Source of the DNA: Clostridiaceae bacterium | GTDB taxonomy: Bacteria; Bacillota; Clostridia; Peptostreptococcales; Natronincolaceae | Length of the DNA: 64,000 nucleotides | Assembly (NCBI GenBank): GCA_020832135.1 | Contig: JAFIFG010000111.1 | Span: forward strand, 124,001-188,000 | Direction of reading: 5' to 3' | Notes under the pieces: generated by a model | Seen by the model: only the letters and a program-made list of their open reading frames with translations | The model's database searches: none | Told to the model about the DNA's origin: nothing | Made by a program: the position numbers and the translations under genes | Shown here: piece by piece, positions 1 through 64,000 of the stretch | How the letters are laid out: each line of letters starts with the position of its first letter | How positions within the stretch are numbered: the stretch's first letter is position 1

Positions 1-36
1 ACCTTTTCCTGATGTAATGACTATCACTTCTCCCAT
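1..36 (-). CDS. minD: Septum site-determining ATPase MinD (first 12 codons)
   Basis: Only the N-terminus is in the window: 12 codons reading MGEVIVITSGKG. This is the classic start of MinD and the first half of its deviant Walker A motif (KGGVGKT follows in the family). A GGGGG-rich ribosome binding site lies about 12 nt before the ATG. It sits 104 nt after minC in the usual minC-minD order. In the family MinD is a membrane-cycling ATPase that activates MinC to block misplaced FtsZ rings. The gene is cut by the window edge, not truncated by nature. Confidence 0.9.
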   Translation of the reverse strand, partial: MGEVIVITSGKG

Positions 37-140
37 TTTATTAATTACCCCCTGTTCATTTGTTTTATCTTCAGTTATTATTAATAATAATTTCTACTAT
101 AATTTAGAGTAATAAAACTCTCTTTGTATTGAGTATTATT

Positions 141-773
141 TTATTTCTTGGTTAGATACGGTTCTATATATACCTTATTATCACGTATTCTTGCCAGTTC
201 TGGACTATTGGGTTTCTCATAACTACCATCTGGCGCCCTAGCTATAACGTCTGCTATTCTTAGTTGAGCAGGGTCTAGATACAAAGCTGCTACACAAGCA
301 TCTTGGTTGCCATTTGAGCCAGCATGAGCTATTCCCCTTAGACTCCCCATAATAATAATGTTACCTTCTGCAATAACTTGTGCCCCCGGATTTACATCTC
401 CTAGTATAACCAAATTTCCACCATACTCAATCCTTTGTCCAGACCTTATGGTACCCTTTAAAAATTTGGTACTTCCTTCATCAATACCCTGAAATACTTC
501 ATTTTTAATATTAATATCCTGCAATATTTCTCTATCTTTCTCAATATGCATTTTATATCGAGTTGCCATAATATCCTCTAATTCTTTCTTTTCTTCTTCA
601 GTTAACACATCACATTTAATATCAGAAATCTTTGCTCCTTTAAAAAAGGATTGTGTTTTCTCTAATTTATCAATCAAATGCTTTTTTATGGTCTCAAAGT
701 CGTGATTTGGTTTAATGTATACAAATAAGCCTTGTTTTGTTCCTTTAAATTCTATAGCATTTTCTTCAGTCAT
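141..773 (-). CDS. minC: Septum site-determining protein MinC
   Basis: Inhibitor of FtsZ polymerisation at the poles, acting with MinD at the membrane. The 210-residue product has a MinC-type N-terminal domain (about 1-95) and the C-terminal beta-helix domain that binds MinD. The latter shows the conserved G-rich repeats and the LRGIAHAG signature near residue 145. The ATG at 773 is chosen because GGAGGT lies 7 nt upstream; a GTG 15 nt earlier would overlap that site. It follows mrdA after a gap of about 200 nt that holds a hairpin, so it may have its own promoter. No oddities seen. Confidence 0.93.
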   Translation of the reverse strand: MTEENAIEFKGTKQGLFVYIKPNHDFETIKKHLIDKLEKTQSFFKGAKISDIKCDVLTEEEKKELEDIMATRYKMHIEKDREILQDINIKNEVFQGIDEGSTKFLKGTIRSGQRIEYGGNLVILGDVNPGAQVIAEGNIIIMGSLRGIAHAGSNGNQDACVAALYLDPAQLRIADVIARAPDGSYEKPNSPELARIRDNKVYIEPYLTKK

Positions 774-962
774 GGAACTTACCTCCACTAATGAATTGTA
801 TTTATGTCTGTTTCAGGGTATCCTATTGAAATTTTAAATTTTCTTCTTCAATTATATTAAATTCTCCATGTATTATTAAATTCCTTCTAAATATTAATAA
901 AAAATATCAGGGACTATAGAACGAATTACGACAAAACCTTTATTAAGGATAATTCTTATATA

Positions 963-996
963 AAAATAGGTTAGCATTATCTCGCTAGCCTATTTT
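963..996 (-). terminator. Hairpin at the 3' end of mrdA
   Basis: Arms at 963-975 and 84-96 of the same hundred form a 13-bp stem with one mismatch and an 8-nt loop, followed on the minus strand by TTTTTATATAA. The mrdA stop codon lies in the loop. It looks like an intrinsic terminator separating the mre/mrd genes from minCD, perhaps only partly effective because of the mismatch. Confidence 0.55.
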
Positions 997-3766
997 CAAT
1001 AGTAAACTCATTATTAATATTTTCATCGTTAAGTCCCATATATTCAGCTACTATTTCCCTAAATATAGGAGATCCATATCCTCCAGAGCCCCCTTGGAAA
1101 ATCAGGACTGATATAGCAATTTGTGGGTCTTCATAAGGTGCAAATCCTGTAAACCATGCATAGTTATCGTAATCATCTTTATATGCATCAAGGTTTATTC
1201 CAGGCCTCAATCTCCTGATAGCCTCTCTCATAGCAAAACCCTTATCTTGATACCTTGCATTATCTTTATTTTGCTCCATTAATTGTAATGTTTTTTCTTC
1301 TACTACAGCTTCTGCTAATCCCCATCCCCTTAAATGTTGCTTTAGGTATTTCACCTCATCTTGTGGCGGTATTTTACCTGATCTTTGAGCAGTTCCTGTT
1401 TTAGCTGCCACATTAATAGGGAAATTGTTAAAATACCCTCTTGCGGTTCCAAGTGCATTTCCTGGTGCTGTAACTAAGTACATCCCGTAATTAATCTCAT
1501 CAAGATTATTATAATTGTTTAACTTTATACGTTCTACGAACTCAGGTGGATAGTCAACCCTTTCTTCCCTATCAAAGCTTTGACTATTTCTGACTAGACT
1601 TAAATTGTACCTATCTCCTCCATTGGCCAATATAGCCATATAATTTGTCATTTGTAAAGGAGTATAGGAATGTTCTCCTTGCCCGATAGAAAAATTCATT
1701 GTGTCAGCCACACTCCATCTAGCTTGGTTAAAGTAACTATACTTTACAACATCTGTATACACATTGACTTTTTCTTGTCTTACTCCTAATTCTTCTAATC
1801 TATTATATAAAACAGAACGTGAAGGATTCTCCTCAGCCCAACTTACGATTTCTTCTATTATTTCATTTAATAATTCAGGTGTTGGGTCTACCAGTGTGTC
1901 ATCTAAATCTTCTAGCTTCATTTGACGTTTTAAATAATTCCTTAACATAGCTTTGATTGTTCTGACTTTATTTTCTATACTGGGTACACCGCCAGACCTT
2001 TCCCTAGGTATATCGATCTCTACTCCAGTTCTATCATTGAGTCCAAATTTCTTAGTGTACTCTGTTAATATATCCATATTCATACTGATCGGTAAATATC
2101 TATTAATACCATAGTCATAGCCATTAGCTACGGAATAGAAGTAATAATTATTTGATCGTGCGATAGCCTCCGCTAAATTTTGATATCCCATTGTAGTTCG
2201 GTTTTGGTTCCATAGCCAGTTACCAAAACTATGGCCTCCTACTTGAATAAATCCCCTATCTAGTATTTTATAATTGGGACTTAACCCCTGCTCTATAGCC
2301 GCAAGCCCTACTATCATTTTAAATGTTGATCCCGGCTGTATCGCTGTACTGACCGCAATATTTTGCAAAGGTCTAGGTGCTAAAGGATCTCGATCATTTT
2401 CAGGCCATAGACTTTGCCAATCGGCAGTACTAATTCCTGTGGCAAATAAATTTGGATCATAGGCAGGATAATTGGCCATTGCCAACACTTCACCTGTCTT
2501 TACATCCGTGACTACAACAGAACCCGAAGTAGCATTTGGCATCCTCTTAAAGGTATCCCTTCCCCATGGAGTCTCATAGGTTCCTCCCACTTGTATGGTT
2601 TTTAACACCTCTTCTAATGTCTCCTCTGCAACCCTTTGCAGATTTCTATCAATAGTTAAATACAATGTATCTCCTGGAACAGGATCTTCCCTATGAAGAA
2701 CTCTAATAAGTCTTCCTCTAGAGTCAACGATTACCCGCTGAAATCCATCAGTGCCTTTAAGTGTTTCTTCAAATTTATGCTCTATACCAGTCTTTCCTAT
2801 TATATCACTAGGTAAATAACCTAGTTCTTTTATAAATCTATCAATTTCATGTTGCTGAGCAATACGTCCCATATATCCTAGGGTATGGGCTGCTAATTTT
2901 TCCTCCGGATAATATCTTATAGGCTCCACCGCTATATTAACTCCAGGAAACTCTAAAATATTCTCTTCTATCTCTGTTACAGATTCCTCTGAAATATCTT
3001 GTGCTATTCTTACTGGCTGATATTGTAAGAACCCTTGTTTTCTAAGTTGTTCTCTTACTACCATTATTTTTCTAGCTTCCTCAGCTGAATATTCCTTAGG
3101 TATTCTGTAATTTCTATTTCTCACTCGCTCAAAAACTTCCTCAGCTGTAATATCTTCCTCCATAATGCCATAGCTCTGTAGCCACTGCTCTTTTCTCATT
3201 TCATCCGTAAATTTCCACTGAGCAATAGATATGGGTACATTAAGATTAGGCATATCGATAAAGGCTTGTTGTATTTCTGCAGGCTCTGTTGCAGCAATGT
3301 TATATCGTCTTCTTAAAATTTCATAGACTTCTTCTGCTGTATCTACCCCTTCAAGATCATGACGCTCTTTCCAATCTTGTATTTGCATGTCATAAGTAAA
3401 TACATATTGACCATTTTCGTTAAATACAATAGGAAAGTCGTCAGTATATCTATCATTATTTTTTTCTAGTACATTAATTAAGTTTAATGCAACTTCATTT
3501 ATTTTCTCATCTACAACTTCATTGTTCATTATTTGAATCGTAAAGCTGGGTCGACTCCCGGCTAGGAGTTTTCCATATCGATCACGTATTTCACCTCTAG
3601 CAGCTGGTAAAGGTATAGTTTTATAAATTCTATTTTCAGCTTGTTCTCTATACTCTTCCCCTTGAACAACCATTACTGTTGCTAATCTAAATAAAATAAT
3701 TAAAAATATACATGTAAATGCTGCAATAATTACATTATATCTATCTTCAAATTTTTTAAAAATCAT
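977..3766 (-). CDS. mrdA: Penicillin-binding protein 2 (class B transpeptidase, elongation)
   Basis: Cross-links peptidoglycan during cell elongation, working with the MreBCD complex encoded just upstream. The 929-residue product has one N-terminal membrane helix (about 12-32) and a long non-catalytic pedestal domain. The transpeptidase domain carries SxxK (STFK, about residue 480), SxN (SNN, about 538) and KTG (about 789). It is about 300 residues longer than the E. coli enzyme. Much of the excess is in the pedestal region and in a roughly 100-residue insertion between SxN and KTG; long forms are usual in Clostridia. The ATG at 3766 has a weak GGTGAT site and lies 14 nt after mreD. Confidence 0.94.
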   Translation of the reverse strand: MIFKKFEDRYNVIIAAFTCIFLIILFRLATVMVVQGEEYREQAENRIYKTIPLPAARGEIRDRYGKLLAGSRPSFTIQIMNNEVVDEKINEVALNLINVLEKNNDRYTDDFPIVFNENGQYVFTYDMQIQDWKERHDLEGVDTAEEVYEILRRRYNIAATEPAEIQQAFIDMPNLNVPISIAQWKFTDEMRKEQWLQSYGIMEEDITAEEVFERVRNRNYRIPKEYSAEEARKIMVVREQLRKQGFLQYQPVRIAQDISEESVTEIEENILEFPGVNIAVEPIRYYPEEKLAAHTLGYMGRIAQQHEIDRFIKELGYLPSDIIGKTGIEHKFEETLKGTDGFQRVIVDSRGRLIRVLHREDPVPGDTLYLTIDRNLQRVAEETLEEVLKTIQVGGTYETPWGRDTFKRMPNATSGSVVVTDVKTGEVLAMANYPAYDPNLFATGISTADWQSLWPENDRDPLAPRPLQNIAVSTAIQPGSTFKMIVGLAAIEQGLSPNYKILDRGFIQVGGHSFGNWLWNQNRTTMGYQNLAEAIARSNNYYFYSVANGYDYGINRYLPISMNMDILTEYTKKFGLNDRTGVEIDIPRERSGGVPSIENKVRTIKAMLRNYLKRQMKLEDLDDTLVDPTPELLNEIIEEIVSWAEENPSRSVLYNRLEELGVRQEKVNVYTDVVKYSYFNQARWSVADTMNFSIGQGEHSYTPLQMTNYMAILANGGDRYNLSLVRNSQSFDREERVDYPPEFVERIKLNNYNNLDEINYGMYLVTAPGNALGTARGYFNNFPINVAAKTGTAQRSGKIPPQDEVKYLKQHLRGWGLAEAVVEEKTLQLMEQNKDNARYQDKGFAMREAIRRLRPGINLDAYKDDYDNYAWFTGFAPYEDPQIAISVLIFQGGSGGYGSPIFREIVAEYMGLNDENINNEFTIENRLAR

Positions 3767-3780
3767 AAGCCATCACCATT

Positions 3781-4272
3781 CTAATATCTATTTTTGATAG
3801 ATTTGAAAATTTTAGATACATAAATGTAAACAAAAACGGAAATAATTGAATTATATATTATCTCAAAGGGTAGCATAAATCTTAGAATATTGAAGTATTC
3901 CAAGCTATACCCTAGCAAATATATAACTAACAAACTAATTCCATAATAAAATACAGTAGCTAATGCTGTAAAAACAAAAGGAATAATTGGATTGTCTTTA
4001 AATATATTGCGATTAGTCGTCCCTATTATATATCCTATTAGCATATAAGCTAATGCATTTAATCCTATAACTTTTTCAAAAATAACATCTTGTATCAAAC
4101 CAATGATAAACCCTATAATAGCACCTTTATCTTTTTTACTATTTATAGCAAAACAAACAACCAATATCAGACTAGTATTAGGCACTACATTTTTTAGCTC
4201 TATATGTTGGAATAAAGTGGAATGCAATATAAAATTTATAAAAATAATTAAACCTATTATTGATGTCTTCAC
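3781..4272 (-). CDS. mreD: Rod shape-determining membrane protein MreD
   Basis: Integral membrane partner of MreC and MreB in the elongasome. The 163-residue protein is almost wholly hydrophobic with about five membrane helices, as expected for MreD. It starts with GTG, 8 nt after an AAGGGG site, and lies 14 nt after mreC. Assignment rests on hydrophobicity, length and position between mreC and mrdA more than on sharp motifs. Confidence 0.9.
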   Translation of the reverse strand: MKTSIIGLIIFINFILHSTLFQHIELKNVVPNTSLILVVCFAINSKKDKGAIIGFIIGLIQDVIFEKVIGLNALAYMLIGYIIGTTNRNIFKDNPIIPFVFTALATVFYYGISLLVIYLLGYSLEYFNILRFMLPFEIIYNSIISVFVYIYVSKIFKSIKNRY

Positions 4273-4286
4273 TGCTTAAACCCCTT

Positions 4287-5129
4287 TTACTCGTTCCTTA
4301 TTATTTGTGGAGCCATGACTAAAACCTTGTTTAATCTTTTAAAATTAACATAAGGTTCTACCTTTACTGTTTTTAATAATTGATCACTAGACATAGCAAC
4401 TTCTATTACCTCACCGATAATAATTCCATGTGGATATATTCCTAATCCTGATGTGATTAACTTATCTCCCACCACCACTTCCGCCATGGGATCAAACAGG
4501 TATCCTGTAAGCTCATTAGTTATGCTGCCTGATAAAATACCCTGAAACGTTCTGTCTCTTAGTATTTGGAAGCTTACAGAACTGTTATTATCAATAATAG
4601 CAATAACCTTAGCCCAGTTCTCCCCTGCTTCATACACTCGACCAACTAGTCCATTAGAAGCTAACACAACACTGTCTTTTTTAATTCCTTTGTTTTCTCC
4701 TACATCTATTGTGAATATATCAAACCAATTACTGGGGGATTTACCTACAATATTAGCTACAATAGGTTCAAAGTCATCCTCTTCTTCAATATAATTAAGT
4801 GCAAACTTCAATCCTCTAAGTTCCTCTAATTCATCACGATTTAATCTTGCTTTAATCAGTTCCTCCTGTAAAGACTCAACTTCTTTTTCAAGTTCTATGT
4901 TTTCCTTTTTTAAATGAGTGAAACTAAATATGGAGGATGCTCCCTCTGAAATAATATTTGCACCAGTGTTTACTACTCTTTGAAAAGGACTTGCTGCATT
5001 ACCTGCCCAAGTCTCCAAAATATTCATTTCTTCTCTTTGCCTTGAAGTTAATCCTATAATTATAATGAGAATGATAGTGACGATCGTCACTATCATTACA
5101 GATTTATTTTTAAAAATTTTATTTGACAT
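4287..5129 (-). CDS. mreC: Rod shape-determining protein MreC
   Basis: Bitopic scaffold linking cytoplasmic MreB to the periplasmic-side wall synthases. The 280-residue product has one N-terminal membrane helix (about 10-29), a coiled coil (about 68-105, rich in E, K and L) and a beta-rich C-terminal MreC domain with conserved patches such as GLVGRV and TSGLG. It lies 14 nt after mreB and 14 nt before mreD, in one transcription unit. Typical length. Confidence 0.95.
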   Translation of the reverse strand: MSNKIFKNKSVMIVTIVTIILIIIIGLTSRQREEMNILETWAGNAASPFQRVVNTGANIISEGASSIFSFTHLKKENIELEKEVESLQEELIKARLNRDELEELRGLKFALNYIEEEDDFEPIVANIVGKSPSNWFDIFTIDVGENKGIKKDSVVLASNGLVGRVYEAGENWAKVIAIIDNNSSVSFQILRDRTFQGILSGSITNELTGYLFDPMAEVVVGDKLITSGLGIYPHGIIIGEVIEVAMSSDQLLKTVKVEPYVNFKRLNKVLVMAPQIIRNE

Positions 5130-5143
5130 TTACCCCACCATCT

Positions 5144-6166
<1,023 letters not shown>

Positions 6167-6195
6167 TCATACTGCTCCTTCCTTATCTTATACAT

Positions 6196-6894
6196 TTACA
6201 TCATATTTTTTTCTTTTAAACTAATATAAGTATTGTCCCCTATAATGATATGATCTAAGACTTCAATTCCAATTATATTGCCTGCTTCTATCAATCTTTT
6301 AGTTATATTTATATCTTCATTGCTGGGCTTAGGATCACCACTAGGATGATTATGTGTTAAGATAATAGAAGAAGAACTGCGTTTTATAGCCTTAACAAAA
6401 ACTTCTCTAGGGTGAACAATAGAAGCATTCAAACTGCCAATAGATATGTTTTCTACTGATATTAGTTCATTTTTAGTGTTTAACAATAATACATTGAAAA
6501 ATTCCTTTTTTAAATACCGCATTTCTTCCATCAATAAGTTACTTACATCATCTGGAGTCTTTATTCTATAATTATTTACCTTTGTAGAGAAAGCTATACG
6601 TTTACCTAGTTCTACAGATGCAATTATTTGTGATGACTTAGCTAAACCTACACCTTTAATTTCACTAAGTTCTTCTACAGTACAATCTGTTAAGAATCTT
6701 AGCCCTTCTTTATTAAAATTTAATATGCTTGTTGCCAAGTCTATAGCTGACATTTCCCGTGTTCCCGTTGATAATAAAATTGCTAAAAGTTCGCTATTTG
6801 ACAAAGTGTTAACACCGTATTTTAATAGCTTTTCCCGTGGTCTTTCATATTCTGGCATTTCTTTAATAGTTGTGTATAGATTTTCTCTATTCAC
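6196..6894 (-). CDS. radC: RadC family protein (JAB/MPN domain)
   Basis: The product has N-terminal helix-hairpin-helix features (SEIKGVGLAKSSQI) and a C-terminal JAB1/MPN-like metalloprotease domain with the metal motif HNHPSGDP. The true role is unsettled: early work tied it to DNA repair, but this is not firmly supported. The GTG at 6894 (MNRENLYTTI) is preferred because GGAGGGAG lies 5 nt upstream; an in-frame ATG 21 nt earlier has no good site. It lies between maf and mreB in a tight operon. Confidence 0.92.
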   Translation of the reverse strand: MNRENLYTTIKEMPEYERPREKLLKYGVNTLSNSELLAILLSTGTREMSAIDLATSILNFNKEGLRFLTDCTVEELSEIKGVGLAKSSQIIASVELGKRIAFSTKVNNYRIKTPDDVSNLLMEEMRYLKKEFFNVLLLNTKNELISVENISIGSLNASIVHPREVFVKAIKRSSSSIILTHNHPSGDPKPSNEDINITKRLIEAGNIIGIEVLDHIIIGDNTYISLKEKNMM

Positions 6895-6921
6895 ATGATC
6901 TCCCTCCAAGCACATTATTCA

Positions 6922-7500
6922 TTATAGAAGATGAATATTAAAAAATCGATGCATCATTTCTCCTAATTTATATATAGGTAAACCTACAACGTTGTAATAA
7001 TCTCCTTCTATTCTTTTTATAAATAAAGATGCCTTTCCTTGGATGCCGTAACTACCTGCTTTATCCATTGTTTCTCCCGTATCTATATATCTATATATTT
7101 CCTCGTCACTTATGTCTCTAAAATATATTTTTGTCGTCTCATAGTCCACTTCACTTATATTATCTAAATGTCTTATTAGAGCAATTCCAGTTACTACTTC
7201 ATGCTGACTCCCTGATAGACTTTTTAACATTTTATAAGCATCTTCTTTGTTTTTAGGTTTGCCTAACATTTTGTCATGAACTACAATTGTATCAGCTGCT
7301 ATAACGATGGCATCTTGTTTGATTTTTTTAGCTACATCTTGACATTTTTGAAGTGCTAGATCCATAACGATTTTATTGTAGTCCCCTTCTACATCCATTT
7401 TTTCTTCAATATTACTACTAACAACTTCAAATTTAATATTTAGATTTTTTAATAATTCTTTTCTCCTAGGGGATTGAGAGGCTAATATGATTTTGGACAA
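6922..7500 (-). CDS. maf: Maf family nucleotide pyrophosphatase
   Basis: Maf proteins hydrolyse dTTP, UTP and modified nucleotides to monophosphates, and in Bacillus overexpression blocks septation. The 192-residue product opens with the substrate-binding signature ASQSPRRKELL (about 7-17) and carries the conserved AADTIVV and GKP motifs. Length is standard. It lies 27 nt before radC and 8 nt after the DUF4321 gene, the common maf-radC-mreB order of Firmicutes. Confidence 0.94.
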   Translation of the reverse strand: MSKIILASQSPRRKELLKNLNIKFEVVSSNIEEKMDVEGDYNKIVMDLALQKCQDVAKKIKQDAIVIAADTIVVHDKMLGKPKNKEDAYKMLKSLSGSQHEVVTGIALIRHLDNISEVDYETTKIYFRDISDEEIYRYIDTGETMDKAGSYGIQGKASLFIKRIEGDYYNVVGLPIYKLGEMMHRFFNIHLL

Positions 7501-7508
7501 ATAATCAC

Positions 7509-7757
7509 CTACAATCTTTTAAATATTAACACAGCTAATAAAAGCCCTATTAAATTTGCTACATTAATGTGAACTAAAAAAGTTAGGTTGATATAAATAA
7601 TCCCAAGATTAACTTGAAAGTTATTTAATCCTAATGGTTCTGGTCCATAAGATAATAATGGTAAAGTACTGCCTAATGAAGAAGCTATTAATCCTCCTAA
7701 GACCACTCCTGTAATAATAAGTAATATTAATATCCAAGGATTTTTATATCTACTCAT
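7509..7757 (-). CDS. DUF4321 membrane protein
   Basis: An 82-residue protein with two clear membrane helices (about 8-30 and 60-80) joined by a short polar loop containing PLGLN. It matches the DUF4321 family, which in Clostridia sits next to maf/radC/mreB. Its function is unknown; co-localisation suggests a link to envelope growth, but that is inference. An initiator ATG lies about 10 nt after a GGGGGC-type site. Confidence 0.8.
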   Translation of the reverse strand: MSRYKNPWILILLIITGVVLGGLIASSLGSTLPLLSYGPEPLGLNNFQVNLGIIYINLTFLVHINVANLIGLLLAVLIFKRL

Positions 7758-7779
7758 AGTATTGCCCCCTTACCTTTAT

Positions 7780-8313
7780 CTAAATAGTATTTAACATATT
7801 TTTAAAAGGAATTTTTGCCTTATCTAAAATAAAATTACACGTAAGACCTATGAATATTCCAGTAAAAATACTAGCAAACATCATAATAGGTAGATAAGTG
7901 AAAATTCGTATATTATTTATAATTAAAGCCGCTACCATTAATTGTGCTACATTGTGACCTAAGGCGCCTATAACACTCACTCCAACTAAGCTGAAGTATT
8001 TGCTGAATAATTTGTATGCAATCCACATCAATAGTGTGCTTAATATGGCTCCTGAAACACTATACATCATTGAAGTTATGGCTCCTGATGCTACTCCTGC
8101 AATAATACATCTTAACACATTTACCGTCAAAGCATACTTCAATCCAAAAGTAACTAATGTAATTAGCCCAATAATATTTGCTAAACCCAATTTTGCCCCT
8201 GGTGCTACACCGATAAAAGGATTGGGGATAAAATTCTCCATAATATGAAGAGCTAGTCCTAAAGAAACTAGCATAGCCAAGTAGGTTAATTTTCTAGTGC
8301 TCATTTTTATCAC
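7780..8313 (-). CDS. Gx transporter family protein (S-component-like membrane protein)
   Basis: A 177-residue integral membrane protein with about five helices and the family block NPFIGVAPGAKLGLANI near residue 32. The family was once labelled heptaprenyl diphosphate synthase component I and is now called Gx transporter; it resembles substrate-binding subunits of ECF transporters. The substrate is unknown. It often sits beside Rnf or ApbE/FMN-related genes and here directly follows the rnf terminator. Start is uncertain: GTG at 8313 or ATG at 8304, neither with a strong ribosome binding site. Confidence 0.75.
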   Translation of the reverse strand: MIKMSTRKLTYLAMLVSLGLALHIMENFIPNPFIGVAPGAKLGLANIIGLITLVTFGLKYALTVNVLRCIIAGVASGAITSMMYSVSGAILSTLLMWIAYKLFSKYFSLVGVSVIGALGHNVAQLMVAALIINNIRIFTYLPIMMFASIFTGIFIGLTCNFILDKAKIPFKNMLNTI

Positions 8314-8413
8314 ACTTTCTATTAAAAGTTAATCGTTAGTCAATCAATTAAAAGTTTACCACTAAAGCTTTTAAGTTACAAGTAGAAAAAAATTCATATT
8401 TCAATAAATAATT

Positions 8414-8444
8414 AGTCCCCTAGTATTGATAATACTAGGGGACT
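8414..8444 (-). terminator. Terminator of the rnf operon
   Basis: A perfect 14-bp inverted repeat (arms 8414-8427 and 8431-8444) with a 3-nt loop lies 15 nt after the rnfB stop. The following minus-strand sequence is T-rich but interrupted (TTATTTATT). It separates the rnf operon from the Gx transporter and mre genes. Confidence 0.8.
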
Positions 8445-8459
8445 TGCAATTAATAGATA

Positions 8460-9446
8460 CTATTTCATTTCAATTGATTTTTTAGGGCATTTTTCTTCAC
8501 AAACACCGCAACCTATGCACTTTTCAGCTAAGATTTTATGTTTTCCTTTTAGTTCCCCTTCAATTGCTTCCGTAGGACAATGTTTTTTACAAATAGTGCA
8601 TCCCACACATGTATCGTCATTGATAACCGCTTGCTTTCTTCTTTCGAGGTCCCCTTCAATTGCTTTTGTTGGACATTTTTCTACACAAACAAAGCATTGG
8701 GTACACTTTTCATAATCAATAAATGCAAGATTATTTTTAAAGTCGATTGCATCAAAAGGACAGGACTTCACACATAGTTTGCATGCAATACAAGCAACTT
8801 CACATTTTTTTCTTACTACCTTACCAGTTTCTTTATTATTACATGTAATAACTACTGTTTGGTCATAAGGAACCATATCAATTACATCCTTAGGACATAC
8901 TTCTATACATTTTCCACAGGCAGTACATTTTTCTGGAATAATTTTTGCTATTCTACCATCTACTATTTCAATAGCATCAAATTGACATGCTTTTACACAT
9001 GTTCCAAATCCTAAGCATGAATAATTACAAGATTTATCTCCACCACCGCCTACCATAGAAGCTGCTACACAATCATTTATTCCGTGATATTCAAACTTAT
9101 CCTTGCATTTTGTTGAATCACCGTTGCAAATAACCTTTGCAACCTTTCTTTCACTTGTACCCGCTTCAACGCCCATAATATTAGCAATAGCTTGGGTACA
9201 ATCAGGTCCTCCTACAGGACATCCATCCACCGGTGCTTCACCAGCAGCTACTGCTTTAGCAAAACTATCACATCCTGGCACACCACAACCTCCACAGTTA
9301 GCTCCTGGCAATACATCTCTGATAGCAATTGCCCGTGAATCTATTTCTACAGCAAATTTCTGTGAAGCATAGGCTAATCCCGCTCCAAATACTAAGCCTA
9401 AGCCTCCCAAACTTACAACTGGATAAATAATACTCTCAAAATTCAT
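8460..9446 (-). CDS. rnfB: Rnf complex subunit B (polyferredoxin)
   Basis: Iron-sulfur subunit that takes electrons from reduced ferredoxin into the membrane-bound Rnf complex. The 328-residue protein has an N-terminal membrane helix (about 5-25). An Fe-S domain follows (CGGCGVPGC, about 50-58, with a later CP). After about residue 140 there are six ferredoxin-like CxxCxxCxxxC-type blocks by my count. This is the enlarged clostridial/acetogen form; gammaproteobacterial RnfB is much shorter. It is the last gene of rnfCDGEAB. Confidence 0.96.
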   Translation of the reverse strand: MNFESIIYPVVSLGGLGLVFGAGLAYASQKFAVEIDSRAIAIRDVLPGANCGGCGVPGCDSFAKAVAAGEAPVDGCPVGGPDCTQAIANIMGVEAGTSERKVAKVICNGDSTKCKDKFEYHGINDCVAASMVGGGGDKSCNYSCLGFGTCVKACQFDAIEIVDGRIAKIIPEKCTACGKCIEVCPKDVIDMVPYDQTVVITCNNKETGKVVRKKCEVACIACKLCVKSCPFDAIDFKNNLAFIDYEKCTQCFVCVEKCPTKAIEGDLERRKQAVINDDTCVGCTICKKHCPTEAIEGELKGKHKILAEKCIGCGVCEEKCPKKSIEMK

Positions 9447-9458
9447 CTAATCACTCCT

Positions 9459-10040
9459 TTATACAAGTCCAGCAAACCCTAAAAAGGCCATTGACATTAA
9501 ACTTGCAGTAATAAGTGCAATAGGAAAGCCTTTGAACACTTTAGGAACATGAGAAAGTTCCAATCTTTCACGAATAGCAGCAAATAAAACTATGGCCAAA
9601 GTAAATCCTATAGCGGCACCAATAGCATGTGTTATAGTTTGTATCAAACTATACTCTTGTTGGATATTTAAAATTGTTAGTCCCAGCACGGCACAGTTAG
9701 TAGTAATCAATGGTAAGAATACACCTAATGATTGGTAAAGAACAGGACTACTCTTTTGAATAACCATTTCAACCAACTGTACTAAAGATGCAATTACTAA
9801 TATAAAAGCTATCGTTTGCATATACTCAATATTTAATGGAACCAAGATTAAATATTCTACTAAATAAGTAATAATAGAAGCCAAAGACATAACAAAGGTA
9901 ACTGCCATTCCCATGCCAAAAGCAGTTTCTACCTGTTTAGAAACACCTAAGAAGGGACATATACCTAAAAATCGTGACAATATAAAGTTATTTACTAAAA
10001 TAGCACTAACTAAAATAACGAATAATGATGTATCATTCAA
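9459..10040 (-). CDS. rnfA: Rnf complex subunit A (membrane)
   Basis: Integral membrane subunit, homologous to NqrE, with about six helices. Residues near 25-40 ([17 protein letters not shown]) include the conserved helix I cysteine, and NCAVLG near 115 carries the second; in the Rnf/Nqr family these cysteines bind a shared membrane iron-sulfur centre. Length 193 is typical. It is 12 nt upstream of rnfB and 13 nt after rnfE. Confidence 0.96.
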
Positions 10041-10053
10041 AACCTACACCTCC

Positions 10054-10662
10054 CTATAATTCATTTAAATCTTTCGACGTAATTTTATTAAATAAAGCTA
10101 ATAATAATCCTAGGGCTAAAAAGGCTCCCGGAGGCATCGTCATGAATCTCGCCGGTTCAAAGCTACTCCACATAACAGCTTGCCCAAAGATAGTCCCTGC
10201 ACCTAACCATTCCCGTACCACACCTAATACTACTAATGCAGCAGTAAATCCTAATCCCATCCCCGCACCATCTACAATAGATCCAATGGTGGAACTTTTA
10301 GAGGCAAAGGATTCAGCTCTAGCCAAGATTAAGCAATTAACAACGATAAGAGGTATAAATATTCCTAATGCAGCAAATAGTGTAGGCACATAAGCCCTCA
10401 TAAGCATACCAACCATAGTAACGAAGGTGGCAATTACCACAATAAAGGATGGTATTCTAATTTTGCTTGGAATAAAGTTTTTAATTAATGAAATAACAGT
10501 ATTGGAACCCAACAACACAGCAGTTGTAGCAAGACCCATTCCTAGCCCGTTCATAGCTGAATTAGTAACAGCTAAAACTGGACACATACCTAACATTTGA
10601 ACGAAAACAGGATTATCGAAAACTAATCCTTTAGTAAAAATTCTATTTAATTTCATAATCAT
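10054..10662 (-). CDS. rnfE: Rnf complex subunit E (membrane)
   Basis: Paralogue of RnfA, homologous to NqrD, with about six membrane helices. It shows matching cysteine motifs GMCPVLAVTNS (about 26-36) and VNCLIL (about 111-116). Together RnfA and RnfE form the pseudo-symmetric membrane core that passes electrons across the bilayer. The ATG at 10662 and a second in-frame ATG at 10656 both follow the same GGAGGTGA site; the second gives a more typical MKLNRIF start. Confidence 0.95.
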   Translation of the reverse strand: MIMKLNRIFTKGLVFDNPVFVQMLGMCPVLAVTNSAMNGLGMGLATTAVLLGSNTVISLIKNFIPSKIRIPSFIVVIATFVTMVGMLMRAYVPTLFAALGIFIPLIVVNCLILARAESFASKSSTIGSIVDGAGMGLGFTAALVVLGVVREWLGAGTIFGQAVMWSSFEPARFMTMPPGAFLALGLLLALFNKITSKDLNEL

Positions 10663-10677
10663 TTCACCTCCAATAAT

Positions 10678-11247
10678 TTAGCGGTTTTTTAATATTTCTT
10701 CAAATAAAGCACGGGCTGCATTTACACCTTCTACAACAGCATCTGAAGATTCAGTTGCACCTGATACAGCTTCAATATAGTGATCTCCAGTTTCTCCACC
10801 CCTTGTAGTGATGAATTCTTCATCTGTAGGTTTATCTAGAAATTGATCAATATAGGATGCATCAGCAATTTTTGAACCAAGTCCCGGAGTCTCTGTATTG
10901 TCTCCTATTTTAACACCAGTAATTCTTCCTTCGTTTGATATACCAATGAGCATTTCTATCTTACCATCATAACCAGATGGCCCCGCTTTAATTGTATATC
11001 CTACTATTTCACCATCTTTTTCACCATAATACACTTCTTCAATATGTCTTCTATCTAAAATTTCTTCCTCATCTATTACTTCAAAATCATCTGCTTCTGG
11101 AAGCAATGCTACTAAAGCTTCTCTTGTTTCTTCAAGTGCTCTCTCTTGGATAATACCTTGGGTAACCTCATTTGTCACACCTAACACTAAGGCAGCAACA
11201 GAAGTAATAACTAATAATATAAATCCTAATTTAATGATCTCTTTCAT
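10678..11247 (-). CDS. rnfG: Rnf complex subunit G (covalent FMN)
   Basis: Bitopic subunit homologous to NqrC. It has one N-terminal membrane helix (about 6-25) and an extracytoplasmic FMN-binding domain. The motif SGATES (about residues 161-166) holds the Thr to which ApbE/flavin transferase links FMN by a phosphoester bond in the family. Length 189 is standard. A strong GGGGAGGTGA site precedes the ATG, and the gene begins 4 nt after rnfD. Confidence 0.95.
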   Translation of the reverse strand: MKEIIKLGFILLVITSVAALVLGVTNEVTQGIIQERALEETREALVALLPEADDFEVIDEEEILDRRHIEEVYYGEKDGEIVGYTIKAGPSGYDGKIEMLIGISNEGRITGVKIGDNTETPGLGSKIADASYIDQFLDKPTDEEFITTRGGETGDHYIEAVSGATESSDAVVEGVNAARALFEEILKNR

Positions 11248-11251
11248 TTTG

Positions 11252-12196
11252 TTACTTCACCTCCCCAAATACTCTCGGGCTTGTATATCTGTCTATTAAC
11301 GGAGATGCTACATTCATTAATAGTATTGAGAATGCAACCCCCTCTGGATAAGCACCAAACAACCTTATTAATGTAGTTAATAATCCACATCCAAAAGCAA
11401 AGTACATTCTTCCTTTTGGTGTTACAGGTGAAGATGCATAATCAGTAGCCATATAAATAGCCCCAATCATTAAACCACCTGAAAATACATGATATAACAT
11501 ATACTGAATATCAAATCCACTATATAACAACGTTAATACAGCTACTGTTCCTATATAAATACCAGGTACCTTAGCAGAAATAACTCCTCTCCATACTAAA
11601 TATATTCCACCTAAAATTAATAAAATAGCTGAAGTTTCTCCTAAGCTTCCTCCCGTATTACCAATAATAGTATCCATTAATGATGGTACATTAGCAGGCA
11701 CACTAGCTCCAGCTTCTTTCAAAGCTGCAAGCGGTGTAGCTGTAGATACTGCATCTACACCTGGTGTTATCCAAGCTGTCATTCTATCAGTCCAAGATAA
11801 TGTTAAGAATATTCTACCGGCTAAAGCAGGGTTCATAAAATTGTGTCCTACTCCCCCAAAAATTTGCTTTACTATAGCAATAGCCACAAAAGACCCCACT
11901 ACAGGCATCCACCAAGCTGCTGATCCAGGAATGTTTAATCCTAACAACAACCCAGTTACCACAGCACTAAAGTCATTTATTGTTACTGGCCTGCCCATTA
12001 TTTTTTGAACTAATGCCTCTGTCGCTACAGCAGTTAAGACCGCTAGTAATATAAGTGTTGCAGCACTACCTTTAAAGTAAAAAATAGCTGCTATTGTAGC
12101 TGGTAACAGGGCAATAGCCACATCTAACATAATTCTTTGTGTTGTATCGTCATCTAATATATGTGGAGAAGACGAAACAATTAGCTTATCATCCAT
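11252..12196 (-). CDS. rnfD: Rnf complex subunit D (membrane, covalent FMN)
   Basis: Homologue of NqrB with about nine membrane helices in 314 residues. The motif STATPL (about residue 151) is the covalent FMN attachment site, a variant of the SGAT flavinylation motif. RnfD is thought to be a main part of the ion-conducting path for Na+ or H+. The start ATG has AGGAGGG 6 nt upstream. The gene lies 27 nt after rnfC. Confidence 0.95.
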   Translation of the reverse strand: MDDKLIVSSSPHILDDDTTQRIMLDVAIALLPATIAAIFYFKGSAATLILLAVLTAVATEALVQKIMGRPVTINDFSAVVTGLLLGLNIPGSAAWWMPVVGSFVAIAIVKQIFGGVGHNFMNPALAGRIFLTLSWTDRMTAWITPGVDAVSTATPLAALKEAGASVPANVPSLMDTIIGNTGGSLGETSAILLILGGIYLVWRGVISAKVPGIYIGTVAVLTLLYSGFDIQYMLYHVFSGGLMIGAIYMATDYASSPVTPKGRMYFAFGCGLLTTLIRLFGAYPEGVAFSILLMNVASPLIDRYTSPRVFGEVK

Positions 12197-12223
12197 CGGT
12201 TTCCCTCCTATTACTTATTACTC

Positions 12224-13564
12224 TTATTTATTATTCTTTTGTTCTCTCTTTTTAGCAATAATTTGATTTTTGGCAACTCTTATAGAAGGTAGTAACGGTC
12301 TTCTTGCTGGACATACATAGGAACAAGAACCACATTCTATACAATCTAATGCTCTATAGTTTTCAGCCTGTTCCATCCTATTAGCTAGTGAATTTTCACT
12401 AATGTATAAAGGCTGAAGATTTGCAGGGCATATCTCTACACATCGAGCACATCTGATACAGTTGCGAGGATTTGGTTGTTTGGCCTGTTCTTGGTCAAAT
12501 ACAAGTATACCTGAAGTTCCTTTTACTGCCGGTATCTCATCTGTATGTTGTGCATTTCCCATCATTGGTCCACCAAGAATAAGCTTACCCGGAGTAGTAG
12601 CATATCCTCCACATTCTTCTATTAGTTTATTAACAGGTGTTCCAATTTTAAATAATATGTTTTTAGGGTTTTTTATAGCCTTTCCAGTGACAGTAGCTAC
12701 TCTCTCTATAAGGGGCATACCTGTCTTAATAGTTAATGCTATTTGAGCAGCTGTTGCAACATTACTTACAATAACACCAACCTCCATTGGCAATCCTCCA
12801 GAAGGAACCTCTTTATTAGTCACTGCATAAATAAGCTGTTTTTCTCCCCCTTGAGGATACTTGGTCTGTAATGCTACAACCTTAATTTCATCTTCTTTTT
12901 CAATAGCTTTTAACATCACTTCTATGGCATCGGGCTTATTATTTTCAATGCCTATATAAGCTTTTTTTACACCTACTGCCTTCATCATTGCCTTTAGTCC
13001 ATAAACAATTTCCTCTGGTTTTTCCAACATTAAACGATGATCTGTAGTCAAGTATGGCTCACACTCAGCTCCATTTAAAATTATTGTGTCAATATTTTTC
13101 TCAGGTGGTGGTGAGAGTTTGACATGTGTAGGGAAAGTAGCTCCTCCCATTCCAACGATTCCAGCCTCCTTGATAGCATCAACAATCTCTTTAGGCTGTA
13201 GTTTTTCTATATCCCCCTTAGGCTTTATTGAAGGATCAATTTCATTTTTACCGTCTGACTCAATAATCACTGCTAAAGCTTCATTTCCTGTTGCCACTGG
13301 CACATCAGTAACAGCTTTTACTATTCCAGATACACTGGAATGAACAGGAGCTGATACAAAACCTTGGGCTTCTCCAATTTTTTGTCCAACTTTAACTATC
13401 TCTCCTGCTTGTACAATAGGTTCGCATGGAGCTCCTATATGTTGTTGCATAGGTATTACCACTATGGTAGGCTCGACAGCCTTCTCAGTCTTTAAATGCT
13501 CAGTCGCCTCTTTAGCCTCTGGTGGATGAATACCTCCTCTAAAAGTTACAAACTTCATTTTCAT
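12224..13564 (-). CDS. rnfC: Rnf complex subunit C (NADH-binding)
   Basis: Peripheral subunit that exchanges electrons with NAD and carries FMN plus two 4Fe-4S clusters. The product (446 residues) shows an RnfC N-terminal barrel region (GGIHPPE near residue 10). A nucleotide/FMN-binding SLBB-Complex1_51K region carries GMGGATFPTHVK near 140. The C-terminal ferredoxin motifs are CIRCARCVEICP (about 373) and CIECGSCSYVCP (about 412). ATG at 13564 is chosen: GAGGGG lies 5 nt upstream, while a GTG at 13570 overlaps it. First gene of the operon, behind a promoter with a palindromic operator. Confidence 0.95.
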   Translation of the reverse strand: MKMKFVTFRGGIHPPEAKEATEHLKTEKAVEPTIVVIPMQQHIGAPCEPIVQAGEIVKVGQKIGEAQGFVSAPVHSSVSGIVKAVTDVPVATGNEALAVIIESDGKNEIDPSIKPKGDIEKLQPKEIVDAIKEAGIVGMGGATFPTHVKLSPPPEKNIDTIILNGAECEPYLTTDHRLMLEKPEEIVYGLKAMMKAVGVKKAYIGIENNKPDAIEVMLKAIEKEDEIKVVALQTKYPQGGEKQLIYAVTNKEVPSGGLPMEVGVIVSNVATAAQIALTIKTGMPLIERVATVTGKAIKNPKNILFKIGTPVNKLIEECGGYATTPGKLILGGPMMGNAQHTDEIPAVKGTSGILVFDQEQAKQPNPRNCIRCARCVEICPANLQPLYISENSLANRMEQAENYRALDCIECGSCSYVCPARRPLLPSIRVAKNQIIAKKREQKNNK

Positions 13565-13609
13565 TTTCACCCCTCATCAAAATTTTATTAGTGTATTTAG
13601 ACTTAAATT

Positions 13610-13638
13610 ATTATGTTCCCATGAAATATTGTATACAA
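13610..13638 (-). promoter_or_regulatory. rnf operon promoter
   Basis: On the minus strand TTGTAT (13633-13638) is followed after exactly 17 bp by CATAAT (13610-13615), about 45 nt before the rnfC start. The -35 hexamer lies inside the palindrome at 13626-13641, so a protein bound there would directly affect RNA polymerase. Confidence 0.6.
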
Positions 13639-13641
13639 TAT
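13626..13641. promoter_or_regulatory. Perfect 16-bp palindrome over the rnf -35 (candidate operator)
   Basis: ATATTGTATACAATAT is a perfect palindrome. A copy with one base different (ACATTGTATACAATAT) lies at 35921-35936 before pflB. The core TTGTATACAA fits the general nGTn(x)ACn pattern of GntR-family operators. That family link is a guess from the pattern; no GntR gene is in the window. Confidence 0.6.
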
Positions 13642-13859
13642 TTATATAAAAAAATATGGCTTATTATAATTAAGCTTATATTAAATATAAAAAATAAGGA
13701 TTAAATTATTTTTTACTAAGAAGCTTTTTTCATGTTACCTATTTTCTTAGTATAATCATTGTTGGAAGTTTTTCTGTTAAAAACTAGATAATAAAAGATG
13801 TGATATAACAAAACTATTATATAATAAATGGTGAATAATTACTACTTCATCAGAAAAGT

Positions 13860-14405
13860 TTATTTTTTAACAACACCTTGTAAGCCTTCTTTAATGTACT
13901 CCTTCAACCAAAAAAGTACTGTGGTTTCAGTAATTTCTACATTCCGAAGAATTTTTTTAATCTCCATCGTATTAAATTCAAATTTATTATTATTGGAAAA
14001 ATGCGTATAACTATACTCTATATCTTTGTTTGCTGTTATTAACGTAACAATCGTCTCCTCCATATTGCCCATAGGTGCTCGATCAATATGACTATGTTGA
14101 AAACTCGCAACAACTGTTGTACCTTTTCCTTTTTTAGAATTTATCTTAAAGGCTCCATTACATTGTAGTGCAGTAGTTTTAAATAAAGATAACCCCAGTC
14201 CTACTTTTCTTGTAGTTCTAGTAGTAAAAAAAGGATCTGTTACTTTTGCTAAAGTATCCTCATCCATTCCATCTCCATTGTCTTTAATCTCTATTGTTAA
14301 TAAGTCCTTGATTATATCTTCCTTTATAATTATCTGGATTTCAGTAGCATGAGCCTTAATTGAATTTTCAGTAACATCTAATATATGTAGAGCTAGTTCC
14401 TTCAA
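13860..14405 (-). CDS. ATP-binding protein (GHKL/HATPase_c domain)
   Basis: A 181-residue protein with a histidine-kinase-type ATPase fold. It has an N box (HILDVTENSIKA, about 7-18), a G1 box (DNGDGM, about 42-47) and a G2-like box (RKVGLGLSLFK, about 67-77). No dimerisation/phospho-acceptor domain precedes it, so it is not a standard sensor kinase. TTG at 14405 is chosen: GGAGAGG lies 6 nt upstream and gives the family-like start MKELALHILD. It is the last gene of a set with PHP, DRTGG and anti-sigma-like genes that in many Clostridia and Thermotogae precedes electron-bifurcating hydrogenase genes; here it precedes rnf. Its role is unknown. Confidence 0.82.
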   Translation of the reverse strand: MKELALHILDVTENSIKAHATEIQIIIKEDIIKDLLTIEIKDNGDGMDEDTLAKVTDPFFTTRTTRKVGLGLSLFKTTALQCNGAFKINSKKGKGTTVVASFQHSHIDRAPMGNMEETIVTLITANKDIEYSYTHFSNNNKFEFNTMEIKKILRNVEITETTVLFWLKEYIKEGLQGVVKK

Positions 14406-14460
14406 TATATTCCTCTCCAATCATTCTCTATATTATTTAAGGAGTTATTTTATCTTAGAT

Positions 14461-14506
14461 GTAGTGCTGAAACTCCCACTTTCATAAGTGAGAGTTCCAG
14501 CACTAC
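14461..14506 (-). other. Long hairpin between the PHP and ATPase genes
   Basis: Arms of 21 nt (14461-14481 and 14486-14506) with a 4-nt loop. Both mismatches are G-U wobbles only when read as minus-strand RNA, so the minus transcript is the folding one. The PHP stop codon lies in the stem. No T-run follows, so an attenuator, processing site or mRNA stabiliser is as likely as a terminator. Confidence 0.6.
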
Positions 14507-15216
14507 ATTCTTGAAATAAATTTAAACACTTCTTCTATACTTATAGATTTTATATCTATTAAAAACTCTCTTTCTAGAATTTCTCCTAATCTATGGGCAT
14601 CAGAGCTTGTCACTCTATTATATCGTTTTAAGTAAGGGTGCTTTTTTATTAGATCATTTAAATTACATTTTGTGGTTACCTCTATTGCCCTAAAACCTAT
14701 GTCAGGAGAAATAAAGCCTAAATTTGTTAATATGCTAAAGCTTTTTCTATCAATGTGGGCAGGAAATACTATACCGCCTATTTTTTGTACTTCTTTTATC
14801 GTTTCTTCTACCGTTAATTCTATAGAATTCATGAGCAAAATATCATATTCCTCCACCACGTGATCTTCATCATCATAAATATATTGATTTCCAAAAAACC
14901 TCACATTATTCTTAATCTTTGGCAATGTCATGTCTAGTATTTTTTGAAATTGTTTTGCATCATTTAATCCTTTAAAAAGTACTATTAAGTGTACCTCTTC
15001 TCTTGTTGTAACCTCTACTCCAGGTATACAAAGAATGCCGTGTTTTTTTCCCACCTCTATGAAGCTTTCTAGGTTAAGAGTCGAATTATGATCTGTAATT
15101 GCAAGTATATCTAATCTCTTTAACAATGCCATGTTGATTATATTATTAGGGGTCATATCTTCATTTGCACAGGGAGATAGTCCACTATGTATGTGTAAAT
15201 CTATTGCTACCTTCAT
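14503..15216 (-). CDS. PHP domain metal-dependent phosphoesterase family protein
   Basis: The 237-residue protein has PHP motif I (DLHIHSGLSPC, about 6-16), motif II (ITDHNS, about 40-45), a GVEVTT block (about 64) and a late SSDAHRLGE (about 207-215). These histidines and aspartates bind a trinuclear metal site in the family, which includes nucleotide and 3',5'-bisnucleotide phosphatases. The substrate here is unknown. It overlaps the preceding DRTGG gene by 4 nt, so the two are translationally coupled. Confidence 0.85.
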   Translation of the reverse strand: MKVAIDLHIHSGLSPCANEDMTPNNIINMALLKRLDILAITDHNSTLNLESFIEVGKKHGILCIPGVEVTTREEVHLIVLFKGLNDAKQFQKILDMTLPKIKNNVRFFGNQYIYDDEDHVVEEYDILLMNSIELTVEETIKEVQKIGGIVFPAHIDRKSFSILTNLGFISPDIGFRAIEVTTKCNLNDLIKKHPYLKRYNRVTSSDAHRLGEILEREFLIDIKSISIEEVFKFISRM

Positions 15217-15554
15217 TTCAGTTCTAAGTATTTGTTGATTTCCACTGCCAAGTCATAAGCACTAAGATTACTTCTCAACAAAGGTATATCTTCTTGTTCT
15301 GCTTTTTTTATTGTTATTTCCTCTATTTCAGCTCCCTCAGCAATAATAACACAAGACACCTCTCCTAGCGCCGCCACAGCAACAACATTTATATTAGTTT
15401 GTATAGTAATCCATACATCCTTTTGTTTGACATGAGACATCACCCAACTTAATAAGTCCCCTATATATACACTCTTAATATCGTTTCCTATTGCTTTTTC
15501 ACCAGCTACTAGCTCAAGATCTAGTCGGCTGATTAATCCCTTTACCGTTCTCAC
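15213..15554 (-). CDS. DRTGG domain protein (short)
   Basis: A 113-residue protein with a DRTGG-like region (VKGLISRLDLELVAGE near the start; IGDLLSWVMSH, about 31-41). The DRTGG fold is related to the regulatory part of phosphotransacetylase and to HPr kinase-type domains, and is thought to bind small ligands. It ends in ATGA overlap with the PHP gene and begins 2 nt after the anti-sigma-like gene. Its role in this conserved set is not known. Confidence 0.75.
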   Translation of the reverse strand: MRTVKGLISRLDLELVAGEKAIGNDIKSVYIGDLLSWVMSHVKQKDVWITIQTNINVVAVAALGEVSCVIIAEGAEIEEITIKKAEQEDIPLLRSNLSAYDLAVEINKYLELK

Positions 15555-15556
15555 AC

Positions 15557-16006
15557 TTACTCACCGCCTTCTTCAGTGTTATTTCCACTATGATAAATAG
15601 TAATACTCAATTCGGTGTATTCGCCGAAGGAGGACCTTATAGCAAACTCATCACAGCATCTCTTAATATTGGGCAGGCCCATTCCTGCACCAAATCCTAA
15701 TTCCCTAACCTTTTGAGAGGCCGTAGAATATCCAGCCTTCATCGCTAGTTCTATATCTTTAATTCCTGGACCTCTATCCCTTACAATAATTTTTACTTTT
15801 TCAGGATCAATACTAGCATCTATAGATCCTCCTTCTGAGTGAATAATAATATTCATCTCAGCCTCATAGGTGGCTATAGCTATTTTTCTAACAATTTTAG
15901 AATTTATGCCTAGTTGTTTCAATACTTTTTTTAAATTACTAGAAGCTTGACCCGCCTTCATAAAATCATCTTTTTCTACCTGATATTTTAATTTAATAGT
16001 AATCAC
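15557..16006 (-). CDS. Anti-sigma-factor-like ATP-binding protein (HATPase_c_2)
   Basis: A 149-residue GHKL ATPase-domain protein of the SpoIIAB/RsbW type. Visible are the N box (ATYEAEMNIIIHS, about 44-56), G1 (RDRGPGIKD, about 73) and the G2-like block LGFGAGMGLPNIKRCCD (about 97-113). Such proteins are serine kinases or ATP-dependent binding switches. GTG at 16006 is chosen because GAGG lies 7 nt upstream; an upstream TTG at 16024 lacks a good site. Packed between two DRTGG genes, it suggests a partner-switching module, though no STAS antagonist is adjacent. Confidence 0.82.
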   Translation of the reverse strand: MITIKLKYQVEKDDFMKAGQASSNLKKVLKQLGINSKIVRKIAIATYEAEMNIIIHSEGGSIDASIDPEKVKIIVRDRGPGIKDIELAMKAGYSTASQKVRELGFGAGMGLPNIKRCCDEFAIRSSFGEYTELSITIYHSGNNTEEGGE

Positions 16007-16035
16007 ATCCTTGCCTCGCACCAATATAGTAGAGC

Positions 16036-16392
16036 TTAATTATGTAAAATGCTAGCCCCTTCAAGTCCATTACTATATAAGATTCCAGAGCTAACATATA
16101 ATGTGTACTTGGTTATCATAATAACTATACCATTTTCTTTAGCAAGTTTTATTGTATCCTCATCCGGCACCTTTCCTCGTACAAAAACCACCCCACTAAT
16201 ATCTAACATCTCAGCTGTTCTAACTGTATGAGGATTAACTAATCCAGTTAATAATAATGTTCTATCTTCAACAGAGGTTAATGCATCACTCATTAGGTCA
16301 CAGGAAAAAGCTTTACTTACTTCTTTTTTCATATACTCATGTCCTGACAATACTTCGGCATCTAACAGGTGCCGCACTTCTTCTAAAGTCAT
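16036..16392 (-). CDS. DRTGG domain protein
   Basis: A 118-residue protein with a recognisable DRTGG domain across nearly its whole length, including GHEYMKKEVSKAFSCDLMSD (about 17-36) and VVFVRGKVPDEDTI (about 68-81). Related domains precede the catalytic part of some phosphotransacetylases. The gene has a GGAGGTGG-like site and follows the SPOR gene by 18 nt. The function in this module is unknown; a ligand-sensing role is inference. Confidence 0.78.
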   Translation of the reverse strand: MTLEEVRHLLDAEVLSGHEYMKKEVSKAFSCDLMSDALTSVEDRTLLLTGLVNPHTVRTAEMLDISGVVFVRGKVPDEDTIKLAKENGIVIMITKYTLYVSSGILYSNGLEGASILHN

Positions 16393-16410
16393 TTAACCAC
16401 CTCCTTGTGA

Positions 16411-17322
16411 TCACTTAATAACCTCTAACATTCTAAACAAACTGTCTAGAAACAAACTATGTATTCTGTAGTTATTGTCTGAATCTTCCATGAATTCTAT
16501 AGAGTGTTTAATATTACTTTCTTGATGATAAGTCATTTTTTCAATAATTTTCTTTTCAGGCAAACCTTTAGGTAAATTTTTGTCTGTTATAGTTTGAGTT
16601 AAAGATGCTATTATTTGTTTTTGTTCTTCTAATAATTCTTTATAAGCACTTAAGTTTCCTTCTTTTTCAATAAAATTATACCACTCTCGTGATTGTTTAT
16701 CCATTATTTCAATTAAGCTGTTAAAGTCTTTTACTATATCTTCAGCTAGTTCTTCCTCATCTTGACTATAACCTACCCGTTTTGATGGCAAGTGAATCTC
16801 ACTTATATATGCATCGGGATAAAATTCTCTAACATTTTCTAATCTAGATTCAACTAACACTCTCTCTGTTAATCCCAATGTATATACTTTATATGAATTA
16901 TCCATTTTATATATTAAGTTTGACAATTTGTTATCGTTTAATTCTGCTACAAGGGATTCTATATTTGTTGTATCCGATACACTTGCAATTTGTATCAAAT
17001 AAACAGATAGTGGTAATGTTTTAATATGCCCGCTCTCCTCTTTCTCAACTAATGTTTTATTTTCTTCTACATTTTCCTCCTGCATGTCTGTAGTTTTTTC
17101 TTGCTGTTGTTCATTTTCAGTGAATATTGTACTATTTAAAATTTCATCTAAATCCTCGTCCTCCAGTGTAACATCTGAATATAGTACTGGTAAAATAACA
17201 CTTTGTGTTATTTTAGAACCTATAAATATAGCTGCCAAAGGAATGATAATTATAAATAGCAATACAAAGAAATAGTTATGGTTTTTACGCTGTCTTCTTA
17301 CTTTGAACCTACTTTTTCTCAT
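16411..17322 (-). CDS. SPOR-domain membrane protein
   Basis: The 303-residue protein has a basic N-terminus (RKSRFKVRRQRKNH), one membrane helix (about 18-40), an acidic linker rich in E and T, and a SPOR-like domain (about 100-180: VYLIQIASV ... SYKVYTLGL). A charged helical C-terminus follows. SPOR domains bind glycan strands lacking stem peptides, usually at septa. GGAGG precedes the ATG. It is first in the run with the DRTGG/ATPase/PHP genes, but may be only a neighbour. It is divergent from a lytic transglycosylase gene, and the two promoters overlap. Confidence 0.72.
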   Translation of the reverse strand: MRKSRFKVRRQRKNHNYFFVLLFIIIIPLAAIFIGSKITQSVILPVLYSDVTLEDEDLDEILNSTIFTENEQQQEKTTDMQEENVEENKTLVEKEESGHIKTLPLSVYLIQIASVSDTTNIESLVAELNDNKLSNLIYKMDNSYKVYTLGLTERVLVESRLENVREFYPDAYISEIHLPSKRVGYSQDEEELAEDIVKDFNSLIEIMDKQSREWYNFIEKEGNLSAYKELLEEQKQIIASLTQTITDKNLPKGLPEKKIIEKMTYHQESNIKHSIEFMEDSDNNYRIHSLFLDSLFRMLEVIK

Positions 17323-17356
17323 AGAAATACCTCCATTGATAATTTTTTATAAAATT

Positions 17357-17385
17357 TTTATAATAATAACGACATTTATTGTAAA
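17357..17385 (-). promoter_or_regulatory. Promoter for the SPOR-DRTGG-ATPase genes
   Basis: On the minus strand TTTACA (17380-17385) and TATAAA (17357-17362) are 17 bp apart, 35 nt before the start codon. The -35 overlaps the -35 of the divergent promoter on the plus strand, so the two may compete. Confidence 0.6.
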
Positions 17386-17407
17386 CTTGTCTTATTATAT
17401 ATATAAT
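17379..17407 (+). promoter_or_regulatory. Promoter for the lytic transglycosylase gene
   Basis: TTGTAA (17379-17384) and TATAAT (17402-17407) are separated by 17 bp, about 40 nt before the ATG. It lies back to back with the minus-strand promoter at 17357-17385. Confidence 0.65.
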
Positions 17408-17446
17408 ATATATAATCAAAATTATTACACAAATGGAGTTGATGCT

Positions 17447-17989
17447 ATGTTAAAAAATATGGTTCAACAAATTTTCCAAGAAAAAATTTCTCAAATACAA
17501 AGGACGATCCCTGTTAATTTCAACCACCCAATAACAAAAACTACATATTCTTTCCAAGAGGTACTAGAAGAAAAAACATTGGAACTTTCTTCATCAAAAT
17601 CACCTGATGATTTTGATACAATAATAAATTCTGCTGCTAAAAAATATAATCTCTCACCAGCTCTTATTAAGTCGGTGATGAAGGCAGAGTCTAATTTTAA
17701 CCCCAATGCTCTTTCTAAAGCAGGTGCTCAAGGTTTGATGCAATTGATGCCATCTACAGCTAATCAGCTTGGAGTAAAAAATGTATGGGATCCACAACAA
17801 AATATCGAAGGCGGATCCAAGTACTTAAGGAATCTTTTAAATCAATATAATGGGGATTTAACATTATCTTTAGCAGCTTACAATGCTGGTCCTGGTAATG
17901 TGAATAAGTATGGTGGAGTACCTCCCTTTGCTGAAACTCAAAACTATGTAAAAACCGTCTCGAAGTATCTTTCCACCTATAAGGGTTAA
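17447..17989 (+). CDS. Lytic transglycosylase (SLT domain)
   Basis: Cleaves the glycan strand of peptidoglycan to 1,6-anhydro products. The 180-residue product has a variable N-terminal part (about 1-65) and a C-terminal goose-lysozyme-like SLT domain. It shows VMKAESNFNPNAL (catalytic Glu, about residue 83), GLMQLMPSTA (about 98-107) and LAAYNAGPGNV (about 143-153). No signal peptide is obvious with the ATG at 17447, which has GGAG 9 nt upstream; a longer reading frame from 17303 lacks a ribosome site and would overlap the promoter. Confidence 0.88.
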   Translation: MLKNMVQQIFQEKISQIQRTIPVNFNHPITKTTYSFQEVLEEKTLELSSSKSPDDFDTIINSAAKKYNLSPALIKSVMKAESNFNPNALSKAGAQGLMQLMPSTANQLGVKNVWDPQQNIEGGSKYLRNLLNQYNGDLTLSLAAYNAGPGNVNKYGGVPPFAETQNYVKTVSKYLSTYKG

Positions 17990-17997
17990 ACCCCTAT

Positions 17998-18031
17998 AAA
18001 AAAACAGGCTTTCATTTAAGCCTGTTTTTTT
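17998..18031. terminator. Bidirectional terminator between convergent genes
   Basis: A 14-bp stem (17998-18011 and 18018-18031) with A-run on one side and T-run on the other and a 6-nt loop serves both the plus-strand transglycosylase gene and the minus-strand NlpC/P60 gene, whose stop codon (18030-18032) overlaps the stem. Confidence 0.9.
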
Positions 18032-19142
18032 ATAGTCTCACTGCTGTTGCATATCTTCTTCTGTAATTCTCCGCATTAAGAGATGATGTAATTACCGCCA
18101 TATTACCGCCAGAGGATGCATGTATAAATTCATTATTTCCAATGTATATACCTACATGATTAATTGTACCTCTTGAACCATTAAAGAATACTAGATCCCC
18201 CACCCTTAATTGATCTCTTTTTACAACAGTTCCTACAGTAGCTTGTTGTCTAGACACCCTGGGTAAATTGATGCCTTTTTCCTGTAAGTAATCTTTATAA
18301 TATGTATTAAGGATGTAAGAAACAAATCCAGAACAGTCAAAGTTGTTAGGACCATTTCCGCCGTACACATAGCGTTTACCTAAATATTTTTCACTAATAG
18401 ATTTAATATCACTAAGTGTATGGGTTCTAGATCCTGATCTGTTCACAGGATTAGTTATATTAATTTGTAATTCTATAAACTCACTTGGCACCCATCCTTC
18501 TAAAAAGTTTTCAGTTACTACATTATACCATTCATTTTCATATCCCTTTATGTAGATAGTATTATTTTCCTTTAGAGTACCTACCTTTTGGCCATCAGAA
18601 CTTGGCTTGTCCAGTAGATTTACATTTCCCTTTAAAATTCTTCCTACGGGATAAGTAGGGACTATTTTCACATAGTCAGAATGCACATATGCCTTGACAC
18701 CCGTATTAAGTTGAATGTGATACCATTCATTCACAGTATCTAGAATAGTAATTTCTGTACCATTGGTCAATTGTGTGATTCTTTCACTTTGTGTTGTTGC
18801 AGCAGCCCTTACATTTATCACTCTTGCTGTAATAATACCTTTTTTAATGGAGCTCTGCTTATGATTATTAAACACAATAATGTCTTTATACATCCAACCT
18901 TCAATAACATCTTCTTTTGATTGAACTAGATACCAGTCCTGCTTTTCTTCTATAATTGACACCGTAGTTCCTCTACTCAAGGATTTTATTATATCCGACT
19001 GAAAATTATTGGACTCTCTAACTATACCACTACTAGCTATAACGGTAGCTTGTTGACTTTGTGCTAAAGATATATTTGTTGTTAAAAGCATAAATACTAA
19101 TATAAACAATATTTTAAGTTTCATTTTTCTTAAATTTATCAT
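18030..19142 (-). CDS. Secreted SH3-domain NlpC/P60 peptidoglycan endopeptidase
   Basis: The 370-residue protein has a signal peptide (about 1-27, ending SLAQS). Three bacterial SH3b repeats follow (about 30-85, 95-155 and 165-225), each with the GIVRE/VNVRA/VNLLD start and WYxV core. The C-terminal NlpC/P60 cysteine peptidase domain has catalytic Cys in FDCSGFVSY (about 266), His in INHVGIYIG (about 327) and a polar IHASSGG block. It likely cuts D-Glu to diamino-acid bonds in wall peptides. GGTGAG lies about 11 nt before the ATG; a second Met at codon 7 is possible. Confidence 0.92.
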   Translation of the reverse strand: MINLRKMKLKILFILVFMLLTTNISLAQSQQATVIASSGIVRESNNFQSDIIKSLSRGTTVSIIEEKQDWYLVQSKEDVIEGWMYKDIIVFNNHKQSSIKKGIITARVINVRAAATTQSERITQLTNGTEITILDTVNEWYHIQLNTGVKAYVHSDYVKIVPTYPVGRILKGNVNLLDKPSSDGQKVGTLKENNTIYIKGYENEWYNVVTENFLEGWVPSEFIELQINITNPVNRSGSRTHTLSDIKSISEKYLGKRYVYGGNGPNNFDCSGFVSYILNTYYKDYLQEKGINLPRVSRQQATVGTVVKRDQLRVGDLVFFNGSRGTINHVGIYIGNNEFIHASSGGNMAVITSSLNAENYRRRYATAVRL

Positions 19143-19530
19143 CTTTTAAATTCTCACCATCCTTAGTAGATTATTTTCCTTCAGATTTTATATTCTACTT
19201 TTATATTGAAACTCCTTTTTATAAAGACATTTTTTTTTGCATTTATAAAGTATTTGTTCTATCTTTTATATTATAATTCTTATACTTACCAAATAAAATC
19301 CAAATAATGTATTAAAAAAATACATTATTTGCTTAGGGATTTATACATAAAAAACACCTTCTTATACGAATTGTTTTGATTAAACATTCATATAAGAAGG
19401 TGTTCTACTTCTACATCTATAGTCTAGAGGATTAGAATTCAACATACATCATCGCTTGTAAATAATCTATATGTATGTCGTCACTCAACACTTAATGAAA
19501 ACCCTATAAACGCTGAAGTTATAATGCTAC
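19143..19530. other. Intergenic region with two inverted repeats
   Basis: This 388-nt gap between yebC and the NlpC/P60 gene holds the yebC terminator (19353-19404) and a second perfect 12-bp AT-only inverted repeat (19302-19313 and 19319-19330, loop AAAAA) of unknown role. The part nearest the NlpC/P60 gene is AT-rich and should contain its promoter (TATAAT is present on the minus strand near 19269), but I see no convincing -35. No gene is apparent. Confidence 0.5.
19353..19404 (-). terminator. Terminator of yebC
   Basis: A perfect 14-bp stem (19353-19366 and 19391-19404) with a 24-nt loop, followed on the minus strand by TTTTTT, lies about 125 nt after the yebC stop. Confidence 0.7.
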
Positions 19531-20247
19531 CTACTCTTCACTCCAATTATGATGGACCGCCTGCACATCATCATTATCCTCTAACATATCTATTAACTTT
19601 TGCATCTTCTTCACATCATCATCTTGAAGGTCCGCTTCTGTTTGAGGAATGTAGACGATGTCGGCTTCTAGGAAGGTATAACCTTCTTCTAAAAGTTTAT
19701 CTTTAACACTTGAGAATTCCTCTATAGCTGTAACAACTTCATAAACCTCTTCTGTGGTGTCAAAATCCTCTGCACCAACTTCAAGAGCTGTCATCATTAA
19801 GGTTTCTTCATCTATGCTGTCATCTTTTTCTATGATTAACTGGCCTTTTCTCTCGAACATAAAGGCTACACAGCCACTAGTACCTAAATTACCACCATTT
19901 TTATCAAAAGCATGTCTTACATCTCCTGCTGTTCTATTTCTATTATCTGTAAGAACTTCTACAATTACAGCTACTCCACTAGGGCCATATCCTTCATAAG
20001 TAATATTTTCATATTGATCTCCACCTTGGTCCCCTGCTGCCTTTTTTATAGCCCTATCTATATTATCGTTTGGCATATTAGATGCCTTCGCCTTATCTAT
20101 AGCCGCCTTTAAACTGGCGTTGTACTCTGGGTCAGTACCGCCTTCTCTAGCCGCCACAGTTATTAGACGTGCCATTTTGGTATATATCTTTGCTCTTTTA
20201 GAATCTTGTTTTGCTTTTCTATCTTTGATGTTACCAATTCTACCCAT
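19531..20247 (-). CDS. yebC: YebC/PmpR family protein
   Basis: The family is described as transcriptional regulators (PmpR) and more recently as ribosome-associated factors that help translate difficult sequences (TACO1). The 238-residue protein has the conserved block [17 protein letters not shown] (about 18-34), the [15 protein letters not shown] helix region (about 58-72) and [14 protein letters not shown] (about 84-97). The N-terminus reads [11 protein letters not shown] instead of the common MAGHSKWxNIKxRK, a divergent subgroup. An AAGGAGAGG site precedes the ATG. Confidence 0.9.
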
Positions 20248-20294
20248 CCTGAAACCCTCTCCTTGTCAATATGAACTTTATACTCAAATAAATT

Positions 20295-20318
20295 CCACTA
20301 TAGCTCAGTGGCTATAGG
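20295..20318 (-). terminator. Weak hairpin after nadE
   Basis: Short repeats CTATAGC and GCTATAG, overlapping a CCACT/AGTGG pair, form a small stem about 50 nt after nadE, followed by AATTTATTT on the minus strand. A weak terminator at best. Confidence 0.35.
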
Positions 20319-20370
20319 GATCATCTCTGAATTAAGTTTTATTTTATCACAATAAATTACGTTAAGCAAT

Positions 20371-21126
20371 TTACAGATTTAATCTAGGAAAAGGTGGAAT
20401 TTGTCTCTTATGTTCAGTGACCTTATGCATTCTGTCTATCACTGTTTTATCTTTTTCATCTATAGTTTTTCCTTCTAAATAGGCATCTATACTTTTATAA
20501 CTTACACCCATCTCTACTTCATCTGTTTGCCCTTCCCATAATCCCGCAGATGGAGGTCTATTAATGACTTCTTCCGGCACACCCAAAACTTTAGCCCACT
20601 CATAAACTTCGTACTTTTTTAACTCAGCTATAGGAAGTAGATCTACTCCTCCATCACCATATTTCGTAAAATATCCGGTGTGTACTTCTGCTGCATTGTC
20701 TGTTCCTACCACTAGATAATTCAAATTATTTGCTACTGCATAAAGTGTACTCATTCTAAGCCTAGCCCTTAAATTGGCATCTGTCATCCGTAGATTTTCT
20801 TCACTATATGTATTTGTGTTTTTTAATTCTTCTACAACTTTATTTAGAATAACCTCATGTTGTTGTGTTAAGTCGATGGTCATACGAGAAATACCACATA
20901 CTCTAGCCACTAACTCTCCATCCCCTACATCCCGCTGACTACTTTTAACAGGCAATATTACGCCTAACGAATCACTAGGAAATGCTTTTTTGATTAAATT
21001 TGCTACAACAGCAGAATCTATCCCACCAGATATTCCAACTACCAAGCCCTTCGTTTTAGAATTTTCCACTTGTTCTCTCAACCACTCTACTACTAAGTCT
21101 ATTTTTTTTTGAATTTCCACCGTCAT
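20371..21126 (-). CDS. nadE: NH3-dependent NAD synthetase
   Basis: Adenylates and amidates deamido-NAD to NAD, the last step of NAD synthesis. The 251-residue protein is the short, ammonia-dependent type without a glutaminase domain. It has the PP-loop GISGGIDSAVV (about 28-38), VGTDNAAEVHTGYFTKYGD (about 139-157) and LPIAELKKYEV. The site AAGGGGTGG lies 6 nt before the ATG. It follows cysK by about 36 nt and may be cotranscribed. Confidence 0.95.
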   Translation of the reverse strand: MTVEIQKKIDLVVEWLREQVENSKTKGLVVGISGGIDSAVVANLIKKAFPSDSLGVILPVKSSQRDVGDGELVARVCGISRMTIDLTQQHEVILNKVVEELKNTNTYSEENLRMTDANLRARLRMSTLYAVANNLNYLVVGTDNAAEVHTGYFTKYGDGGVDLLPIAELKKYEVYEWAKVLGVPEEVINRPPSAGLWEGQTDEVEMGVSYKSIDAYLEGKTIDEKDKTVIDRMHKVTEHKRQIPPFPRLNL

Positions 21127-21162
21127 AAAAAGCCACCCCTTAAACTGGTATTTTCATTTTGT

Positions 21163-22089
21163 CTACTGGTCAAACTCAAATAATTCAGTACTTAAATACC
21201 TCTCACCAGAAGAAGGTATTATAACTACTATTTTTTTACCCTTGCCCATTTTTTTAGCTTCTTCTAAAGCTGCATGGACAGCTGCTCCCGAAGATATACC
21301 TACCAGTATACCCTCCATCGCTGCTACTTTCCTAGAAGTAATCATAGACACATCATCGTTGACTTTTACAACTTCATCTATAACTTCTTTATTTAAAATA
21401 TTAGGCACAAAACCAGCACCGATACCTTGAATTTTATGAGGACCTGGCTCACCACCAGAAAGCACTGGGGATTTTTCTGGTTCTACTGCCACAATTTTAA
21501 TGTCTTTGTTTTTTTGCTTAAGGACTTCTCCAACTCCAGTTATCGTTCCTCCTGTACCCACTCCAGCTACAAAACAATCTATTTCACCATCCGTCTGCTT
21601 CCATATCTCTTCAGCTGTGAATTTTTTATGAGCTTCTGGGTTAGCAAGGTTTTCAAATTGTTGAGGCATAAAATAATTAGTATTTTCTTCTGCTAAAAGC
21701 TTAGCTTTTTCAATTGCACCCTTCATACCCTTTTCTCCTGGTGTCAGAACCAATTCAGCACCAAATGCCTTAAGTAATTTCCTTCTTTCTATACTCATTG
21801 TTTCTGGCATAACTAATATAATAGAGTAACCCTTGCTGGCGGCAATCATTGCCAAGCCTATTCCCGTATTGCCACTGGTTGGCTCCACAATAGTTGAGTC
21901 TTCCTTTAAGATGCCTTCCTTTTCTGCCGCCTCAATCATGCTTAAAGCTATTCTATCCTTTACACTACTCCCGGGATTAAAAAATTCTAGCTTCAAATAA
22001 ATATCAGCCATATCCTCTTCCACTATTCTATTCAGCTTTACCAAAGGTGTATCTCCAATTAGTTCATAAATATAGTTTGCATTTTTCAT
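21163..22089 (-). CDS. cysK: Cysteine synthase A (O-acetylserine sulfhydrylase)
   Basis: Makes cysteine from O-acetylserine and sulfide with pyridoxal phosphate. The 308-residue product has the PLP lysine in [12 protein letters not shown] (about 38-49), the substrate loop [11 protein letters not shown] (about 68-78), the phosphate-binding GTGGTITG (about 174-181) and [12 protein letters not shown] near 262. Standard length. A consensus promoter and a GGAGGAGA site precede it. The upstream leader contains ACTAAAACAGTCGGGAAT, which vaguely recalls the CymR operator, but I do not claim it. Confidence 0.96.
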
Positions 22090-22133
22090 GAAATCTCCTC
22101 CATTCCCGACTGTTTTAGTATGTTTTTAAAACC

Positions 22134-22162
22134 ATTATATTCCTTTTACCCTTTTCTGTCAA
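22134..22162 (-). promoter_or_regulatory. cysK promoter (perfect consensus)
   Basis: On the minus strand TTGACA (22157-22162) and TATAAT (22134-22139) are spaced by exactly 17 bp, matching the sigma-A consensus at all twelve positions. The start codon is 45 nt downstream of the -10. Confidence 0.85.
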
Positions 22163-22273
22163 TAACATAAGACTTAACTCAAAAAGACACATGTATAGTT
22201 TTTATCTATATGGTTAAATTAATGCTAATTATCTAATGAAATTATAACCTTTTTATGAGGTGAGCTAATTATT

Positions 22274-22633
22274 ATGAAAAATTTTTATTGGTTAAAGATT
22301 ATCCTAGTTGGATTTACTGCAGGAATTATTAATGGACTTTTTGGAGCAGGAGGCGGAACAATTATCGTTCCTGCCTTGAATTTTGTTTTTGGTGTTCCTC
22401 AACATAAAGCCCATGCTACTGCTATATCTATTATTCTGCCTTTTGCAATTGTCAGTAGTGCCTTGTACTATAAGCATGGATTTACAGCAATGGATGTAAC
22501 ACTTAAGGTTGCTCTAGGAGGAGTGATTGGTAGTTATATTGGTTCGAGATTATTAACTAGGTTCTCCGATAGTTACCTGAGAAAATTTTTCGGCATCTTT
22601 ATGATTGTAGCTGGACTAAGGATGGTGTTTTAA
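22274..22633 (+). CDS. TauE/SafE-family half-transporter, first half
   Basis: A 119-residue membrane protein with about four helices and one copy of the TauE/SafE repeat signature (GLFGAGGGTIIVPAL, about 23-37). Full TauE/SafE anion exporters (sulfite, sulfonates and similar) have two such repeats in about 250 residues. Here the second repeat is in the next gene, whose ATG overlaps this stop as TAATG. GAGGTGAG precedes the start. Most likely the two products assemble as a heterodimer; a disrupted single gene is the alternative. Confidence 0.8.
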   Translation: MKNFYWLKIILVGFTAGIINGLFGAGGGTIIVPALNFVFGVPQHKAHATAISIILPFAIVSSALYYKHGFTAMDVTLKVALGGVIGSYIGSRLLTRFSDSYLRKFFGIFMIVAGLRMVF

Positions 22634-23001
22634 TGTACATCTTTATATTAGGTCTACTGGCGGGAGTTATCGGAGGTATGGGTATTGGTGGAGGAACTAT
22701 CTTAATTCCTGGTTTGATTTTTTTAACTGGTTTTAAGCAACAAACCATCCAAAGTATTAACCTGTTATCCTTTATTCCTGTAGCTGTAGTAGCTTTATTT
22801 ATACATATAAAAAATAAAAATATATTGTTACGACTTACACTCCCGATAGTGTTATGTGGCTTGGTTGGGGCATGGGTAGGCTCTAAATTAGCGGTTAATA
22901 TAGAATCATCTAACCTCAGAAGGTTATTTGGCTTGTTTTTATTAATTATGGGGATTTATGAATTAATCTATAAAGACAAAGAAACAGATAAAGAAAAATA
23001 G
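22633..23001 (+). CDS. TauE/SafE-family half-transporter, second half
   Basis: A 122-residue membrane protein with about four helices and the paired repeat signature (GMGIGGGTILIPGL, about 16-29). Its ATG overlaps the stop of the first half by one base (TAATG), a classic coupling arrangement, so it is probably translated by re-initiation. It has a complete start and a natural hydrophilic C-terminus (KDKETDKEK), which argues for a working half-size subunit. The transported anion is unknown; nearby cysK hints at sulfur compounds, but that is inference. Confidence 0.8.
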   Translation: MYIFILGLLAGVIGGMGIGGGTILIPGLIFLTGFKQQTIQSINLLSFIPVAVVALFIHIKNKNILLRLTLPIVLCGLVGAWVGSKLAVNIESSNLRRLFGLFLLIMGIYELIYKDKETDKEK

Positions 23002-23014
23002 GATGTACTACATC

Positions 23015-23410
23015 CTATTCTCCTAAGGCCACTAATACACAGTCATAATAGACGATATTGAGATTATATTCTTCAGCTAAATCAATTACTTCTTCATCAA
23101 ATGTGCCAGGTTGAAACCATACATATTCTATCCCAGCTTCTTTTATTTCTTTTAATACAGACTTGCTAACTTTAGGTCCTACCACCATATCAACACATTC
23201 TGGTTTTTCTGGTAGATCTTTAAGACTAGCATATATTTTATCTCCCTCCACCTCATCATACTTAGGATTAATACCGTATACTTTGTAATTATGGTCCTTT
23301 AATTTTTTATATATTTTATAACCAAATTTTTCTGTATCTGGTGTTACTCCAATAACTGCCCATACTTTTTTCTCCAACATTATTTTTTTATTTTTTTCAA
23401 TGGTATCCAT
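23015..23410 (-). CDS. CoA-binding domain protein (YccU-like)
   Basis: A 131-residue single-domain protein with a Rossmann-type CoA_binding fold like the N-terminal part of succinyl-CoA synthetase alpha. Seen are VWAVIGVTPDTEKFGYKIYK (about 17-36), VYGINPKYDEV (about 43) and VWFQPGTFDEEVI (about 106-118). The biochemical role of these stand-alone proteins is not established. AGGAGGT precedes the ATG. It is convergent with the exporter pair. Confidence 0.85.
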   Translation of the reverse strand: MDTIEKNKKIMLEKKVWAVIGVTPDTEKFGYKIYKKLKDHNYKVYGINPKYDEVEGDKIYASLKDLPEKPECVDMVVGPKVSKSVLKEIKEAGIEYVWFQPGTFDEEVIDLAEEYNLNIVYYDCVLVALGE

Positions 23411-23472
23411 ATAATTACCTCCTAGTTATATTTTGCTATATAGCTAAATATACCCACTTTTTTTCTTTTTAA

Positions 23473-24123
23473 TTATGTAAAAACAATTTTACCATCTAAT
23501 TCCGTTAAATATTCCTCTTGTTTTTCTTCTAGGAAGCATTGTGCATTTGTCCATTCCACTACTTGTTTTTTAAAGGTCTCCACTTCATTCCATTGAACAT
23601 ATACAAAAAAGTGTACTGAATCATCATACTCAGTGTTGTTTATTAAATAGTTATTTTGTAATATTTCATTTTGAAGCTTGCCTAATAAAGTATAATCAAC
23701 CTTTATATGTATCATTTGATATACTCGCTTTATTACTATCTTGCCCGCATCTAATGCTACCTTGGCTCCCTTTGTATACGCCCTAATTAACCCGCCAGCT
23801 CCTAGCTTTATTCCACCAAAATATCTCGTAACTACAATAGCCACATTTCTCAAATCCTCTTTTTTCAATACTTCTAAAGAGGGAATTCCCGCTGTACCAG
23901 AGGGTTCTCCGTCATCACTATATCTTTGGATTTCATTTCGTTCTCCAACTATATATGCTGGTACATTGTGAGTTGCATCTTTATGCTTTGTTTTTATTTC
24001 TTCTATAAACTTGATGGCTTCTTCTTCAGAGATAATAGGAGTAGAGTACCCAATAAACCTTGACTTTTCAATAATAATCTCCTCTATGCCTCTTTGATAA
24101 AGTGTTCGATATTCTTTCACCAT
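23473..24123 (-). CDS. YigZ/IMPACT family protein
   Basis: The 216-residue protein has the UPF0029/IMPACT N-terminal domain with the signature YSDDGEPSGTAGIPSLEVL (about 68-86), RYFGGIKLGAGGLIRAY (about 100-116) and a short DUF1949-like C-terminal domain. In eukaryotes IMPACT affects translation control; the bacterial role is unclear. A weak GGAATGAG site precedes the ATG. Standard length. Confidence 0.9.
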   Translation of the reverse strand: MVKEYRTLYQRGIEEIIIEKSRFIGYSTPIISEEEAIKFIEEIKTKHKDATHNVPAYIVGERNEIQRYSDDGEPSGTAGIPSLEVLKKEDLRNVAIVVTRYFGGIKLGAGGLIRAYTKGAKVALDAGKIVIKRVYQMIHIKVDYTLLGKLQNEILQNNYLINNTEYDDSVHFFVYVQWNEVETFKKQVVEWTNAQCFLEEKQEEYLTELDGKIVFT

Positions 24124-24224
24124 GAATTACTCATTCCTTTTTTTACTATGTATATTGATGCTATTATAGCATACAAAGAAATATTTTTCATTAAAAGAAG
24201 CAGCCTCAGCTGCTTCTAAATATT

Positions 24225-24668
24225 TTATACTGCTAGTTTTTGCTTTCTTTCCATCTTTATCATTTCTTTATATTTTTTATAGGAGAGATTTACTAATGAC
24301 TGATCTTGGCTGTAAGTAATCATATTTAAAGCTTCATCTATGGGATAAAATCCACCATCTTTAAATCCTAAATCTTCATTAATTTCTAGATGTTTTGTTT
24401 TAGTGTGCATTATATACCAAGTGATTTGGTTGCAAACAGGTTGCTTTCTTGAAATAGAAAAAAATTCGTAACATGTTTCTCCCGCTGTTGATAGAACGTT
24501 GGCATCAATGCCTGCTTCTACCTTAACACGACTCATTGCCGCATCAATAGGAGTATCATTATTACGAATTTTTCCCTTCGGTAACACCCATTCATTTTTT
24601 TCATTTCTTAGGAGTAGAACTTGATTCGCATAGAATACTACACCGCCTGCACAATTTCTAAAAATCAT
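24225..24668 (-). CDS. Nudix-fold protein with a degenerate Nudix box
   Basis: A 147-residue protein with a Nudix fold (GGVVFYANQVLLLRNEKNEW, about 6-25; WVLPKGKI). The catalytic box GxxxxxExxxxxxxREUxEExGU is degraded. The aligned stretch reads GKIRNND followed by SRVKVEAGI, so the leading R-E and one of the paired glutamates are gone. It may have weak or no hydrolase activity. The ATG at 24668 has GGGAGGT 7 nt upstream; a longer frame from 24710 lacks a site. Neighbours give no substrate hint. Confidence 0.8.
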   Translation of the reverse strand: MIFRNCAGGVVFYANQVLLLRNEKNEWVLPKGKIRNNDTPIDAAMSRVKVEAGIDANVLSTAGETCYEFFSISRKQPVCNQITWYIMHTKTKHLEINEDLGFKDGGFYPIDEALNMITYSQDQSLVNLSYKKYKEMIKMERKQKLAV

Positions 24669-24889
24669 GGTTAAAACCTCCCTTATTTTTTTCTTATTAA
24701 TATCATACACTAATTATAAAATTTTGACAATGTTTTTTCAGAATATTTAATTAAATATTCGTGTTAATATGATTTAAATTTTATAATTGTTTCTATACTA
24801 CATAGTATACTACAATATTTTTCAAATAATTCTTTATAATCAAAAAAATATATATGAAAAATTATATAAAGTATATCTCTCATATAGAA

Positions 24890-24936
24890 AGGTTGAAACT
24901 AAGTTATGTTAAAGTATACTCTCATAGTTTCAACCT
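24890..24936 (-). terminator. Terminator of hflX
   Basis: An 11-bp perfect stem (24890-24900 and 24926-24936) with a 25-nt loop lies 9 nt after the hflX stop, followed on the minus strand by TTTCTATAT. The remaining roughly 200 nt up to the Nudix gene are very AT-rich and show no gene. Confidence 0.55.
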
Positions 24937-24944
24937 CTTAATTA

Positions 24945-26231
24945 TTACTCTTTTCTAAATTTTTTATACTTTTCCCAATAAATACTTTCCAATTTTACTT
25001 CTAGTACTATACCTTCTTCTTCATAGGTAGAAGTTAAAACCTCTCCTTCTTTATGCAACTGAGAAGCGACATTTCCCTGGTTATAAGGTATCATCAATTT
25101 AAATTGTTGAATTTTTTTCCCTATGTACTTATCAATAATTTGTATTAGTCCATCTATATTCACTTCGTTAAGAGCAGATATATAGATAGTATTATCATCT
25201 TTCGGTATAGTTAATTGATCTTTAAGTTTATCGGATTTATTAAAAACACTAATTATATTTTTCTCCTCTACACCTAACTCTTTTAATACTTTAGTGGTGG
25301 TATCTTTTTGCAAATCATAATTTTCGTTTGAAGCATCTATTATATGCAGTAGTAAATCTGCATACTTAACTTCCTCTAAGGTGGATTTAAAGGCATTTAC
25401 TAAATCATGTGGCAACTTACTAACAAATCCTACAGTATCTGTTAATAGAAACTCTAGTTTATTAGATAGGGATAATTTTCTTAATGATATATCCAAGGTT
25501 GCAAATAATTGATCCTTAACAAATACTATCTGTGTTTCACTAAAACCTTCCCCTCTTTTTAAGAGGGTATTCATCAATGTAGATTTTCCTGCATTTGTAT
25601 ATCCCACTAATGCTACAATGGGTAGCTCTGATTTTAACCTTTGAGCTCTTTGGGTTTCACGATTTTTCTTTACATCCTCTAATTGCTTTCGTATATCATC
25701 AATTCTTCTTAAAATATGTCTCCTATCTGTTTCTAGCTTCATTTCTCCTGGTCCTCTAGTGCCTATGCCAGCACCCTGTCTAGATAACTTTTTTCCTAGA
25801 CCCACTAGCCTTGGAAGTCTATATTTTAATTGAGCTAACTCCACCTGTAACTTACCTTCTTTGGTTTGAGCTCTTTGGGCAAATATATCTAAAATTAAAG
25901 TAGTACGATCTATAACATCTACTTCTACTATTTCTTCTAGGTTTCTAATTTGTGATCCTGATAACTCATCGTTGAAAATAACAAAGTCCAGTTCTTGTAC
26001 TTTACATAAGTCTCTTATTTCTTCTGTTTTCCCCTTTCCTATATAGTATGTAGCATGCACAGCAGGTCTGTTTTGTATTGTTGTTGCAATAACTTCTATA
26101 CCTGCAGCTTTTGCAAGTTCTTCTAACTCCTCCATGGATTCCTCGATATTTTCATTGTTTTTATTACTATTTACTTTTAATCCTACTAATATAGCTTTTG
26201 GCTTTTGTTCTTCTAAAATTTCTATTTCCAC
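24945..26231 (-). CDS. hflX: GTPase HflX
   Basis: Ribosome-binding GTPase that splits stalled 70S/100S ribosomes under stress. The 428-residue protein has the HflX N-terminal domain (about 1-165, with VIFNDELSGSQIRNLE and IGTRGPGE), a coiled linker (DIRKQLEDVKKNRETQRAQR) and a G domain. The G domain shows G1 GYTNAGKST (about 209-217), G3 DTVGF (about 264-268), G4 NKSD (about 332) and G5 SALN (about 351). GTG start with GGGAGTGA 6 nt upstream. Confidence 0.95.
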   Translation of the reverse strand: MEIEILEEQKPKAILVGLKVNSNKNNENIEESMEELEELAKAAGIEVIATTIQNRPAVHATYYIGKGKTEEIRDLCKVQELDFVIFNDELSGSQIRNLEEIVEVDVIDRTTLILDIFAQRAQTKEGKLQVELAQLKYRLPRLVGLGKKLSRQGAGIGTRGPGEMKLETDRRHILRRIDDIRKQLEDVKKNRETQRAQRLKSELPIVALVGYTNAGKSTLMNTLLKRGEGFSETQIVFVKDQLFATLDISLRKLSLSNKLEFLLTDTVGFVSKLPHDLVNAFKSTLEEVKYADLLLHIIDASNENYDLQKDTTTKVLKELGVEEKNIISVFNKSDKLKDQLTIPKDDNTIYISALNEVNIDGLIQIIDKYIGKKIQQFKLMIPYNQGNVASQLHKEGEVLTSTYEEEGIVLEVKLESIYWEKYKKFRKE

Positions 26232-26345
26232 TTTTGTTCACTCCCAATATTATATATCTCTTTTTCTACACTATTTTACATCTCTTAAAAAGCTAAAGCA
26301 AATAAAACAAGACATATTTTGAAGATATATTTATCTTACTCATTG

Positions 26346-27017
26346 CTAGTCATATAATGGTGTTATATTTAAGAAGTCATCTTTAGGAACATTAATATAG
26401 TTGTGAGGCACCCTACCTACTATAACTGTTTCTGCTACAGGAATATATGTGGTTACTTCAATAGTATTTGAACTAAATGGAATAATTACTCTCACCTTAG
26501 TATTTACAATCAAAAATATACGATGCCTAGTTTGGTTGATGCCAGAGTGCTCAAATTCTGTACCGAAGTTGACATCTACCATACCCAATGGTGTCACTTC
26601 TAATTTAAGCTTTGGTCCAAACTGAGCTAATAGTTGACTCCCTAAAGCATTTCCTAATGGGATACGCTCTGCCGCCGTTTGTATTTGTTTCAAATGTTCT
26701 TGAATAGTTAGTGCCACATCAGATGCTACTTTATTCATCATCATTGTATTGGCTTGCATAAGGGTTATATTGCCTTCTTCATCCTCCTTTATAGATATCA
26801 AGTCTTCGTATTCAACATCTTGTTTAACGACGATACTAACCGACTCATTAATTGCTCTAGTAGTGATTTCTTGAGCCTTCAAATCTCCTATAGCTTGAAC
26901 CGTTGGCATAATCTTTTTATCAATATAGAAGAATGAGATTACAGCGGATGATAATAAAAAAAACAGTAGTAAATAAATTTTGTACTTAAGGTATTTTTTT
27001 CTTCGTTTTATGTACAA
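26346..27017 (-). CDS. yunB: Sporulation protein YunB
   Basis: YunB is a mother-cell sporulation protein of Bacillus and Clostridia with an undefined role in spore formation. The 223-residue product has a basic start, a single membrane helix (about 12-32), and the family regions EITTRAINESVSIVV (about 49-63) and IPLGNALGSQLLAQFGPKL (about 118-136). TTG at 27017 (YIKRRKKYLKYK) is chosen because GGAGGTG lies 5 nt upstream; the ATG at 27035 would overlap this site. No clear sporulation-sigma promoter was identified. Confidence 0.85.
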   Translation of the reverse strand: MYIKRRKKYLKYKIYLLLFFLLSSAVISFFYIDKKIMPTVQAIGDLKAQEITTRAINESVSIVVKQDVEYEDLISIKEDEEGNITLMQANTMMMNKVASDVALTIQEHLKQIQTAAERIPLGNALGSQLLAQFGPKLKLEVTPLGMVDVNFGTEFEHSGINQTRHRIFLIVNTKVRVIIPFSSNTIEVTTYIPVAETVIVGRVPHNYINVPKDDFLNITPLYD

Positions 27018-27127
27018 AAAAACACCTCCCTCCATATTATTATATGTATCAGCATATGGTTTTGTGTGATGTTTTTACCACGTATTTTGACATTTATCTT
27101 CAAATTGTGTATATTATGATGAGTACT

Positions 27128-27156
27128 TTAACAGCATATATAATTTGTGGTATAAT
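27128..27156 (+). promoter_or_regulatory. Promoter for the class A penicillin-binding protein
   Basis: TTAACA (27128-27133) and TATAAT (27151-27156) are 17 bp apart, with TGG before the -10 making an extended -10. The start codon is about 150 nt downstream, leaving a fairly long leader with no clear structure. Confidence 0.7.
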
Positions 27157-27308
27157 ATCGGTATAGTCAATTGGTCATAATCATCATTCTTTATATGTAG
27201 TATGAATTATCTTATTTTACTATTATAACTCTTAGTATAGTTATAATTATGATGTTTAATGTTTATAATTCTCTAAGGTGTACCCTTACTTGGGATGGAG
27301 GTATTACT

Positions 27309-29906
27309 ATGTCAGAAAAAAAACCGAACGATAAAAAATATAATAGATCAAGTAAAAAAGAAAAAAGAAATAACAGAAAAAAGATATTTTTAATTATAAT
27401 CTCAGTTATATTGTTGGTAGCTATTATAGGTACTGGTATTGTAGTAGGTATGGTTGCAGGTATTATAAAAGATGCTGAGCAAATCGATGCATCTAATATC
27501 TACGATCTCTTAGATGAGAGTTCTTTTATTCTAGACAGTGAAGGGCAAGTTATAGAAAAGGTACAAACTGACCAATATAGAGCTATTAGAGATTACTCTC
27601 AAATGCCCGATCATTTAATAAATGCTTTTATAGCAATAGAAGATGAACGATTCTGGAGTCATAATGGACTAGATGTTAAGCGTATTTTTGGTGCCGCTTG
27701 GACAAACCTTCGTACTGGATCAAGACAAGGTGCTAGTACTATTACTCAACAATTAGCTAAAAATTTGTATTTAACTCATGACCAAACTTATACCAGAAAG
27801 ATTCAAGACATGTACTATGCTGTTCAACTTGAAAAACAACTTTCGAAGGATCAAATTCTTGAAGCTTATTTAAATACTATTTATTTAGGTAGTGGCGCAT
27901 ACGGTGCACAGGCGGCTTCTCAAGTTTATTTTTCTAAGGATGTAGGAGACCTCACAATTGCCGAAGCTGCTCTTATAGCTGGAATCGCAAGAAATCCACG
28001 ACGCTATCAACCGATCATATCCATAGAAAAACATCAAGTGGACGAGGATAGGCATTATGTTTTAGATGATAGTGATGCTATATTAACAATTGTTTATAAT
28101 GATCAATTCCAGTCTAGACAAAACCTAGTCTTAAGAAATATGAAAAATCTAGGTTTTATTACAGAAGAAGAGTATAACAATGCTTTAGAGGAAAATATTA
28201 AAGAAAATTTAAAACCCAATAGAATGGTTGCAGATAACCTATCTTCCTATTTTGGAGATTTAGTAAGGGAAGATGTAGTAAATGCACTAATCAACGAAAA
28301 AGGATTTTCTAGAGATGAAGCTACAACGATGCTCTTCACAGGTGGTCTTAGAATATATAGTACTATGGATGTAGGAATTCAAAGGATTTTAGATGAAGAG
28401 TTTAGTAAACCCTCTAACTTTACAGATCAACATGGTAACCCATTATTGGAGGTTGGAGAAGATGGTAATTATCAGCCTCAATCAGCCATGGTTATTATGG
28501 ATCATAGCACTGGCGAAATCAAGGGTATTGTAGGGGGCCGTGGAATTAATGGCCGTAGAGTTTACAACAGAGCTCTACACCCTAGACAACCCGGTTCCTC
28601 CATTAAACCACTAGCTGTATATACAGCTGCCATCGACCAAGGCATGACAGCAGCAACAGTATTTGATGATATACCGGTTTATTTTGATAGAGGTGATTCT
28701 TCTAGACGCTATCCTTTAAATTTTAATCGTAGCTATAACGGATTAATGACTATGCGTGAAGCTATTGAACAATCTAATAACGTCGCAGCGGTTGTAGCAA
28801 TAAATCAACTAGGAAATAATAACGATAGTACTGCCTTTAATATTATGTTTGATTATATGGAAAGAATGGGAATATCTACTATTGTAAGACCAGAAAACCC
28901 TTATATAACTCCTAGTGGAAGACGACTAATGGATTCCACTTATTCCACAGCTTTAGGAGGCATGACCCATGGGGTTTCTCCTTTAGAGATGACAGCTGCC
29001 TACAGTGTGTTAGCAAACGAAGGTGTTTATATTGATCCCATCACCTTCACAGAAATAAGAGATAGACATGGTAACTTAATCTTAGAAAACAAAGCTGCTC
29101 AACAACGAGTTGTCTCTCCTGAAGCTGCCTTTATTATGACAGATATGTTAAGAACATCAGTTACCTCTGGAACAGGAAGAAGAGCACGAATAGATCAATA
29201 TAACTCTCAAATTCCGGTAGCTGGAAAAACAGGAACTACTAATAGTCAAAAAGATGCTTGGTTTACAGGATATACACCTTATTATGTAGCTGCTACATGG
29301 ATCGGTTTTGATACACCTGATACCTTACCACAAGGTAGTGGGATGTCGGCTTCTCTTTGGAAAAATGTTATGGAACGGGTACACCAAAACTATAGCCCAA
29401 AAAACTTTGATATGCCTAATAATATTGTTAGGGCAAATATCTGTACAAAGTCAGGTAAACTTCTAACTGAATATTGTACCCAAGATCCTAGAGGTAATAC
29501 AGCTAAAACCGAGTTGTTTATACGAGGAACTCAACCTACTGAATACTGCGATGTTCATGTGAAAGCTGATATTCATGCTCCTACAGGTAAATTAGCTACA
29601 GAGCATACACCTCCTTGGGAAATAGAATCAAGAATATTCATTAAAAGACCAGTACCGTATAACCCAGCAGACCATGGTGGTATTGTCCCAAGAGATTATC
29701 AATATGAATTACCGACAAAACATTATGATCCTCTTGAAGATGGGATGGGCTTCCCTCCTTTTTTAAACGGATCACCAAATGGTTCTATAGATGAAGACAT
29801 GTTAAATGATTTATTAGACCAGGGTTATGATGCTGAGTACTTTGATGACTATATGGATGATATGGAAAATCCACAAGATATAATAGATTCTGTTGAAAAT
29901 GATTAA
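27309..29906 (+). CDS. Class A penicillin-binding protein (PBP1A-type)
   Basis: Bifunctional peptidoglycan synthase. The 865-residue product has a lysine-rich cytoplasmic tail, a membrane helix (about 27-50) and a GT51 glycosyltransferase domain with EDERFWSHNGLD (catalytic Glu, about 114) and QGASTITQQLAKNLY (about 140-154). A transpeptidase domain follows with SSIK (about 431), SNN (about 490) and GKTGTT (about 638), then an acidic, Asp/Asn/Pro-rich tail. The ATG at 27309 follows GGAGGT by 6 nt; a frame open from 27249 would bury that site. Single-gene unit with promoter and terminator. Confidence 0.95.
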   Translation: MSEKKPNDKKYNRSSKKEKRNNRKKIFLIIISVILLVAIIGTGIVVGMVAGIIKDAEQIDASNIYDLLDESSFILDSEGQVIEKVQTDQYRAIRDYSQMPDHLINAFIAIEDERFWSHNGLDVKRIFGAAWTNLRTGSRQGASTITQQLAKNLYLTHDQTYTRKIQDMYYAVQLEKQLSKDQILEAYLNTIYLGSGAYGAQAASQVYFSKDVGDLTIAEAALIAGIARNPRRYQPIISIEKHQVDEDRHYVLDDSDAILTIVYNDQFQSRQNLVLRNMKNLGFITEEEYNNALEENIKENLKPNRMVADNLSSYFGDLVREDVVNALINEKGFSRDEATTMLFTGGLRIYSTMDVGIQRILDEEFSKPSNFTDQHGNPLLEVGEDGNYQPQSAMVIMDHSTGEIKGIVGGRGINGRRVYNRALHPRQPGSSIKPLAVYTAAIDQGMTAATVFDDIPVYFDRGDSSRRYPLNFNRSYNGLMTMREAIEQSNNVAAVVAINQLGNNNDSTAFNIMFDYMERMGISTIVRPENPYITPSGRRLMDSTYSTALGGMTHGVSPLEMTAAYSVLANEGVYIDPITFTEIRDRHGNLILENKAAQQRVVSPEAAFIMTDMLRTSVTSGTGRRARIDQYNSQIPVAGKTGTTNSQKDAWFTGYTPYYVAATWIGFDTPDTLPQGSGMSASLWKNVMERVHQNYSPKNFDMPNNIVRANICTKSGKLLTEYCTQDPRGNTAKTELFIRGTQPTEYCDVHVKADIHAPTGKLATEHTPPWEIESRIFIKRPVPYNPADHGGIVPRDYQYELPTKHYDPLEDGMGFPPFLNGSPNGSIDEDMLNDLLDQGYDAEYFDDYMDDMENPQDIIDSVEND

Positions 29907-29926
29907 ACTAATAGATATTAATCTAT

Positions 29927-29957
29927 AAAAATGGAGGGAATATTACCCTCCATTTTT
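29927..29957. terminator. Bidirectional terminator between the PBP gene and spoVA
   Basis: A 12-bp stem (29927-29938 and 29946-29957) with AAAAA on one side and TTTTT on the other and a 7-nt loop lies between two convergent genes. Confidence 0.9.
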
Positions 29958-29962
29958 TATGT

Positions 29963-30541
29963 TTATGAACTTTTATGATTCTTGTTGCCACTCCTGTTCA
30001 TTATCTCCTGCAGTGCTTTTGTCATAATAGGTGCTCCCTTTCGCCTGTCATCTTTACCTTGCATTTTTCCTACATCCCCTATACCAATGACAATTGGAAC
30101 CTTACATGTCTCTACTACATCTACTGTGTCACCATATAATACTTTATCTAAAGTAGGATTGCCATCTTTATCTACAGGAGTATCTATAATATTTCCATCC
30201 GCATCAATACAAAAGTCAGGATGTACCCCTTCTACATCCTTTGTATTAGAAGCCACCACTACTACACCTAACACTTCTATAGCATGACTTACTACAATCT
30301 CACATAAAATTTTTTCGCCTATGCCTTCATTTTCATTGCCTTCATCGTCCACCATAACCACCACTGGATCACCTTTAGCTTTTTTGACAAGTTCTATAAT
30401 TTCTTTTGCTGTAATAGGTGTAGGATTTCCTCCTGACCTAGATATGCATCTGCCACCTATGTTTTTTGTCGCTACTTCTATTGCTTTTTTTGCACATACA
30501 TCTCCATCAGTAACTAAGATCACTCTTATTTTGTCTTCCAT
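29963..30541 (-). CDS. spoVAEa: Stage V sporulation protein AEa
   Basis: Last gene of the spoVA operon, whose products move dipicolinic acid and Ca2+ into the forespore. The 192-residue soluble protein matches the SpoVAEa family (about 200 residues in Bacillus). It has TDGDVCAKKAIE (about 11-22), RSGGNPTP and VMVDDEGNENEGIGE (about 62-76). Unlike its neighbours it has no membrane helix. It follows spoVAEb by 23 nt. The exact biochemical role is unknown. Confidence 0.88.
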   Translation of the reverse strand: MEDKIRVILVTDGDVCAKKAIEVATKNIGGRCISRSGGNPTPITAKEIIELVKKAKGDPVVVMVDDEGNENEGIGEKILCEIVVSHAIEVLGVVVVASNTKDVEGVHPDFCIDADGNIIDTPVDKDGNPTLDKVLYGDTVDVVETCKVPIVIGIGDVGKMQGKDDRRKGAPIMTKALQEIMNRSGNKNHKSS

Positions 30542-30564
30542 ATTTTATCCCTTCTTTATTAAGA

Positions 30565-30921
30565 TTAAGGTTTTGTTTTAGCATTAAATAAGATTGCCAT
30601 TAAATATCCAAATACAATTGCTGCTGTAATACCCCCTGACGTAGCCTTTACTCCTCCAGTAAAAGCACCTAATAACCCTTGCTCATTCACACCTTTAAAG
30701 GCTCCTTTAGCTAAGGAATAACCGAAGCCTGGCAAAGGTATAGTAGCACCAGCACCTGCAAAATTGACCAATGGCTCATAAAGCCCTACTGCTGTTAATA
30801 TAACTCCAGAAGTTACAAATATAATTAGAACATAAGGAGAGGTTAATCTAGTTCCATCCATCAATAATTGTCCTATAACACAAATGATTCCTCCAACAAT
30901 AAAAGCTTGTATATATCCCAT
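30565..30921 (-). CDS. spoVAEb: Stage V sporulation protein AEb (membrane)
   Basis: A 118-residue membrane protein with four helices and the family signature GAGATIPLPGFGYSLAKGAFKG (split here as GAGATIPLPG and FGYSLAKG, about 57-75). It is thought to form part of the inner forespore membrane channel for Ca-dipicolinate with SpoVAC, which is related in sequence. It starts 3 nt after the spoVAD stop. Confidence 0.93.
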   Translation of the reverse strand: MGYIQAFIVGGIICVIGQLLMDGTRLTSPYVLIIFVTSGVILTAVGLYEPLVNFAGAGATIPLPGFGYSLAKGAFKGVNEQGLLGAFTGGVKATSGGITAAIVFGYLMAILFNAKTKP

Positions 30922-30924
30922 CCT

Positions 30925-31962
30925 TTAATTACACCTCCCTACAACATTCAGTGAAGCTTCTATACTCACTGCATGTGCAATGCTTGGGATAGACTCCCCC
31001 TGTTGAACGCTTGTAGGAGATAGCAAGGCACCTGTAGAAATGAATAAAATTCTATTAAATTCTTTGCTCCTAAGTTTTTTATATAAGTAACCACAAAACA
31101 CTACAGCAGAACATCCACAACCACTCCCCCCCGAATGGGTGTCCTGAGTTTTATGGTCAAAAATCTCTTCTCCACAGTCTATTAAACACTTTATATTTAT
31201 TCCTTCTTTTTTCAAAAGATCTTCTGCTATATCCCTTCCTATTACTCCTAAATCCCCTGTAACTACTAAATCATAATAATCTGTAGAGAGCCCCGTATCC
31301 TTAAAATGTGCTATAATGGTATCCACTGCTGCTGGAGCCATGGCTGCTCCCATGTTATTAGCATCAGCAATCCCATAATCTATTACTTTACCTGTTGTAA
31401 TATAGGTTATATAAGGTCCTTCTCTTTTATTTACAGCTACAATTGCAGCACCAGCTCCCGTTACTGTCCATTGTGAAGTTAAGGGTCTTTGATTTCCTAA
31501 TTCTAAAGGAAACCTAAACTGTCTTTCCGCAGTTGAGAAGTGGCTGGAGGTACTGGCAATTGCATAATCACCATAACCTCCATCTATCATAATAGCTGCT
31601 AAACTTAGTCCTTCTGCCATAGTAGAACATGCTCCAAATAAACCGTAGTAAGGGATCTGTAGGTCTCTAGCTGCTAAAGAGGATGCCATTAACTGGTTTA
31701 ACAAATCACCCGCAAATAGATAATCTATATCTTCTAACTTCAATCTTGCATCCATAACAGCTGTCTTTACTACTTCTTTTACCATTTTACTTTCAGCTTT
31801 TTCCCAACTATTCTCTCCATATAAATCATCTTTAAGAATTTCATGAAAATACTCATGCAATGGGCCTTTGCCTTCTTTAGGGCCTACTATAGATGCAGTA
31901 GCAATAATAGAAGGTGGACTCAGTAATTTAATTGTTTGTTTGCCTAATTTTTTACTAGTCAT
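30925..31962 (-). CDS. spoVAD: Stage V sporulation protein AD
   Basis: Dipicolinic-acid-binding SpoVA subunit with a thiolase/ketoacyl-synthase-like fold. The 345-residue product shows LFGACSTMAEGLSLA (about 109-123), TGAGAAIVAV, and DTHSGGSGCGCSAVVF (about 272-287). In Bacillus the protein binds dipicolinate directly and is needed for its uptake into the spore core. Standard length. Tightly packed, 3 nt after spoVAC. Confidence 0.95.
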   Translation of the reverse strand: MTSKKLGKQTIKLLSPPSIIATASIVGPKEGKGPLHEYFHEILKDDLYGENSWEKAESKMVKEVVKTAVMDARLKLEDIDYLFAGDLLNQLMASSLAARDLQIPYYGLFGACSTMAEGLSLAAIMIDGGYGDYAIASTSSHFSTAERQFRFPLELGNQRPLTSQWTVTGAGAAIVAVNKREGPYITYITTGKVIDYGIADANNMGAAMAPAAVDTIIAHFKDTGLSTDYYDLVVTGDLGVIGRDIAEDLLKKEGINIKCLIDCGEEIFDHKTQDTHSGGSGCGCSAVVFCGYLYKKLRSKEFNRILFISTGALLSPTSVQQGESIPSIAHAVSIEASLNVVGRCN

Positions 31963-31965
31963 TGA

Positions 31966-32430
31966 CTATACTCCTATTGTCAAAATAAAATAATATAAAA
32001 TTCCTACCAGAACTGATGCAGTAATCCCATAAACTAATACTGGTCCCGCTAAACTAAATAGTTTGGCTCCAACACCTAAAATATATCCTTCCTTTTTAAA
32101 TTCCATAGCAGGAGCTACAATGGAATTAGCAAACCCTGTAATAGGTACAATAGATCCAGCTCCAGCTCTTTTTCCTATTACATCATAAACCCCTAGTCCC
32201 GTAAGTAGGGAACCTATAAATATCATAATTAAAATAGTGGCATTAGTAGCCTCCAGATGTGTTAATTCCATTTTGTTTTCTATTGTATTGTGTATAAATT
32301 GGCCTAGAGTACATATAGCACCGCCAACTACAAATGCCCATAGGCAATTTTTAATATAATTAGGTTTTGGTGATCTTTCTTTTACATACTGTCCATATAA
32401 CTCATTACGTTTAAGTTGATTGTTACTCAT
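31966..32430 (-). CDS. spoVAC: Stage V sporulation protein AC (membrane)
   Basis: A 154-residue membrane protein with about four helices, related to SpoVAEb, with GAGSIVPITGFANSIVAPAMEFK read in two parts (GAGSIVPITGFAN and SIVAPAMEFK, about 90-112). In Bacillus SpoVAC behaves as a mechanosensitive channel during germination. A strong AGAGGTGA site precedes the ATG. It follows a small unannotated gene by about 30 nt. Confidence 0.94.
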   Translation of the reverse strand: MSNNQLKRNELYGQYVKERSPKPNYIKNCLWAFVVGGAICTLGQFIHNTIENKMELTHLEATNATILIMIFIGSLLTGLGVYDVIGKRAGAGSIVPITGFANSIVAPAMEFKKEGYILGVGAKLFSLAGPVLVYGITASVLVGILYYFILTIGV

Positions 32431-32462
32431 TTTTTCACCTCTTACTACAGTAAAACTTAAAC

Positions 32463-32621
32463 TTAGCGTAGTTCATTCAGTGCTTGCTTGCCTTCTAATT
32501 TTTCAATGTTTATCTCTAACTCTTTTTTTTCCAACTCATGTATTACACTGTTTTCCTCTAAGTTTTGTGAATTTAATGGATTACTCTTTACTTGGTGATA
32601 ATATCTTTTGCTTTTCTTCAT
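32463..32621 (-). CDS. Small hypothetical protein inside the spoVA operon
   Basis: A 52-codon gene between spoVAB and spoVAC, with AAGGGTGAG a few nt before the ATG at 32621. The product is very polar: a basic start (MKKSKRYYHQVKSNPLNSQ) and an acidic helical end (HELEKKELEINIEKLEGKQ). No membrane helix and no family recognised. The spacing fits a translated operon gene (20 nt after spoVAB, about 30 nt before spoVAC). Function unknown. Confidence 0.55.
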   Translation of the reverse strand: MKKSKRYYHQVKSNPLNSQNLEENSVIHELEKKELEINIEKLEGKQALNELR

Positions 32622-32641
32622 GAACTCACCCTTCTTACTTC

Positions 32642-33052
32642 TTATTTGATTATTATCCAATCGATAAAGGAGCCTAAGGTCTTTCCTAAAATCAATGCAG
32701 TTACTATATAAACAACATAGCTTTCTATGCTAAATCTTCTAATAATTACCGGAATCACATTCATCACTTCTGCTAAAGCTGATGCTAGAAGCCCTATAAA
32801 TAATCCCATAGAAAATCCAATAATAATTACAGAAAGTGCTCCTATATCTATACCTATATCTATCAATGAAAATAAAGATGCTAATGTTGCACCTAATATA
32901 ATACTATTCTCATAGCTTGTGGTATTTTTATAGGTCTTTGTTAATTGAGCTAACCTTGGAATAATATCCAAGAGTGTAATTAAAGCTACAATGCCACTTC
33001 CAACTATAATGCCATTTGAAAACCCTATAATAGGAACAATAATATATTTCAT
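32642..33052 (-). CDS. spoVAB: Stage V sporulation protein AB (membrane)
   Basis: A 136-residue protein with about four or five membrane helices, matching SpoVAB: GFSNGIIVGSGIVALITLLDIIPRL (in two parts, about 10-34) and FSMGLFIGLLASALAEVMNVIP (about 79-100). The signature GLLASALAE is typical of the family. It follows spoVAA by 11 nt. Presumed part of the dipicolinate channel complex. Confidence 0.9.
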   Translation of the reverse strand: MKYIIVPIIGFSNGIIVGSGIVALITLLDIIPRLAQLTKTYKNTTSYENSIILGATLASLFSLIDIGIDIGALSVIIIGFSMGLFIGLLASALAEVMNVIPVIIRRFSIESYVVYIVTALILGKTLGSFIDWIIIK

Positions 33053-33063
33053 AATAACCCCTT

Positions 33064-33687
33064 CTATCTATTATGTTTATCAGCATTGTTTTTTATGTAT
33101 TGGTCTAGATTTTGTTGATAGGAGTAAACCTCCATCTCCAAAGGACTAGGTTCTTGGTTAATTTTTTTTCTAAATATATGGTTGAAAAATACAGTCATTC
33201 CTACACCAATACCTATAGAATATGGTATTTGTAAAAGCAACAACTGGTCTGTTTCCTTGCCTGTAATAATCCGATATATTATTTGTTGTGTTTGTTTCAT
33301 ATCCACATCCGAATGAAAATTGATGATGGCGGTTGCTGCTCCAACAAACAATAAAAAACATACTAATATAACTCTCAATAATCTAAACCTATCATCTTTT
33401 TTATTACTATCCTCAAGGTTTATTAAGATATCAGGTTCTCCTATTACATGAATATCTGCATCAGGATAATGTTTTTTGATAGCATTAATAATACTTAATA
33501 TAGATGCTACATAATTATTTTGATTTTCTAATAACGTTATTTCATAAATCATATTTTCTATTTTTTCCTGTAGTCCAACATTAGTATATATATTGATTAA
33601 GTCTCTTAAAAGAATCTCCTTATTGGACTGAATTTTTACTGTTCCCTTGGACTGTATATAGATCTCTTGTTTGTTTTTACTATCCAT
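33064..33687 (-). CDS. spoVAA: Stage V sporulation protein AA
   Basis: A 207-residue protein with an N-terminal soluble domain (about 1-95, including DIHVIGEPDILINLE) and two membrane helices (about 103-120 and 148-168). This matches SpoVAA, the first gene of the classical spoVA operon. It overlaps the upstream small gene by 8 nt, so their translation is coupled. Length is as expected. Confidence 0.9.
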   Translation of the reverse strand: MDSKNKQEIYIQSKGTVKIQSNKEILLRDLINIYTNVGLQEKIENMIYEITLLENQNNYVASILSIINAIKKHYPDADIHVIGEPDILINLEDSNKKDDRFRLLRVILVCFLLFVGAATAIINFHSDVDMKQTQQIIYRIITGKETDQLLLLQIPYSIGIGVGMTVFFNHIFRKKINQEPSPLEMEVYSYQQNLDQYIKNNADKHNR

Positions 33688-33853
33688 GATAATCCCTCAT
33701 ATCTTGAAAAAGCTTATCTTCATAAACCAAGTCTGCCTTTTGAGGATCCTCCTGTATATTGCGATTTGAAAGTACATACCATGAACTTAAAGCTAATAAT
33801 AAAATTCCTGCTATCACTATAGTTTTTTTATATTTCTTCACACTATTTAACAT
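33680..33853 (-). CDS. Small single-helix membrane protein, first gene of the spoVA operon
   Basis: A 57-codon gene with a GGAAGGTGAT site before the ATG at 33853. The product has a basic start (MLNSVKKYKK), one membrane helix (about 11-30, TIVIAGILLLALSSWYVL) and a polar acidic tail. Its stop overlaps the spoVAA start by 8 nt. This gene is not part of the Bacillus spoVA operon. A small forespore membrane protein is a reasonable guess, but no family was recognised. Confidence 0.6.
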   Translation of the reverse strand: MLNSVKKYKKTIVIAGILLLALSSWYVLSNRNIQEDPQKADLVYEDKLFQDMRDYHG

Positions 33854-34149
33854 AGAAATCACCTTCCTATGTTTTTATTATTATCGAAAATTGATTTTTA
33901 ATGCTTACACTATATAGAGAAAATTTTAACTGTATTTACATATTACTCTATACCTATAAAACAATATTTAACTTAAAGATTTTACTCTCTTTTAATTATA
34001 GAAATATATCTCAAAGAATATAGTTCTTCATCTCTCCTGATAAGTAGGTGAACTAATATCAGATTACGAAAATCTATGGTTTTGTGTCGGCCACTTAATT
34101 TTTGCATTATAAACGAGCACCTTAATAATACGTTGAAGAGAAAAAATAA
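33854..34149. other. Gap between sigF terminator and the spoVA operon
   Basis: About 300 nt, AT-rich, that should contain the promoter for spoVA, which is sigma-G dependent in Bacillus. I looked for a sigma-G-like -35/-10 pair upstream of 33853 and found no convincing match. No gene, repeat or RNA structure was recognised. Confidence 0.4.
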
Positions 34150-34179
34150 AAGAAGACTTAGAAAATTCTAAGCCTTCTT
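34150..34179 (-). terminator. Terminator of the spoIIA-sigF operon
   Basis: A 13-bp stem (34150-34162 and 34167-34179) with a 4-nt loop and one G-U pair on the minus strand, followed by TTATTTTTTCTC. The sigF stop codon (34168-34170) lies in the stem. Confidence 0.85.
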
Positions 34180-34938
34180 TATTAAGTCCTTCATTAATTT
34201 TAAAACCTTCTTCTCAATTCTAGAAACCTGTACTTGGGAAATACCTAAAATCTTAGCTATATCTGTTTGTGTTTTATCTTTAAAGTATCTTAATACAATA
34301 ATCTGCCTTTCTCTAGGCTCTAATTTTGCCAGTGTATCCTGTAATACTAATCTATCTACAAGATCACTATCATCAGATGATTCATCATTACTTATTTTAT
34401 CCATTAAATATATAGGAGCACCGTCATCATGATGTATAACATCATAGAGGTATTCTGGATGAGCATTGGAATCTAGAGCCATGACAATTTCTTCTTTTTC
34501 TATATTTAAATCTTTCGCAATTTCCTGTAGGGTGGCTTCTCTTCCTAATTCTTTAAATAGTTTTTCTTTTGTCATTTTAACCTTAGAGGCAGTTTGTTTT
34601 AAATTTCTAGAAACTTTTATAATACCATCATCCCTAAGAAATCGTTTTATTTCGCCAACAATCATAGGGACTGCATAGGTGGAAAATTTCACATCATAAC
34701 TGGTATCGAACTTTTTAATAGCTTTTACAAGGCCTATACATCCTAATTGAAACAAGTCCTCCTTTTCATAACCTCTATTAGTGAATCTATTGATCATACT
34801 TCTAACCAACCCTAAATTATGAGTAACTAAAATTTCTTGAGCCTTCATATCTCCACTTTGAGCTTTTCCTATTAACTCCATGGTTTTTTCGTGTTCTAGT
34901 ATTTCATTGTGCTCCCCTGAAAATGCTGGTATATTCAT
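34168..34938 (-). CDS. sigF: Forespore sigma factor F
   Basis: First compartment-specific sigma factor of sporulation. The 256-residue product has region 2 (DLFQLGCIGLVKAIKKFD ... KFSTYAVPMIVGEIKRFLRDD, about 61-105), region 3 and region 4 with the helix-turn-helix TDIAKILGISQVQVSRIEKK (about 224-243). It starts 12 nt after spoIIAB, the classic spoIIAA-spoIIAB-sigF order. The close relative SigG shares these motifs, but the operon context settles the identity. Confidence 0.96.
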   Translation of the reverse strand: MNIPAFSGEHNEILEHEKTMELIGKAQSGDMKAQEILVTHNLGLVRSMINRFTNRGYEKEDLFQLGCIGLVKAIKKFDTSYDVKFSTYAVPMIVGEIKRFLRDDGIIKVSRNLKQTASKVKMTKEKLFKELGREATLQEIAKDLNIEKEEIVMALDSNAHPEYLYDVIHHDDGAPIYLMDKISNDESSDDSDLVDRLVLQDTLAKLEPRERQIIVLRYFKDKTQTDIAKILGISQVQVSRIEKKVLKLMKDLIKKA

Positions 34939-34950
34939 CTTATCTACCCC

Positions 34951-35391
34951 TTAATCACCACTCAGGCTTATAAACTTTTTTTTCATTGTTATCTTTGTTC
35001 CCTTTCCTACTTCAGAGTACACATCCACTACATCCATAAAGGTTTCCATCACTGTAAAACCCATTCCAGAACGCTCTAATTCTGGCTTCGAGGTATATAA
35101 AGGCTCCATAGCCTGATTAACATCCTCTATTCCATTTCCTTCATCTTCTACTATAATTTCCAATTCATTATTATTTATGCTACATATTACTGTAACGGTT
35201 CCAATTTTATTCTCATAGCCATGTATAATAGCATTGGTTACTGCTTCAGAAATTGCCGTTTTTATATCTGATATTTCTTCAATTGTAGGATCTAGTTGAG
35301 CTGCAAAGGATGCTACCACCACTCGAGCAAAAGATTCATTTTGAGATCTACTATCAAATTGCAATTTCATATAATTTTTATGTTCCATCAT
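34951..35391 (-). CDS. spoIIAB: Anti-sigma-F factor SpoIIAB
   Basis: Binds and inactivates sigma F with ATP and phosphorylates SpoIIAA on serine. The 146-residue GHKL ATPase has the N box ([14 protein letters not shown], about 48-61), G1 (DEGNGIED, about 81-88) and a G2 region ([13 protein letters not shown], about 107-119). The start ATG-ATG follows AAGGAGTG. It lies 12 nt from both neighbours. Confidence 0.96.
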
Positions 35392-35403
35392 TATTACACT
35401 CCT

Positions 35404-35739
35404 TTACATACATTTGAGAGCTTGATTTTTATTTTCATATTTATCAATAATACGATACAAACCTGCCAAACTAAATATTTTATTTACTTTCTCCGATACA
35501 TTTACTACAGCAACCTTACCACCTAGTTTATTAATGTTTTTGTATCGCCCTATAATAACTCCTATCCCAGAACTATCCATAAAATTCATTTCGCTCAAAT
35601 CAAACATTAAGTTTTTTGAACGTTTATTTGAAATGGTTTCATCAAGCTCTGTTCTTATCTGCTCTGCAACATGATGATCTAGCTCTCCTTTTAGCTTTAC
35701 AACAAGTGTATTATCTACTACTTCATAAAGTACTTGCAA
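35404..35739 (-). CDS. spoIIAA: Anti-anti-sigma factor SpoIIAA
   Basis: STAS-domain protein that frees sigma F by displacing it from SpoIIAB when unphosphorylated. The 111-residue product has LKGELDHHVAEQIR (about 15-28) and the phosphorylation loop MNFMDSSGIGVIIGRY (about 51-66), with the target serine in DSSGIG. TTG start with AGGAGGG 7 nt upstream. First gene of spoIIA; the upstream region should hold a sigma-H promoter, but I did not find a clear one. Confidence 0.95.
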   Translation of the reverse strand: MQVLYEVVDNTLVVKLKGELDHHVAEQIRTELDETISNKRSKNLMFDLSEMNFMDSSGIGVIIGRYKNINKLGGKVAVVNVSEKVNKIFSLAGLYRIIDKYENKNQALKCM

Positions 35740-35920
35740 AGTTCTTCCCTCCTTGTAGTTGACCTTTTCTTTTGTTTTTCTTTTAAGTGTATAATTCTTT
35801 CTTGCTTATTTATCTTCAAGTATAGGTTTCTAGCTAGCCCTCCCTAATCCCTTCAAAGAAAATCCACTACTTTTGTAGCTTTATATCTAATTTTGTTGTA
35901 AATTTTAAATATCTTTAAAA

Positions 35921-35936
35921 ACATTGTATACAATAT
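35921..35936. promoter_or_regulatory. Palindrome at the pfl promoter, near-identical to the rnf palindrome
   Basis: ACATTGTATACAATAT differs by one base from the 16-bp palindrome at 13626-13641. It ends 12 bp before the TGTTATAAT element, i.e. over the -35 region, so the bound protein would compete with or recruit RNA polymerase. Confidence 0.6.
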
Positions 35937-35947
35937 ACAGTATCCTG

Positions 35948-35956
35948 TGTTATAAT
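35948..35956 (+). promoter_or_regulatory. pflB extended -10 promoter
   Basis: TGTTATAAT is a full extended -10 element (TGn plus TATAAT). No good -35 exists at 17 bp; TTGTAT within the palindrome is 21 bp away. This suggests that activity depends on the extended -10 or on a bound regulator. The start codon is about 90 nt downstream. Confidence 0.65.
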
Positions 35957-36045
35957 CTAGCTGTATAGAAAATGAGACTTAATTAAGAGGAAGTCTTAGT
36001 AAAGCACAAACGATAATATTACAACCTAAAGGGGTGGTCATAGTG

Positions 36046-38271
36046 ATGAAAAATTCAAACCTTAAGAGTAACAAATGGACAAAAAAAGTGGATGTTAGGG
36101 ACTTTATACAGGCTAATTATGCTCCGTATTATGATGATGCTAGTTTCCTACAAGGCCCTACCGATAGTACTAAAAAACTTTGGGAAAAAGTATCTGAGTT
36201 AATGGAGTTAGAACGTAAAAATAATGGAACTTTAGATGTTGATGCAGATACAATATCAACCATTATCTCCCATAAACCAGGTTATATAGATCAAAATCTT
36301 GAAAAAATCGTTGGCCTTCAAACAGATGCTCCACTCAAAAGAGCTATTATGCCTTATGGTGGTATTCGCATGGTGGAGAGTGCTTGCGATGCCTATGGAT
36401 ACGATTTAAATGAAAATGTTAAAAATTTATTTTATAATTACAGAAAAACCCATAACGATGGTGTCTTCGATGTATATACTGATGAAATGCTGGCTGCAAG
36501 AAAAGCTGGAATCATTACAGGTTTGCCAGATGCTTATGGTAGAGGTAGAATCATAGGAGACTATAGGCGAGTAGCTCTATACGGAGTAGATCGTCTTGTA
36601 GAAGATAAAATACAACAAAAGAAGTCTCTTGAGGTTGATTGTATAGATGAAGATACTATGCGTCTTCGTGAAGAGATCCAAGAGCAAATTAGAGCTTTAA
36701 ATGAATTGAAGGAAATGGGTAAATCTTATGGATTTGACCTATCCAATCCAGCTTCTAATGCCTTTGAAGCTATTCAATGGACATATTTAGCTTATTTAGC
36801 AGCTGTAAAGGAGCAAAATGGTGCTGCCATGAGCTTAGGTAGAGTTTCAACCTTCCTAGATATCTATATTGAGAAGGATATTTCTGACGGTATTTTAACA
36901 GAAAAGGAAGCACAGGAATTAGTGGACCATTTTGTTATGAAATTAAGAATGGTAAGATTTTTAAGGACACCTGATTACAATGAGTTATTTAGTGGAGATC
37001 CTACATGGGTAACAGAATGTATAGGTGGCATGGGGTTAGATGGAAGACCTCTAGTAACAAAGACCTCCTATAGAATTCTTAATACACTGTATAATTTAGG
37101 TGCGGCTCCTGAACCAAACTTAACTGTATTATGGTCAGAACGTCTACCTGAAAACTTTAAAAACTTCTGTTCTAAAGTTTCTATAGATACTAGCTCTGTT
37201 CAATATGAAAATGATGACCTAATGACACCTTATTGGGGAGATGACTATGGTATTGCCTGCTGTGTATCTGCTATGCCAATTGGTAAGCAAATGCAATTCT
37301 TTGGGGCTAGATGTAATTTAGCCAAAGGATTGTTATATGCCATCAATGGTGGTAAAGATGAAACAACTGGGATGCAGGTAGGTCCAAAATTTGAGGCTAT
37401 TCAATCAGAGTACCTTAACTATGATGAAGTGCTAGAAAAGTTCGATACCTTCATTGATTGGTTAGCCAGATTGTATGTAAACACATTAAATGTTATTCAT
37501 TATATGCATGATAAATATGCCTATGAAAGAATTCAAATGGCCTTACATGATCGCGACGTTATTAGAACTATGGCTTGCGGTATAGCCGGATTATCTGTAT
37601 GTGCCGATTCTTTAAGTGCTATAAAATATGCAAAGGTGAAACCTATTAGAAATGAAGAAGGATTAGCTATAGATTTTGAAATCGAAGGTGATTTCCCTAA
37701 ATTCGGTAACAATGATGATGTTGTTGATACTATTGCATCTGATCTTGTAAAAAGATTCATGGATGCCATTAGAAAAAATAAAACCTATAGAAACTCTATC
37801 CCTACTCAATCTGTTTTAACCATAACCTCTAATGTAGTTTATGGTAAAAAGACTGGTTCTACACCAGATGGTAGAAAAGCTGGAGAGCCTTTTGCACCAG
37901 GAGCAAATCCTATGCATGGTCGTGATACAAAAGGAGCATTGGCATCCTTATCCTCTGTAGCTAAATTGCCTTATGAAGATGCCTTAGATGGAATCTCTTA
38001 CACCTTCTCTGTTGTACCAAAGACCTTAGGTAAAACAGAAGAAGATAGAGTAAGAATATTAACTTCTATGTTGGATGGTTATTTCATTCAGGGAGGACAT
38101 CACATTAATATTAACGTATTTGATAAAGAAACATTATTGGATGCTATGGATCATCCTGAAAAATATCCTCAATTAACCATCCGTGTTTCTGGCTATGCTG
38201 TAAACTTCATTAAGCTTACAAAAGAACAACAATTAGACGTTATTAACAGAACCTTCCACGGTTCCATCTAA
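36046..38271 (+). CDS. pflB: Formate acetyltransferase (pyruvate formate-lyase)
   Basis: Glycyl-radical enzyme converting pyruvate and CoA to acetyl-CoA and formate. The 741-residue product has the twin catalytic cysteines in [13 protein letters not shown] (C405-C406) and the radical glycine in RVSGYAVNF (G716). These are true PFL marks, separating it from glycerol or choline lyases. Start is ATG 36046 or GTG 36043, both behind AAGGGGTGG. It is followed 32 nt later by its activase and preceded by the promoter/palindrome region. Confidence 0.96.
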
Positions 38272-38303
38272 AAAGCCATATTTATGAAAGGCAGGTTTTT
38301 ATT

Positions 38304-39047
38304 ATGCATACTACAGGAAAAATACATTCTATAGAAACCTTTGGTACTGTCGATGGTCCTGGTATTCGTTATATTATATTTTTACAAGGGTGCCCATTAA
38401 GATGTAAATATTGTCACAATAGGGACAGCTGGAATCTACAAGAGGGTAAGGACATGTCTGTAGAGGAGTTATTACAGGATATAAAGAAATATATCCCCTT
38501 TATGAAATCCTCTGGCGGTGGGGTTACCATCAGTGGTGGAGAGCCTACCCTGCAATTAGAATTTTTACTACATTTGTTAAAGGAACTAAAGAAGCTTGAT
38601 GTCCATACCTGCCTAGATACTTCTGGCTTTATCCATACTTCCCTTATGGAGGAGGTATTGGAATATGTTGACTTAGTATTAATGGATGTCAAGCATATTA
38701 ACTCTACAAAGCATAAGGAACTAGTAGGTGTAGACAACGACAAAATCTTAGCTTTTGGAGAGTACCTAAGTCAAAAAAGTATACCGATATGGATTCGTCA
38801 TGTGGTAGTACCTACCTATACAGATGAGGAAGTGGATATAAAAGGCTTAGCAGAATATATTTTAAATTTAAAGTCTGTTAAAAAGGTTGAACTGCTACCC
38901 TACCATTCTATGGGTAAGGAGAAATGGCAGGCTTTAGGTCTCCAATATCCTCTGGAGGGCTTACCGGATGCAACAGAGGAAGATATTAAACGAGTTAAAG
39001 CTATCTTCAATAGATACTTTGAAAAATATAGCTTGAAAATAGCATGA
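38304..39047 (+). CDS. pflA: Pyruvate formate-lyase activating enzyme
   Basis: Radical SAM enzyme that installs the glycyl radical on PFL. The 247-residue product has the cluster motif CPLRCKYCHN (about 30-39) after FGTVDGPGIRY (about 13-23), and GGGVTISGGEPTLQ (about 71-84). No extra ferredoxin insert, as expected for a PFL-type activase. It is cotranscribed with pflB and ends before a strong terminator. Confidence 0.96.
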   Translation: MHTTGKIHSIETFGTVDGPGIRYIIFLQGCPLRCKYCHNRDSWNLQEGKDMSVEELLQDIKKYIPFMKSSGGGVTISGGEPTLQLEFLLHLLKELKKLDVHTCLDTSGFIHTSLMEEVLEYVDLVLMDVKHINSTKHKELVGVDNDKILAFGEYLSQKSIPIWIRHVVVPTYTDEEVDIKGLAEYILNLKSVKKVELLPYHSMGKEKWQALGLQYPLEGLPDATEEDIKRVKAIFNRYFEKYSLKIA

Positions 39048-39065
39048 TAAATATTACAATATCTT

Positions 39066-39113
39066 AAGCACCCTACTATGTCATTGATCATGTGATATAG
39101 TAGGGTGCTTTTA
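39066..39113 (+). terminator. Terminator of the pfl operon
   Basis: A perfect 14-bp stem (39066-39079 and 39097-39110) with a 17-nt loop is followed by TTTTA, 19 nt after the pflA stop. Confidence 0.85.
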
Positions 39114-39121
39114 TGAACTAC

Positions 39122-39151
39122 TTTACATCCTGTGACTTGTTAAGCTATACT
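39122..39151 (+). promoter_or_regulatory. Candidate mogA promoter
   Basis: TTTACA (39122-39127) and TATACT (39146-39151) are 18 bp apart, about 115 nt before mogA and just after the pfl terminator. Confidence 0.5.
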
Positions 39152-39267
39152 ATAACTGTAGACTGGCTAAATTCACATGCTATAAAACTATACAATTATA
39201 TAGTTAAGTGTTAAAATTCCACAGATTCAATTATACATAAGTTTTACAACAAAAGGAGGTCTTTTAC

Positions 39268-39768
39268 ATGAAATTTACAATTGGTGTTATTACCGCCAGT
39301 GACAAGGGATCTATAGGAGAACGTCAAGATACCAGCGGTCCTTTAATAGCGGAGATCCTAAAAGACATAGGTGGCACATTAAAGGAATATACTATTGTTC
39401 CTGATGAAAGAAATGAAATTTCCAATACTTTAAGGTATATGTCTGATGATTTAAATGTAGATGTCATCTTCACTACTGGTGGTACCGGGTTCTCTCCCCG
39501 TGATGTTACACCAGAGGCTACATTAGATGTCATAGATAGACTGGCCCCCGGTATTGCTGAGGCTATTCGCATGAAGAGTCTATCTATTACCCCTAAGGCT
39601 ATGCTTTCTAGAGCTGTTTCCGGCATTAGAAAACAAACTCTTATTATTAATCTCCCTGGTAGTCCCAAGGGAGTTAGAGAAAGTCTTGAGGTTATACTTC
39701 CTGCCCTATCCCATGGTATTGGTATTCTAAAGGGTATCGAAGGAGAATGCGGTAACCATAAAAAATAA
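39268..39768 (+). CDS. mogA: Molybdopterin adenylyltransferase MogA/MoaB family
   Basis: Adenylates molybdopterin before metal insertion. The 166-residue product has the family loop TTGGTGFSPRDVTPEAT (about 70-86) and NLPGSPKGVRE (about 131-141). AAAGGAGGT precedes the ATG. It is convergent with moaC, so both are cofactor genes sharing one terminator. MogA and MoaB are hard to tell apart by eye. Confidence 0.9.
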   Translation: MKFTIGVITASDKGSIGERQDTSGPLIAEILKDIGGTLKEYTIVPDERNEISNTLRYMSDDLNVDVIFTTGGTGFSPRDVTPEATLDVIDRLAPGIAEAIRMKSLSITPKAMLSRAVSGIRKQTLIINLPGSPKGVRESLEVILPALSHGIGILKGIEGECGNHKK

Positions 39769-39790
39769 GCACTTGATGTGCTTATTTTTT
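39760..39790. terminator. Bidirectional terminator shared by mogA and moaC
   Basis: A 13-bp stem (39760-39772 and 39778-39790) with A-run and T-run flanks and a 5-nt loop. The stop codons of both convergent genes lie in its arms, an extremely compact arrangement. Confidence 0.9.
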
Positions 39791-40271
39791 ATTCTTCTTC
39801 TAAAATAAAGTCCCCAGATTTGCCACCTGTTTTCTTTACCAATTTTATATCTGTAATCTTCATCCCTCTATCTACTGCTTTACACATATCATAAATAGTT
39901 AGGGCTGCCGCCGATACAGCTGTAATGGCCTCTATTTCAACCCCTGTCTTCCCGGTTGTTCTCGTCACAGCCTTAATATCTATTTTACTATTTTCTTTAT
40001 CTACATGGAAATGTATATCTGCTCCTGTTAAGGTAATATTATGACACATTGGAATTAAATCACTGGTTCGTTTTGCTGCCATAATACCTGCAACTTGAGA
40101 CACAGCTAAAACATCACCTTTACTAATATTATTATCTACAATTTTATTTAAAGTTTCTGGCATCATATATATGCTACCTCTAGCTACAGCTTCTCTTTTG
40201 GTATTTAGTTTATTGCCTACCTCCACCATCTTGGCACGGCCTTCTTCATTAAAATGTGTTAGCTTATCCAT
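39789..40271 (-). CDS. moaC: Cyclic pyranopterin monophosphate synthase MoaC
   Basis: Second step of molybdenum cofactor synthesis, together with MoaA. The 160-residue product carries [14 protein letters not shown] (about 4-17), [10 protein letters not shown] (about 74-83), and the active-site blocks [20 protein letters not shown] (about 110-129) with DRGM and KTGGKSG. The start follows AAAGGAGG. It lies 26 nt after thiI and may be transcribed with it. Confidence 0.95.
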
Positions 40272-40297
40272 CTTGTTTCCTCCTTTATGACTTCATT

Positions 40298-41473
40298 TTA
40301 TTCATCTAAACTAATTATTTCCTTTTCCATGTCCGCTATAGCTTCTTCAATCAATTTCTCTACATCTAATAAAGCCTCAGATTTTAATATTTTCTCAATC
40401 CTAGGTTTTGTAATAGGTCTCTTTGGTAAAAATACAGTGCAACAATCCTCAAAAGGTAATATCGAGGTTTCATATGTTCCTATTTTATGAGCCAAGTCCA
40501 TGATATCTACTTTATCCATGGCTATTAAAGGTCGAAATACTGGTATATTAACAGCAGCATTTGTAACCTGTAGGCTATGTACTGTTTGACTTGCCACCTG
40601 CCCAATACTTTCCCCGGTTACTAAAGCATCACAACCTGATTTTTCAGCGATTCTTTCAGCAATCTTCATCATAAACCTTCTAGAAAGAATAGTCATTTCT
40701 TCTTCAGGACACTTTTCATTTATTGCTTTTTGAATCGGTAATAGGTTCACAGAATATAGCTTTAAAGCACCACAATATATGGATAGTGTTTTAGCTAAAT
40801 CTACTACTTTTTCCTTAGCCCTTTCACTAGTAAAGGGATAACTATGAAAATGAATACCCTCAATTTCTACTCCTCTTTTTCCCACAAGCCATCCTGCTAC
40901 TGGACTATCAATTCCACCAGAAAGTAACAAAAGAGCTTTGCCATTAGTTCCTAAGGGTAATCCACCGAATCCACTAATAGTTTTACTATGTACAAAGGCC
41001 TCATTTCTAATTTCCACCTTAACAACAACATCCGGGTTATGCACATCTACCGATATGTCTTCTGTATTAGTTAATAGAAATCCACCTACTTCTCTACTGA
41101 TTTCCGGTGATTTCATTGGAAATTTTTTATCAGCTCTTTTACTATCAACTTTAAAAGTTCTTACATTTTTTTGGTCTATATTTCTTTTTAATTCCTCTAA
41201 AGCCGTTTTTTTAATCAATTCCATATCCACTTCAAACCTAAGGGCAGGGCTAATAGACACCACACCAAAGACCTTCTTGACTCTATCAATAATCTCATTT
41301 TCATTAAAGTCTTCTACATCAACATATATTCTACTATGTTCTTTATAAATATTTGGCTTCCCCATATCCGCTAAAGCATTCTTAATATGTTTTACCAATT
41401 TGTTCTCAAAGAAACTTCTATTTAACCCTTTTAAAATGATTTCTCCATATCTAATAATAATTACTTTCTTCAA
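40298..41473 (-). CDS. thiI: tRNA 4-thiouridine synthetase ThiI
   Basis: Adenylates U8 of tRNA for sulfur transfer and can serve thiazole synthesis. The 391-residue product has an N-terminal ferredoxin-like/THUMP region (about 1-165) and the PP-loop LLSGGIDSPVAGWL (about 183-196). It lacks a rhodanese domain, like the Bacillus form that uses a dedicated desulfurase. The desulfurase gene lies 7 nt upstream. TTG start with AGAGGTGAT 6 nt before. Confidence 0.95.
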   Translation of the reverse strand: MKKVIIIRYGEIILKGLNRSFFENKLVKHIKNALADMGKPNIYKEHSRIYVDVEDFNENEIIDRVKKVFGVVSISPALRFEVDMELIKKTALEELKRNIDQKNVRTFKVDSKRADKKFPMKSPEISREVGGFLLTNTEDISVDVHNPDVVVKVEIRNEAFVHSKTISGFGGLPLGTNGKALLLLSGGIDSPVAGWLVGKRGVEIEGIHFHSYPFTSERAKEKVVDLAKTLSIYCGALKLYSVNLLPIQKAINEKCPEEEMTILSRRFMMKIAERIAEKSGCDALVTGESIGQVASQTVHSLQVTNAAVNIPVFRPLIAMDKVDIMDLAHKIGTYETSILPFEDCCTVFLPKRPITKPRIEKILKSEALLDVEKLIEEAIADMEKEIISLDE

Positions 41474-41480
41474 TGATCTA

Positions 41481-42638
41481 TCACCTCTTAATTATTTTCC
41501 TTAAACTATCACAATGTTTTTTTATTTTTTCTACAGCATACCTTATTTCATCTTCTGTATTTATATGACTTATACTAATTCTTATAGCACTATCTATTAA
41601 ATCTTCCTTCATGCCCATAGCCTTTAGTACGTGACTATAGCCTTTTTTCTTTGCTGAACATGCAGAGCCTGATGATACATAGATTTCATCACCCTCTAGA
41701 CTATGAAGCATTATTTCGCTTCTTATTCCTTTTAGTGAAACATTAATAATATGTGGTGCAAAATCATCATGTATTTCACTGGTTATATGAATATCTTCTA
41801 TTTCCTTTTCCAATAAATCTACTAAATTTCTCTTTAATCTTGCAAGTGTTTTTATTTTTTCATCCTGTTGCTCTACTATAGATTGTGCTGCTTTAGCTAA
41901 GCCTAATATCCCAGGAACATTTTCCGTTCCAGCTCTTAGTTCTGATTCTTGTCCCCCACCCACTACCAAAGGCTTGATTTTTGTTGCTTTCTTAATGTAT
42001 ATAGCACCAATACCTTTAGGGCCATGAAACTTATGCCCACTAATAGATAAGCTATCAATAGGAAGATCCTTTACAGAAAATTTTATTTTACCAAATGATT
42101 GTATAGCATCTATGTGTATAATAGTCTTTGGATTTTTTTTCTTTACTAGTTTGCCTATGGCTTCCAAAGGTTGAATACTTCCTACTTCATTATTTACATG
42201 CATAATGCTAACCAACACCGTATCTTCTGTAACTACCTTGTCTAATTGTTGTAAAGAGACAAATCCTCTTTTATCTACATCTAAATATGTTACTTCATAG
42301 CCTTCCTCCTCTAGTTGTTTAAAAGTAGATAAAATTGATTTATGTTCAATTTTCGAGGTAATTATATGATTTCCATTTCTTTTATTAGCTTTAAGAATGC
42401 CCTGTATAGCAAGATTATTGGCCTCAGTTCCTCCAGAGGTAAAAATAATTTCTTTTTCACTAGAGCCCAAAGCTTTAGCAACTACTTTTCTAGCCTTTTT
42501 AATTTCACGCTCTACCTCTACTCCTTTTTTATGTAAAGAAGAGGGGTTTCCATAGGTTTCTCTTAAAGCTTTTATCATAACTTCTATTACTTCATCTGAT
42601 GGCTTTGTTGTAGCAGCATTGTCAAAATATACTTCCAT
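41481..42638 (-). CDS. Cysteine desulfurase (NifS/IscS class)
   Basis: Removes sulfur from cysteine as a persulfide, here probably for ThiI in the same operon. The 385-residue product has the PLP lysine in SISGHKFHGPKG (about 196-207), the active cysteine in SSGSACSAKKKG (about 322-333) and GTEANNLAIQG (about 70). In Bacillus the NifZ desulfurase is paired with ThiI in the same way. A GAGGGTGA site precedes the ATG. Confidence 0.94.
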   Translation of the reverse strand: MEVYFDNAATTKPSDEVIEVMIKALRETYGNPSSLHKKGVEVEREIKKARKVVAKALGSSEKEIIFTSGGTEANNLAIQGILKANKRNGNHIITSKIEHKSILSTFKQLEEEGYEVTYLDVDKRGFVSLQQLDKVVTEDTVLVSIMHVNNEVGSIQPLEAIGKLVKKKNPKTIIHIDAIQSFGKIKFSVKDLPIDSLSISGHKFHGPKGIGAIYIKKATKIKPLVVGGGQESELRAGTENVPGILGLAKAAQSIVEQQDEKIKTLARLKRNLVDLLEKEIEDIHITSEIHDDFAPHIINVSLKGIRSEIMLHSLEGDEIYVSSGSACSAKKKGYSHVLKAMGMKEDLIDSAIRISISHINTEDEIRYAVEKIKKHCDSLRKIIKR

Positions 42639-42768
42639 GATCCTTCACCCTCGCTGTTTTATTGCAAATAGTACTTTACTAATATTTCCTAGATAATCTA
42701 AACAGATTACTTCTAGTTTTACCTAATAAATTATAGCAATTCATTAAAGCACAAGAAAAACACATTAA

Positions 42769-43380
42769 CTAATAACCTAACTCTTCTCCTACTATATAAA
42801 CATTTAAATCTACTGCCATAGGTTTATGATTAATAATAACTGTTACATTACACATTCTTTCCTCACTTAAGCAATCATTACATGCTCCCGTAGCAGCACA
42901 AGGAGTCTTCAAGCCCAACCTTTTAGCATTAGGTGGACACGCTTGTTTTTTTATTCTATCCATTGCCGTAATTAAATCACTACATATCTTATTTATTCCA
43001 CAGACAACAATTACTTTTTTAGGTCCATAGTACATAGCACTTACTCTATTTCCCACACCATCTATATTTATTAGTTCTCCAGCTTCTGTTAATGCATTGG
43101 TACTTGTTAAGTAAATTTCTGCTTTAGCCGCCTGTTGTCTCACTTCTTCTCTTTCTTCAGGTTCTACTAACCAATGCCAGTGTATATTCTTTCCATCCTT
43201 CTCTAATGCTTCATGTAAGTTCATTTCTTTAATTGTCATTGAACCACCTATACCTATTTCTGTAACATTCTTAGTTTCTTGTAAAATTTGTTCCATTACT
43301 TGATTTTTAGTTTCAAAGTATCTGGTCTTTATTTTTTTTCTTTCTAAATTATCCATTACTTCTTTTACTATGGTATTCAT
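42769..43380 (-). CDS. LUD domain protein
   Basis: A 203-residue protein of the LUD (LutB/LutC, former DUF162) family, with GIGGSMTIKEMNL (about 42-54), STNALTEAGELINIDGVGNRV (about 92-112) and a cysteine-rich C-terminal stretch (CPPN ... CAATGACNDCLSEERMC, about 147-176). Related proteins act in lactate oxidation, but this single-gene form is uncharacterised. ATG at 43380 is chosen because AGGTGGG lies 8 nt upstream; an ATG at 43401 overlaps it. Confidence 0.85.
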   Translation of the reverse strand: MNTIVKEVMDNLERKKIKTRYFETKNQVMEQILQETKNVTEIGIGGSMTIKEMNLHEALEKDGKNIHWHWLVEPEEREEVRQQAAKAEIYLTSTNALTEAGELINIDGVGNRVSAMYYGPKKVIVVCGINKICSDLITAMDRIKKQACPPNAKRLGLKTPCAATGACNDCLSEERMCNVTVIINHKPMAVDLNVYIVGEELGY

Positions 43381-43511
43381 ACATATTCCCACCTTTTCCA
43401 TTTGCTTTACTAATTATTATATACCATAAACTTCTGTAATCCAAATTTTGTTTCTATATATTACTATTAAAATTTTACTCTTAAAAAAATAAAAAAATTT
43501 TTGTCAAACTA

Positions 43512-43540
43512 TTGCACATTTTGTCGGATTTTGTTATAAT
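43512..43540 (+). promoter_or_regulatory. Promoter of the candidate RNA upstream of ansA
   Basis: TTGCAC (43512-43517) and TATAAT (43535-43540) are exactly 17 bp apart, with TGT before the -10 making an extended element. Transcription should begin near 43547. Confidence 0.75.
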
Positions 43541-43546
43541 AATTTT

Positions 43547-43659
43547 ATGGTTATCCCCCTGATAACCTCGTAAATATAATCTCTATTCCCAATACCCCTT
43601 TTAAACAAATTATTTTGTTTCACTGAATCCGGTACGGAACCGGATTCCTTTTTTTTTTG
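43547..43659 (+). ncRNA. Candidate structured small RNA or leader (about 115 nt)
   Basis: Between a strong promoter and a perfect intrinsic terminator there is no good ORF. Three hairpins are seen: GGTTATC-CCCCT-GATAACC (43549-43567), AAACAAA-TTAT-TTTGTTT (about 43603-43620) and the terminator. I do not recognise a known riboswitch, T-box or Rfam-type RNA. It could be a stand-alone small RNA, or an attenuator for the downstream asparaginase gene. Confidence 0.5.
43625..43659 (+). terminator. Strong intrinsic terminator upstream of ansA
   Basis: A perfect 9-bp GC-containing stem (43625-43633 and 43639-43647, loop ACGGA) is followed by C and then more than ten T. No plus-strand protein gene lies before it, so it ends the candidate RNA. 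Confidence 0.9.
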
Positions 43660-43671
43660 ATTTTTAATGAA

Positions 43672-43700
43672 TTTAAAAAAAATATCTGCTAATATATAAT
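43672..43700 (+). promoter_or_regulatory. Candidate ansA promoter
   Basis: TTTAAA (43672-43677) and TATAAT (43695-43700) are 17 bp apart, just after the terminator and 73 nt before the small leader ORF. It would let ansA be transcribed independently of the RNA unit. Confidence 0.5.
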
Positions 43701-43772
43701 AGAAGACTTTACTATTTTTATTTCCAGTCCACTGTTTCTAAAAATTCCGCTTATATAACCGGGAGGTTAGCA

Positions 43773-43868
43773 ATGGATCCTGGAAATAATTTTGCCTGTC
43801 ATTCAATGGGAACAAAAGAACCCTCTGAATTAAGTCTCATTTTATATCTTAAAGGAGGAAACATATGA
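43773..43868 (+). CDS. Small leader ORF (31 aa) coupled to ansA
   Basis: GGGAGG lies 6 nt before an ATG opening a 31-codon frame that starts MDPGNNFACHSMGTK and ends LKGGNI. The stop TGA overlaps the ansA ATG (ATGA), and the codons for Lys-Gly-Gly contain the ansA ribosome site. The arrangement suggests translational coupling or a regulatory leader peptide. No family recognised; not a stem-like or stalling motif that I know. Confidence 0.5.
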   Translation: MDPGNNFACHSMGTKEPSELSLILYLKGGNI

Positions 43869-44854
43869 ACAAACCAAAGGTCGCTATCATTTTTACTGGG
43901 GGAACGATTTCTATGTCTGTTGATCCCCGTATAGGTGCTGCAATTCCGTCATTGTCTAATGAACAAATAATGTCATTAGTCACGAATATCGATAGGTTTG
44001 CTGAAACTGAGTCCATTAGTTTTGATACTATACCAGGTCCACATTTTGATCCAGAAAAAATGATGAAATTGCAAAAACTTGTTTTAGAAACCATACATAG
44101 AGATGACATCACAGGTGTAGTAATTACCCACGGTACTGATACATTAGAAGAAACTGCTTATTTACTAGATCTAACTATTCAATCTAATAAGCCTATCGTT
44201 ATTACTGGAGCCATGAGAAATAGCTCTGAACTAGGCTATGATGGTCCCAGTAATTTGGCAGCAGCAGTGTGTACTGCTATTTCTCATGATTCCATGAACA
44301 AAGGTGTTTTAGTGGTGATGAACAATGAGGTGAATGTTGCTAATGAAGTAACAAAAACAAATACCCTAAGTTTAGATACTTTCAAATCCTTGGACTTCGG
44401 AGCTTTGGGCATTGTAGATAATGATAAAGTAATCTTCCATAGAGAAATTATCAATCATCAGCATATCCCTACCCAATCCATAGTTGAAAATGTGGATTTG
44501 ATAAAAAGTGTTGCCGGTATGGATTCACGTTTTATTAAATACTCTATTGACTCTGGTGCTAAAGGTATAGTCATTGAAGCCATGGGAAGAGGAAATATTC
44601 CTCCTGGAATGGTAGAGGGTGTAAAATATGCCCTTGATCATCAAGTTCCAGTTGTAATGACTTCTAGGTGCCCTACTGGTCGTGTTCTAGATACCTATGG
44701 GTATGATGGTGGAGGTAGACAGTTGCGGGAGCTAGGGGTAATATTAGCTGGTAACCTTCCTGGACAAAAAGCTCGTATAAAATTAATGTTAGCTCTTAGT
44801 GTAACGGATAACCCCAACCTTCTTAAAGAAATTATTGAAGATAACCAATACTAA
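43865..44854 (+). CDS. ansA: L-asparaginase (type I-like)
   Basis: Hydrolyses asparagine to aspartate and ammonia. The 329-residue product has both catalytic threonine motifs: FTGGTISM (T14) and THGTDTLEET (about 89-98), plus the GPHFDP and AMRNSSELGYDGPSNL (about 115-130) family blocks. No signal peptide, so cytoplasmic. AAAGGAGG lies 6 nt before the ATG and inside the upstream small ORF. Confidence 0.94.
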   Translation: MNKPKVAIIFTGGTISMSVDPRIGAAIPSLSNEQIMSLVTNIDRFAETESISFDTIPGPHFDPEKMMKLQKLVLETIHRDDITGVVITHGTDTLEETAYLLDLTIQSNKPIVITGAMRNSSELGYDGPSNLAAAVCTAISHDSMNKGVLVVMNNEVNVANEVTKTNTLSLDTFKSLDFGALGIVDNDKVIFHREIINHQHIPTQSIVENVDLIKSVAGMDSRFIKYSIDSGAKGIVIEAMGRGNIPPGMVEGVKYALDHQVPVVMTSRCPTGRVLDTYGYDGGGRQLRELGVILAGNLPGQKARIKLMLALSVTDNPNLLKEIIEDNQY

Positions 44855-44855
44855 C

Positions 44856-44908
44856 AAAAGCAGCCTTCCTATCATCATACAAAACTGATTTTATAGGAAA
44901 GCTGTTTT
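44856..44908. terminator. Bidirectional terminator between ansA and the helicase gene
   Basis: A roughly 16-bp stem (44856-44872 with 44893-44908) with one bulge and one wobble and A- and T-runs at the ends sits between the two convergent genes. Confidence 0.75.
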
Positions 44909-44918
44909 CTTATATTTA

Positions 44919-46865
44919 TTACTTAATTTTTTTATTTACATAGTCAATAAATTCTTTTTTAAATTTATAGATTTTTTCCCTAGTTTTATTATTACCATCA
45001 TCCCTTTTCATTTCCTCTATAAATCTAGATGTCTCTAGCTTTTTATTATTTTTGTATAATGGTGAACTAATAAAAAGTAGTTCCTTTGCCCTAGTTAATG
45101 CTACATAAAATAATCTTCTTTCCTCCTCAATAGATTGTATGTCATCTCCACTTCTACCATGGGGTATGGTGCCTTCTACTGCTGATATAACCATCACAAC
45201 CCTATATTCTAAACCTTTTGCACTATGCATCGTCAATAATTCCACTTTATCTCCATCTTCTTTACAAGATTTTGATTCCTTAATCTTTTCCTTAAAGTTA
45301 TGGATGTTATCTATGAATTTTTGGGGATCTTCATATTGTGTCGCCATCTCCTGCAGTTCACCTAGTATTTCAAATAACTTTTCACTTGTAATTTTCTTTT
45401 CCGAGCAATAATTTTTAATATATTCATCATATCCTATGTGCTTTCTTATATATTCTATTGCATTTTCAGTATTTTGATTTTGCACTTCTTTTAATTGAAG
45501 CTGTAGTCGTTCAAGATACTTGATTTGATAGGGCATCAAATCTGCCCTTAGCTTTAAAGATGTGATATAGTTCTTACTTTCATCTACCGGTTGTTGAATT
45601 GCTTTTCTTGTTATGTAACGGGTAGGTTTATTAATAATTCTTTTAATAGCTTCTGAATTTTTTGTGGAAAAAGCAGCAATTAAGTAACTCATTATATCCT
45701 TGGCTATCCAATGGTCATAAATATTGTATATTTGCTCTCTAGAAATATAAGGTATATTGTTATCTAGCAAAGCATCTACAACAGGTGCTGCAGCAAGGTT
45801 GGTTCTGTAGACAATAGCAATATCCTTGTATCTATAGCCTCTTTCCGTTAAAGATTGAATAATTTCTATAATCTTCTTATTTTCTTCCACCTTATCTTTT
45901 GGTGTTATAAAATTTATATCGATATTTGCATTTATTACAGATACCATTTTTTTATGTATCCTAGATTGATTATTCATGATTAAGTTGTTTGCAGTCCTTA
46001 CAATATTCTCTTGTGAACGATAATTCTTATTCAGTACTATTTTTTTAGCATTACTATAGATCTCATCAAAATTCAATATAAAATAAGGCTTGGCCCCTCT
46101 AAAACTATAGATAGACTGATCGTCATCACCTACAACAAATAAATTGTCCAAGGGCTTTGCAATAAGCTTTATGATTTCAAATTGAATACTATTAATATCC
46201 TGAAACTCATCAATTAAAATAAAAGGAAACTTTCTTCTTATTCCATTCAGTATGGTAGGGTTATCTATTAACAGCATATAACACTTGGTTAACATATCAT
46301 CAAAATCAATTTTTTTATGTTCATTTTTGTAGTTTTCATAGCAGTCAATAACTCTTTTAAACTCAATGGTGGATAAAGATGTTGGTTTAAAATCGTGATT
46401 TTGTGGAAAATTGCTTTTATATAGGGATATGTCAAGAAGAATATCCTTAATAAACTCTTCATCAGTATATCCTTCGATGCCTAAGGTTTTAATAATATTT
46501 TTAATTAAAGCATATATCTCCCTATCCTTTAAAATATCTTTTATATTGTATCCACAATACCTTCTTATAATTTTAAAAAATAAGGAATGAAAGGTACCAA
46601 AACTTACTTTAGCTTTTTCTCCATAGGGTAGATCAAATTCTTGCTGAAACCTTACCTTCATTTCTTCAGCAGCAGCCTTTGTAAAAGTAATAACTAAAAT
46701 ATTCTCAGGATTAACACTATACTGCTGTATTAAATTCCAAATTCTATAGGTTATTACTGTAGTTTTTCCAGATCCAGGCCCTGCATAAACCATACATGGC
46801 CCTTCATGATGTTTTACTGCCAATAGTTGTTCATCATTTAAAGTTTTTATTGCAGAATTCTCCAT
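44919..46865 (-). CDS. UvrD/PcrA/Rep-type DNA helicase
   Basis: Superfamily 1A 3'-5' helicase. The 648-residue product has motif I (AGPGSGKTT, about 26-34), Ia (VITFTKAAAEEM, about 57-68), II (ILIDEFQDIN, about 216-225), III (VVGDDDQSIYSFRGA, about 246-260), IV (LNKNYRS) and VI (LFYVALTRAKE, about 595-605). It is shorter than PcrA (about 730), lacking most of the C-terminal extension, so a secondary UvrD-like enzyme is possible. ATG at 46865 follows GAGGTG; a GTG at 46877 overlaps the site. Confidence 0.9.
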   Translation of the reverse strand: MENSAIKTLNDEQLLAVKHHEGPCMVYAGPGSGKTTVITYRIWNLIQQYSVNPENILVITFTKAAAEEMKVRFQQEFDLPYGEKAKVSFGTFHSLFFKIIRRYCGYNIKDILKDREIYALIKNIIKTLGIEGYTDEEFIKDILLDISLYKSNFPQNHDFKPTSLSTIEFKRVIDCYENYKNEHKKIDFDDMLTKCYMLLIDNPTILNGIRRKFPFILIDEFQDINSIQFEIIKLIAKPLDNLFVVGDDDQSIYSFRGAKPYFILNFDEIYSNAKKIVLNKNYRSQENIVRTANNLIMNNQSRIHKKMVSVINANIDINFITPKDKVEENKKIIEIIQSLTERGYRYKDIAIVYRTNLAAAPVVDALLDNNIPYISREQIYNIYDHWIAKDIMSYLIAAFSTKNSEAIKRIINKPTRYITRKAIQQPVDESKNYITSLKLRADLMPYQIKYLERLQLQLKEVQNQNTENAIEYIRKHIGYDEYIKNYCSEKKITSEKLFEILGELQEMATQYEDPQKFIDNIHNFKEKIKESKSCKEDGDKVELLTMHSAKGLEYRVVMVISAVEGTIPHGRSGDDIQSIEEERRLFYVALTRAKELLFISSPLYKNNKKLETSRFIEEMKRDDGNNKTREKIYKFKKEFIDYVNKKIK

Positions 46866-46920
46866 AACACACCTCACAAAACTTATGTACTTACTACTAT
46901 TATATCAAATAATAATAATA

Positions 46921-46947
46921 TAAAGCCATAGAAGTTCTATGGCTTTA
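46921..46947 (-). terminator. Terminator of the SLH-protein gene
   Basis: An 11-bp stem (46921-46931 and 46937-46947) with a 5-nt loop, followed on the minus strand by TATTATTATTATTTG. The stop codon of the gene is inside the stem. Confidence 0.75.
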
Positions 46948-48346
46948 TTATCATTTGTTTCATCATACCTACTAATAGGTAATCAATATCCTTCTTATAT
47001 AAACTATATTCCTTGTGTCGTTTTAATTTCTCCCACTGATTGTACAGAGAACTCACGGCTTTCTCTTGCCCCTCCATTTGGTAAACTAAGTATCCATAGT
47101 TAGCAATTAATTCGGTTTTAGTTTCTATCTCTTTATGATCCTTTAGTAGCTCTTCATAAACAGCTATAGTTTCCTTAGTCCTGTCTTGTTTTAAATAACC
47201 TTCAGTTAAAAATATTCCTATTTCCCATTTGGTATGAGAATCATTAGCTGCATTAAAAGCTTCTCCCGTCATTGTTATTAATTCCTGAAGAGGTACATAC
47301 TTTTTAGAACTTTGAAGAAATGAGTACATTCCTTCAACCCTTTGTTCCGATATAGTTCCATAGTGTAGAAAAGCCTCTTTTATCAATTCAATCTTTCTCT
47401 CTATACCTAATTCCTTATCATACTTTATGATATAGTAATTTGTACCAATAACATTATAGTAATGTTGATTTTTTAGCTGCCATAGGGTATCAATGGGAGT
47501 TACATCATATAAATGTCTTTCTTCATAGGGAATAAAGCCTATAAAATCCATATATTCTAAAGCTGTAATAGCCTCAATAAATTCAACATCTAGGTGATTT
47601 TGTGGTGAATCGGTTGCTTCCATTTGAAACAATAATGATGATTTTTGATTTTTAGTAATATTTACAGAAGGAGGCTTTAGCAAATCCTTTTTTACAAATC
47701 CTAAATCCTCATAAATTCTTTTTATGATGGTAGCAGCTTCTCCTCTAGTAATATTATTTTCTAGTCCAAATGTTCCATCACCATATCCAAATATAATATT
47801 ATTACTCATCAGCTCTTTTATTTCTCTATAAAAATTCATATCCTCAGGAATATCCTTCGGAGTAGTATCTAAGACTTTTATTGGAGGAGTAGTAATAGCC
47901 CTTGCCAAGAGACTCGCTTCATATCTAGTTATAAATTCATCCGGCCTCAATTGAGGTATGGAGAATATATCTTGAAATTTAATGGATGTTGTAGAATAGT
48001 TATCTATATAATGAATGATTTCCGTTATATCTTCATATGCCCAATGTCCTTTTTTAATATCCTTATAAGGCATGTCCATATCTTGATTTTTAACACTACT
48101 TATACTATGTATATGTTGTAGATATAAAATCCTATTAAGAATAGAGAGATATTCTGCAATCGTAATGGATTGATCAGGTCGAAAGGTTCCATCTTCATAG
48201 CCATTAAACAATGTTATCTCACCCGTACCCCAATAGACATATTCTCTACTCCAATGTTGTTGGATATCAGAATAGTTAATAGTGGCATAGGAATAATTAA
48301 AAATTAATAGAACTACAGTAATAACACTTACTATTTTTTTAACCAT
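46937..48346 (-). CDS. Secreted S-layer homology (SLH) domain protein
   Basis: The 469-residue protein has a signal peptide (about 1-22, KKIVSVITVVLLIFNYSYA) and three SLH domains (about 25-72, 85-135 and 150-205). Marks are HWSREYVYWG, LFNGYEDGTFRPDQSITIAEY and IIFGYGDGTFGLENNITRGEAA, the last two each with the GYxDGTF core. SLH domains anchor proteins to pyruvylated wall polymers. The C-terminal half (about 240-465) is helical and TPR-like, with no enzyme motif seen. AAAGGAG precedes the ATG. Confidence 0.88.
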   Translation of the reverse strand: MVKKIVSVITVVLLIFNYSYATINYSDIQQHWSREYVYWGTGEITLFNGYEDGTFRPDQSITIAEYLSILNRILYLQHIHSISSVKNQDMDMPYKDIKKGHWAYEDITEIIHYIDNYSTTSIKFQDIFSIPQLRPDEFITRYEASLLARAITTPPIKVLDTTPKDIPEDMNFYREIKELMSNNIIFGYGDGTFGLENNITRGEAATIIKRIYEDLGFVKKDLLKPPSVNITKNQKSSLLFQMEATDSPQNHLDVEFIEAITALEYMDFIGFIPYEERHLYDVTPIDTLWQLKNQHYYNVIGTNYYIIKYDKELGIERKIELIKEAFLHYGTISEQRVEGMYSFLQSSKKYVPLQELITMTGEAFNAANDSHTKWEIGIFLTEGYLKQDRTKETIAVYEELLKDHKEIETKTELIANYGYLVYQMEGQEKAVSSLYNQWEKLKRHKEYSLYKKDIDYLLVGMMKQMIIKP

Positions 48347-48445
48347 AGTAAAACTCCTTTGTATGAATTAGAAAATTTTTACAGTATTATTATAACATAT
48401 AAAAACTTCCTACTATATTACATACCCTTTACATTTTTAAATAAT

Positions 48446-48475
48446 AAAAAAAGTTGGTATAATACCAACTTTTTA
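48446..48475 (-). terminator. Terminator of the tRNA operon
   Basis: A stem of at least 9 perfect pairs (AGTTGGTAT with ATACCAACT), extended by A-T pairs, ends in TTTTTTTATTATT on the minus strand, directly after tRNA-Phe. Confidence 0.85.
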
Positions 48476-48478
48476 AAA

Positions 48479-48554
48479 TGGTGCCCAAAGGCGGAATCGA
48501 ACCACCGACACGGGGATTTTCAGTCCCCTGCTCTACCGACTGAGCTATTTGGGC
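48479..48554 (-). tRNA. tRNA-Phe (GAA)
   Basis: Cloverleaf with acceptor GCCCAAA/TTTGGGC, anticodon loop CTGAAAA and T loop TTCGATT. The CCA end is encoded. Last tRNA of the array. Confidence 0.97.
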
Positions 48555-48559
48555 AAATT

Positions 48560-48636
<77 letters not shown>

Positions 48637-48656
48637 TGATACTATTAAATTTAAAG

Positions 48657-48732
48657 TGGCAGGGGTGGCAGGATTTGAACCCACGACATTCGGTTTTGGA
48701 GACCGACGTTCTACCAACTGAACTACACCCCT
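48657..48732 (-). tRNA. tRNA-Trp (CCA)
   Basis: Acceptor AGGGGTG/CACCCCT, anticodon loop CTCCAAA, T loop TTCAAAT, discriminator G, encoded CCA. Confidence 0.97.
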
Positions 48733-48765
48733 ATCTTTATTAAACACCATACTTTTTCAAGAAAA

Positions 48766-48842
48766 TGGTGGGCCTTCAGGGATTCGAACCCCGGACCTAC
48801 CGGTTATGAGCCGGGCGCTCTAACCAACTGAGCTAAAGGCCC
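48766..48842 (-). tRNA. tRNA with CAT anticodon (Met or, more likely, Ile2)
   Basis: Acceptor GGGCCTT/AAGGCCC, anticodon loop CTCATAA, encoded CCA. It lacks initiator features. The body (GGGCCTTTAGCTCAG with CTCATAA loop) resembles Bacillus tRNA-Ile2 (CAT, lysidine-modified by TilS) more than elongator tRNA-Met, whose Bacillus loop is TTCATAC. Confidence 0.9.
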
Positions 48843-48882
48843 AAATTAAATCAATGCTTAATTTGGTAATCCATATTTAAAG

Positions 48883-48959
48883 TGGTCCGGGTGGAGAGAT
48901 TCGAACTCCCGACCCCATGGTCCCAAACCATGTGCGCTACCAAACTGCGCTACACCCGG
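48883..48959 (-). tRNA. tRNA-Pro (TGG)
   Basis: Acceptor CCGGGTG/CACCCGG, anticodon loop TTTGGGA, T loop TTCGAAT, encoded CCA. Confidence 0.97.
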
Positions 48960-48963
48960 AAAA

Positions 48964-49055
48964 TGGCGGAGAAGGCGGGATTCGAACCCGCGCGCCGTTT
49001 ACACGACCTAACGGTTTAGCAAACCGTCCTCTTGAGCCTACTTGAGTACTTCTCC
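48964..49055 (-). tRNA. tRNA-Ser (GCT)
   Basis: Class II tRNA of 92 nt with a long variable arm; acceptor GGAGAAG/CTTCTCC, anticodon loop TTGCTAA, encoded CCA. Confidence 0.97.
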
Positions 49056-49077
49056 AGACCACGTGCATTTTAAAGCT

Positions 49078-49166
49078 TGGCGGATGGGGTGGGATTCGAA
49101 CCCACGGCCCCTTTCGGAGTCACTGGTTTTCAAGACCAGCTCCTTAAACCGCTCGGACACCCATCC
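49078..49166 (-). tRNA. tRNA-Ser (TGA)
   Basis: Class II tRNA of 89 nt with a long variable arm; acceptor GGATGGG/CCCATCC, anticodon loop CTTGAAA, encoded CCA. Confidence 0.97.
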
Positions 49167-49178
49167 TTAATTGGTAAA

Positions 49179-49254
49179 TGGTGACCCATCCGCGACTCGA
49201 ACGCGGGACACCCTGATTAAAAGTCAGGTGCTCTACCGACTGAGCTAATGGGTC
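49179..49254 (-). tRNA. tRNA-Lys (TTT)
   Basis: Acceptor GACCCAT/ATGGGTC, anticodon loop CTTTTAA, T loop TTCGAGT, encoded CCA. Confidence 0.97.
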
Positions 49255-49263
49255 GTATTTTTA

Positions 49264-49337
49264 TGGAGCGGGTGAAGGGAATCGAACCCTCGCTATCAGC
49301 TTGGAAGGCTGAAGTTCTACCACTGAACTACACCCGC
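49264..49337 (-). tRNA. tRNA-Gly (TCC)
   Basis: Acceptor GCGGGTG/CACCCGC, anticodon loop CTTCCAA, T loop TTCGATT, discriminator T, encoded CCA. Confidence 0.97.
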
Positions 49338-49345
49338 ATAATGTG

Positions 49346-49434
49346 TGGTGCCGAAGACCGGAATCGAACCGGTACGATCTGTAAGGATCGCAGGATTTTA
49401 AGTCCTGTGCGTCTGCCAGTTCCGCCACTTCGGC
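49346..49434 (-). tRNA. tRNA-Leu (TAA)
   Basis: Class II tRNA of 89 nt; acceptor GCCGAAG/CTTCGGC, anticodon loop CTTAAAA, T loop TTCGATT, encoded CCA. First tRNA of the array. Confidence 0.97.
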
Positions 49435-49483
49435 ATTAACTTGCTGTCGTATATTTTGTATCTTGTTTCGACGGCAGGATTAT

Positions 49484-49512
49484 ATCTTATCATGTTTTAA
49501 ACAGCTTGTCAA
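49484..49512 (-). promoter_or_regulatory. Promoter of the ten-tRNA operon
   Basis: On the minus strand TTGACA (49507-49512) and TAAGAT (49484-49489) are exactly 17 bp apart, 50 nt before the first tRNA. Confidence 0.75.
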
Positions 49513-49847
49513 TACTTTTTAAAAATGTTTTTCCACTTCCCATAAGACCTAAGACCTATAATAAAGCCTTAATTGCTTTAGAAGTAAAACAAGAACAAAT
49601 ACTATTATACACTTTTAATTAAAATTGTCAACAGCAAATTCTTTATTTTGTTTTGATTTTATGTTGTATATTTTTATAATGGGATACTTTATTACTTGCA
49701 GTTCTACACAATCCATCTTGAGTGCATTGCCATAACTAACACTTCAATGATTTATAGTATAGGTAATAACTAGTATCCATTATTTGTTTTCATATTTATT
49801 AACTTAGAAAGCGAATACTATAATTATATTTTAAAAAATTAAGGCTG
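49513..49847. other. AT-rich gap between tRNA promoter and the amidohydrolase gene
   Basis: About 335 nt beyond the tRNA promoter. It is very AT-rich and shows no gene, clear repeat or RNA. It must hold the promoter of the next plus-strand gene; TATAAT-like strings occur near 49675 and 49820, without a convincing -35. Confidence 0.4.
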
Positions 49848-49859
49848 GTGTTATATACT

Positions 49860-50561
49860 ATGCAACATTTGATACATTTAAATAATAAATTAATCAAGAA
49901 TGTCTTTGAATTAGAGCAACAGTTTGCCTTTAATAATTATCTTGGAAAAGACGAAGGTTCTAATTTCAAATATAGAAAAGGAAATATACCTATCATTATC
50001 TCTGCTCCTCATGCTGTGAAACAAATAAGAAATGGCAAAATTAAAAATCCTGAAATTTTCACAGGAAGTCTAGCACTTCTATTGGGGGATATTACAGATT
50101 GTCATGTCATCTACCGTACCTTTACGGGAAATGGCGACTCTAATAAAGATATGCCTTGTGAATATAAAAACTTCCTGCTTGAGAAAATTAAAGAGTACAA
50201 CTTATTTTGTCTAATCGACCTTCATGGTTTAAACAAAAAAAGAGATCTGATGATTGATGTAGGTACGTTAAATGGTATTTCTATTACAGAAAATATAAAG
50301 AATATTATTATCAATAGTTTCAAAGAACATGCTGTCTTTGATGTTAGATTTGATCACATTTTTAATGCTGATAGAACTGGTACCGTAGTAAGAACTGCTT
50401 GGTATGGAGTAGGTATTTCTTCCTTTCAACTAGAGATCAATGGTATTTACCGTGATATAAACTATACACAAAACTGGAATAATTTTAATAAAATTATAAA
50501 GAGTCTACAGCTTTTAATCATAAATTTATACAAACTAAATACTTTAAATAGATTGAATTAA
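49860..50561 (+). CDS. N-formylglutamate amidohydrolase family protein
   Basis: The 233-residue protein resembles the N-formylglutamate amidohydrolase family (zinc-dependent deformylase of histidine breakdown and related uses). It has ISAPHAVKQIRNGKIK (about 46-61), FTGNGDSN (about 90-97), LIDLHGLNK (about 118-126) and a late FQLEINGIYR block (about 192-201). No histidine-utilisation genes are near, so the substrate is uncertain. ATG at 49860 or an upstream GTG at 49848 are both possible. Terminator follows. Confidence 0.78.
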   Translation: MQHLIHLNNKLIKNVFELEQQFAFNNYLGKDEGSNFKYRKGNIPIIISAPHAVKQIRNGKIKNPEIFTGSLALLLGDITDCHVIYRTFTGNGDSNKDMPCEYKNFLLEKIKEYNLFCLIDLHGLNKKRDLMIDVGTLNGISITENIKNIIINSFKEHAVFDVRFDHIFNADRTGTVVRTAWYGVGISSFQLEINGIYRDINYTQNWNNFNKIIKSLQLLIINLYKLNTLNRLN

Positions 50562-50563
50562 AT

Positions 50564-50598
50564 ATCAGGTGACATCAAAATGTCATCTGATCTCTTTT
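50564..50598 (+). terminator. Terminator of the amidohydrolase gene
   Basis: An 11-bp stem (50564-50574 and 50581-50591) with one G-U pair and a 6-nt loop, followed by CTCTTTTT. Confidence 0.8.
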
Positions 50599-50783
50599 TG
50601 CACTTTTCTATAGACTCAATATTCATATGTTATAGATATCTCCCGGTATTAGTTGTATAACATTGTCGTTATCATAATAAAGAGTAAGATTTAAATATAG
50701 AAATATCTACTCCAAAATAACAATGTATAATTATCATTTATGATAACATTTGTTATGATGATTGTGCCTATTCTCCCTTCTGT
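50599..50783. other. Gap between convergent genes
   Basis: About 185 nt between two terminators. It has several ATGATAAC/GTTATCAT strings (50729-50763) that fold into overlapping small palindromes. No gene is seen, and the position between convergent genes makes a promoter role unlikely. Confidence 0.4.
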
Positions 50784-50831
50784 ACTTAAACATTAAAAGA
50801 GCCATTCGTATGGCTCTTTTAATGTTTAAGT
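50784..50831. terminator. Perfect 22-bp hairpin downstream of the HD gene
   Basis: Arms 50784-50805 and 50810-50831 are perfect inverted repeats with loop TCGT, containing GAGCC/GGCTC and flanking T/A runs. It probably ends minus-strand transcription from the HD-domain gene and can act in both directions. Confidence 0.7.
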
Positions 50832-50896
50832 ATCTATGATTATGTATGAGTTGAAAATTAACCATGATGAAAGAAATATAAGTAGATTTTCTATTT

Positions 50897-51466
50897 CTAT
50901 AGCCCTAACTCTTCTGCTATCCCTTGCATTGCATTTAAAGAAAGCTCTGCAAACTCTGGAAAAGCTATTCCCAGTTTTTCAATAGAAGCCATAGCTTTAC
51001 GGTCTGCCCCTGCTGCAAATCTTATCTCCTTCATTCTCTTTGTAATAGATTTGACCTTTACACTACTGATCTTTTTATCAGGATAGACAAGTGTAATAGC
51101 TGTAATAAATCCAGTAATGGGATCTGCAGCATAAATAGCCCTGTCCATTTTACTCTCTATTTTTGTCCCTGTAGCTTCATTATGTGCACATATTGCATGA
51201 TAAATCTCTTCATTGCCTAAAGCCACTTCTTTTAAAATCTCTACTGTTTTAGGACCATGAAGATGATTATCTCCATTTTTGTAATCAATCAGATCTGCAT
51301 CTAAATCATGTAGTAGTCCTGCCATTGCCCATTCTTCTTCTTTTTCTGGCTCTACCTTCTTTGCTAAAGCCCTCATCACTACTTCTACTGCATAGGAATG
51401 TTTTAAAAGATGATCTGTTTTTAGGTGCTCATCAAGACATTGTAATGCTTTGGCTCTGTTTATCAT
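50897..51466 (-). CDS. HD-domain phosphohydrolase family protein
   Basis: The 189-residue protein has the HD core: HSYAVEVVMRALA (about 23-35), AGLLHDLDADL (about 49-59), and HAICAHNEATG (about 90-100). Such stand-alone HD proteins are often nucleotide or metal-dependent phosphohydrolases; the substrate is unknown. AAAAGGAGTG precedes the ATG. Single-gene unit. Confidence 0.82.
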   Translation of the reverse strand: MINRAKALQCLDEHLKTDHLLKHSYAVEVVMRALAKKVEPEKEEEWAMAGLLHDLDADLIDYKNGDNHLHGPKTVEILKEVALGNEEIYHAICAHNEATGTKIESKMDRAIYAADPITGFITAITLVYPDKKISSVKVKSITKRMKEIRFAAGADRKAMASIEKLGIAFPEFAELSLNAMQGIAEELGL

Positions 51467-51661
51467 GTGTTTTACACTCCTTTTGATTTTTTTACACTCT
51501 TGACATTTCTATATTTTTCTATTAATCCATTATATCATAACAATTTACATCTAAAAATAAAGTCCTCTCAAACAACGACTATTATAAAGGAATAATAAAA
51601 TAGTTAAGCACAATACAATCATAGTTGTATTATCCTTAGTATATTATTTCAACTGAATTTA

Positions 51662-52444
51662 TCACTTTATCAACCCAAGCATCTGAAGACCATGTAGAAT
51701 ACCATTGTCTTCTACTGATTTTGTTACATATCTTGCCGTTGCCTTTACATTGTCTTCAGCATTACCCATTGCCACACTATTTTTTACACTTGTCAGCATT
51801 TCAATATCATTTAGTCCATCTCCAAAAGCATATTGTCTTTCTTTTACAAATCCTAGTTTTTCAACAATTTTTTCAATTCCTTTTGCTTTGGATCCTCCTC
51901 TAGGGAGTACATCAACAGAAACAGGATGCCACCTAACAAAATCAAAGTCTTGGAATTCCTGTTGATATTGTTTTTCCTCTCCTTCTTGACAAAATAAAAT
52001 TGTTTGGTATATCTCACGTCCTTTATAATAATAGGGATCATGGGTAGGAAAAAGATCAATTTTTAATGTATCAATGCTTTCCTTAATATAAGGATGTGAT
52101 GGAACATTTGCTTTCATATCTTCATGATCCATAAAAACAACAGGATGGTTGCTAATAAGAGCTGCTTCCGTCAATTTCTCTAGGGCTGATATCTTTAATG
52201 GATTTGCATATAGCAATTTCCCATTTAATACCACATATTGACCGTTATAACTAACAAAAGTATTAATTTGTAATTCTTTTCGTAAATTCTCAAACATAAA
52301 AGGAGCTCTTCCCGTGGCAATCGCAATTTCATGTCCAAGTTCCTTTAATTTAAAAATAGCTTTTTTTGTTGATAAGGGCAGCTCTTTATCTTGGGTAAGG
52401 AGTGTTCCGTCTATATCGAAAAATATAATGCTTGCTTCTATCAT
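51662..52444 (-). CDS. Cof-type HAD-IIB sugar/flavin phosphatase family protein
   Basis: The 260-residue protein has HAD motif I (FFDIDGTLLT, about 8-17), motif II (IATGRAP, about 40-46), the Cof-type cap, and motif IV (FGDGLNDIEMLT, about 206-217). The family dephosphorylates sugar phosphates, FMN, PLP and similar compounds. The product substrate cannot be told from sequence. GGAGGT lies about 9 nt before the ATG. Confidence 0.9.
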   Translation of the reverse strand: MIEASIIFFDIDGTLLTQDKELPLSTKKAIFKLKELGHEIAIATGRAPFMFENLRKELQINTFVSYNGQYVVLNGKLLYANPLKISALEKLTEAALISNHPVVFMDHEDMKANVPSHPYIKESIDTLKIDLFPTHDPYYYKGREIYQTILFCQEGEEKQYQQEFQDFDFVRWHPVSVDVLPRGGSKAKGIEKIVEKLGFVKERQYAFGDGLNDIEMLTSVKNSVAMGNAEDNVKATARYVTKSVEDNGILHGLQMLGLIK

Positions 52445-52708
52445 ATTAGTTCTTACCTCCTATATTTCAAACTAATCTAACTTATAGTGTATACCATAAC
52501 TCATTTAAACTTAAAAATCAAGCATAAACAGGGATGTTATGTTTGATTATGAAATAGTTTAGCATAAGATTTTAATTTTATACTATATAAAAGATAATAG
52601 AAGCTAATGATGCTTATCTTTTGAAATATAACCGCAAAACTCTCTTCACATTTATAATATATCATCCTTCATTATTTAGTTGTCAGTTTACACTATTTAT
52701 AAAGTAAA
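52445..52708. other. AT-rich gap upstream of the HAD gene
   Basis: About 265 nt. On the minus strand TTGATT and TATGGT are 17 bp apart about 50 nt before the HAD gene and may be its promoter. A bulged hairpin (AAAAGAT ... ATCTTTT, about 52587-52624) has no clear owner. No gene found. Confidence 0.4.
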
Positions 52709-52731
52709 AAGACCAAGTTTGCCCTGGTCTT
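52709..52731 (-). terminator. Terminator of the MBL-YwbE-DUF3006 genes
   Basis: A 7-bp stem (52709-52715 and 52725-52731) followed by TTTTTAC on the minus strand, 14 nt after the DUF3006 stop. Confidence 0.7.
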
Positions 52732-52744
52732 CCTGCCTCAAGCC

Positions 52745-52954
52745 CTAATTCTCCCACATATCTTTAAACTTATCTTCTATTTCTCTTCTTCTCTTTTTAG
52801 TAGCTTCATTATCCCTATAATAAATACCTTCCTTTAAAACCACAACATCGCCTTCCTTTACCTTCTCATCAATAAGGCTTCTTTTTACATCCAGCATCTC
52901 TCCATCTATCTCAATAACCCCATAATCTCCTTCAAAACGATCTAATACCAGCAT
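52745..52954 (-). CDS. DUF3006 protein
   Basis: A 69-residue protein with the DUF3006 pattern: VLDRFEGDYGVIEIDGEML (about 3-21), GDVVVLKEGIYY (about 35-46) and a basic helical tail (KKRRREIEDKFKDMW). DUF3006 genes are often beside ComEC-like metallo-beta-lactamase genes, as here. Function unknown. GAGGTGAT precedes the ATG. Confidence 0.82.
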   Translation of the reverse strand: MLVLDRFEGDYGVIEIDGEMLDVKRSLIDEKVKEGDVVVLKEGIYYRDNEATKKRRREIEDKFKDMWEN

Positions 52955-52970
52955 ATCTCTATCACCTCTT

Positions 52971-53186
52971 CTATTGTGGTATGGTTAAATTTGGTGTAGT
53001 AACTTCTTTTACCCTACCAACAATTCCACTCTCTAGCATAACCTTGATCCCATGAGGGTGCTCTGTTGAGTTTGTGAGAATTCTCTTAACTACACCTTCT
53101 GTAAGTTTACCACTACACTGATCTTGCTTTTGTACAATCATTACAGTAACTCCTATTTGAATATTGCTTCTTTTAGTTCCGTCCAT
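52971..53186 (-). CDS. ywbE: YwbE family protein
   Basis: A 71-residue protein with the YwbE/DUF2196 signature: KRSNIQIGVTVMIVQKQDQ (about 5-23), GKLTEGVVKRILTNS (about 26-40), HPHGIKVMLESGIVGRV (about 43-59). Function unknown; it folds as a small beta protein in related cases. It lies 16 nt before DUF3006 and about 165 nt after the MBL lipoprotein gene. Confidence 0.88.
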   Translation of the reverse strand: MDGTKRSNIQIGVTVMIVQKQDQCSGKLTEGVVKRILTNSTEHPHGIKVMLESGIVGRVKEVTTPNLTIPQ

Positions 53187-53350
53187 TGTTCCATCCTTTC
53201 AAGTTTCAAAGTGTATTCTGTTAGTAATTAAATTTCATACTATTTTAACATTTTTGTTAGTTAAAGTATATCTCTCTGTTGCTATTATAACAGATGGTTA
53301 ATCTATGCGAATTATCTTATAACTGACAGATCTATATTTAATCTTCCTAC

Positions 53351-54709
53351 CTATTGTGGTGTAAATGAAGTTGAAACAGTAGCTTCTATATTATCCTTCT
53401 TTGCTACGACCTCTACCTTCACCTCATACCCTATACTTGCTCTACCAATACTATAGGATATTTCAGCTATGCCATGCTTATTAGTTACTCCTTCATAGGG
53501 AGTAGTAGTGGATTTAAAATGATTTAATAGCTTTACCTCTGTATCACTTACCGGTTCTCCTTGAGAGGTCACTTTAACAGTTGCTGTTATCGTTGTATTG
53601 TGTGTAGGTGCGGTATTATCTATAGATGCCGTCACAGTTAAACTCTGTATTTTATCTTCTATTTTCTCATGTATAATTCCTTTAGTATTTACTTCTTGTG
53701 AAAAGTCTTGCTTATCTTCCACCACTTTACCTTCACTACAAGTACCATTTTCTAGAGATATAGTAACTTTCTCTCCATCTAAAGTAGCAACTATATTTCC
53801 GTATTCAGCAGTATTATAAAATATTATATTGTTTTCTTCAAGACATTCTAACACTTCTCTATGGGGGTGTCCATACCTATTTTCAGCCCCTGCAGAAATG
53901 ATTCCATAGCTAGGCATAGTTCTATCTAAAAATTTCTGTGTACTAGAAGAATTAGATCCATGATGAGGAATTAAGAGCAGATCTACATCTAAATTCTCAT
54001 TGCTCATTATTAATTCTTCTTCTGAAGTCTTTTCTATATCACCCGTTAACAATAAAGAGGTGTTTCCCCATGCCAGTCTAACAACAGCACTATAATCATT
54101 TAGGTTATCGTATGTATCAGATATTGGTGCTGCCAGCACAGCATCAACATCTCCAAACGGTATTTCTACTCCTGCCTTAGCCATTTTAAACTTTAATCCA
54201 GCTTCTTTTACCGCTTCTACAAAATTTTGAAATGTTCTTGTAGTATGCATTACTTTAGGATAATATACTGCCCCTACCTGTAACTCTCTAAAAATAGTAG
54301 GAGCTCCACTAATATGATCTGCATAAGGATGAGTAAACACAGCTACATCAATTTTTTCGTGGCCAAGATTCCTTATGTAATCAACAATGATTCTACCTAC
54401 ATCTCCATCTCCACCAGCATCATGAAGCATTGTTTCACCATTGGGTCCTACTATAAAAGTTGCATTCCCTTGACCTACATCTATAAAATAAGCTTTTAAC
54501 ACTCCCTTTTCTAAATTCATGCTTTTATCTTTTTCTTTTTTTGATAAATGTTTTGTACCCTCAGCTTCTATAGCATTATGACCTTGTATTGTTTTTCCTT
54601 CTACCGCCTCTTCTGGATTGGCCCTTACATCTACCCCATTACACCCAGCAATTAACATGAAAATAATAGAGAGTACTAGTATTAAACTTGCTTCTTTTGC
54701 TCTGAACAT
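53351..54709 (-). CDS. Lipoprotein with ComEC-like metallo-beta-lactamase domain and Ig-like tail
   Basis: The 452-residue protein has a lipoprotein signal with lipobox LIAGC (Cys about 23), a polar linker, and an MBL domain like the C-terminal part of ComEC. In it are FIDVGQGNATFIVGPNG (about 74-90), FTHPYADHISGAP (about 124-136), LLTGDIEK and PHHGSNSSS (about 240-248). A C-terminal Big-1-like immunoglobulin domain follows (about 355-450). The metal motif reads HPYADH where HPHADH or HPDADH is usual. ATG at 54709 follows GGAGG by 9 nt. Likely outer-face phosphodiesterase or nuclease. Confidence 0.83.
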   Translation of the reverse strand: MFRAKEASLILVLSIIFMLIAGCNGVDVRANPEEAVEGKTIQGHNAIEAEGTKHLSKKEKDKSMNLEKGVLKAYFIDVGQGNATFIVGPNGETMLHDAGGDGDVGRIIVDYIRNLGHEKIDVAVFTHPYADHISGAPTIFRELQVGAVYYPKVMHTTRTFQNFVEAVKEAGLKFKMAKAGVEIPFGDVDAVLAAPISDTYDNLNDYSAVVRLAWGNTSLLLTGDIEKTSEEELIMSNENLDVDLLLIPHHGSNSSSTQKFLDRTMPSYGIISAGAENRYGHPHREVLECLEENNIIFYNTAEYGNIVATLDGEKVTISLENGTCSEGKVVEDKQDFSQEVNTKGIIHEKIEDKIQSLTVTASIDNTAPTHNTTITATVKVTSQGEPVSDTEVKLLNHFKSTTTPYEGVTNKHGIAEISYSIGRASIGYEVKVEVVAKKDNIEATVSTSFTPQ

Positions 54710-54818
54710 ATCGATTAGCCTCCATAATAAGTATTTTTTTCTATTGTAAAATTGCAAAAAACTAAAAAAACTAGAGATTTATTAACCTCTAGTATCCTTG
54801 AAATTCCAATATGTAACA

Positions 54819-54864
54819 TGGTGCGCCCAGAGAGATTCGAACTCCCGACCTTCTGATTCGTAGT
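54819..54864 (-). pseudogene. 3' fragment of tRNA-Arg (ACG), probable attachment site
   Basis: Minus-strand sequence runs from the anticodon loop CTACGAA through the 3' anticodon stem, variable loop AAGGTC, T arm (GGGAG TTCGAAT CTCTC), acceptor strand TGGGCGC, discriminator A and CCA. The 5' half (D arm and acceptor 5' strand) is missing: similarity stops inside the anticodon stem. It cannot make a tRNA. Such a copy is what tRNA-targeting integrases leave at the far end of an integrated element; the intact gene would then lie at higher coordinates, outside the window. Confidence 0.75.
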
Positions 54865-54991
54865 TGGATAAAGGGCATTATCTACCTTGTTGTATAGTTT
54901 TAGATAGTCTTGTTGAGCCTGAATTTTCAACATTTGTATATATATTGCATGATTTAAAAGTTGCCATTTAATATTGCTTTATATTACTTTC

Positions 54992-55024
54992 GTTAGAAAA
55001 ATGTTAGAAGTTTGTTAGAAGAAA
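54992..55024 (+). repeat. Three GTTAGAA repeats spaced exactly 11 bp
   Basis: GTTAGAA occurs at 54992, 55003 and 55014, giving three direct 11-bp units on one face of the helix. They lie about 130 bp from the tRNA-Arg fragment on the presumed element side. This is the layout of integrase arm-type or accessory-protein sites; a repressor array is an alternative. Confidence 0.6.
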
Positions 55025-55120
55025 TGATTCGATTGAAAATTAATAACAGGATTATTCCTAAACCCTATTGTCTTTTCCATTTATTATTTAATTTATCTAT
55101 ACTCCAAATTAAAATTGATT

Positions 55121-55156
55121 AAGCGACCTGCACAATTAATTTTACACAGGTCGCTT
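55121..55156. terminator. Terminator after the WG-repeat gene
   Basis: A perfect 10-bp GC-rich stem (55121-55130 and 55147-55156) with a 16-nt loop. The plus side has TTTTTC after it; the minus side, which the WG-repeat gene would use, is followed by TTAATCAATTTTAATTT. Confidence 0.65.
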
Positions 55157-55183
55157 TTTCTATAGAAGGTTTCTTTATTTATC

Positions 55184-56374
55184 TCACATATTTTCAATAA
55201 CAAACTTAATATTATGAGCTTCACGACTAATATTCAATACTTCTGTAGGTAAGCGCCCAAGCATATTAGTTAAATTCTTTTTATCATTATCTCTTAAATA
55301 TTCGGTAGTCAATACTAGATTTATAGTTATATTATTAATATACATCTTTATATTTCTATGGCTTTGTGTTATCCCATATCCCCTCGGAGGCTCATATTCA
55401 TCAATCGCCCAAAGTATATTATATAAATCTAACATTGCCCCCATTGCAACCTCATATCCTTCTTCATATCCTTCAAAAGCATAACTATAAAGATTATCTA
55501 CTATTAAAAATGCTTGAATCATAGCCTCTGAACCTCTCTCTGGTCTTGCACTATCTGTAATTATAACAGGCTGTAAAACTTTTAAGTATTCTTCTAAAGA
55601 ATATTCCTCATAAGCCTGATGATCATTTACTGGTAATGGAGTTTTTTCTAGAGTTACTCCACTAACTGCTTCTGCATCTTTTAGTGAAATATTATGTGCT
55701 TGTTTACCCAGCTCATCAAAACCATCTTTTGTTTCATATATCTTCCCAAATTCATCCATATAATACCATTTGCCTTCAACTCTAAATTGTAACATTCTAT
55801 TTGCTAGACAATAATAATATGCATTCATATTACGATCAACAGCATACCAACTCCGGTTTTGGTTAACTATATAAAAATCATCACCAAACCTACCTAGACC
55901 ATCATGCCATACAAAGTCTATTACAACATTTCCTTCTGTATCGATAAATCCAAAATTGAAGTCAGCGTCCGCTGCACCAGCAACTCCGTTTTCAAAACTT
56001 TCTACTATAATGTATTGAGGCTCTATTATCATTATTCCTTCTCTATCAATAAACCCCCATAATTCGTTCATTTCTACAGCTGCTAATCCTTCAGAAAATG
56101 CTTTAACATCATCATACTTAGGCGATATAATGAAATTGTTATTTTCATCAACAAATCCCCATTTTCCCTCTAACTCCTTAGGTCTTAATTCTTTTTGTAA
56201 GATGATTTCAATATCATCTTCTTGAGCTCCCTTCGAATTTTCTTCAGCTTCTTCTATTACTATATTGTTGTACTGTGTATCTTCTTGACTAGTTGTCTTG
56301 GATTGTTGCGCATTGCATCCTGTTAATACTATTAATAAACTAATACTTACTAATAAAAAAATAATTTTTTTCAA
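55184..56374 (-). CDS. WG-repeat lipoprotein
   Basis: The 396-residue protein has a lipoprotein signal (lipobox LTGC, Cys about 20) and at least three WG/KWG repeats in residues 70-180 (KWGFVDENNNFIISPKYDDV, LWGFIDREGIMIIEPQYIIV, FNFGFIDTEGNVVIDFVW). A C-terminal helical domain of about 170 residues has no known family. WG repeats probably form a beta-propeller-like or solenoid surface; the ligand is unknown. TTG start with GGAGGTG 5 nt upstream. Confidence 0.82.
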   Translation of the reverse strand: MKKIIFLLVSISLLIVLTGCNAQQSKTTSQEDTQYNNIVIEEAEENSKGAQEDDIEIILQKELRPKELEGKWGFVDENNNFIISPKYDDVKAFSEGLAAVEMNELWGFIDREGIMIIEPQYIIVESFENGVAGAADADFNFGFIDTEGNVVIDFVWHDGLGRFGDDFYIVNQNRSWYAVDRNMNAYYYCLANRMLQFRVEGKWYYMDEFGKIYETKDGFDELGKQAHNISLKDAEAVSGVTLEKTPLPVNDHQAYEEYSLEEYLKVLQPVIITDSARPERGSEAMIQAFLIVDNLYSYAFEGYEEGYEVAMGAMLDLYNILWAIDEYEPPRGYGITQSHRNIKMYINNITINLVLTTEYLRDNDKKNLTNMLGRLPTEVLNISREAHNIKFVIENM

Positions 56375-56597
56375 ATTAGCACCTCCAATCTTTAAGAAAT
56401 TCCTTTTTTGATGTATGACTTTAAAAATTTCTTAGTAGCTATATTATTTGTAATAAATGCTGATCTAAATTAAAGTCCTGTTCATATCACCACTTAATAA
56501 AATAGAGCTTTTTCTGATAGCATCTCTATTCATGCAAAATACATAGCATCACCTTAGAATATATGTGACATGCTACTTCACTTACTTGTTTCCTACC

Positions 56598-57503
56598 TTA
56601 CCTTTTATTTTCATACATACTCTCTATGAGTCCAAAATACACTAATATATTTTGAGGTATATCATCAATTTCTAATGCGTGAAATTCAAAACGTCCACTT
56701 GATGTATCTAACTGATACTGTATTGCTACATTTTTAGTACGCCCGTCAAATAAGATCTTGCCCTCAACATTTATATATCTATTTCCATCATCAGCAATTA
56801 TACTACTCCATTTAGGATTTTCAAAGAATCCATCTATCATATCACCTAAAGTGACATCAGGATAAAGGTCTAACCTACCCTCCTGAACCATATTTATCGC
56901 TGTTGAATTACCAGTTCCAAAATTTAAACTAGGATTATCTAAAATCATTGATGGGGCAAACAACATGATGGCAAACATCAAGCACCAGATTACCGCATAT
57001 GTACTCTTTTGTTTTAAAACTTTAGCACGCTTGAATAAATATACTGGTACTAACCAAACTGCACCCATTTTTTTAGTATCATGCCCTGCTTTATTTAATT
57101 TTTTCTCATCTAAAGAACATAGAATTATGTTTATAATAAGAGTTACATACCAAAGGTCACCTATATTGAGATTATAGGTTCCTGCAATAATATTCTCAAT
57201 TATTAAACCTATAATTGGAGCAAATGCCAACCACCAAACAACAGTATTGCTAACAGTATCTCCCATTAGAGGGGGTGGTGTATCTTGAAAGTACATTCTA
57301 AATTCTGTATCTATAATAGCTTTCCAGTTCGTCATGCCTTTGCACCAAACCAATGTATCACTACTAATTTCCTTTTCTTTAATTAATTCAATTATTTCTT
57401 CAGAAGCAATGGGTCCCTTTTGTTCCCCTCTTAACTCATAATACCAGGCATTATATTTGGTTGATGCTTCTATCGAGTCAACCTCATGAATATTATTATC
57501 CAT
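56598..57503 (-). CDS. GYF_2-domain membrane protein
   Basis: The 301-residue protein begins with a GYF_2 domain (about 14-68: WYYELRGEQKGPIASEEI ... LVWCKGMTNWKAI), a likely peptide-binding adaptor on the cytoplasmic side. About four membrane helices follow (about 84-190). A C-terminal soluble domain (about 205-300) has the pattern VTLGDMIDGFFENPKW, known from other small secreted or membrane proteins of unknown role. GGGGGAA precedes the ATG. No partner gene is evident. Confidence 0.75.
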   Translation of the reverse strand: MDNNIHEVDSIEASTKYNAWYYELRGEQKGPIASEEIIELIKEKEISSDTLVWCKGMTNWKAIIDTEFRMYFQDTPPPLMGDTVSNTVVWWLAFAPIIGLIIENIIAGTYNLNIGDLWYVTLIINIILCSLDEKKLNKAGHDTKKMGAVWLVPVYLFKRAKVLKQKSTYAVIWCLMFAIMLFAPSMILDNPSLNFGTGNSTAINMVQEGRLDLYPDVTLGDMIDGFFENPKWSSIIADDGNRYINVEGKILFDGRTKNVAIQYQLDTSSGRFEFHALEIDDIPQNILVYFGLIESMYENKR

Positions 57504-57664
57504 TCTAATTCCCCCTTCAAATCATGTAGCTACCTTCTCCGTTAAACCTCAGTAATTAAATTCCTCCTAAGACCCTCTAAAAATTCCTACTCAGAGTGTA
57601 CATAGAAATACACTTCGAGCAACGAAAATGTTATGACTGTCACTAGAAAGTAGTATCAATTAAG

Positions 57665-58413
57665 CTACTTAATGAACTCACCTACTGCTTCAAAATATTT
57701 ATTTGTAATTCCATGTCTAACTGGATGAGGTACTACTATATAATGTATATCATTACTATTATGATAGTAAGTATCTTGACCTTCTATATCCTTTATATTA
57801 AATACATCTTTTGAACTCTCCACTATTCTTTTCCAGTATTCTAATTTATTTTTGTCGGTAGAATAAAAAATAACTGCTTTAGGTTTATGTTTCTTTATTT
57901 TGGATCTTATGGCTTCTATTCTTTTTACTGCTATATAGTCCTCATAACATTTCCTAGTTTCTAAATAGTCAATATCTGTATACTCATTATATTTCCAACT
58001 TTTCTCATTAGTTTGTGGACAAGGTAGTGGGAACATCTCTAGCAAACAGTGATTACTATTAGGTCTAGCTAATTCATTCCCTTGTAAAATCTTAACATAA
58101 TCTGTTGTTAAATACTTTTCATTTTTACCTTCAGCTGTTAATAAAAGTCTTATTAGCTTGCTCCAAGTAGGCTGCAAAGTATATTTGTCTTTAAAGTGCT
58201 TTTCAATGCCTAGATCAATATGATATTCTCTTACATCTTCTAACTCTTTGCAACCCCTATCACTTCAAACTTCTATTCGCTTTTTACATCTTGGTAATTT
58301 TCTCCTCCACGCTCTTCTATCCCTACTAACCAATAATCACCATCAAAATTTCCATAACCAAAAAAGTTATTCATATAATTTTCAACTAAAGATCTGTCCA
58401 ATTTCTCTCCCAT
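57665..58413 (-). pseudogene. Frameshifted DNA-glycosylase-like gene
   Basis: A GGGGAGGG site and ATG at 58413 open a frame reading MGEKLDRSLVENYMNNFFGY and then WLVGIEERGG. It stops at codon 47 (58273-58275). Adding one A to the five-A run at 58281-58285 restores KRIEV, then a TGA (58265-58267) where the context suggests Trp, then SDRGCKELEDVREYH, which runs without break into the 170-codon downstream frame ending at 57665. So one base deletion plus one nonsense change inactivated a gene of about 250 codons. The GYGN...GIEE start and the late PHPVRHGI recall uracil-DNA-glycosylase-like proteins; that family link is tentative. Confidence 0.75.
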
Positions 58414-58441
58414 TACATTCCCTCCCCTGATTTTATTAAAA

Positions 58442-59413
58442 TTATTTATAAACTCCTAACATTTTTTCCGCTATGTTCTTTATTTCCTCTCTTAATTCCC
58501 ACGGCTCTAAGACTTCAGCTTTATTACCAAATCCCAAGATCCATATCATTATCCCTTTAGTACCATTTGCTATAAACTCATATATAAAACTATCTTCATC
58601 CTTTTCAATTACCTTTCCCACTTGCATATGTCTCTCAGTCACTACCTGATATGCATCAATATTAAACTTTACCTTTACCTTTGTCTTTTTTCCACTATTC
58701 ATGTACCATGTTTGTTTTAAGTATTTTTCTGCATTAAAATCCTGATCCAATACAGCATTTTCTTCTAATTTTTTCACTTGACTCATACGATCTATTCTAT
58801 AGTTCCTAAATTCATGGTCATTATCTTTTTTAGATATTACATAGTACTTGCCAAAATCTTCAGCTAAATAATAAGGACTAACAACCCTTTTCTCATAGGG
58901 TAATTTTTCTGTGGAGGCTTTTAAATACAAAAACTCTATCTTCTTTTTTTCAATTATTGCTGAATTTATTACTTGAATATTGCTTTCTATTGTATTGTTA
59001 GGCTTTATAGATCCTAGTTCTCTATAAAATGATTTTCTTAATACATCCATTTCTTTCCCTGGAAAAAGGGATAAAAGTCTCCCCCTTATATAGTTGATTT
59101 TTTCAGGAGTAAAATCTTGTATTTTATTTAAGGCTGATAAAATCATATGTATGTCTTCTTCCTGCAAAAGTTTAGTCCCTCTTAATTGATAGAATAAGCC
59201 TTCATCTTCTACATGATACTGATTAAGGGTATAGTCAAACTTAATGTCAACTTCCCAATCTTCTTTTAATTTCTTTATATAGTTACCGATCGTTTTCTCA
59301 GAAGTATCTAAAATGTCTGCTAGCTCTTTTCTGTTGGTAGCCTCTTTCCTCTTAATCAGGTAGTAGGTTTCTATGATTTTCCTATGTGTAGATACGTTTT
59401 CACTATCAATCAC
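58442..59413 (-). CDS. WYL-domain transcriptional regulator
   Basis: The 323-residue protein has an N-terminal winged helix (about 9-55: RKELADILDTSEKTIGNYIKKLK, read in two parts) and a WYL domain (about 150-235: KKKIEFLYLKAS, SPYYLAEDFGKYYVISK, FRNYRIDRM). It ends with a WCX-like C-terminal region (about 240-320). WYL regulators sense nucleic acid or nucleotide ligands and often control defence or DNA-damage genes. GTG start behind GGAGGGGG. It lies directly upstream of the broken glycosylase-like gene. Confidence 0.88.
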   Translation of the reverse strand: MIDSENVSTHRKIIETYYLIKRKEATNRKELADILDTSEKTIGNYIKKLKEDWEVDIKFDYTLNQYHVEDEGLFYQLRGTKLLQEEDIHMILSALNKIQDFTPEKINYIRGRLLSLFPGKEMDVLRKSFYRELGSIKPNNTIESNIQVINSAIIEKKKIEFLYLKASTEKLPYEKRVVSPYYLAEDFGKYYVISKKDNDHEFRNYRIDRMSQVKKLEENAVLDQDFNAEKYLKQTWYMNSGKKTKVKVKFNIDAYQVVTERHMQVGKVIEKDEDSFIYEFIANGTKGIMIWILGFGNKAEVLEPWELREEIKNIAEKMLGVYK

Positions 59414-59680
59414 ATTATCCCCCTCCTTCCATTAATATAGGTAATCCAAAAGTAGCTTTCAGCCATTTGAATTTTCGCCCACTAGCAAACCAAGTTCTGA
59501 CCCTAAAACAAGTGGTTTGTTACTACTTATTTCATGCCATGAATTTATCATATTATAACTTCCCCTTTAAATTAGTGAATTTATATACATAAATAAATTC
59601 ATGGTATTGGTGTACCTAAATAAAATATTTAGATACACCTTTCCTTATACTTAGCAAATAACTATATATTACTTTAAAAA
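59414..59680. other. Gap with two inverted repeats
   Basis: About 265 nt between the WYL gene and the TPR-like gene. It holds the hairpin at 59609-59639 and a second 9-bp inverted repeat (TGAATTTAT ... ATAAATTCA, about 59574-59600). The second could be an operator for the WYL gene or part of a double terminator. No gene seen. Confidence 0.4.
59609..59639 (-). terminator. Hairpin after the TPR-like gene
   Basis: A 14-bp stem (59609-59622 and 59626-59639) whose only mismatch is a G-U pair on the minus strand, with a 3-nt loop, about 40 nt after the stop. It lacks a good T-run. Confidence 0.55.
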
Positions 59681-60397
59681 CTAAATACTCCAAATCACCT
59701 CTCTATCAATAAACTTCTCCATCTCTCTATAGGTCCTTTCATAATCCTCATCTCTTTTTTCCCATAACTCATCTACTGATTCCCTTTCATGGTCATGAAG
59801 CTCAAGATAATTTAATGCTTCTTTTAAATTCTCTACTGCTTTTTTCCAGTCACATCTGCTTTGTGTTATCTGTGCTAAATTGAGGTTTCCATAATACAAA
59901 TAACTATTTGTATCAAATGTACTTTCTCTTTCAATTTCAATAAATTTCTTCCTTACCGCCTCTAATACCTTTTCCTCATCCCCCAACTGCTCTAATACCT
60001 TTAGTTTTTTATTCCATATATCTCCTCTATTAGAGAGTGAAAATTCATAATCAACTGATTCAGCTAACTCCAACGATTCTGATAAATACTTTAAAGCTTT
60101 CTCTCCATCTTTATATAAATTCCAATGTAAAACTCCAAGGTCACTTAACAAGGACACTTTGTGATCTAAATACTCTTCATATGAACCTTTACCATCAAAG
60201 TTTCTCATATCTTTATCTAATGTATATTCCATTAATTCTAGTGCTGGAGTATATTGTTGATACCTTTCATTAGCAAGAAATCTTGCAAGCATTAATCGTG
60301 ATTGCCATTTGTAAAAATCCTCCACTAATTTTTTTGGTGGGTGGAGAGGACCATCTACCACTATTTGAACTAATTCATCATAACGTTCTTTATTCAT
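59681..60397 (-). CDS. TPR-like helical protein of unknown function
   Basis: A 238-residue, highly charged, all-helical protein. Repeats around 80-115 (LLSDLGVLHWNLYKDGEKALKYLSESLELA, in two parts) and 165-200 (NLAQITQSRCDWKKAVENLKEALNYLE) look like tetratricopeptide units. No enzyme motif, signal peptide or membrane helix. ATG at 60397 has GAGGAGGG 5 nt upstream. Possibly a protein-interaction adaptor; partner unknown. Confidence 0.7.
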   Translation of the reverse strand: MNKERYDELVQIVVDGPLHPPKKLVEDFYKWQSRLMLARFLANERYQQYTPALELMEYTLDKDMRNFDGKGSYEEYLDHKVSLLSDLGVLHWNLYKDGEKALKYLSESLELAESVDYEFSLSNRGDIWNKKLKVLEQLGDEEKVLEAVRKKFIEIERESTFDTNSYLYYGNLNLAQITQSRCDWKKAVENLKEALNYLELHDHERESVDELWEKRDEDYERTYREMEKFIDREVIWSI

Positions 60398-60527
60398 ACA
60401 AACCCTCCTCAAATTAAATATTTAGTTTAGATTATTTTATCACCTTAGTGGGAACTATTTGTTCCTACCCCCATAAAAAATCCTAATGTTTTTATATGAT
60501 TTCTTAATAGTATTATTATCTCTATGA

Positions 60528-61058
60528 TTAAAATATCATTTCTAGTTTTCTCTCATATATCTCATAATCCTCAACAGAAAATAACACAAATACAACTTCC
60601 TCAATTGAACTTGACGTATCTATAAAATCTCTCACAGCTTTTATAGCAATATCTACAGCCTCCTCTATTGGATAACCATAAATCCCTGTTGAGATAGAGG
60701 GAAAAGCAATAGTTTTCAATTGGTTTTCCTCAGCTAATTTCAAAGAGTTAAAGTATGCATTATACAGAAGTTGAGGCTCATTATTATTTCCGTCCTTATA
60801 AATAGGCCCTACTGTATGTATCACTTTTTTGCTAGGTAAATTACCAGCAATAGTTATTTGGGCTTCCCCTGTTGGACAACCCCCTATTTCTTTGCATGCA
60901 TTTAAAATATCAATCCCCCCGGCACGATGAATGGCACCGTCAACACCGCCACCACCTAGCAACCGATTATTGGCTGCATTAACGATGGCATCTACTTGTA
61001 GTTTTGTAATATCTCCTTTTATAAGAGTGATTCTTGTGTTTTTATACATATACATCAT
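60528..61058 (-). CDS. Macrodomain protein (O-acetyl-ADP-ribose deacetylase type)
   Basis: The 176-residue single-domain protein has the macrodomain signatures [16 protein letters not shown] (about 15-30), [16 protein letters not shown] (about 33-48), and [11 protein letters not shown] (about 120-130). The MacroD/YmdB class removes ADP-ribose from proteins or O-acetyl-ADP-ribose. AAAGGAG precedes the ATG. No ART or sirtuin gene is beside it in the window. Confidence 0.92.
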
Positions 61059-61129
61059 TAAGGCTCCTTTATTAAAGATTATTTACTATTTCTACTAATG
61101 AATCAAAGTTTTGGCTTGATTTTGTTGTA

Positions 61130-62032
61130 TTACTTAATTAAATTGCGCCTTTCTAGATATTGTCTCAACATAATAGATAGGTCTTCTAATGCATTATTAC
61201 TCCAACCACATGATCCACTTAGTTGCTTTGTAACAAGTACCATATTATTATCACTCTGATATTTATCGAAAGTATACTTATCTTGCAACTTAAACGTTTC
61301 TATGTAGGAGACATTAAATATATTTTTGATTAGTTCTATTTCTGACATATATTTAGCCGAACCTATAATAATAATTGGAAAACGTTTAAAGAAATCCTCA
61401 CTTAAAAATGGCTTCCTTATCTCATCTATATCTCTTCCTGTATTTTTCTTAGATGGAATATAATTTAACTCTGAAAGAAAAGCATAGTTAAATAAGGAGT
61501 TTTGCCAATCCTCATGTTCACACAATAAATCTTTCCATTTACCTAAATCTGATTTATATATACCTGAAAGTATTTTACTATAAATCCCCCATGTATGATT
61601 GTGGTTTTTCACCTTGTGAAATCTATTTGGAAGAAGTGGAGAAAAGTTATCTTCAGCAATTATTTCATTCCAGTTGATGGCATTGCTTTTTTGTATAACA
61701 TTCTTCCATTGAAACAAATTGTTTACACTTTCTTTAAATAAAAGATCTAGTCTTTCATCAGCATTAAAAGCTTTTTCTTGACCTAAAAACAAAATATCTG
61801 CATTAGGGTTTCCGAACCCTACAAAATAAGGATTGGTAAGCTTATTAATAATATTAGATTTTTCAGAATTATTTTCAATATACTTAATCAATTCAGCCAT
61901 TTTAAATTCTCTCTCTTGGACCTGTTCAATTTCTACAAAGCTCAATATGCTATCTTCTAGATCGTTATTTTTCACATAACCTTTATACTTGTTATCATAT
62001 TTTTCTATTAAGTCTTTAAATTCTTTATTCAT
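61130..62032 (-). CDS. Uncharacterised protein, possibly DNA-glycosylase-like
   Basis: A 300-residue soluble protein. The block FVGFGNPNADILFLGQEKA (about 70-88) looks like the first motif of uracil-DNA-glycosylase-fold proteins (GxGNPxADILFIGxE), and IIIIGSAKY (about 218) is a strand-turn of that fold type. A catalytic water-activating or HPS-type motif is not clear. I do not assign a function. A strong AAAGGAGGG site precedes the ATG. Confidence 0.55.
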   Translation of the reverse strand: MNKEFKDLIEKYDNKYKGYVKNNDLEDSILSFVEIEQVQEREFKMAELIKYIENNSEKSNIINKLTNPYFVGFGNPNADILFLGQEKAFNADERLDLLFKESVNNLFQWKNVIQKSNAINWNEIIAEDNFSPLLPNRFHKVKNHNHTWGIYSKILSGIYKSDLGKWKDLLCEHEDWQNSLFNYAFLSELNYIPSKKNTGRDIDEIRKPFLSEDFFKRFPIIIIGSAKYMSEIELIKNIFNVSYIETFKLQDKYTFDKYQSDNNMVLVTKQLSGSCGWSNNALEDLSIMLRQYLERRNLIK

Positions 62033-62167
62033 AAATGCACCCTCCTTTAATTGAAGATTTTACCATTTATATTTCATTCTACATTGTCTAACAATTTCCT
62101 TTATAAATAATAATTTATATACTTAAAACATAGCTCTTCTATATCAGAAGAGCTATGTTTATTTATT

Positions 62168-62362
62168 CTATCTAAAAACCTCCCAAAAGCTACAAGAAGC
62201 CCCATGATTCATATCTACCATCCTAAAGCTCCCTATGGGACCATTACATCGCCCCTTTTCATCCTTTGCAGTAAAAAAAATAGCTGAAAAATCCATTTCC
62301 CTCCTACCACTCCAATATCGACAGGTGGCACAAACTCTTTGTTGATTACTCCATGTACTCAT
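62168..62362 (-). CDS. Small four-cysteine protein
   Basis: A 64-residue protein with CATCRYWSGRR (about 11-21), GRCNGP (about 37-42) and GASCSFWEVF (about 54-63). Four conserved-looking cysteines suggest a bound zinc ion or iron-sulfur cluster. Similar mini-proteins of the CxxCxYW...C...C..W type occur in many anaerobes without known function. GGAGGAAGG precedes the ATG at 62362. It follows the AAA ATPase gene by 26 nt and is probably in its operon. Confidence 0.7.
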   Translation of the reverse strand: MSTWSNQQRVCATCRYWSGRREMDFSAIFFTAKDEKGRCNGPIGSFRMVDMNHGASCSFWEVFR

Positions 62363-62387
62363 AGTCCTTCCTCCATTCATTTATTTA

Positions 62388-64000
62388 CTAACAACTAAAA
62401 CCTATTACCTTTGCTCTCCTTTTTACCATTAAACCCTTCAGATTAGTATCATTATGTAGTTGCTGAATATCATCATAGGTAATCATGGTTAAATCCTTTT
62501 CTTCTACTGTTTCTTTTTCCTGTAGTCTTCGAGCTTGAAGCATCTTCACCCTCTCAAAGCATTTTCTTACAAGTCGGCCGTTTGAAAAGTTTTTACCTCT
62601 ATTTTCATAAATCCTTCCAAATAAATTTTTAACTTCTAGCTCCGCCTCTTCATTTAATGTATATTGTTGATCTAAGCAAAACTTTTCAAAAATCCTCACC
62701 ATGTCATTAGGTTTATAGTCGGGAAAATGGATAGAAAACTGAATTCTGTCCCTTAGACCTGGGTTCTTATTAATCAAACTTTCCATTTCTTCAGGATATC
62801 CTGCCAATATTACAGCTAGCTTCTCTCTATCATCCTCCATCCTCTTCACCAATGTGGCCAAGGCCTCGGAACCAAAATCCTTTCTAGATGCTGAGTCCAA
62901 ACTGTAGGCTTCATCAACGAAAAGTACTCCACCATGTGCCTGCTTTATCTTTTGAGCTGTCTTTATAGCCGTCTGTCCTATATACTCTGCCACTAGATCT
63001 TCTCGACCTACCTCTACAAAATTACCTTCTTCTAAAATACCAATTTGTCTTAATATCCTTCCTATAATCCTTGCTACTGTTGTTTTTCCCGTGCCTGGAT
63101 TTCCAGTGAACTCCATATGCAAACATATATTTTCTACTTTCATACCTAAGTCCTTCCTCTTCTTTTGTACCTGTAGGTAGCTTATGATATCTTGAATTTT
63201 TTGTTTTACTTCATTCAATCCTATCATCTCTTGTAGTTCTAATAGAGGATCCTTTTCTTGTTCTAAATTTTTCTCTTCCTCTTTCTTCTGGCTTAAAATT
63301 TCTAGAATCGGATGTTCCCCTATAAAGTCATCACCCAGCAATTCATACTGTTGATGAGAAGTTTCTGTTCCACCATTGCAATTTTTATTTACAATAGCTT
63401 CCTCTACTATTTTTCTTACGGTGTGTATGTTTTCATATTCTAGGTTCTTCTTTTCTTTTAAAAGCTTTTCTAAGAAGGTTAATTCTGCCCTATCCTTTAT
63501 TAAATATCCCTCCTGTTTTGCTATTTGTTTAGCAATAGAAAAAAGCTCTTTGTTGTTATAGTCAGGTATATCAATATAGAATTTTATATGTCTATGAAGA
63601 TGGCTTCTGCTTAGTAATTTTTCTATGTTTTCTTTATCTCCTGACATAATAAAAATAAATTTTTCTCTATAGGTTAAAAGACAGTTCAATAGACTTTGCA
63701 ATGGCATATTATCACTATTTCTAATATTAAAATGCTCTACCAATTTTTCTAATCCTTTAATATATATAACACCCTTATCTTGTTTTTTCAGTAAAGCCTC
63801 TAAGCCTCTCCATTGCTGCAAAACTTCTTTTTCTATAGTAATAAATTCATCTTGTTTAAAAATTCCTTTATCACATAAGATTTTAAATATTGTTTTAGCA
63901 ATAGTAAATTTCCCTGTTCCCCTATCACTAGTAATTAGAGTATTAAGTAAGTACATCGGTAAATGCTCTTCTTTTAAGTCACTTTTCTTTTGTAATAAAT
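62388..64000 (-). CDS. SpoVK/CbbX-like AAA+ ATPase (partial, 5' end outside window)
   Basis: The frame stays open to the window edge (upstream codons read ...LLQKKSDLKEEHLP), so this is the C-terminal 537 residues of a longer protein. Two AAA+ modules are present. The first has a weak P-loop (TSDRGTGKFT), a degenerate Walker B region (GVIYIKGLEKL) and may be inactive. The second is a CbxX/CfqX domain with FTGNPGTGKTTVARIIG (Walker A), GGVLFVDEAYSLD (Walker B) and GLRDRIQFSIHFPDY (arginine finger region). Relatives include SpoVK and Rubisco activase CbbX; here the client is unknown. Confidence 0.85.
   Translation of the reverse strand, partial: LLQKKSDLKEEHLPMYLLNTLITSDRGTGKFTIAKTIFKILCDKGIFKQDEFITIEKEVLQQWRGLEALLKKQDKGVIYIKGLEKLVEHFNIRNSDNMPLQSLLNCLLTYREKFIFIMSGDKENIEKLLSRSHLHRHIKFYIDIPDYNNKELFSIAKQIAKQEGYLIKDRAELTFLEKLLKEKKNLEYENIHTVRKIVEEAIVNKNCNGGTETSHQQYELLGDDFIGEHPILEILSQKKEEEKNLEQEKDPLLELQEMIGLNEVKQKIQDIISYLQVQKKRKDLGMKVENICLHMEFTGNPGTGKTTVARIIGRILRQIGILEEGNFVEVGREDLVAEYIGQTAIKTAQKIKQAHGGVLFVDEAYSLDSASRKDFGSEALATLVKRMEDDREKLAVILAGYPEEMESLINKNPGLRDRIQFSIHFPDYKPNDMVRIFEKFCLDQQYTLNEEAELEVKNLFGRIYENRGKNFSNGRLVRKCFERVKMLQARRLQEKETVEEKDLTMITYDDIQQLHNDTNLKGLMVKRRAKVIGFSC

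Follow-up and report, generated by a model that had tools for sequence, protein, structure and literature searches.

In many anaerobes, the way in which pyruvate is split and ferredoxin drives the formation of an ion gradient is set by the Rnf complex and pyruvate formate-lyase (PFL), and the clostridial DNA analyzed here, a 64-kb stretch referred to as the window, raises the question of whether the two operons answer to one regulator. The palindrome ATATTGTATACAATAT lies at positions 13626–13641 upstream of rnfC, and ACATTGTATACAATAT, identical to it at 15 of 16 positions, lies at 35921–35936 upstream of pflB, over the −35/spacer region; neither is assigned to a strand. An initial annotation had paired the two sites and placed both in intergenic DNA, and re-reading of the sequence bears this out, with position 13626 located 68 bp 5' of the probable rnfC ATG (13558) and position 35936, the 3' end of the pflB site, located 110 bp 5' of the probable pflB ATG (36046). 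The exact 12-mer ATTGTATACAAT occurs in the window at these two sites only, where 0.025 copies are expected under a base-composition model (probability of two or more, ~3e-4), and the earlier statement that the window holds no further intergenic copy is correct for this exact 12-mer. Pattern searches of the 4.0-Mb host genome returned three exact copies, before rnfC, before pflB, and within a TAXI-TRAP substrate-binding gene unrelated to rnf or pfl, compared with ~1.5 expected from composition. Many scattered copies were the first thing said to count against a shared operator, and the idea survives this count; since the genome-wide number is close to expectation, however, copy number is weak evidence and the case rests on position and conservation.

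The pflB gene (36046–38271, + strand; Pfam PFL-like and Gly_radical domains) is followed by pflA, which encodes the PFL activating enzyme (38304–39047, + strand; Radical_SAM and Fer4_12). Shifted by 7 bp from the pflB palindrome is a second, overlapping dyad, ATACAATATACAGTAT, at 35928–35943, likewise assigned to neither strand, and the two together (35921–35943) span the −35 and spacer of a promoter whose conserved extended −10 element, TGTGTTATAAT, occupies 35946–35956 of the + strand (the −10 itself at 35951–35956). The combined dyads, TGTATACAATATACNGTAT, are conserved within the host family, and the distance between TGTGTTATAAT and the operator is nearly fixed in most host-family pflB leaders. 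The initial annotation had each operator covering the −35 region of the only convincing promoter of its operon, a description that holds at pflB, with its conserved extended −10, but is not established at rnfC.

The rnfC gene (12224–13558, − strand; RnfC_N and Complex1_51K) is the first of the rnf operon, which runs to lower coordinates, and its probable start codon follows the conserved ribosome-binding site AGGGGTGA. In the host genome a candidate promoter, TTGTAT-17-CATAAT, overlaps the palindrome as a weak promoter match, and promoter-like matches are near chance (6 found, 3.9 ± 2.0 expected). The claim for this promoter is weak because alignment of the rnf leaders showed that the overlap with the palindrome is not kept in relatives. 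A further block, which contains TATAATA and TTAACA motifs and lies ~180–230 bp from rnfC on the upstream side (leader 13558–13860), is retained in the closest relatives and is possibly the main promoter of rnf; the 300-bp leader may hold others at a greater distance from the gene. Immediately 5' of rnf and in the same orientation, a run of small genes encoding DRTGG-domain, PHP-domain, and histidine-kinase-like ATPase proteins (14503–16392) is possibly a signalling cassette. Elsewhere in the window, + strand open reading frames at 22274–22633 and 22633–23001 match the C-terminal and then the N-terminal half of the TauE/SafE exporter family, an arrangement of half-size proteins in swapped order.

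Conservation was assessed in DNA upstream of rnfC and pflB from 20 host-family genomes and from named outgroups found via PflB and RnfC, under a strict rule demanding an exact GTATAC core, a match of at least 13 of 16 to a degenerate consensus, and a location no more than 250 bp upstream. The strict palindrome precedes pflB in 10 of 11 host-family genomes and rnfC in 15 of 19. Shuffles covering family and outgroups predict 0.24 of 33 for pfl and 0.35 of 31 for rnf, and the ispE promoter, serving as control, yielded 0 of 28; the consensus was partly derived from the scored sequences, and the shuffles and the control outweigh the raw scores. All ten host-family PflB orthologs of at least 79% identity are preceded by an intact GTATAC-core palindrome, usually with the second dyad 7 bp on, while no palindrome was found in the pflB leader of the eleventh (genome G004, PflB 63% identical). 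In the rnfC leaders of relatives the flanks have diverged, and the element ATACAGTATACAATAT with its variants forms the best-conserved island. Outside the host family, where other Clostridia families are reached, Geosporobacter and Alkalithermobacter are among those with the site upstream of both rnf and pfl; at Alkalithermobacter pflB it is present as two perfect copies, and the 7-bp tandem dyads recur in the pflB leaders of Geosporobacter, PL23a, and L322.

A looser criterion of 14 of 16 was discarded, since 8 of 26 ispE promoters used as controls matched it as well. An exact-core search of 41 genomes detected 63 copies versus 23 of a reversed control, a real enrichment whose targets are mixed because several FCD regulators probably share the core. 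GTATAC in the rnf leaders of Peptostreptococcaceae is probably part of a −10 TATACT and was left out as support, although the Metaclostridioides leader (L401) passes the strict test. Conservation in relatives was the second point on which the initial annotation had staked its proposal, and the palindrome is kept before rnf and pfl alike. These comparisons show that the palindromes are a real, conserved operator common to the two operons, and that both copies are under selection.

A survey of FadR-subfamily GntR regulators describes their operators as AT-rich palindromes built from TKGT/ACMA boxes, in which GT and AC stand 2 or 3 nt apart (PMC4494728). Both palindromes in the window read TTGT-AT-ACAA, which fits this consensus (GT-N2-AC), and in sequence they are operators of the FadR-subfamily (FCD/VanR-type) GntR class. 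The earlier assignment of the core to a GntR rather than a Rex pattern is upheld, no Rex match being present at either operator. Three FCD-GntR genes of related families (L011, L211, and L225) have an exact copy of the palindrome as a direct neighbor. Together with the two outcomes described above and the precedent of Atu1419 discussed below, these neighbors support the earlier suggestion of one GntR-type regulator common to rnf and pfl, though the regulator itself is one that we infer. No account of such a regulon was found in the literature, mainly open access, searched for the palindrome sequence and for rnf, pfl, and GntR together; the regulon appears to be new and the regulator class known.

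The host genome contains 12 GntR-type genes, only two of which, L094 and L095, encode the recognition helix SRTPVREA. L094 (G000:C68), directly downstream of ispE, combines an N-terminal GntR winged helix-turn-helix (PF00392, E 6.9e-18) with a C-terminal FCD domain (PF07729, E 6.4e-26). Across 28 sequences of L094 and its orthologs, E40, R51, T52, and R55, which correspond to the Atu1419 DNA contacts E34, R45, T46, and R49, are invariant, and the FCD residues D138, H142, H186, and H208, an Asp and three His that are likely metal ligands, are at least 95% conserved. An ortholog lies beside ispE in 16 of 20 host-family genomes and in 11 outgroup genomes; the gene is cleanly absent from its place after ispE in G004 and G011, and no ispE locus was found in G013. 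FadR-subfamily GntR genes commonly, though not obligatorily, carry or adjoin their own operator. Autoregulation of ispE-gntR was considered and rejected, as the upstream alignment shows only the promoter block TATATAATATATA and the strict site occurs in none of 28 genomes.

Among genomes with the ispE-linked GntR, 16 of 20 carry the strict pflB site, as against 0 of 12 among those without it (Fisher p 1.6e-5, with only 3–5 phylogenetically independent contrasts); on the PflB tree, those contrasts that differ go the expected way and none the opposite, their number being too small for significance. G004, devoid of gntR at ispE, is also devoid of both the rnf and the pfl site. For rnf the association is not significant (20 of 26 genomes with the GntR, 2 of 5 without; p 0.13). 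C. difficile, Metaclostridioides, and Acetivibrio have the GntR and lack a strict pflB site. In G011 and G018 (L051 and L050), reduced genomes of one genus, no GntR protein was detectable, and ATTTAGTATACAATAT, a 15/16 rnf site, is kept before rnfC, reflecting either a recent loss of the GntR or another protein that reads the site. We put the probability that the GntR-FCD protein beside ispE reads the palindromes at about 0.6, because the pflB contrasts are few, the rnf association is weaker, and the rnf site persists in G011 and G018, where no GntR was detectable.

The same observation in G011 and G018 favors the alternative that the operators are real but have a different reader, either the CitO-like L095 or a regulator outside the GntR family. 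L095, a second FCD-GntR beside citC/citS-like genes (neighbors named from sequence), has the same SRTPVREA helix; ribbon-helix-helix proteins that bind heptads exist, and the 7-bp tandem half-sites could suit one. L095, however, belongs to a citrate-fermentation locus and, among the matches, has no close relative in most host-family genomes, and against a non-GntR protein stand both the agreement of GT-N2-AC with surveyed FCD-GntR operators (PMC4494728) and the FCD-GntR genes adjoining the palindrome in related families. We consider a different reader less likely than L094.

We favor, with the confidence attached above to L094, an explanation in which a single FadR-subfamily GntR (GntR-wHTH plus FCD, VanR-type), most likely L094, represses both operons; its identity, the sign of its action, and its ligand are what we infer. 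A GntR dimer would contact the GTATAC core through the SRTPVR helix. At pflB, dimer binding over the −35/spacer and the second overlapping dyad would exclude RNA polymerase, repression being the simplest reading there because the operator covers these elements, while at rnfC the protein would bind ~70–160 bp upstream of the gene, depending on species, most simply as a repressor too. The repressor would leave the DNA once its FCD pocket, which contains a metal, had bound a small carboxylate or one-carbon metabolite, and pyruvate-to-formate flux and ferredoxin:NAD-driven ion pumping would then be switched together.

Activation, at least at rnf, has in its favor that the site there often lies upstream of any −35 and, in genus g7, just upstream of a plausible promoter, but it is improbable in view of the pflB site covering the −35/spacer of a conserved promoter and of inactivating mutations in T. 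saccharolyticum (PMC13277313) that would fit a PFL repressor, if the mutated gene is the ortholog. That two AT-rich palindromes came to overlap promoter-like sequence by chance, an idea to which the AT-richness of the genome, the copies expected from composition, and the intragenic third copy might point, is refuted for practical purposes: the element precedes both operons far more often than in the shuffles or at the control ispE promoter, and it is retained where flanking DNA is scrambled.

In Clostridia, Rex is the NADH-sensing protein that usually represses fermentation genes and also controls electron-transfer genes, and the Rex-type palindrome TTAACAATTGTTAAG precedes rnf in Peptostreptococcaceae, namely Romboutsia (L400), Metaclostridioides (L401), and C. 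difficile (L403), suggesting that rnf changed regulator between lineages. Rex control of rnf and pfl in the host is nevertheless highly improbable, as the conserved element is GTATAC-centered and Rex matches in the window are at chance (21 found, 17 expected), with none at either operator.

The motif also occurs in other host-family genomes before genes for pyruvate:ferredoxin oxidoreductase (PFOR; L018), KOR (L136), the phosphotransacylase PduL (L021, L200, and L233), the ATP synthase c subunit (L146), and pyruvate carboxylase (L175), and strict or near-strict intergenic sites likewise precede glutamine synthetase and others, each additional target being seen in one to three genomes only. A site at HydF (L151) was dropped as mainly a −10 box. 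The theme of these targets is pyruvate, ferredoxin, and energy metabolism, although other FCD regulators will act at some of the sites. Exact ATTGTATACAAT copies in a related family lie before citrate synthase (L213 in G037, confirmed; L224 in G026) and before FCD-GntR genes, which suggests that a separate regulon, linked to the TCA cycle, uses this core too. Tentatively, the GntR-FCD of the ispE locus may sense a central metabolite and, across Clostridia, couple pfl with Rnf; in some lineages PFOR/KOR, phosphotransacylase, and ATP synthase would be drawn in as well. With one conserved operator common to the two operons and a named candidate for its reader, control of both becomes directly testable, in organisms used to make ethanol and acids among others.

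The closest precedent is Atu1419 of Agrobacterium fabrum, a VanR-type FCD GntR that binds ATGTATACAT via Glu34, Arg45, Thr46, and Arg49; its binding was abolished by the G-to-A change that corresponds to turning GTATAC into ATATAT (PMC7797058). The candidate shares with it the GntR plus FCD architecture, the SRTPVR recognition helix, and the DNA-contact residues, and in both systems a GTATAC-centered palindrome overlaps promoter elements (PMC7797058). Atu1419, in contrast, controls hydroxycinnamate catabolism, and its site is the 10-bp ATGTATACAT (PMC7797058); here the conserved flanks reach ATAYTGTATACARTAT, and in many cases another dyad follows at 7 bp. The FadR-subfamily survey describes GntR, UxuR, PrpR, MdcY, HypR, and HpxS, with 2-nt spacing, as sharing a GT-N2-AC palindrome in AT-rich DNA, and many of these control central carboxylate metabolism; unlike here, no regulator of rnf or pfl is seen in the parts consulted, and the survey includes a single Clostridia member (PMC4494728). 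The Rex operator, TTGTTAA-N4-TTAACAA, differs from the palindrome and is absent at both sites.

A further parallel comes from T. saccharolyticum strains without nfn and hydrogenase genes, in which flux moved from PFOR to PFL and Tsac_0749, a FadR-subfamily GntR of 226 aa, was repeatedly inactivated, by frameshifts and by A24T, L36P, and R53S, every point mutation falling within the DNA-binding domain (PMC13277313). The targets of Tsac_0749 were not known to the authors, and when gntR was knocked out by itself, a strain that makes ethanol changed little (PMC13277313). Like the candidate, Tsac_0749 is a Clostridia GntR of the FadR subfamily (PMC13277313), and its A24, L36, and R53 would align with A26, L38, and R55 of L094, a constant residue offset that hints at possible orthology; its loss-of-function mutations would fit a PFL repressor if the two are orthologs. 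The sites described here offer a target list for a regulator with observed but unexplained mutations. If the proposal is true, GntR-FCD would join Rex as a second global switch of energy metabolism in anaerobes, and the gntR mutations that recur in T. saccharolyticum strains dependent on PFL would have an explanation.
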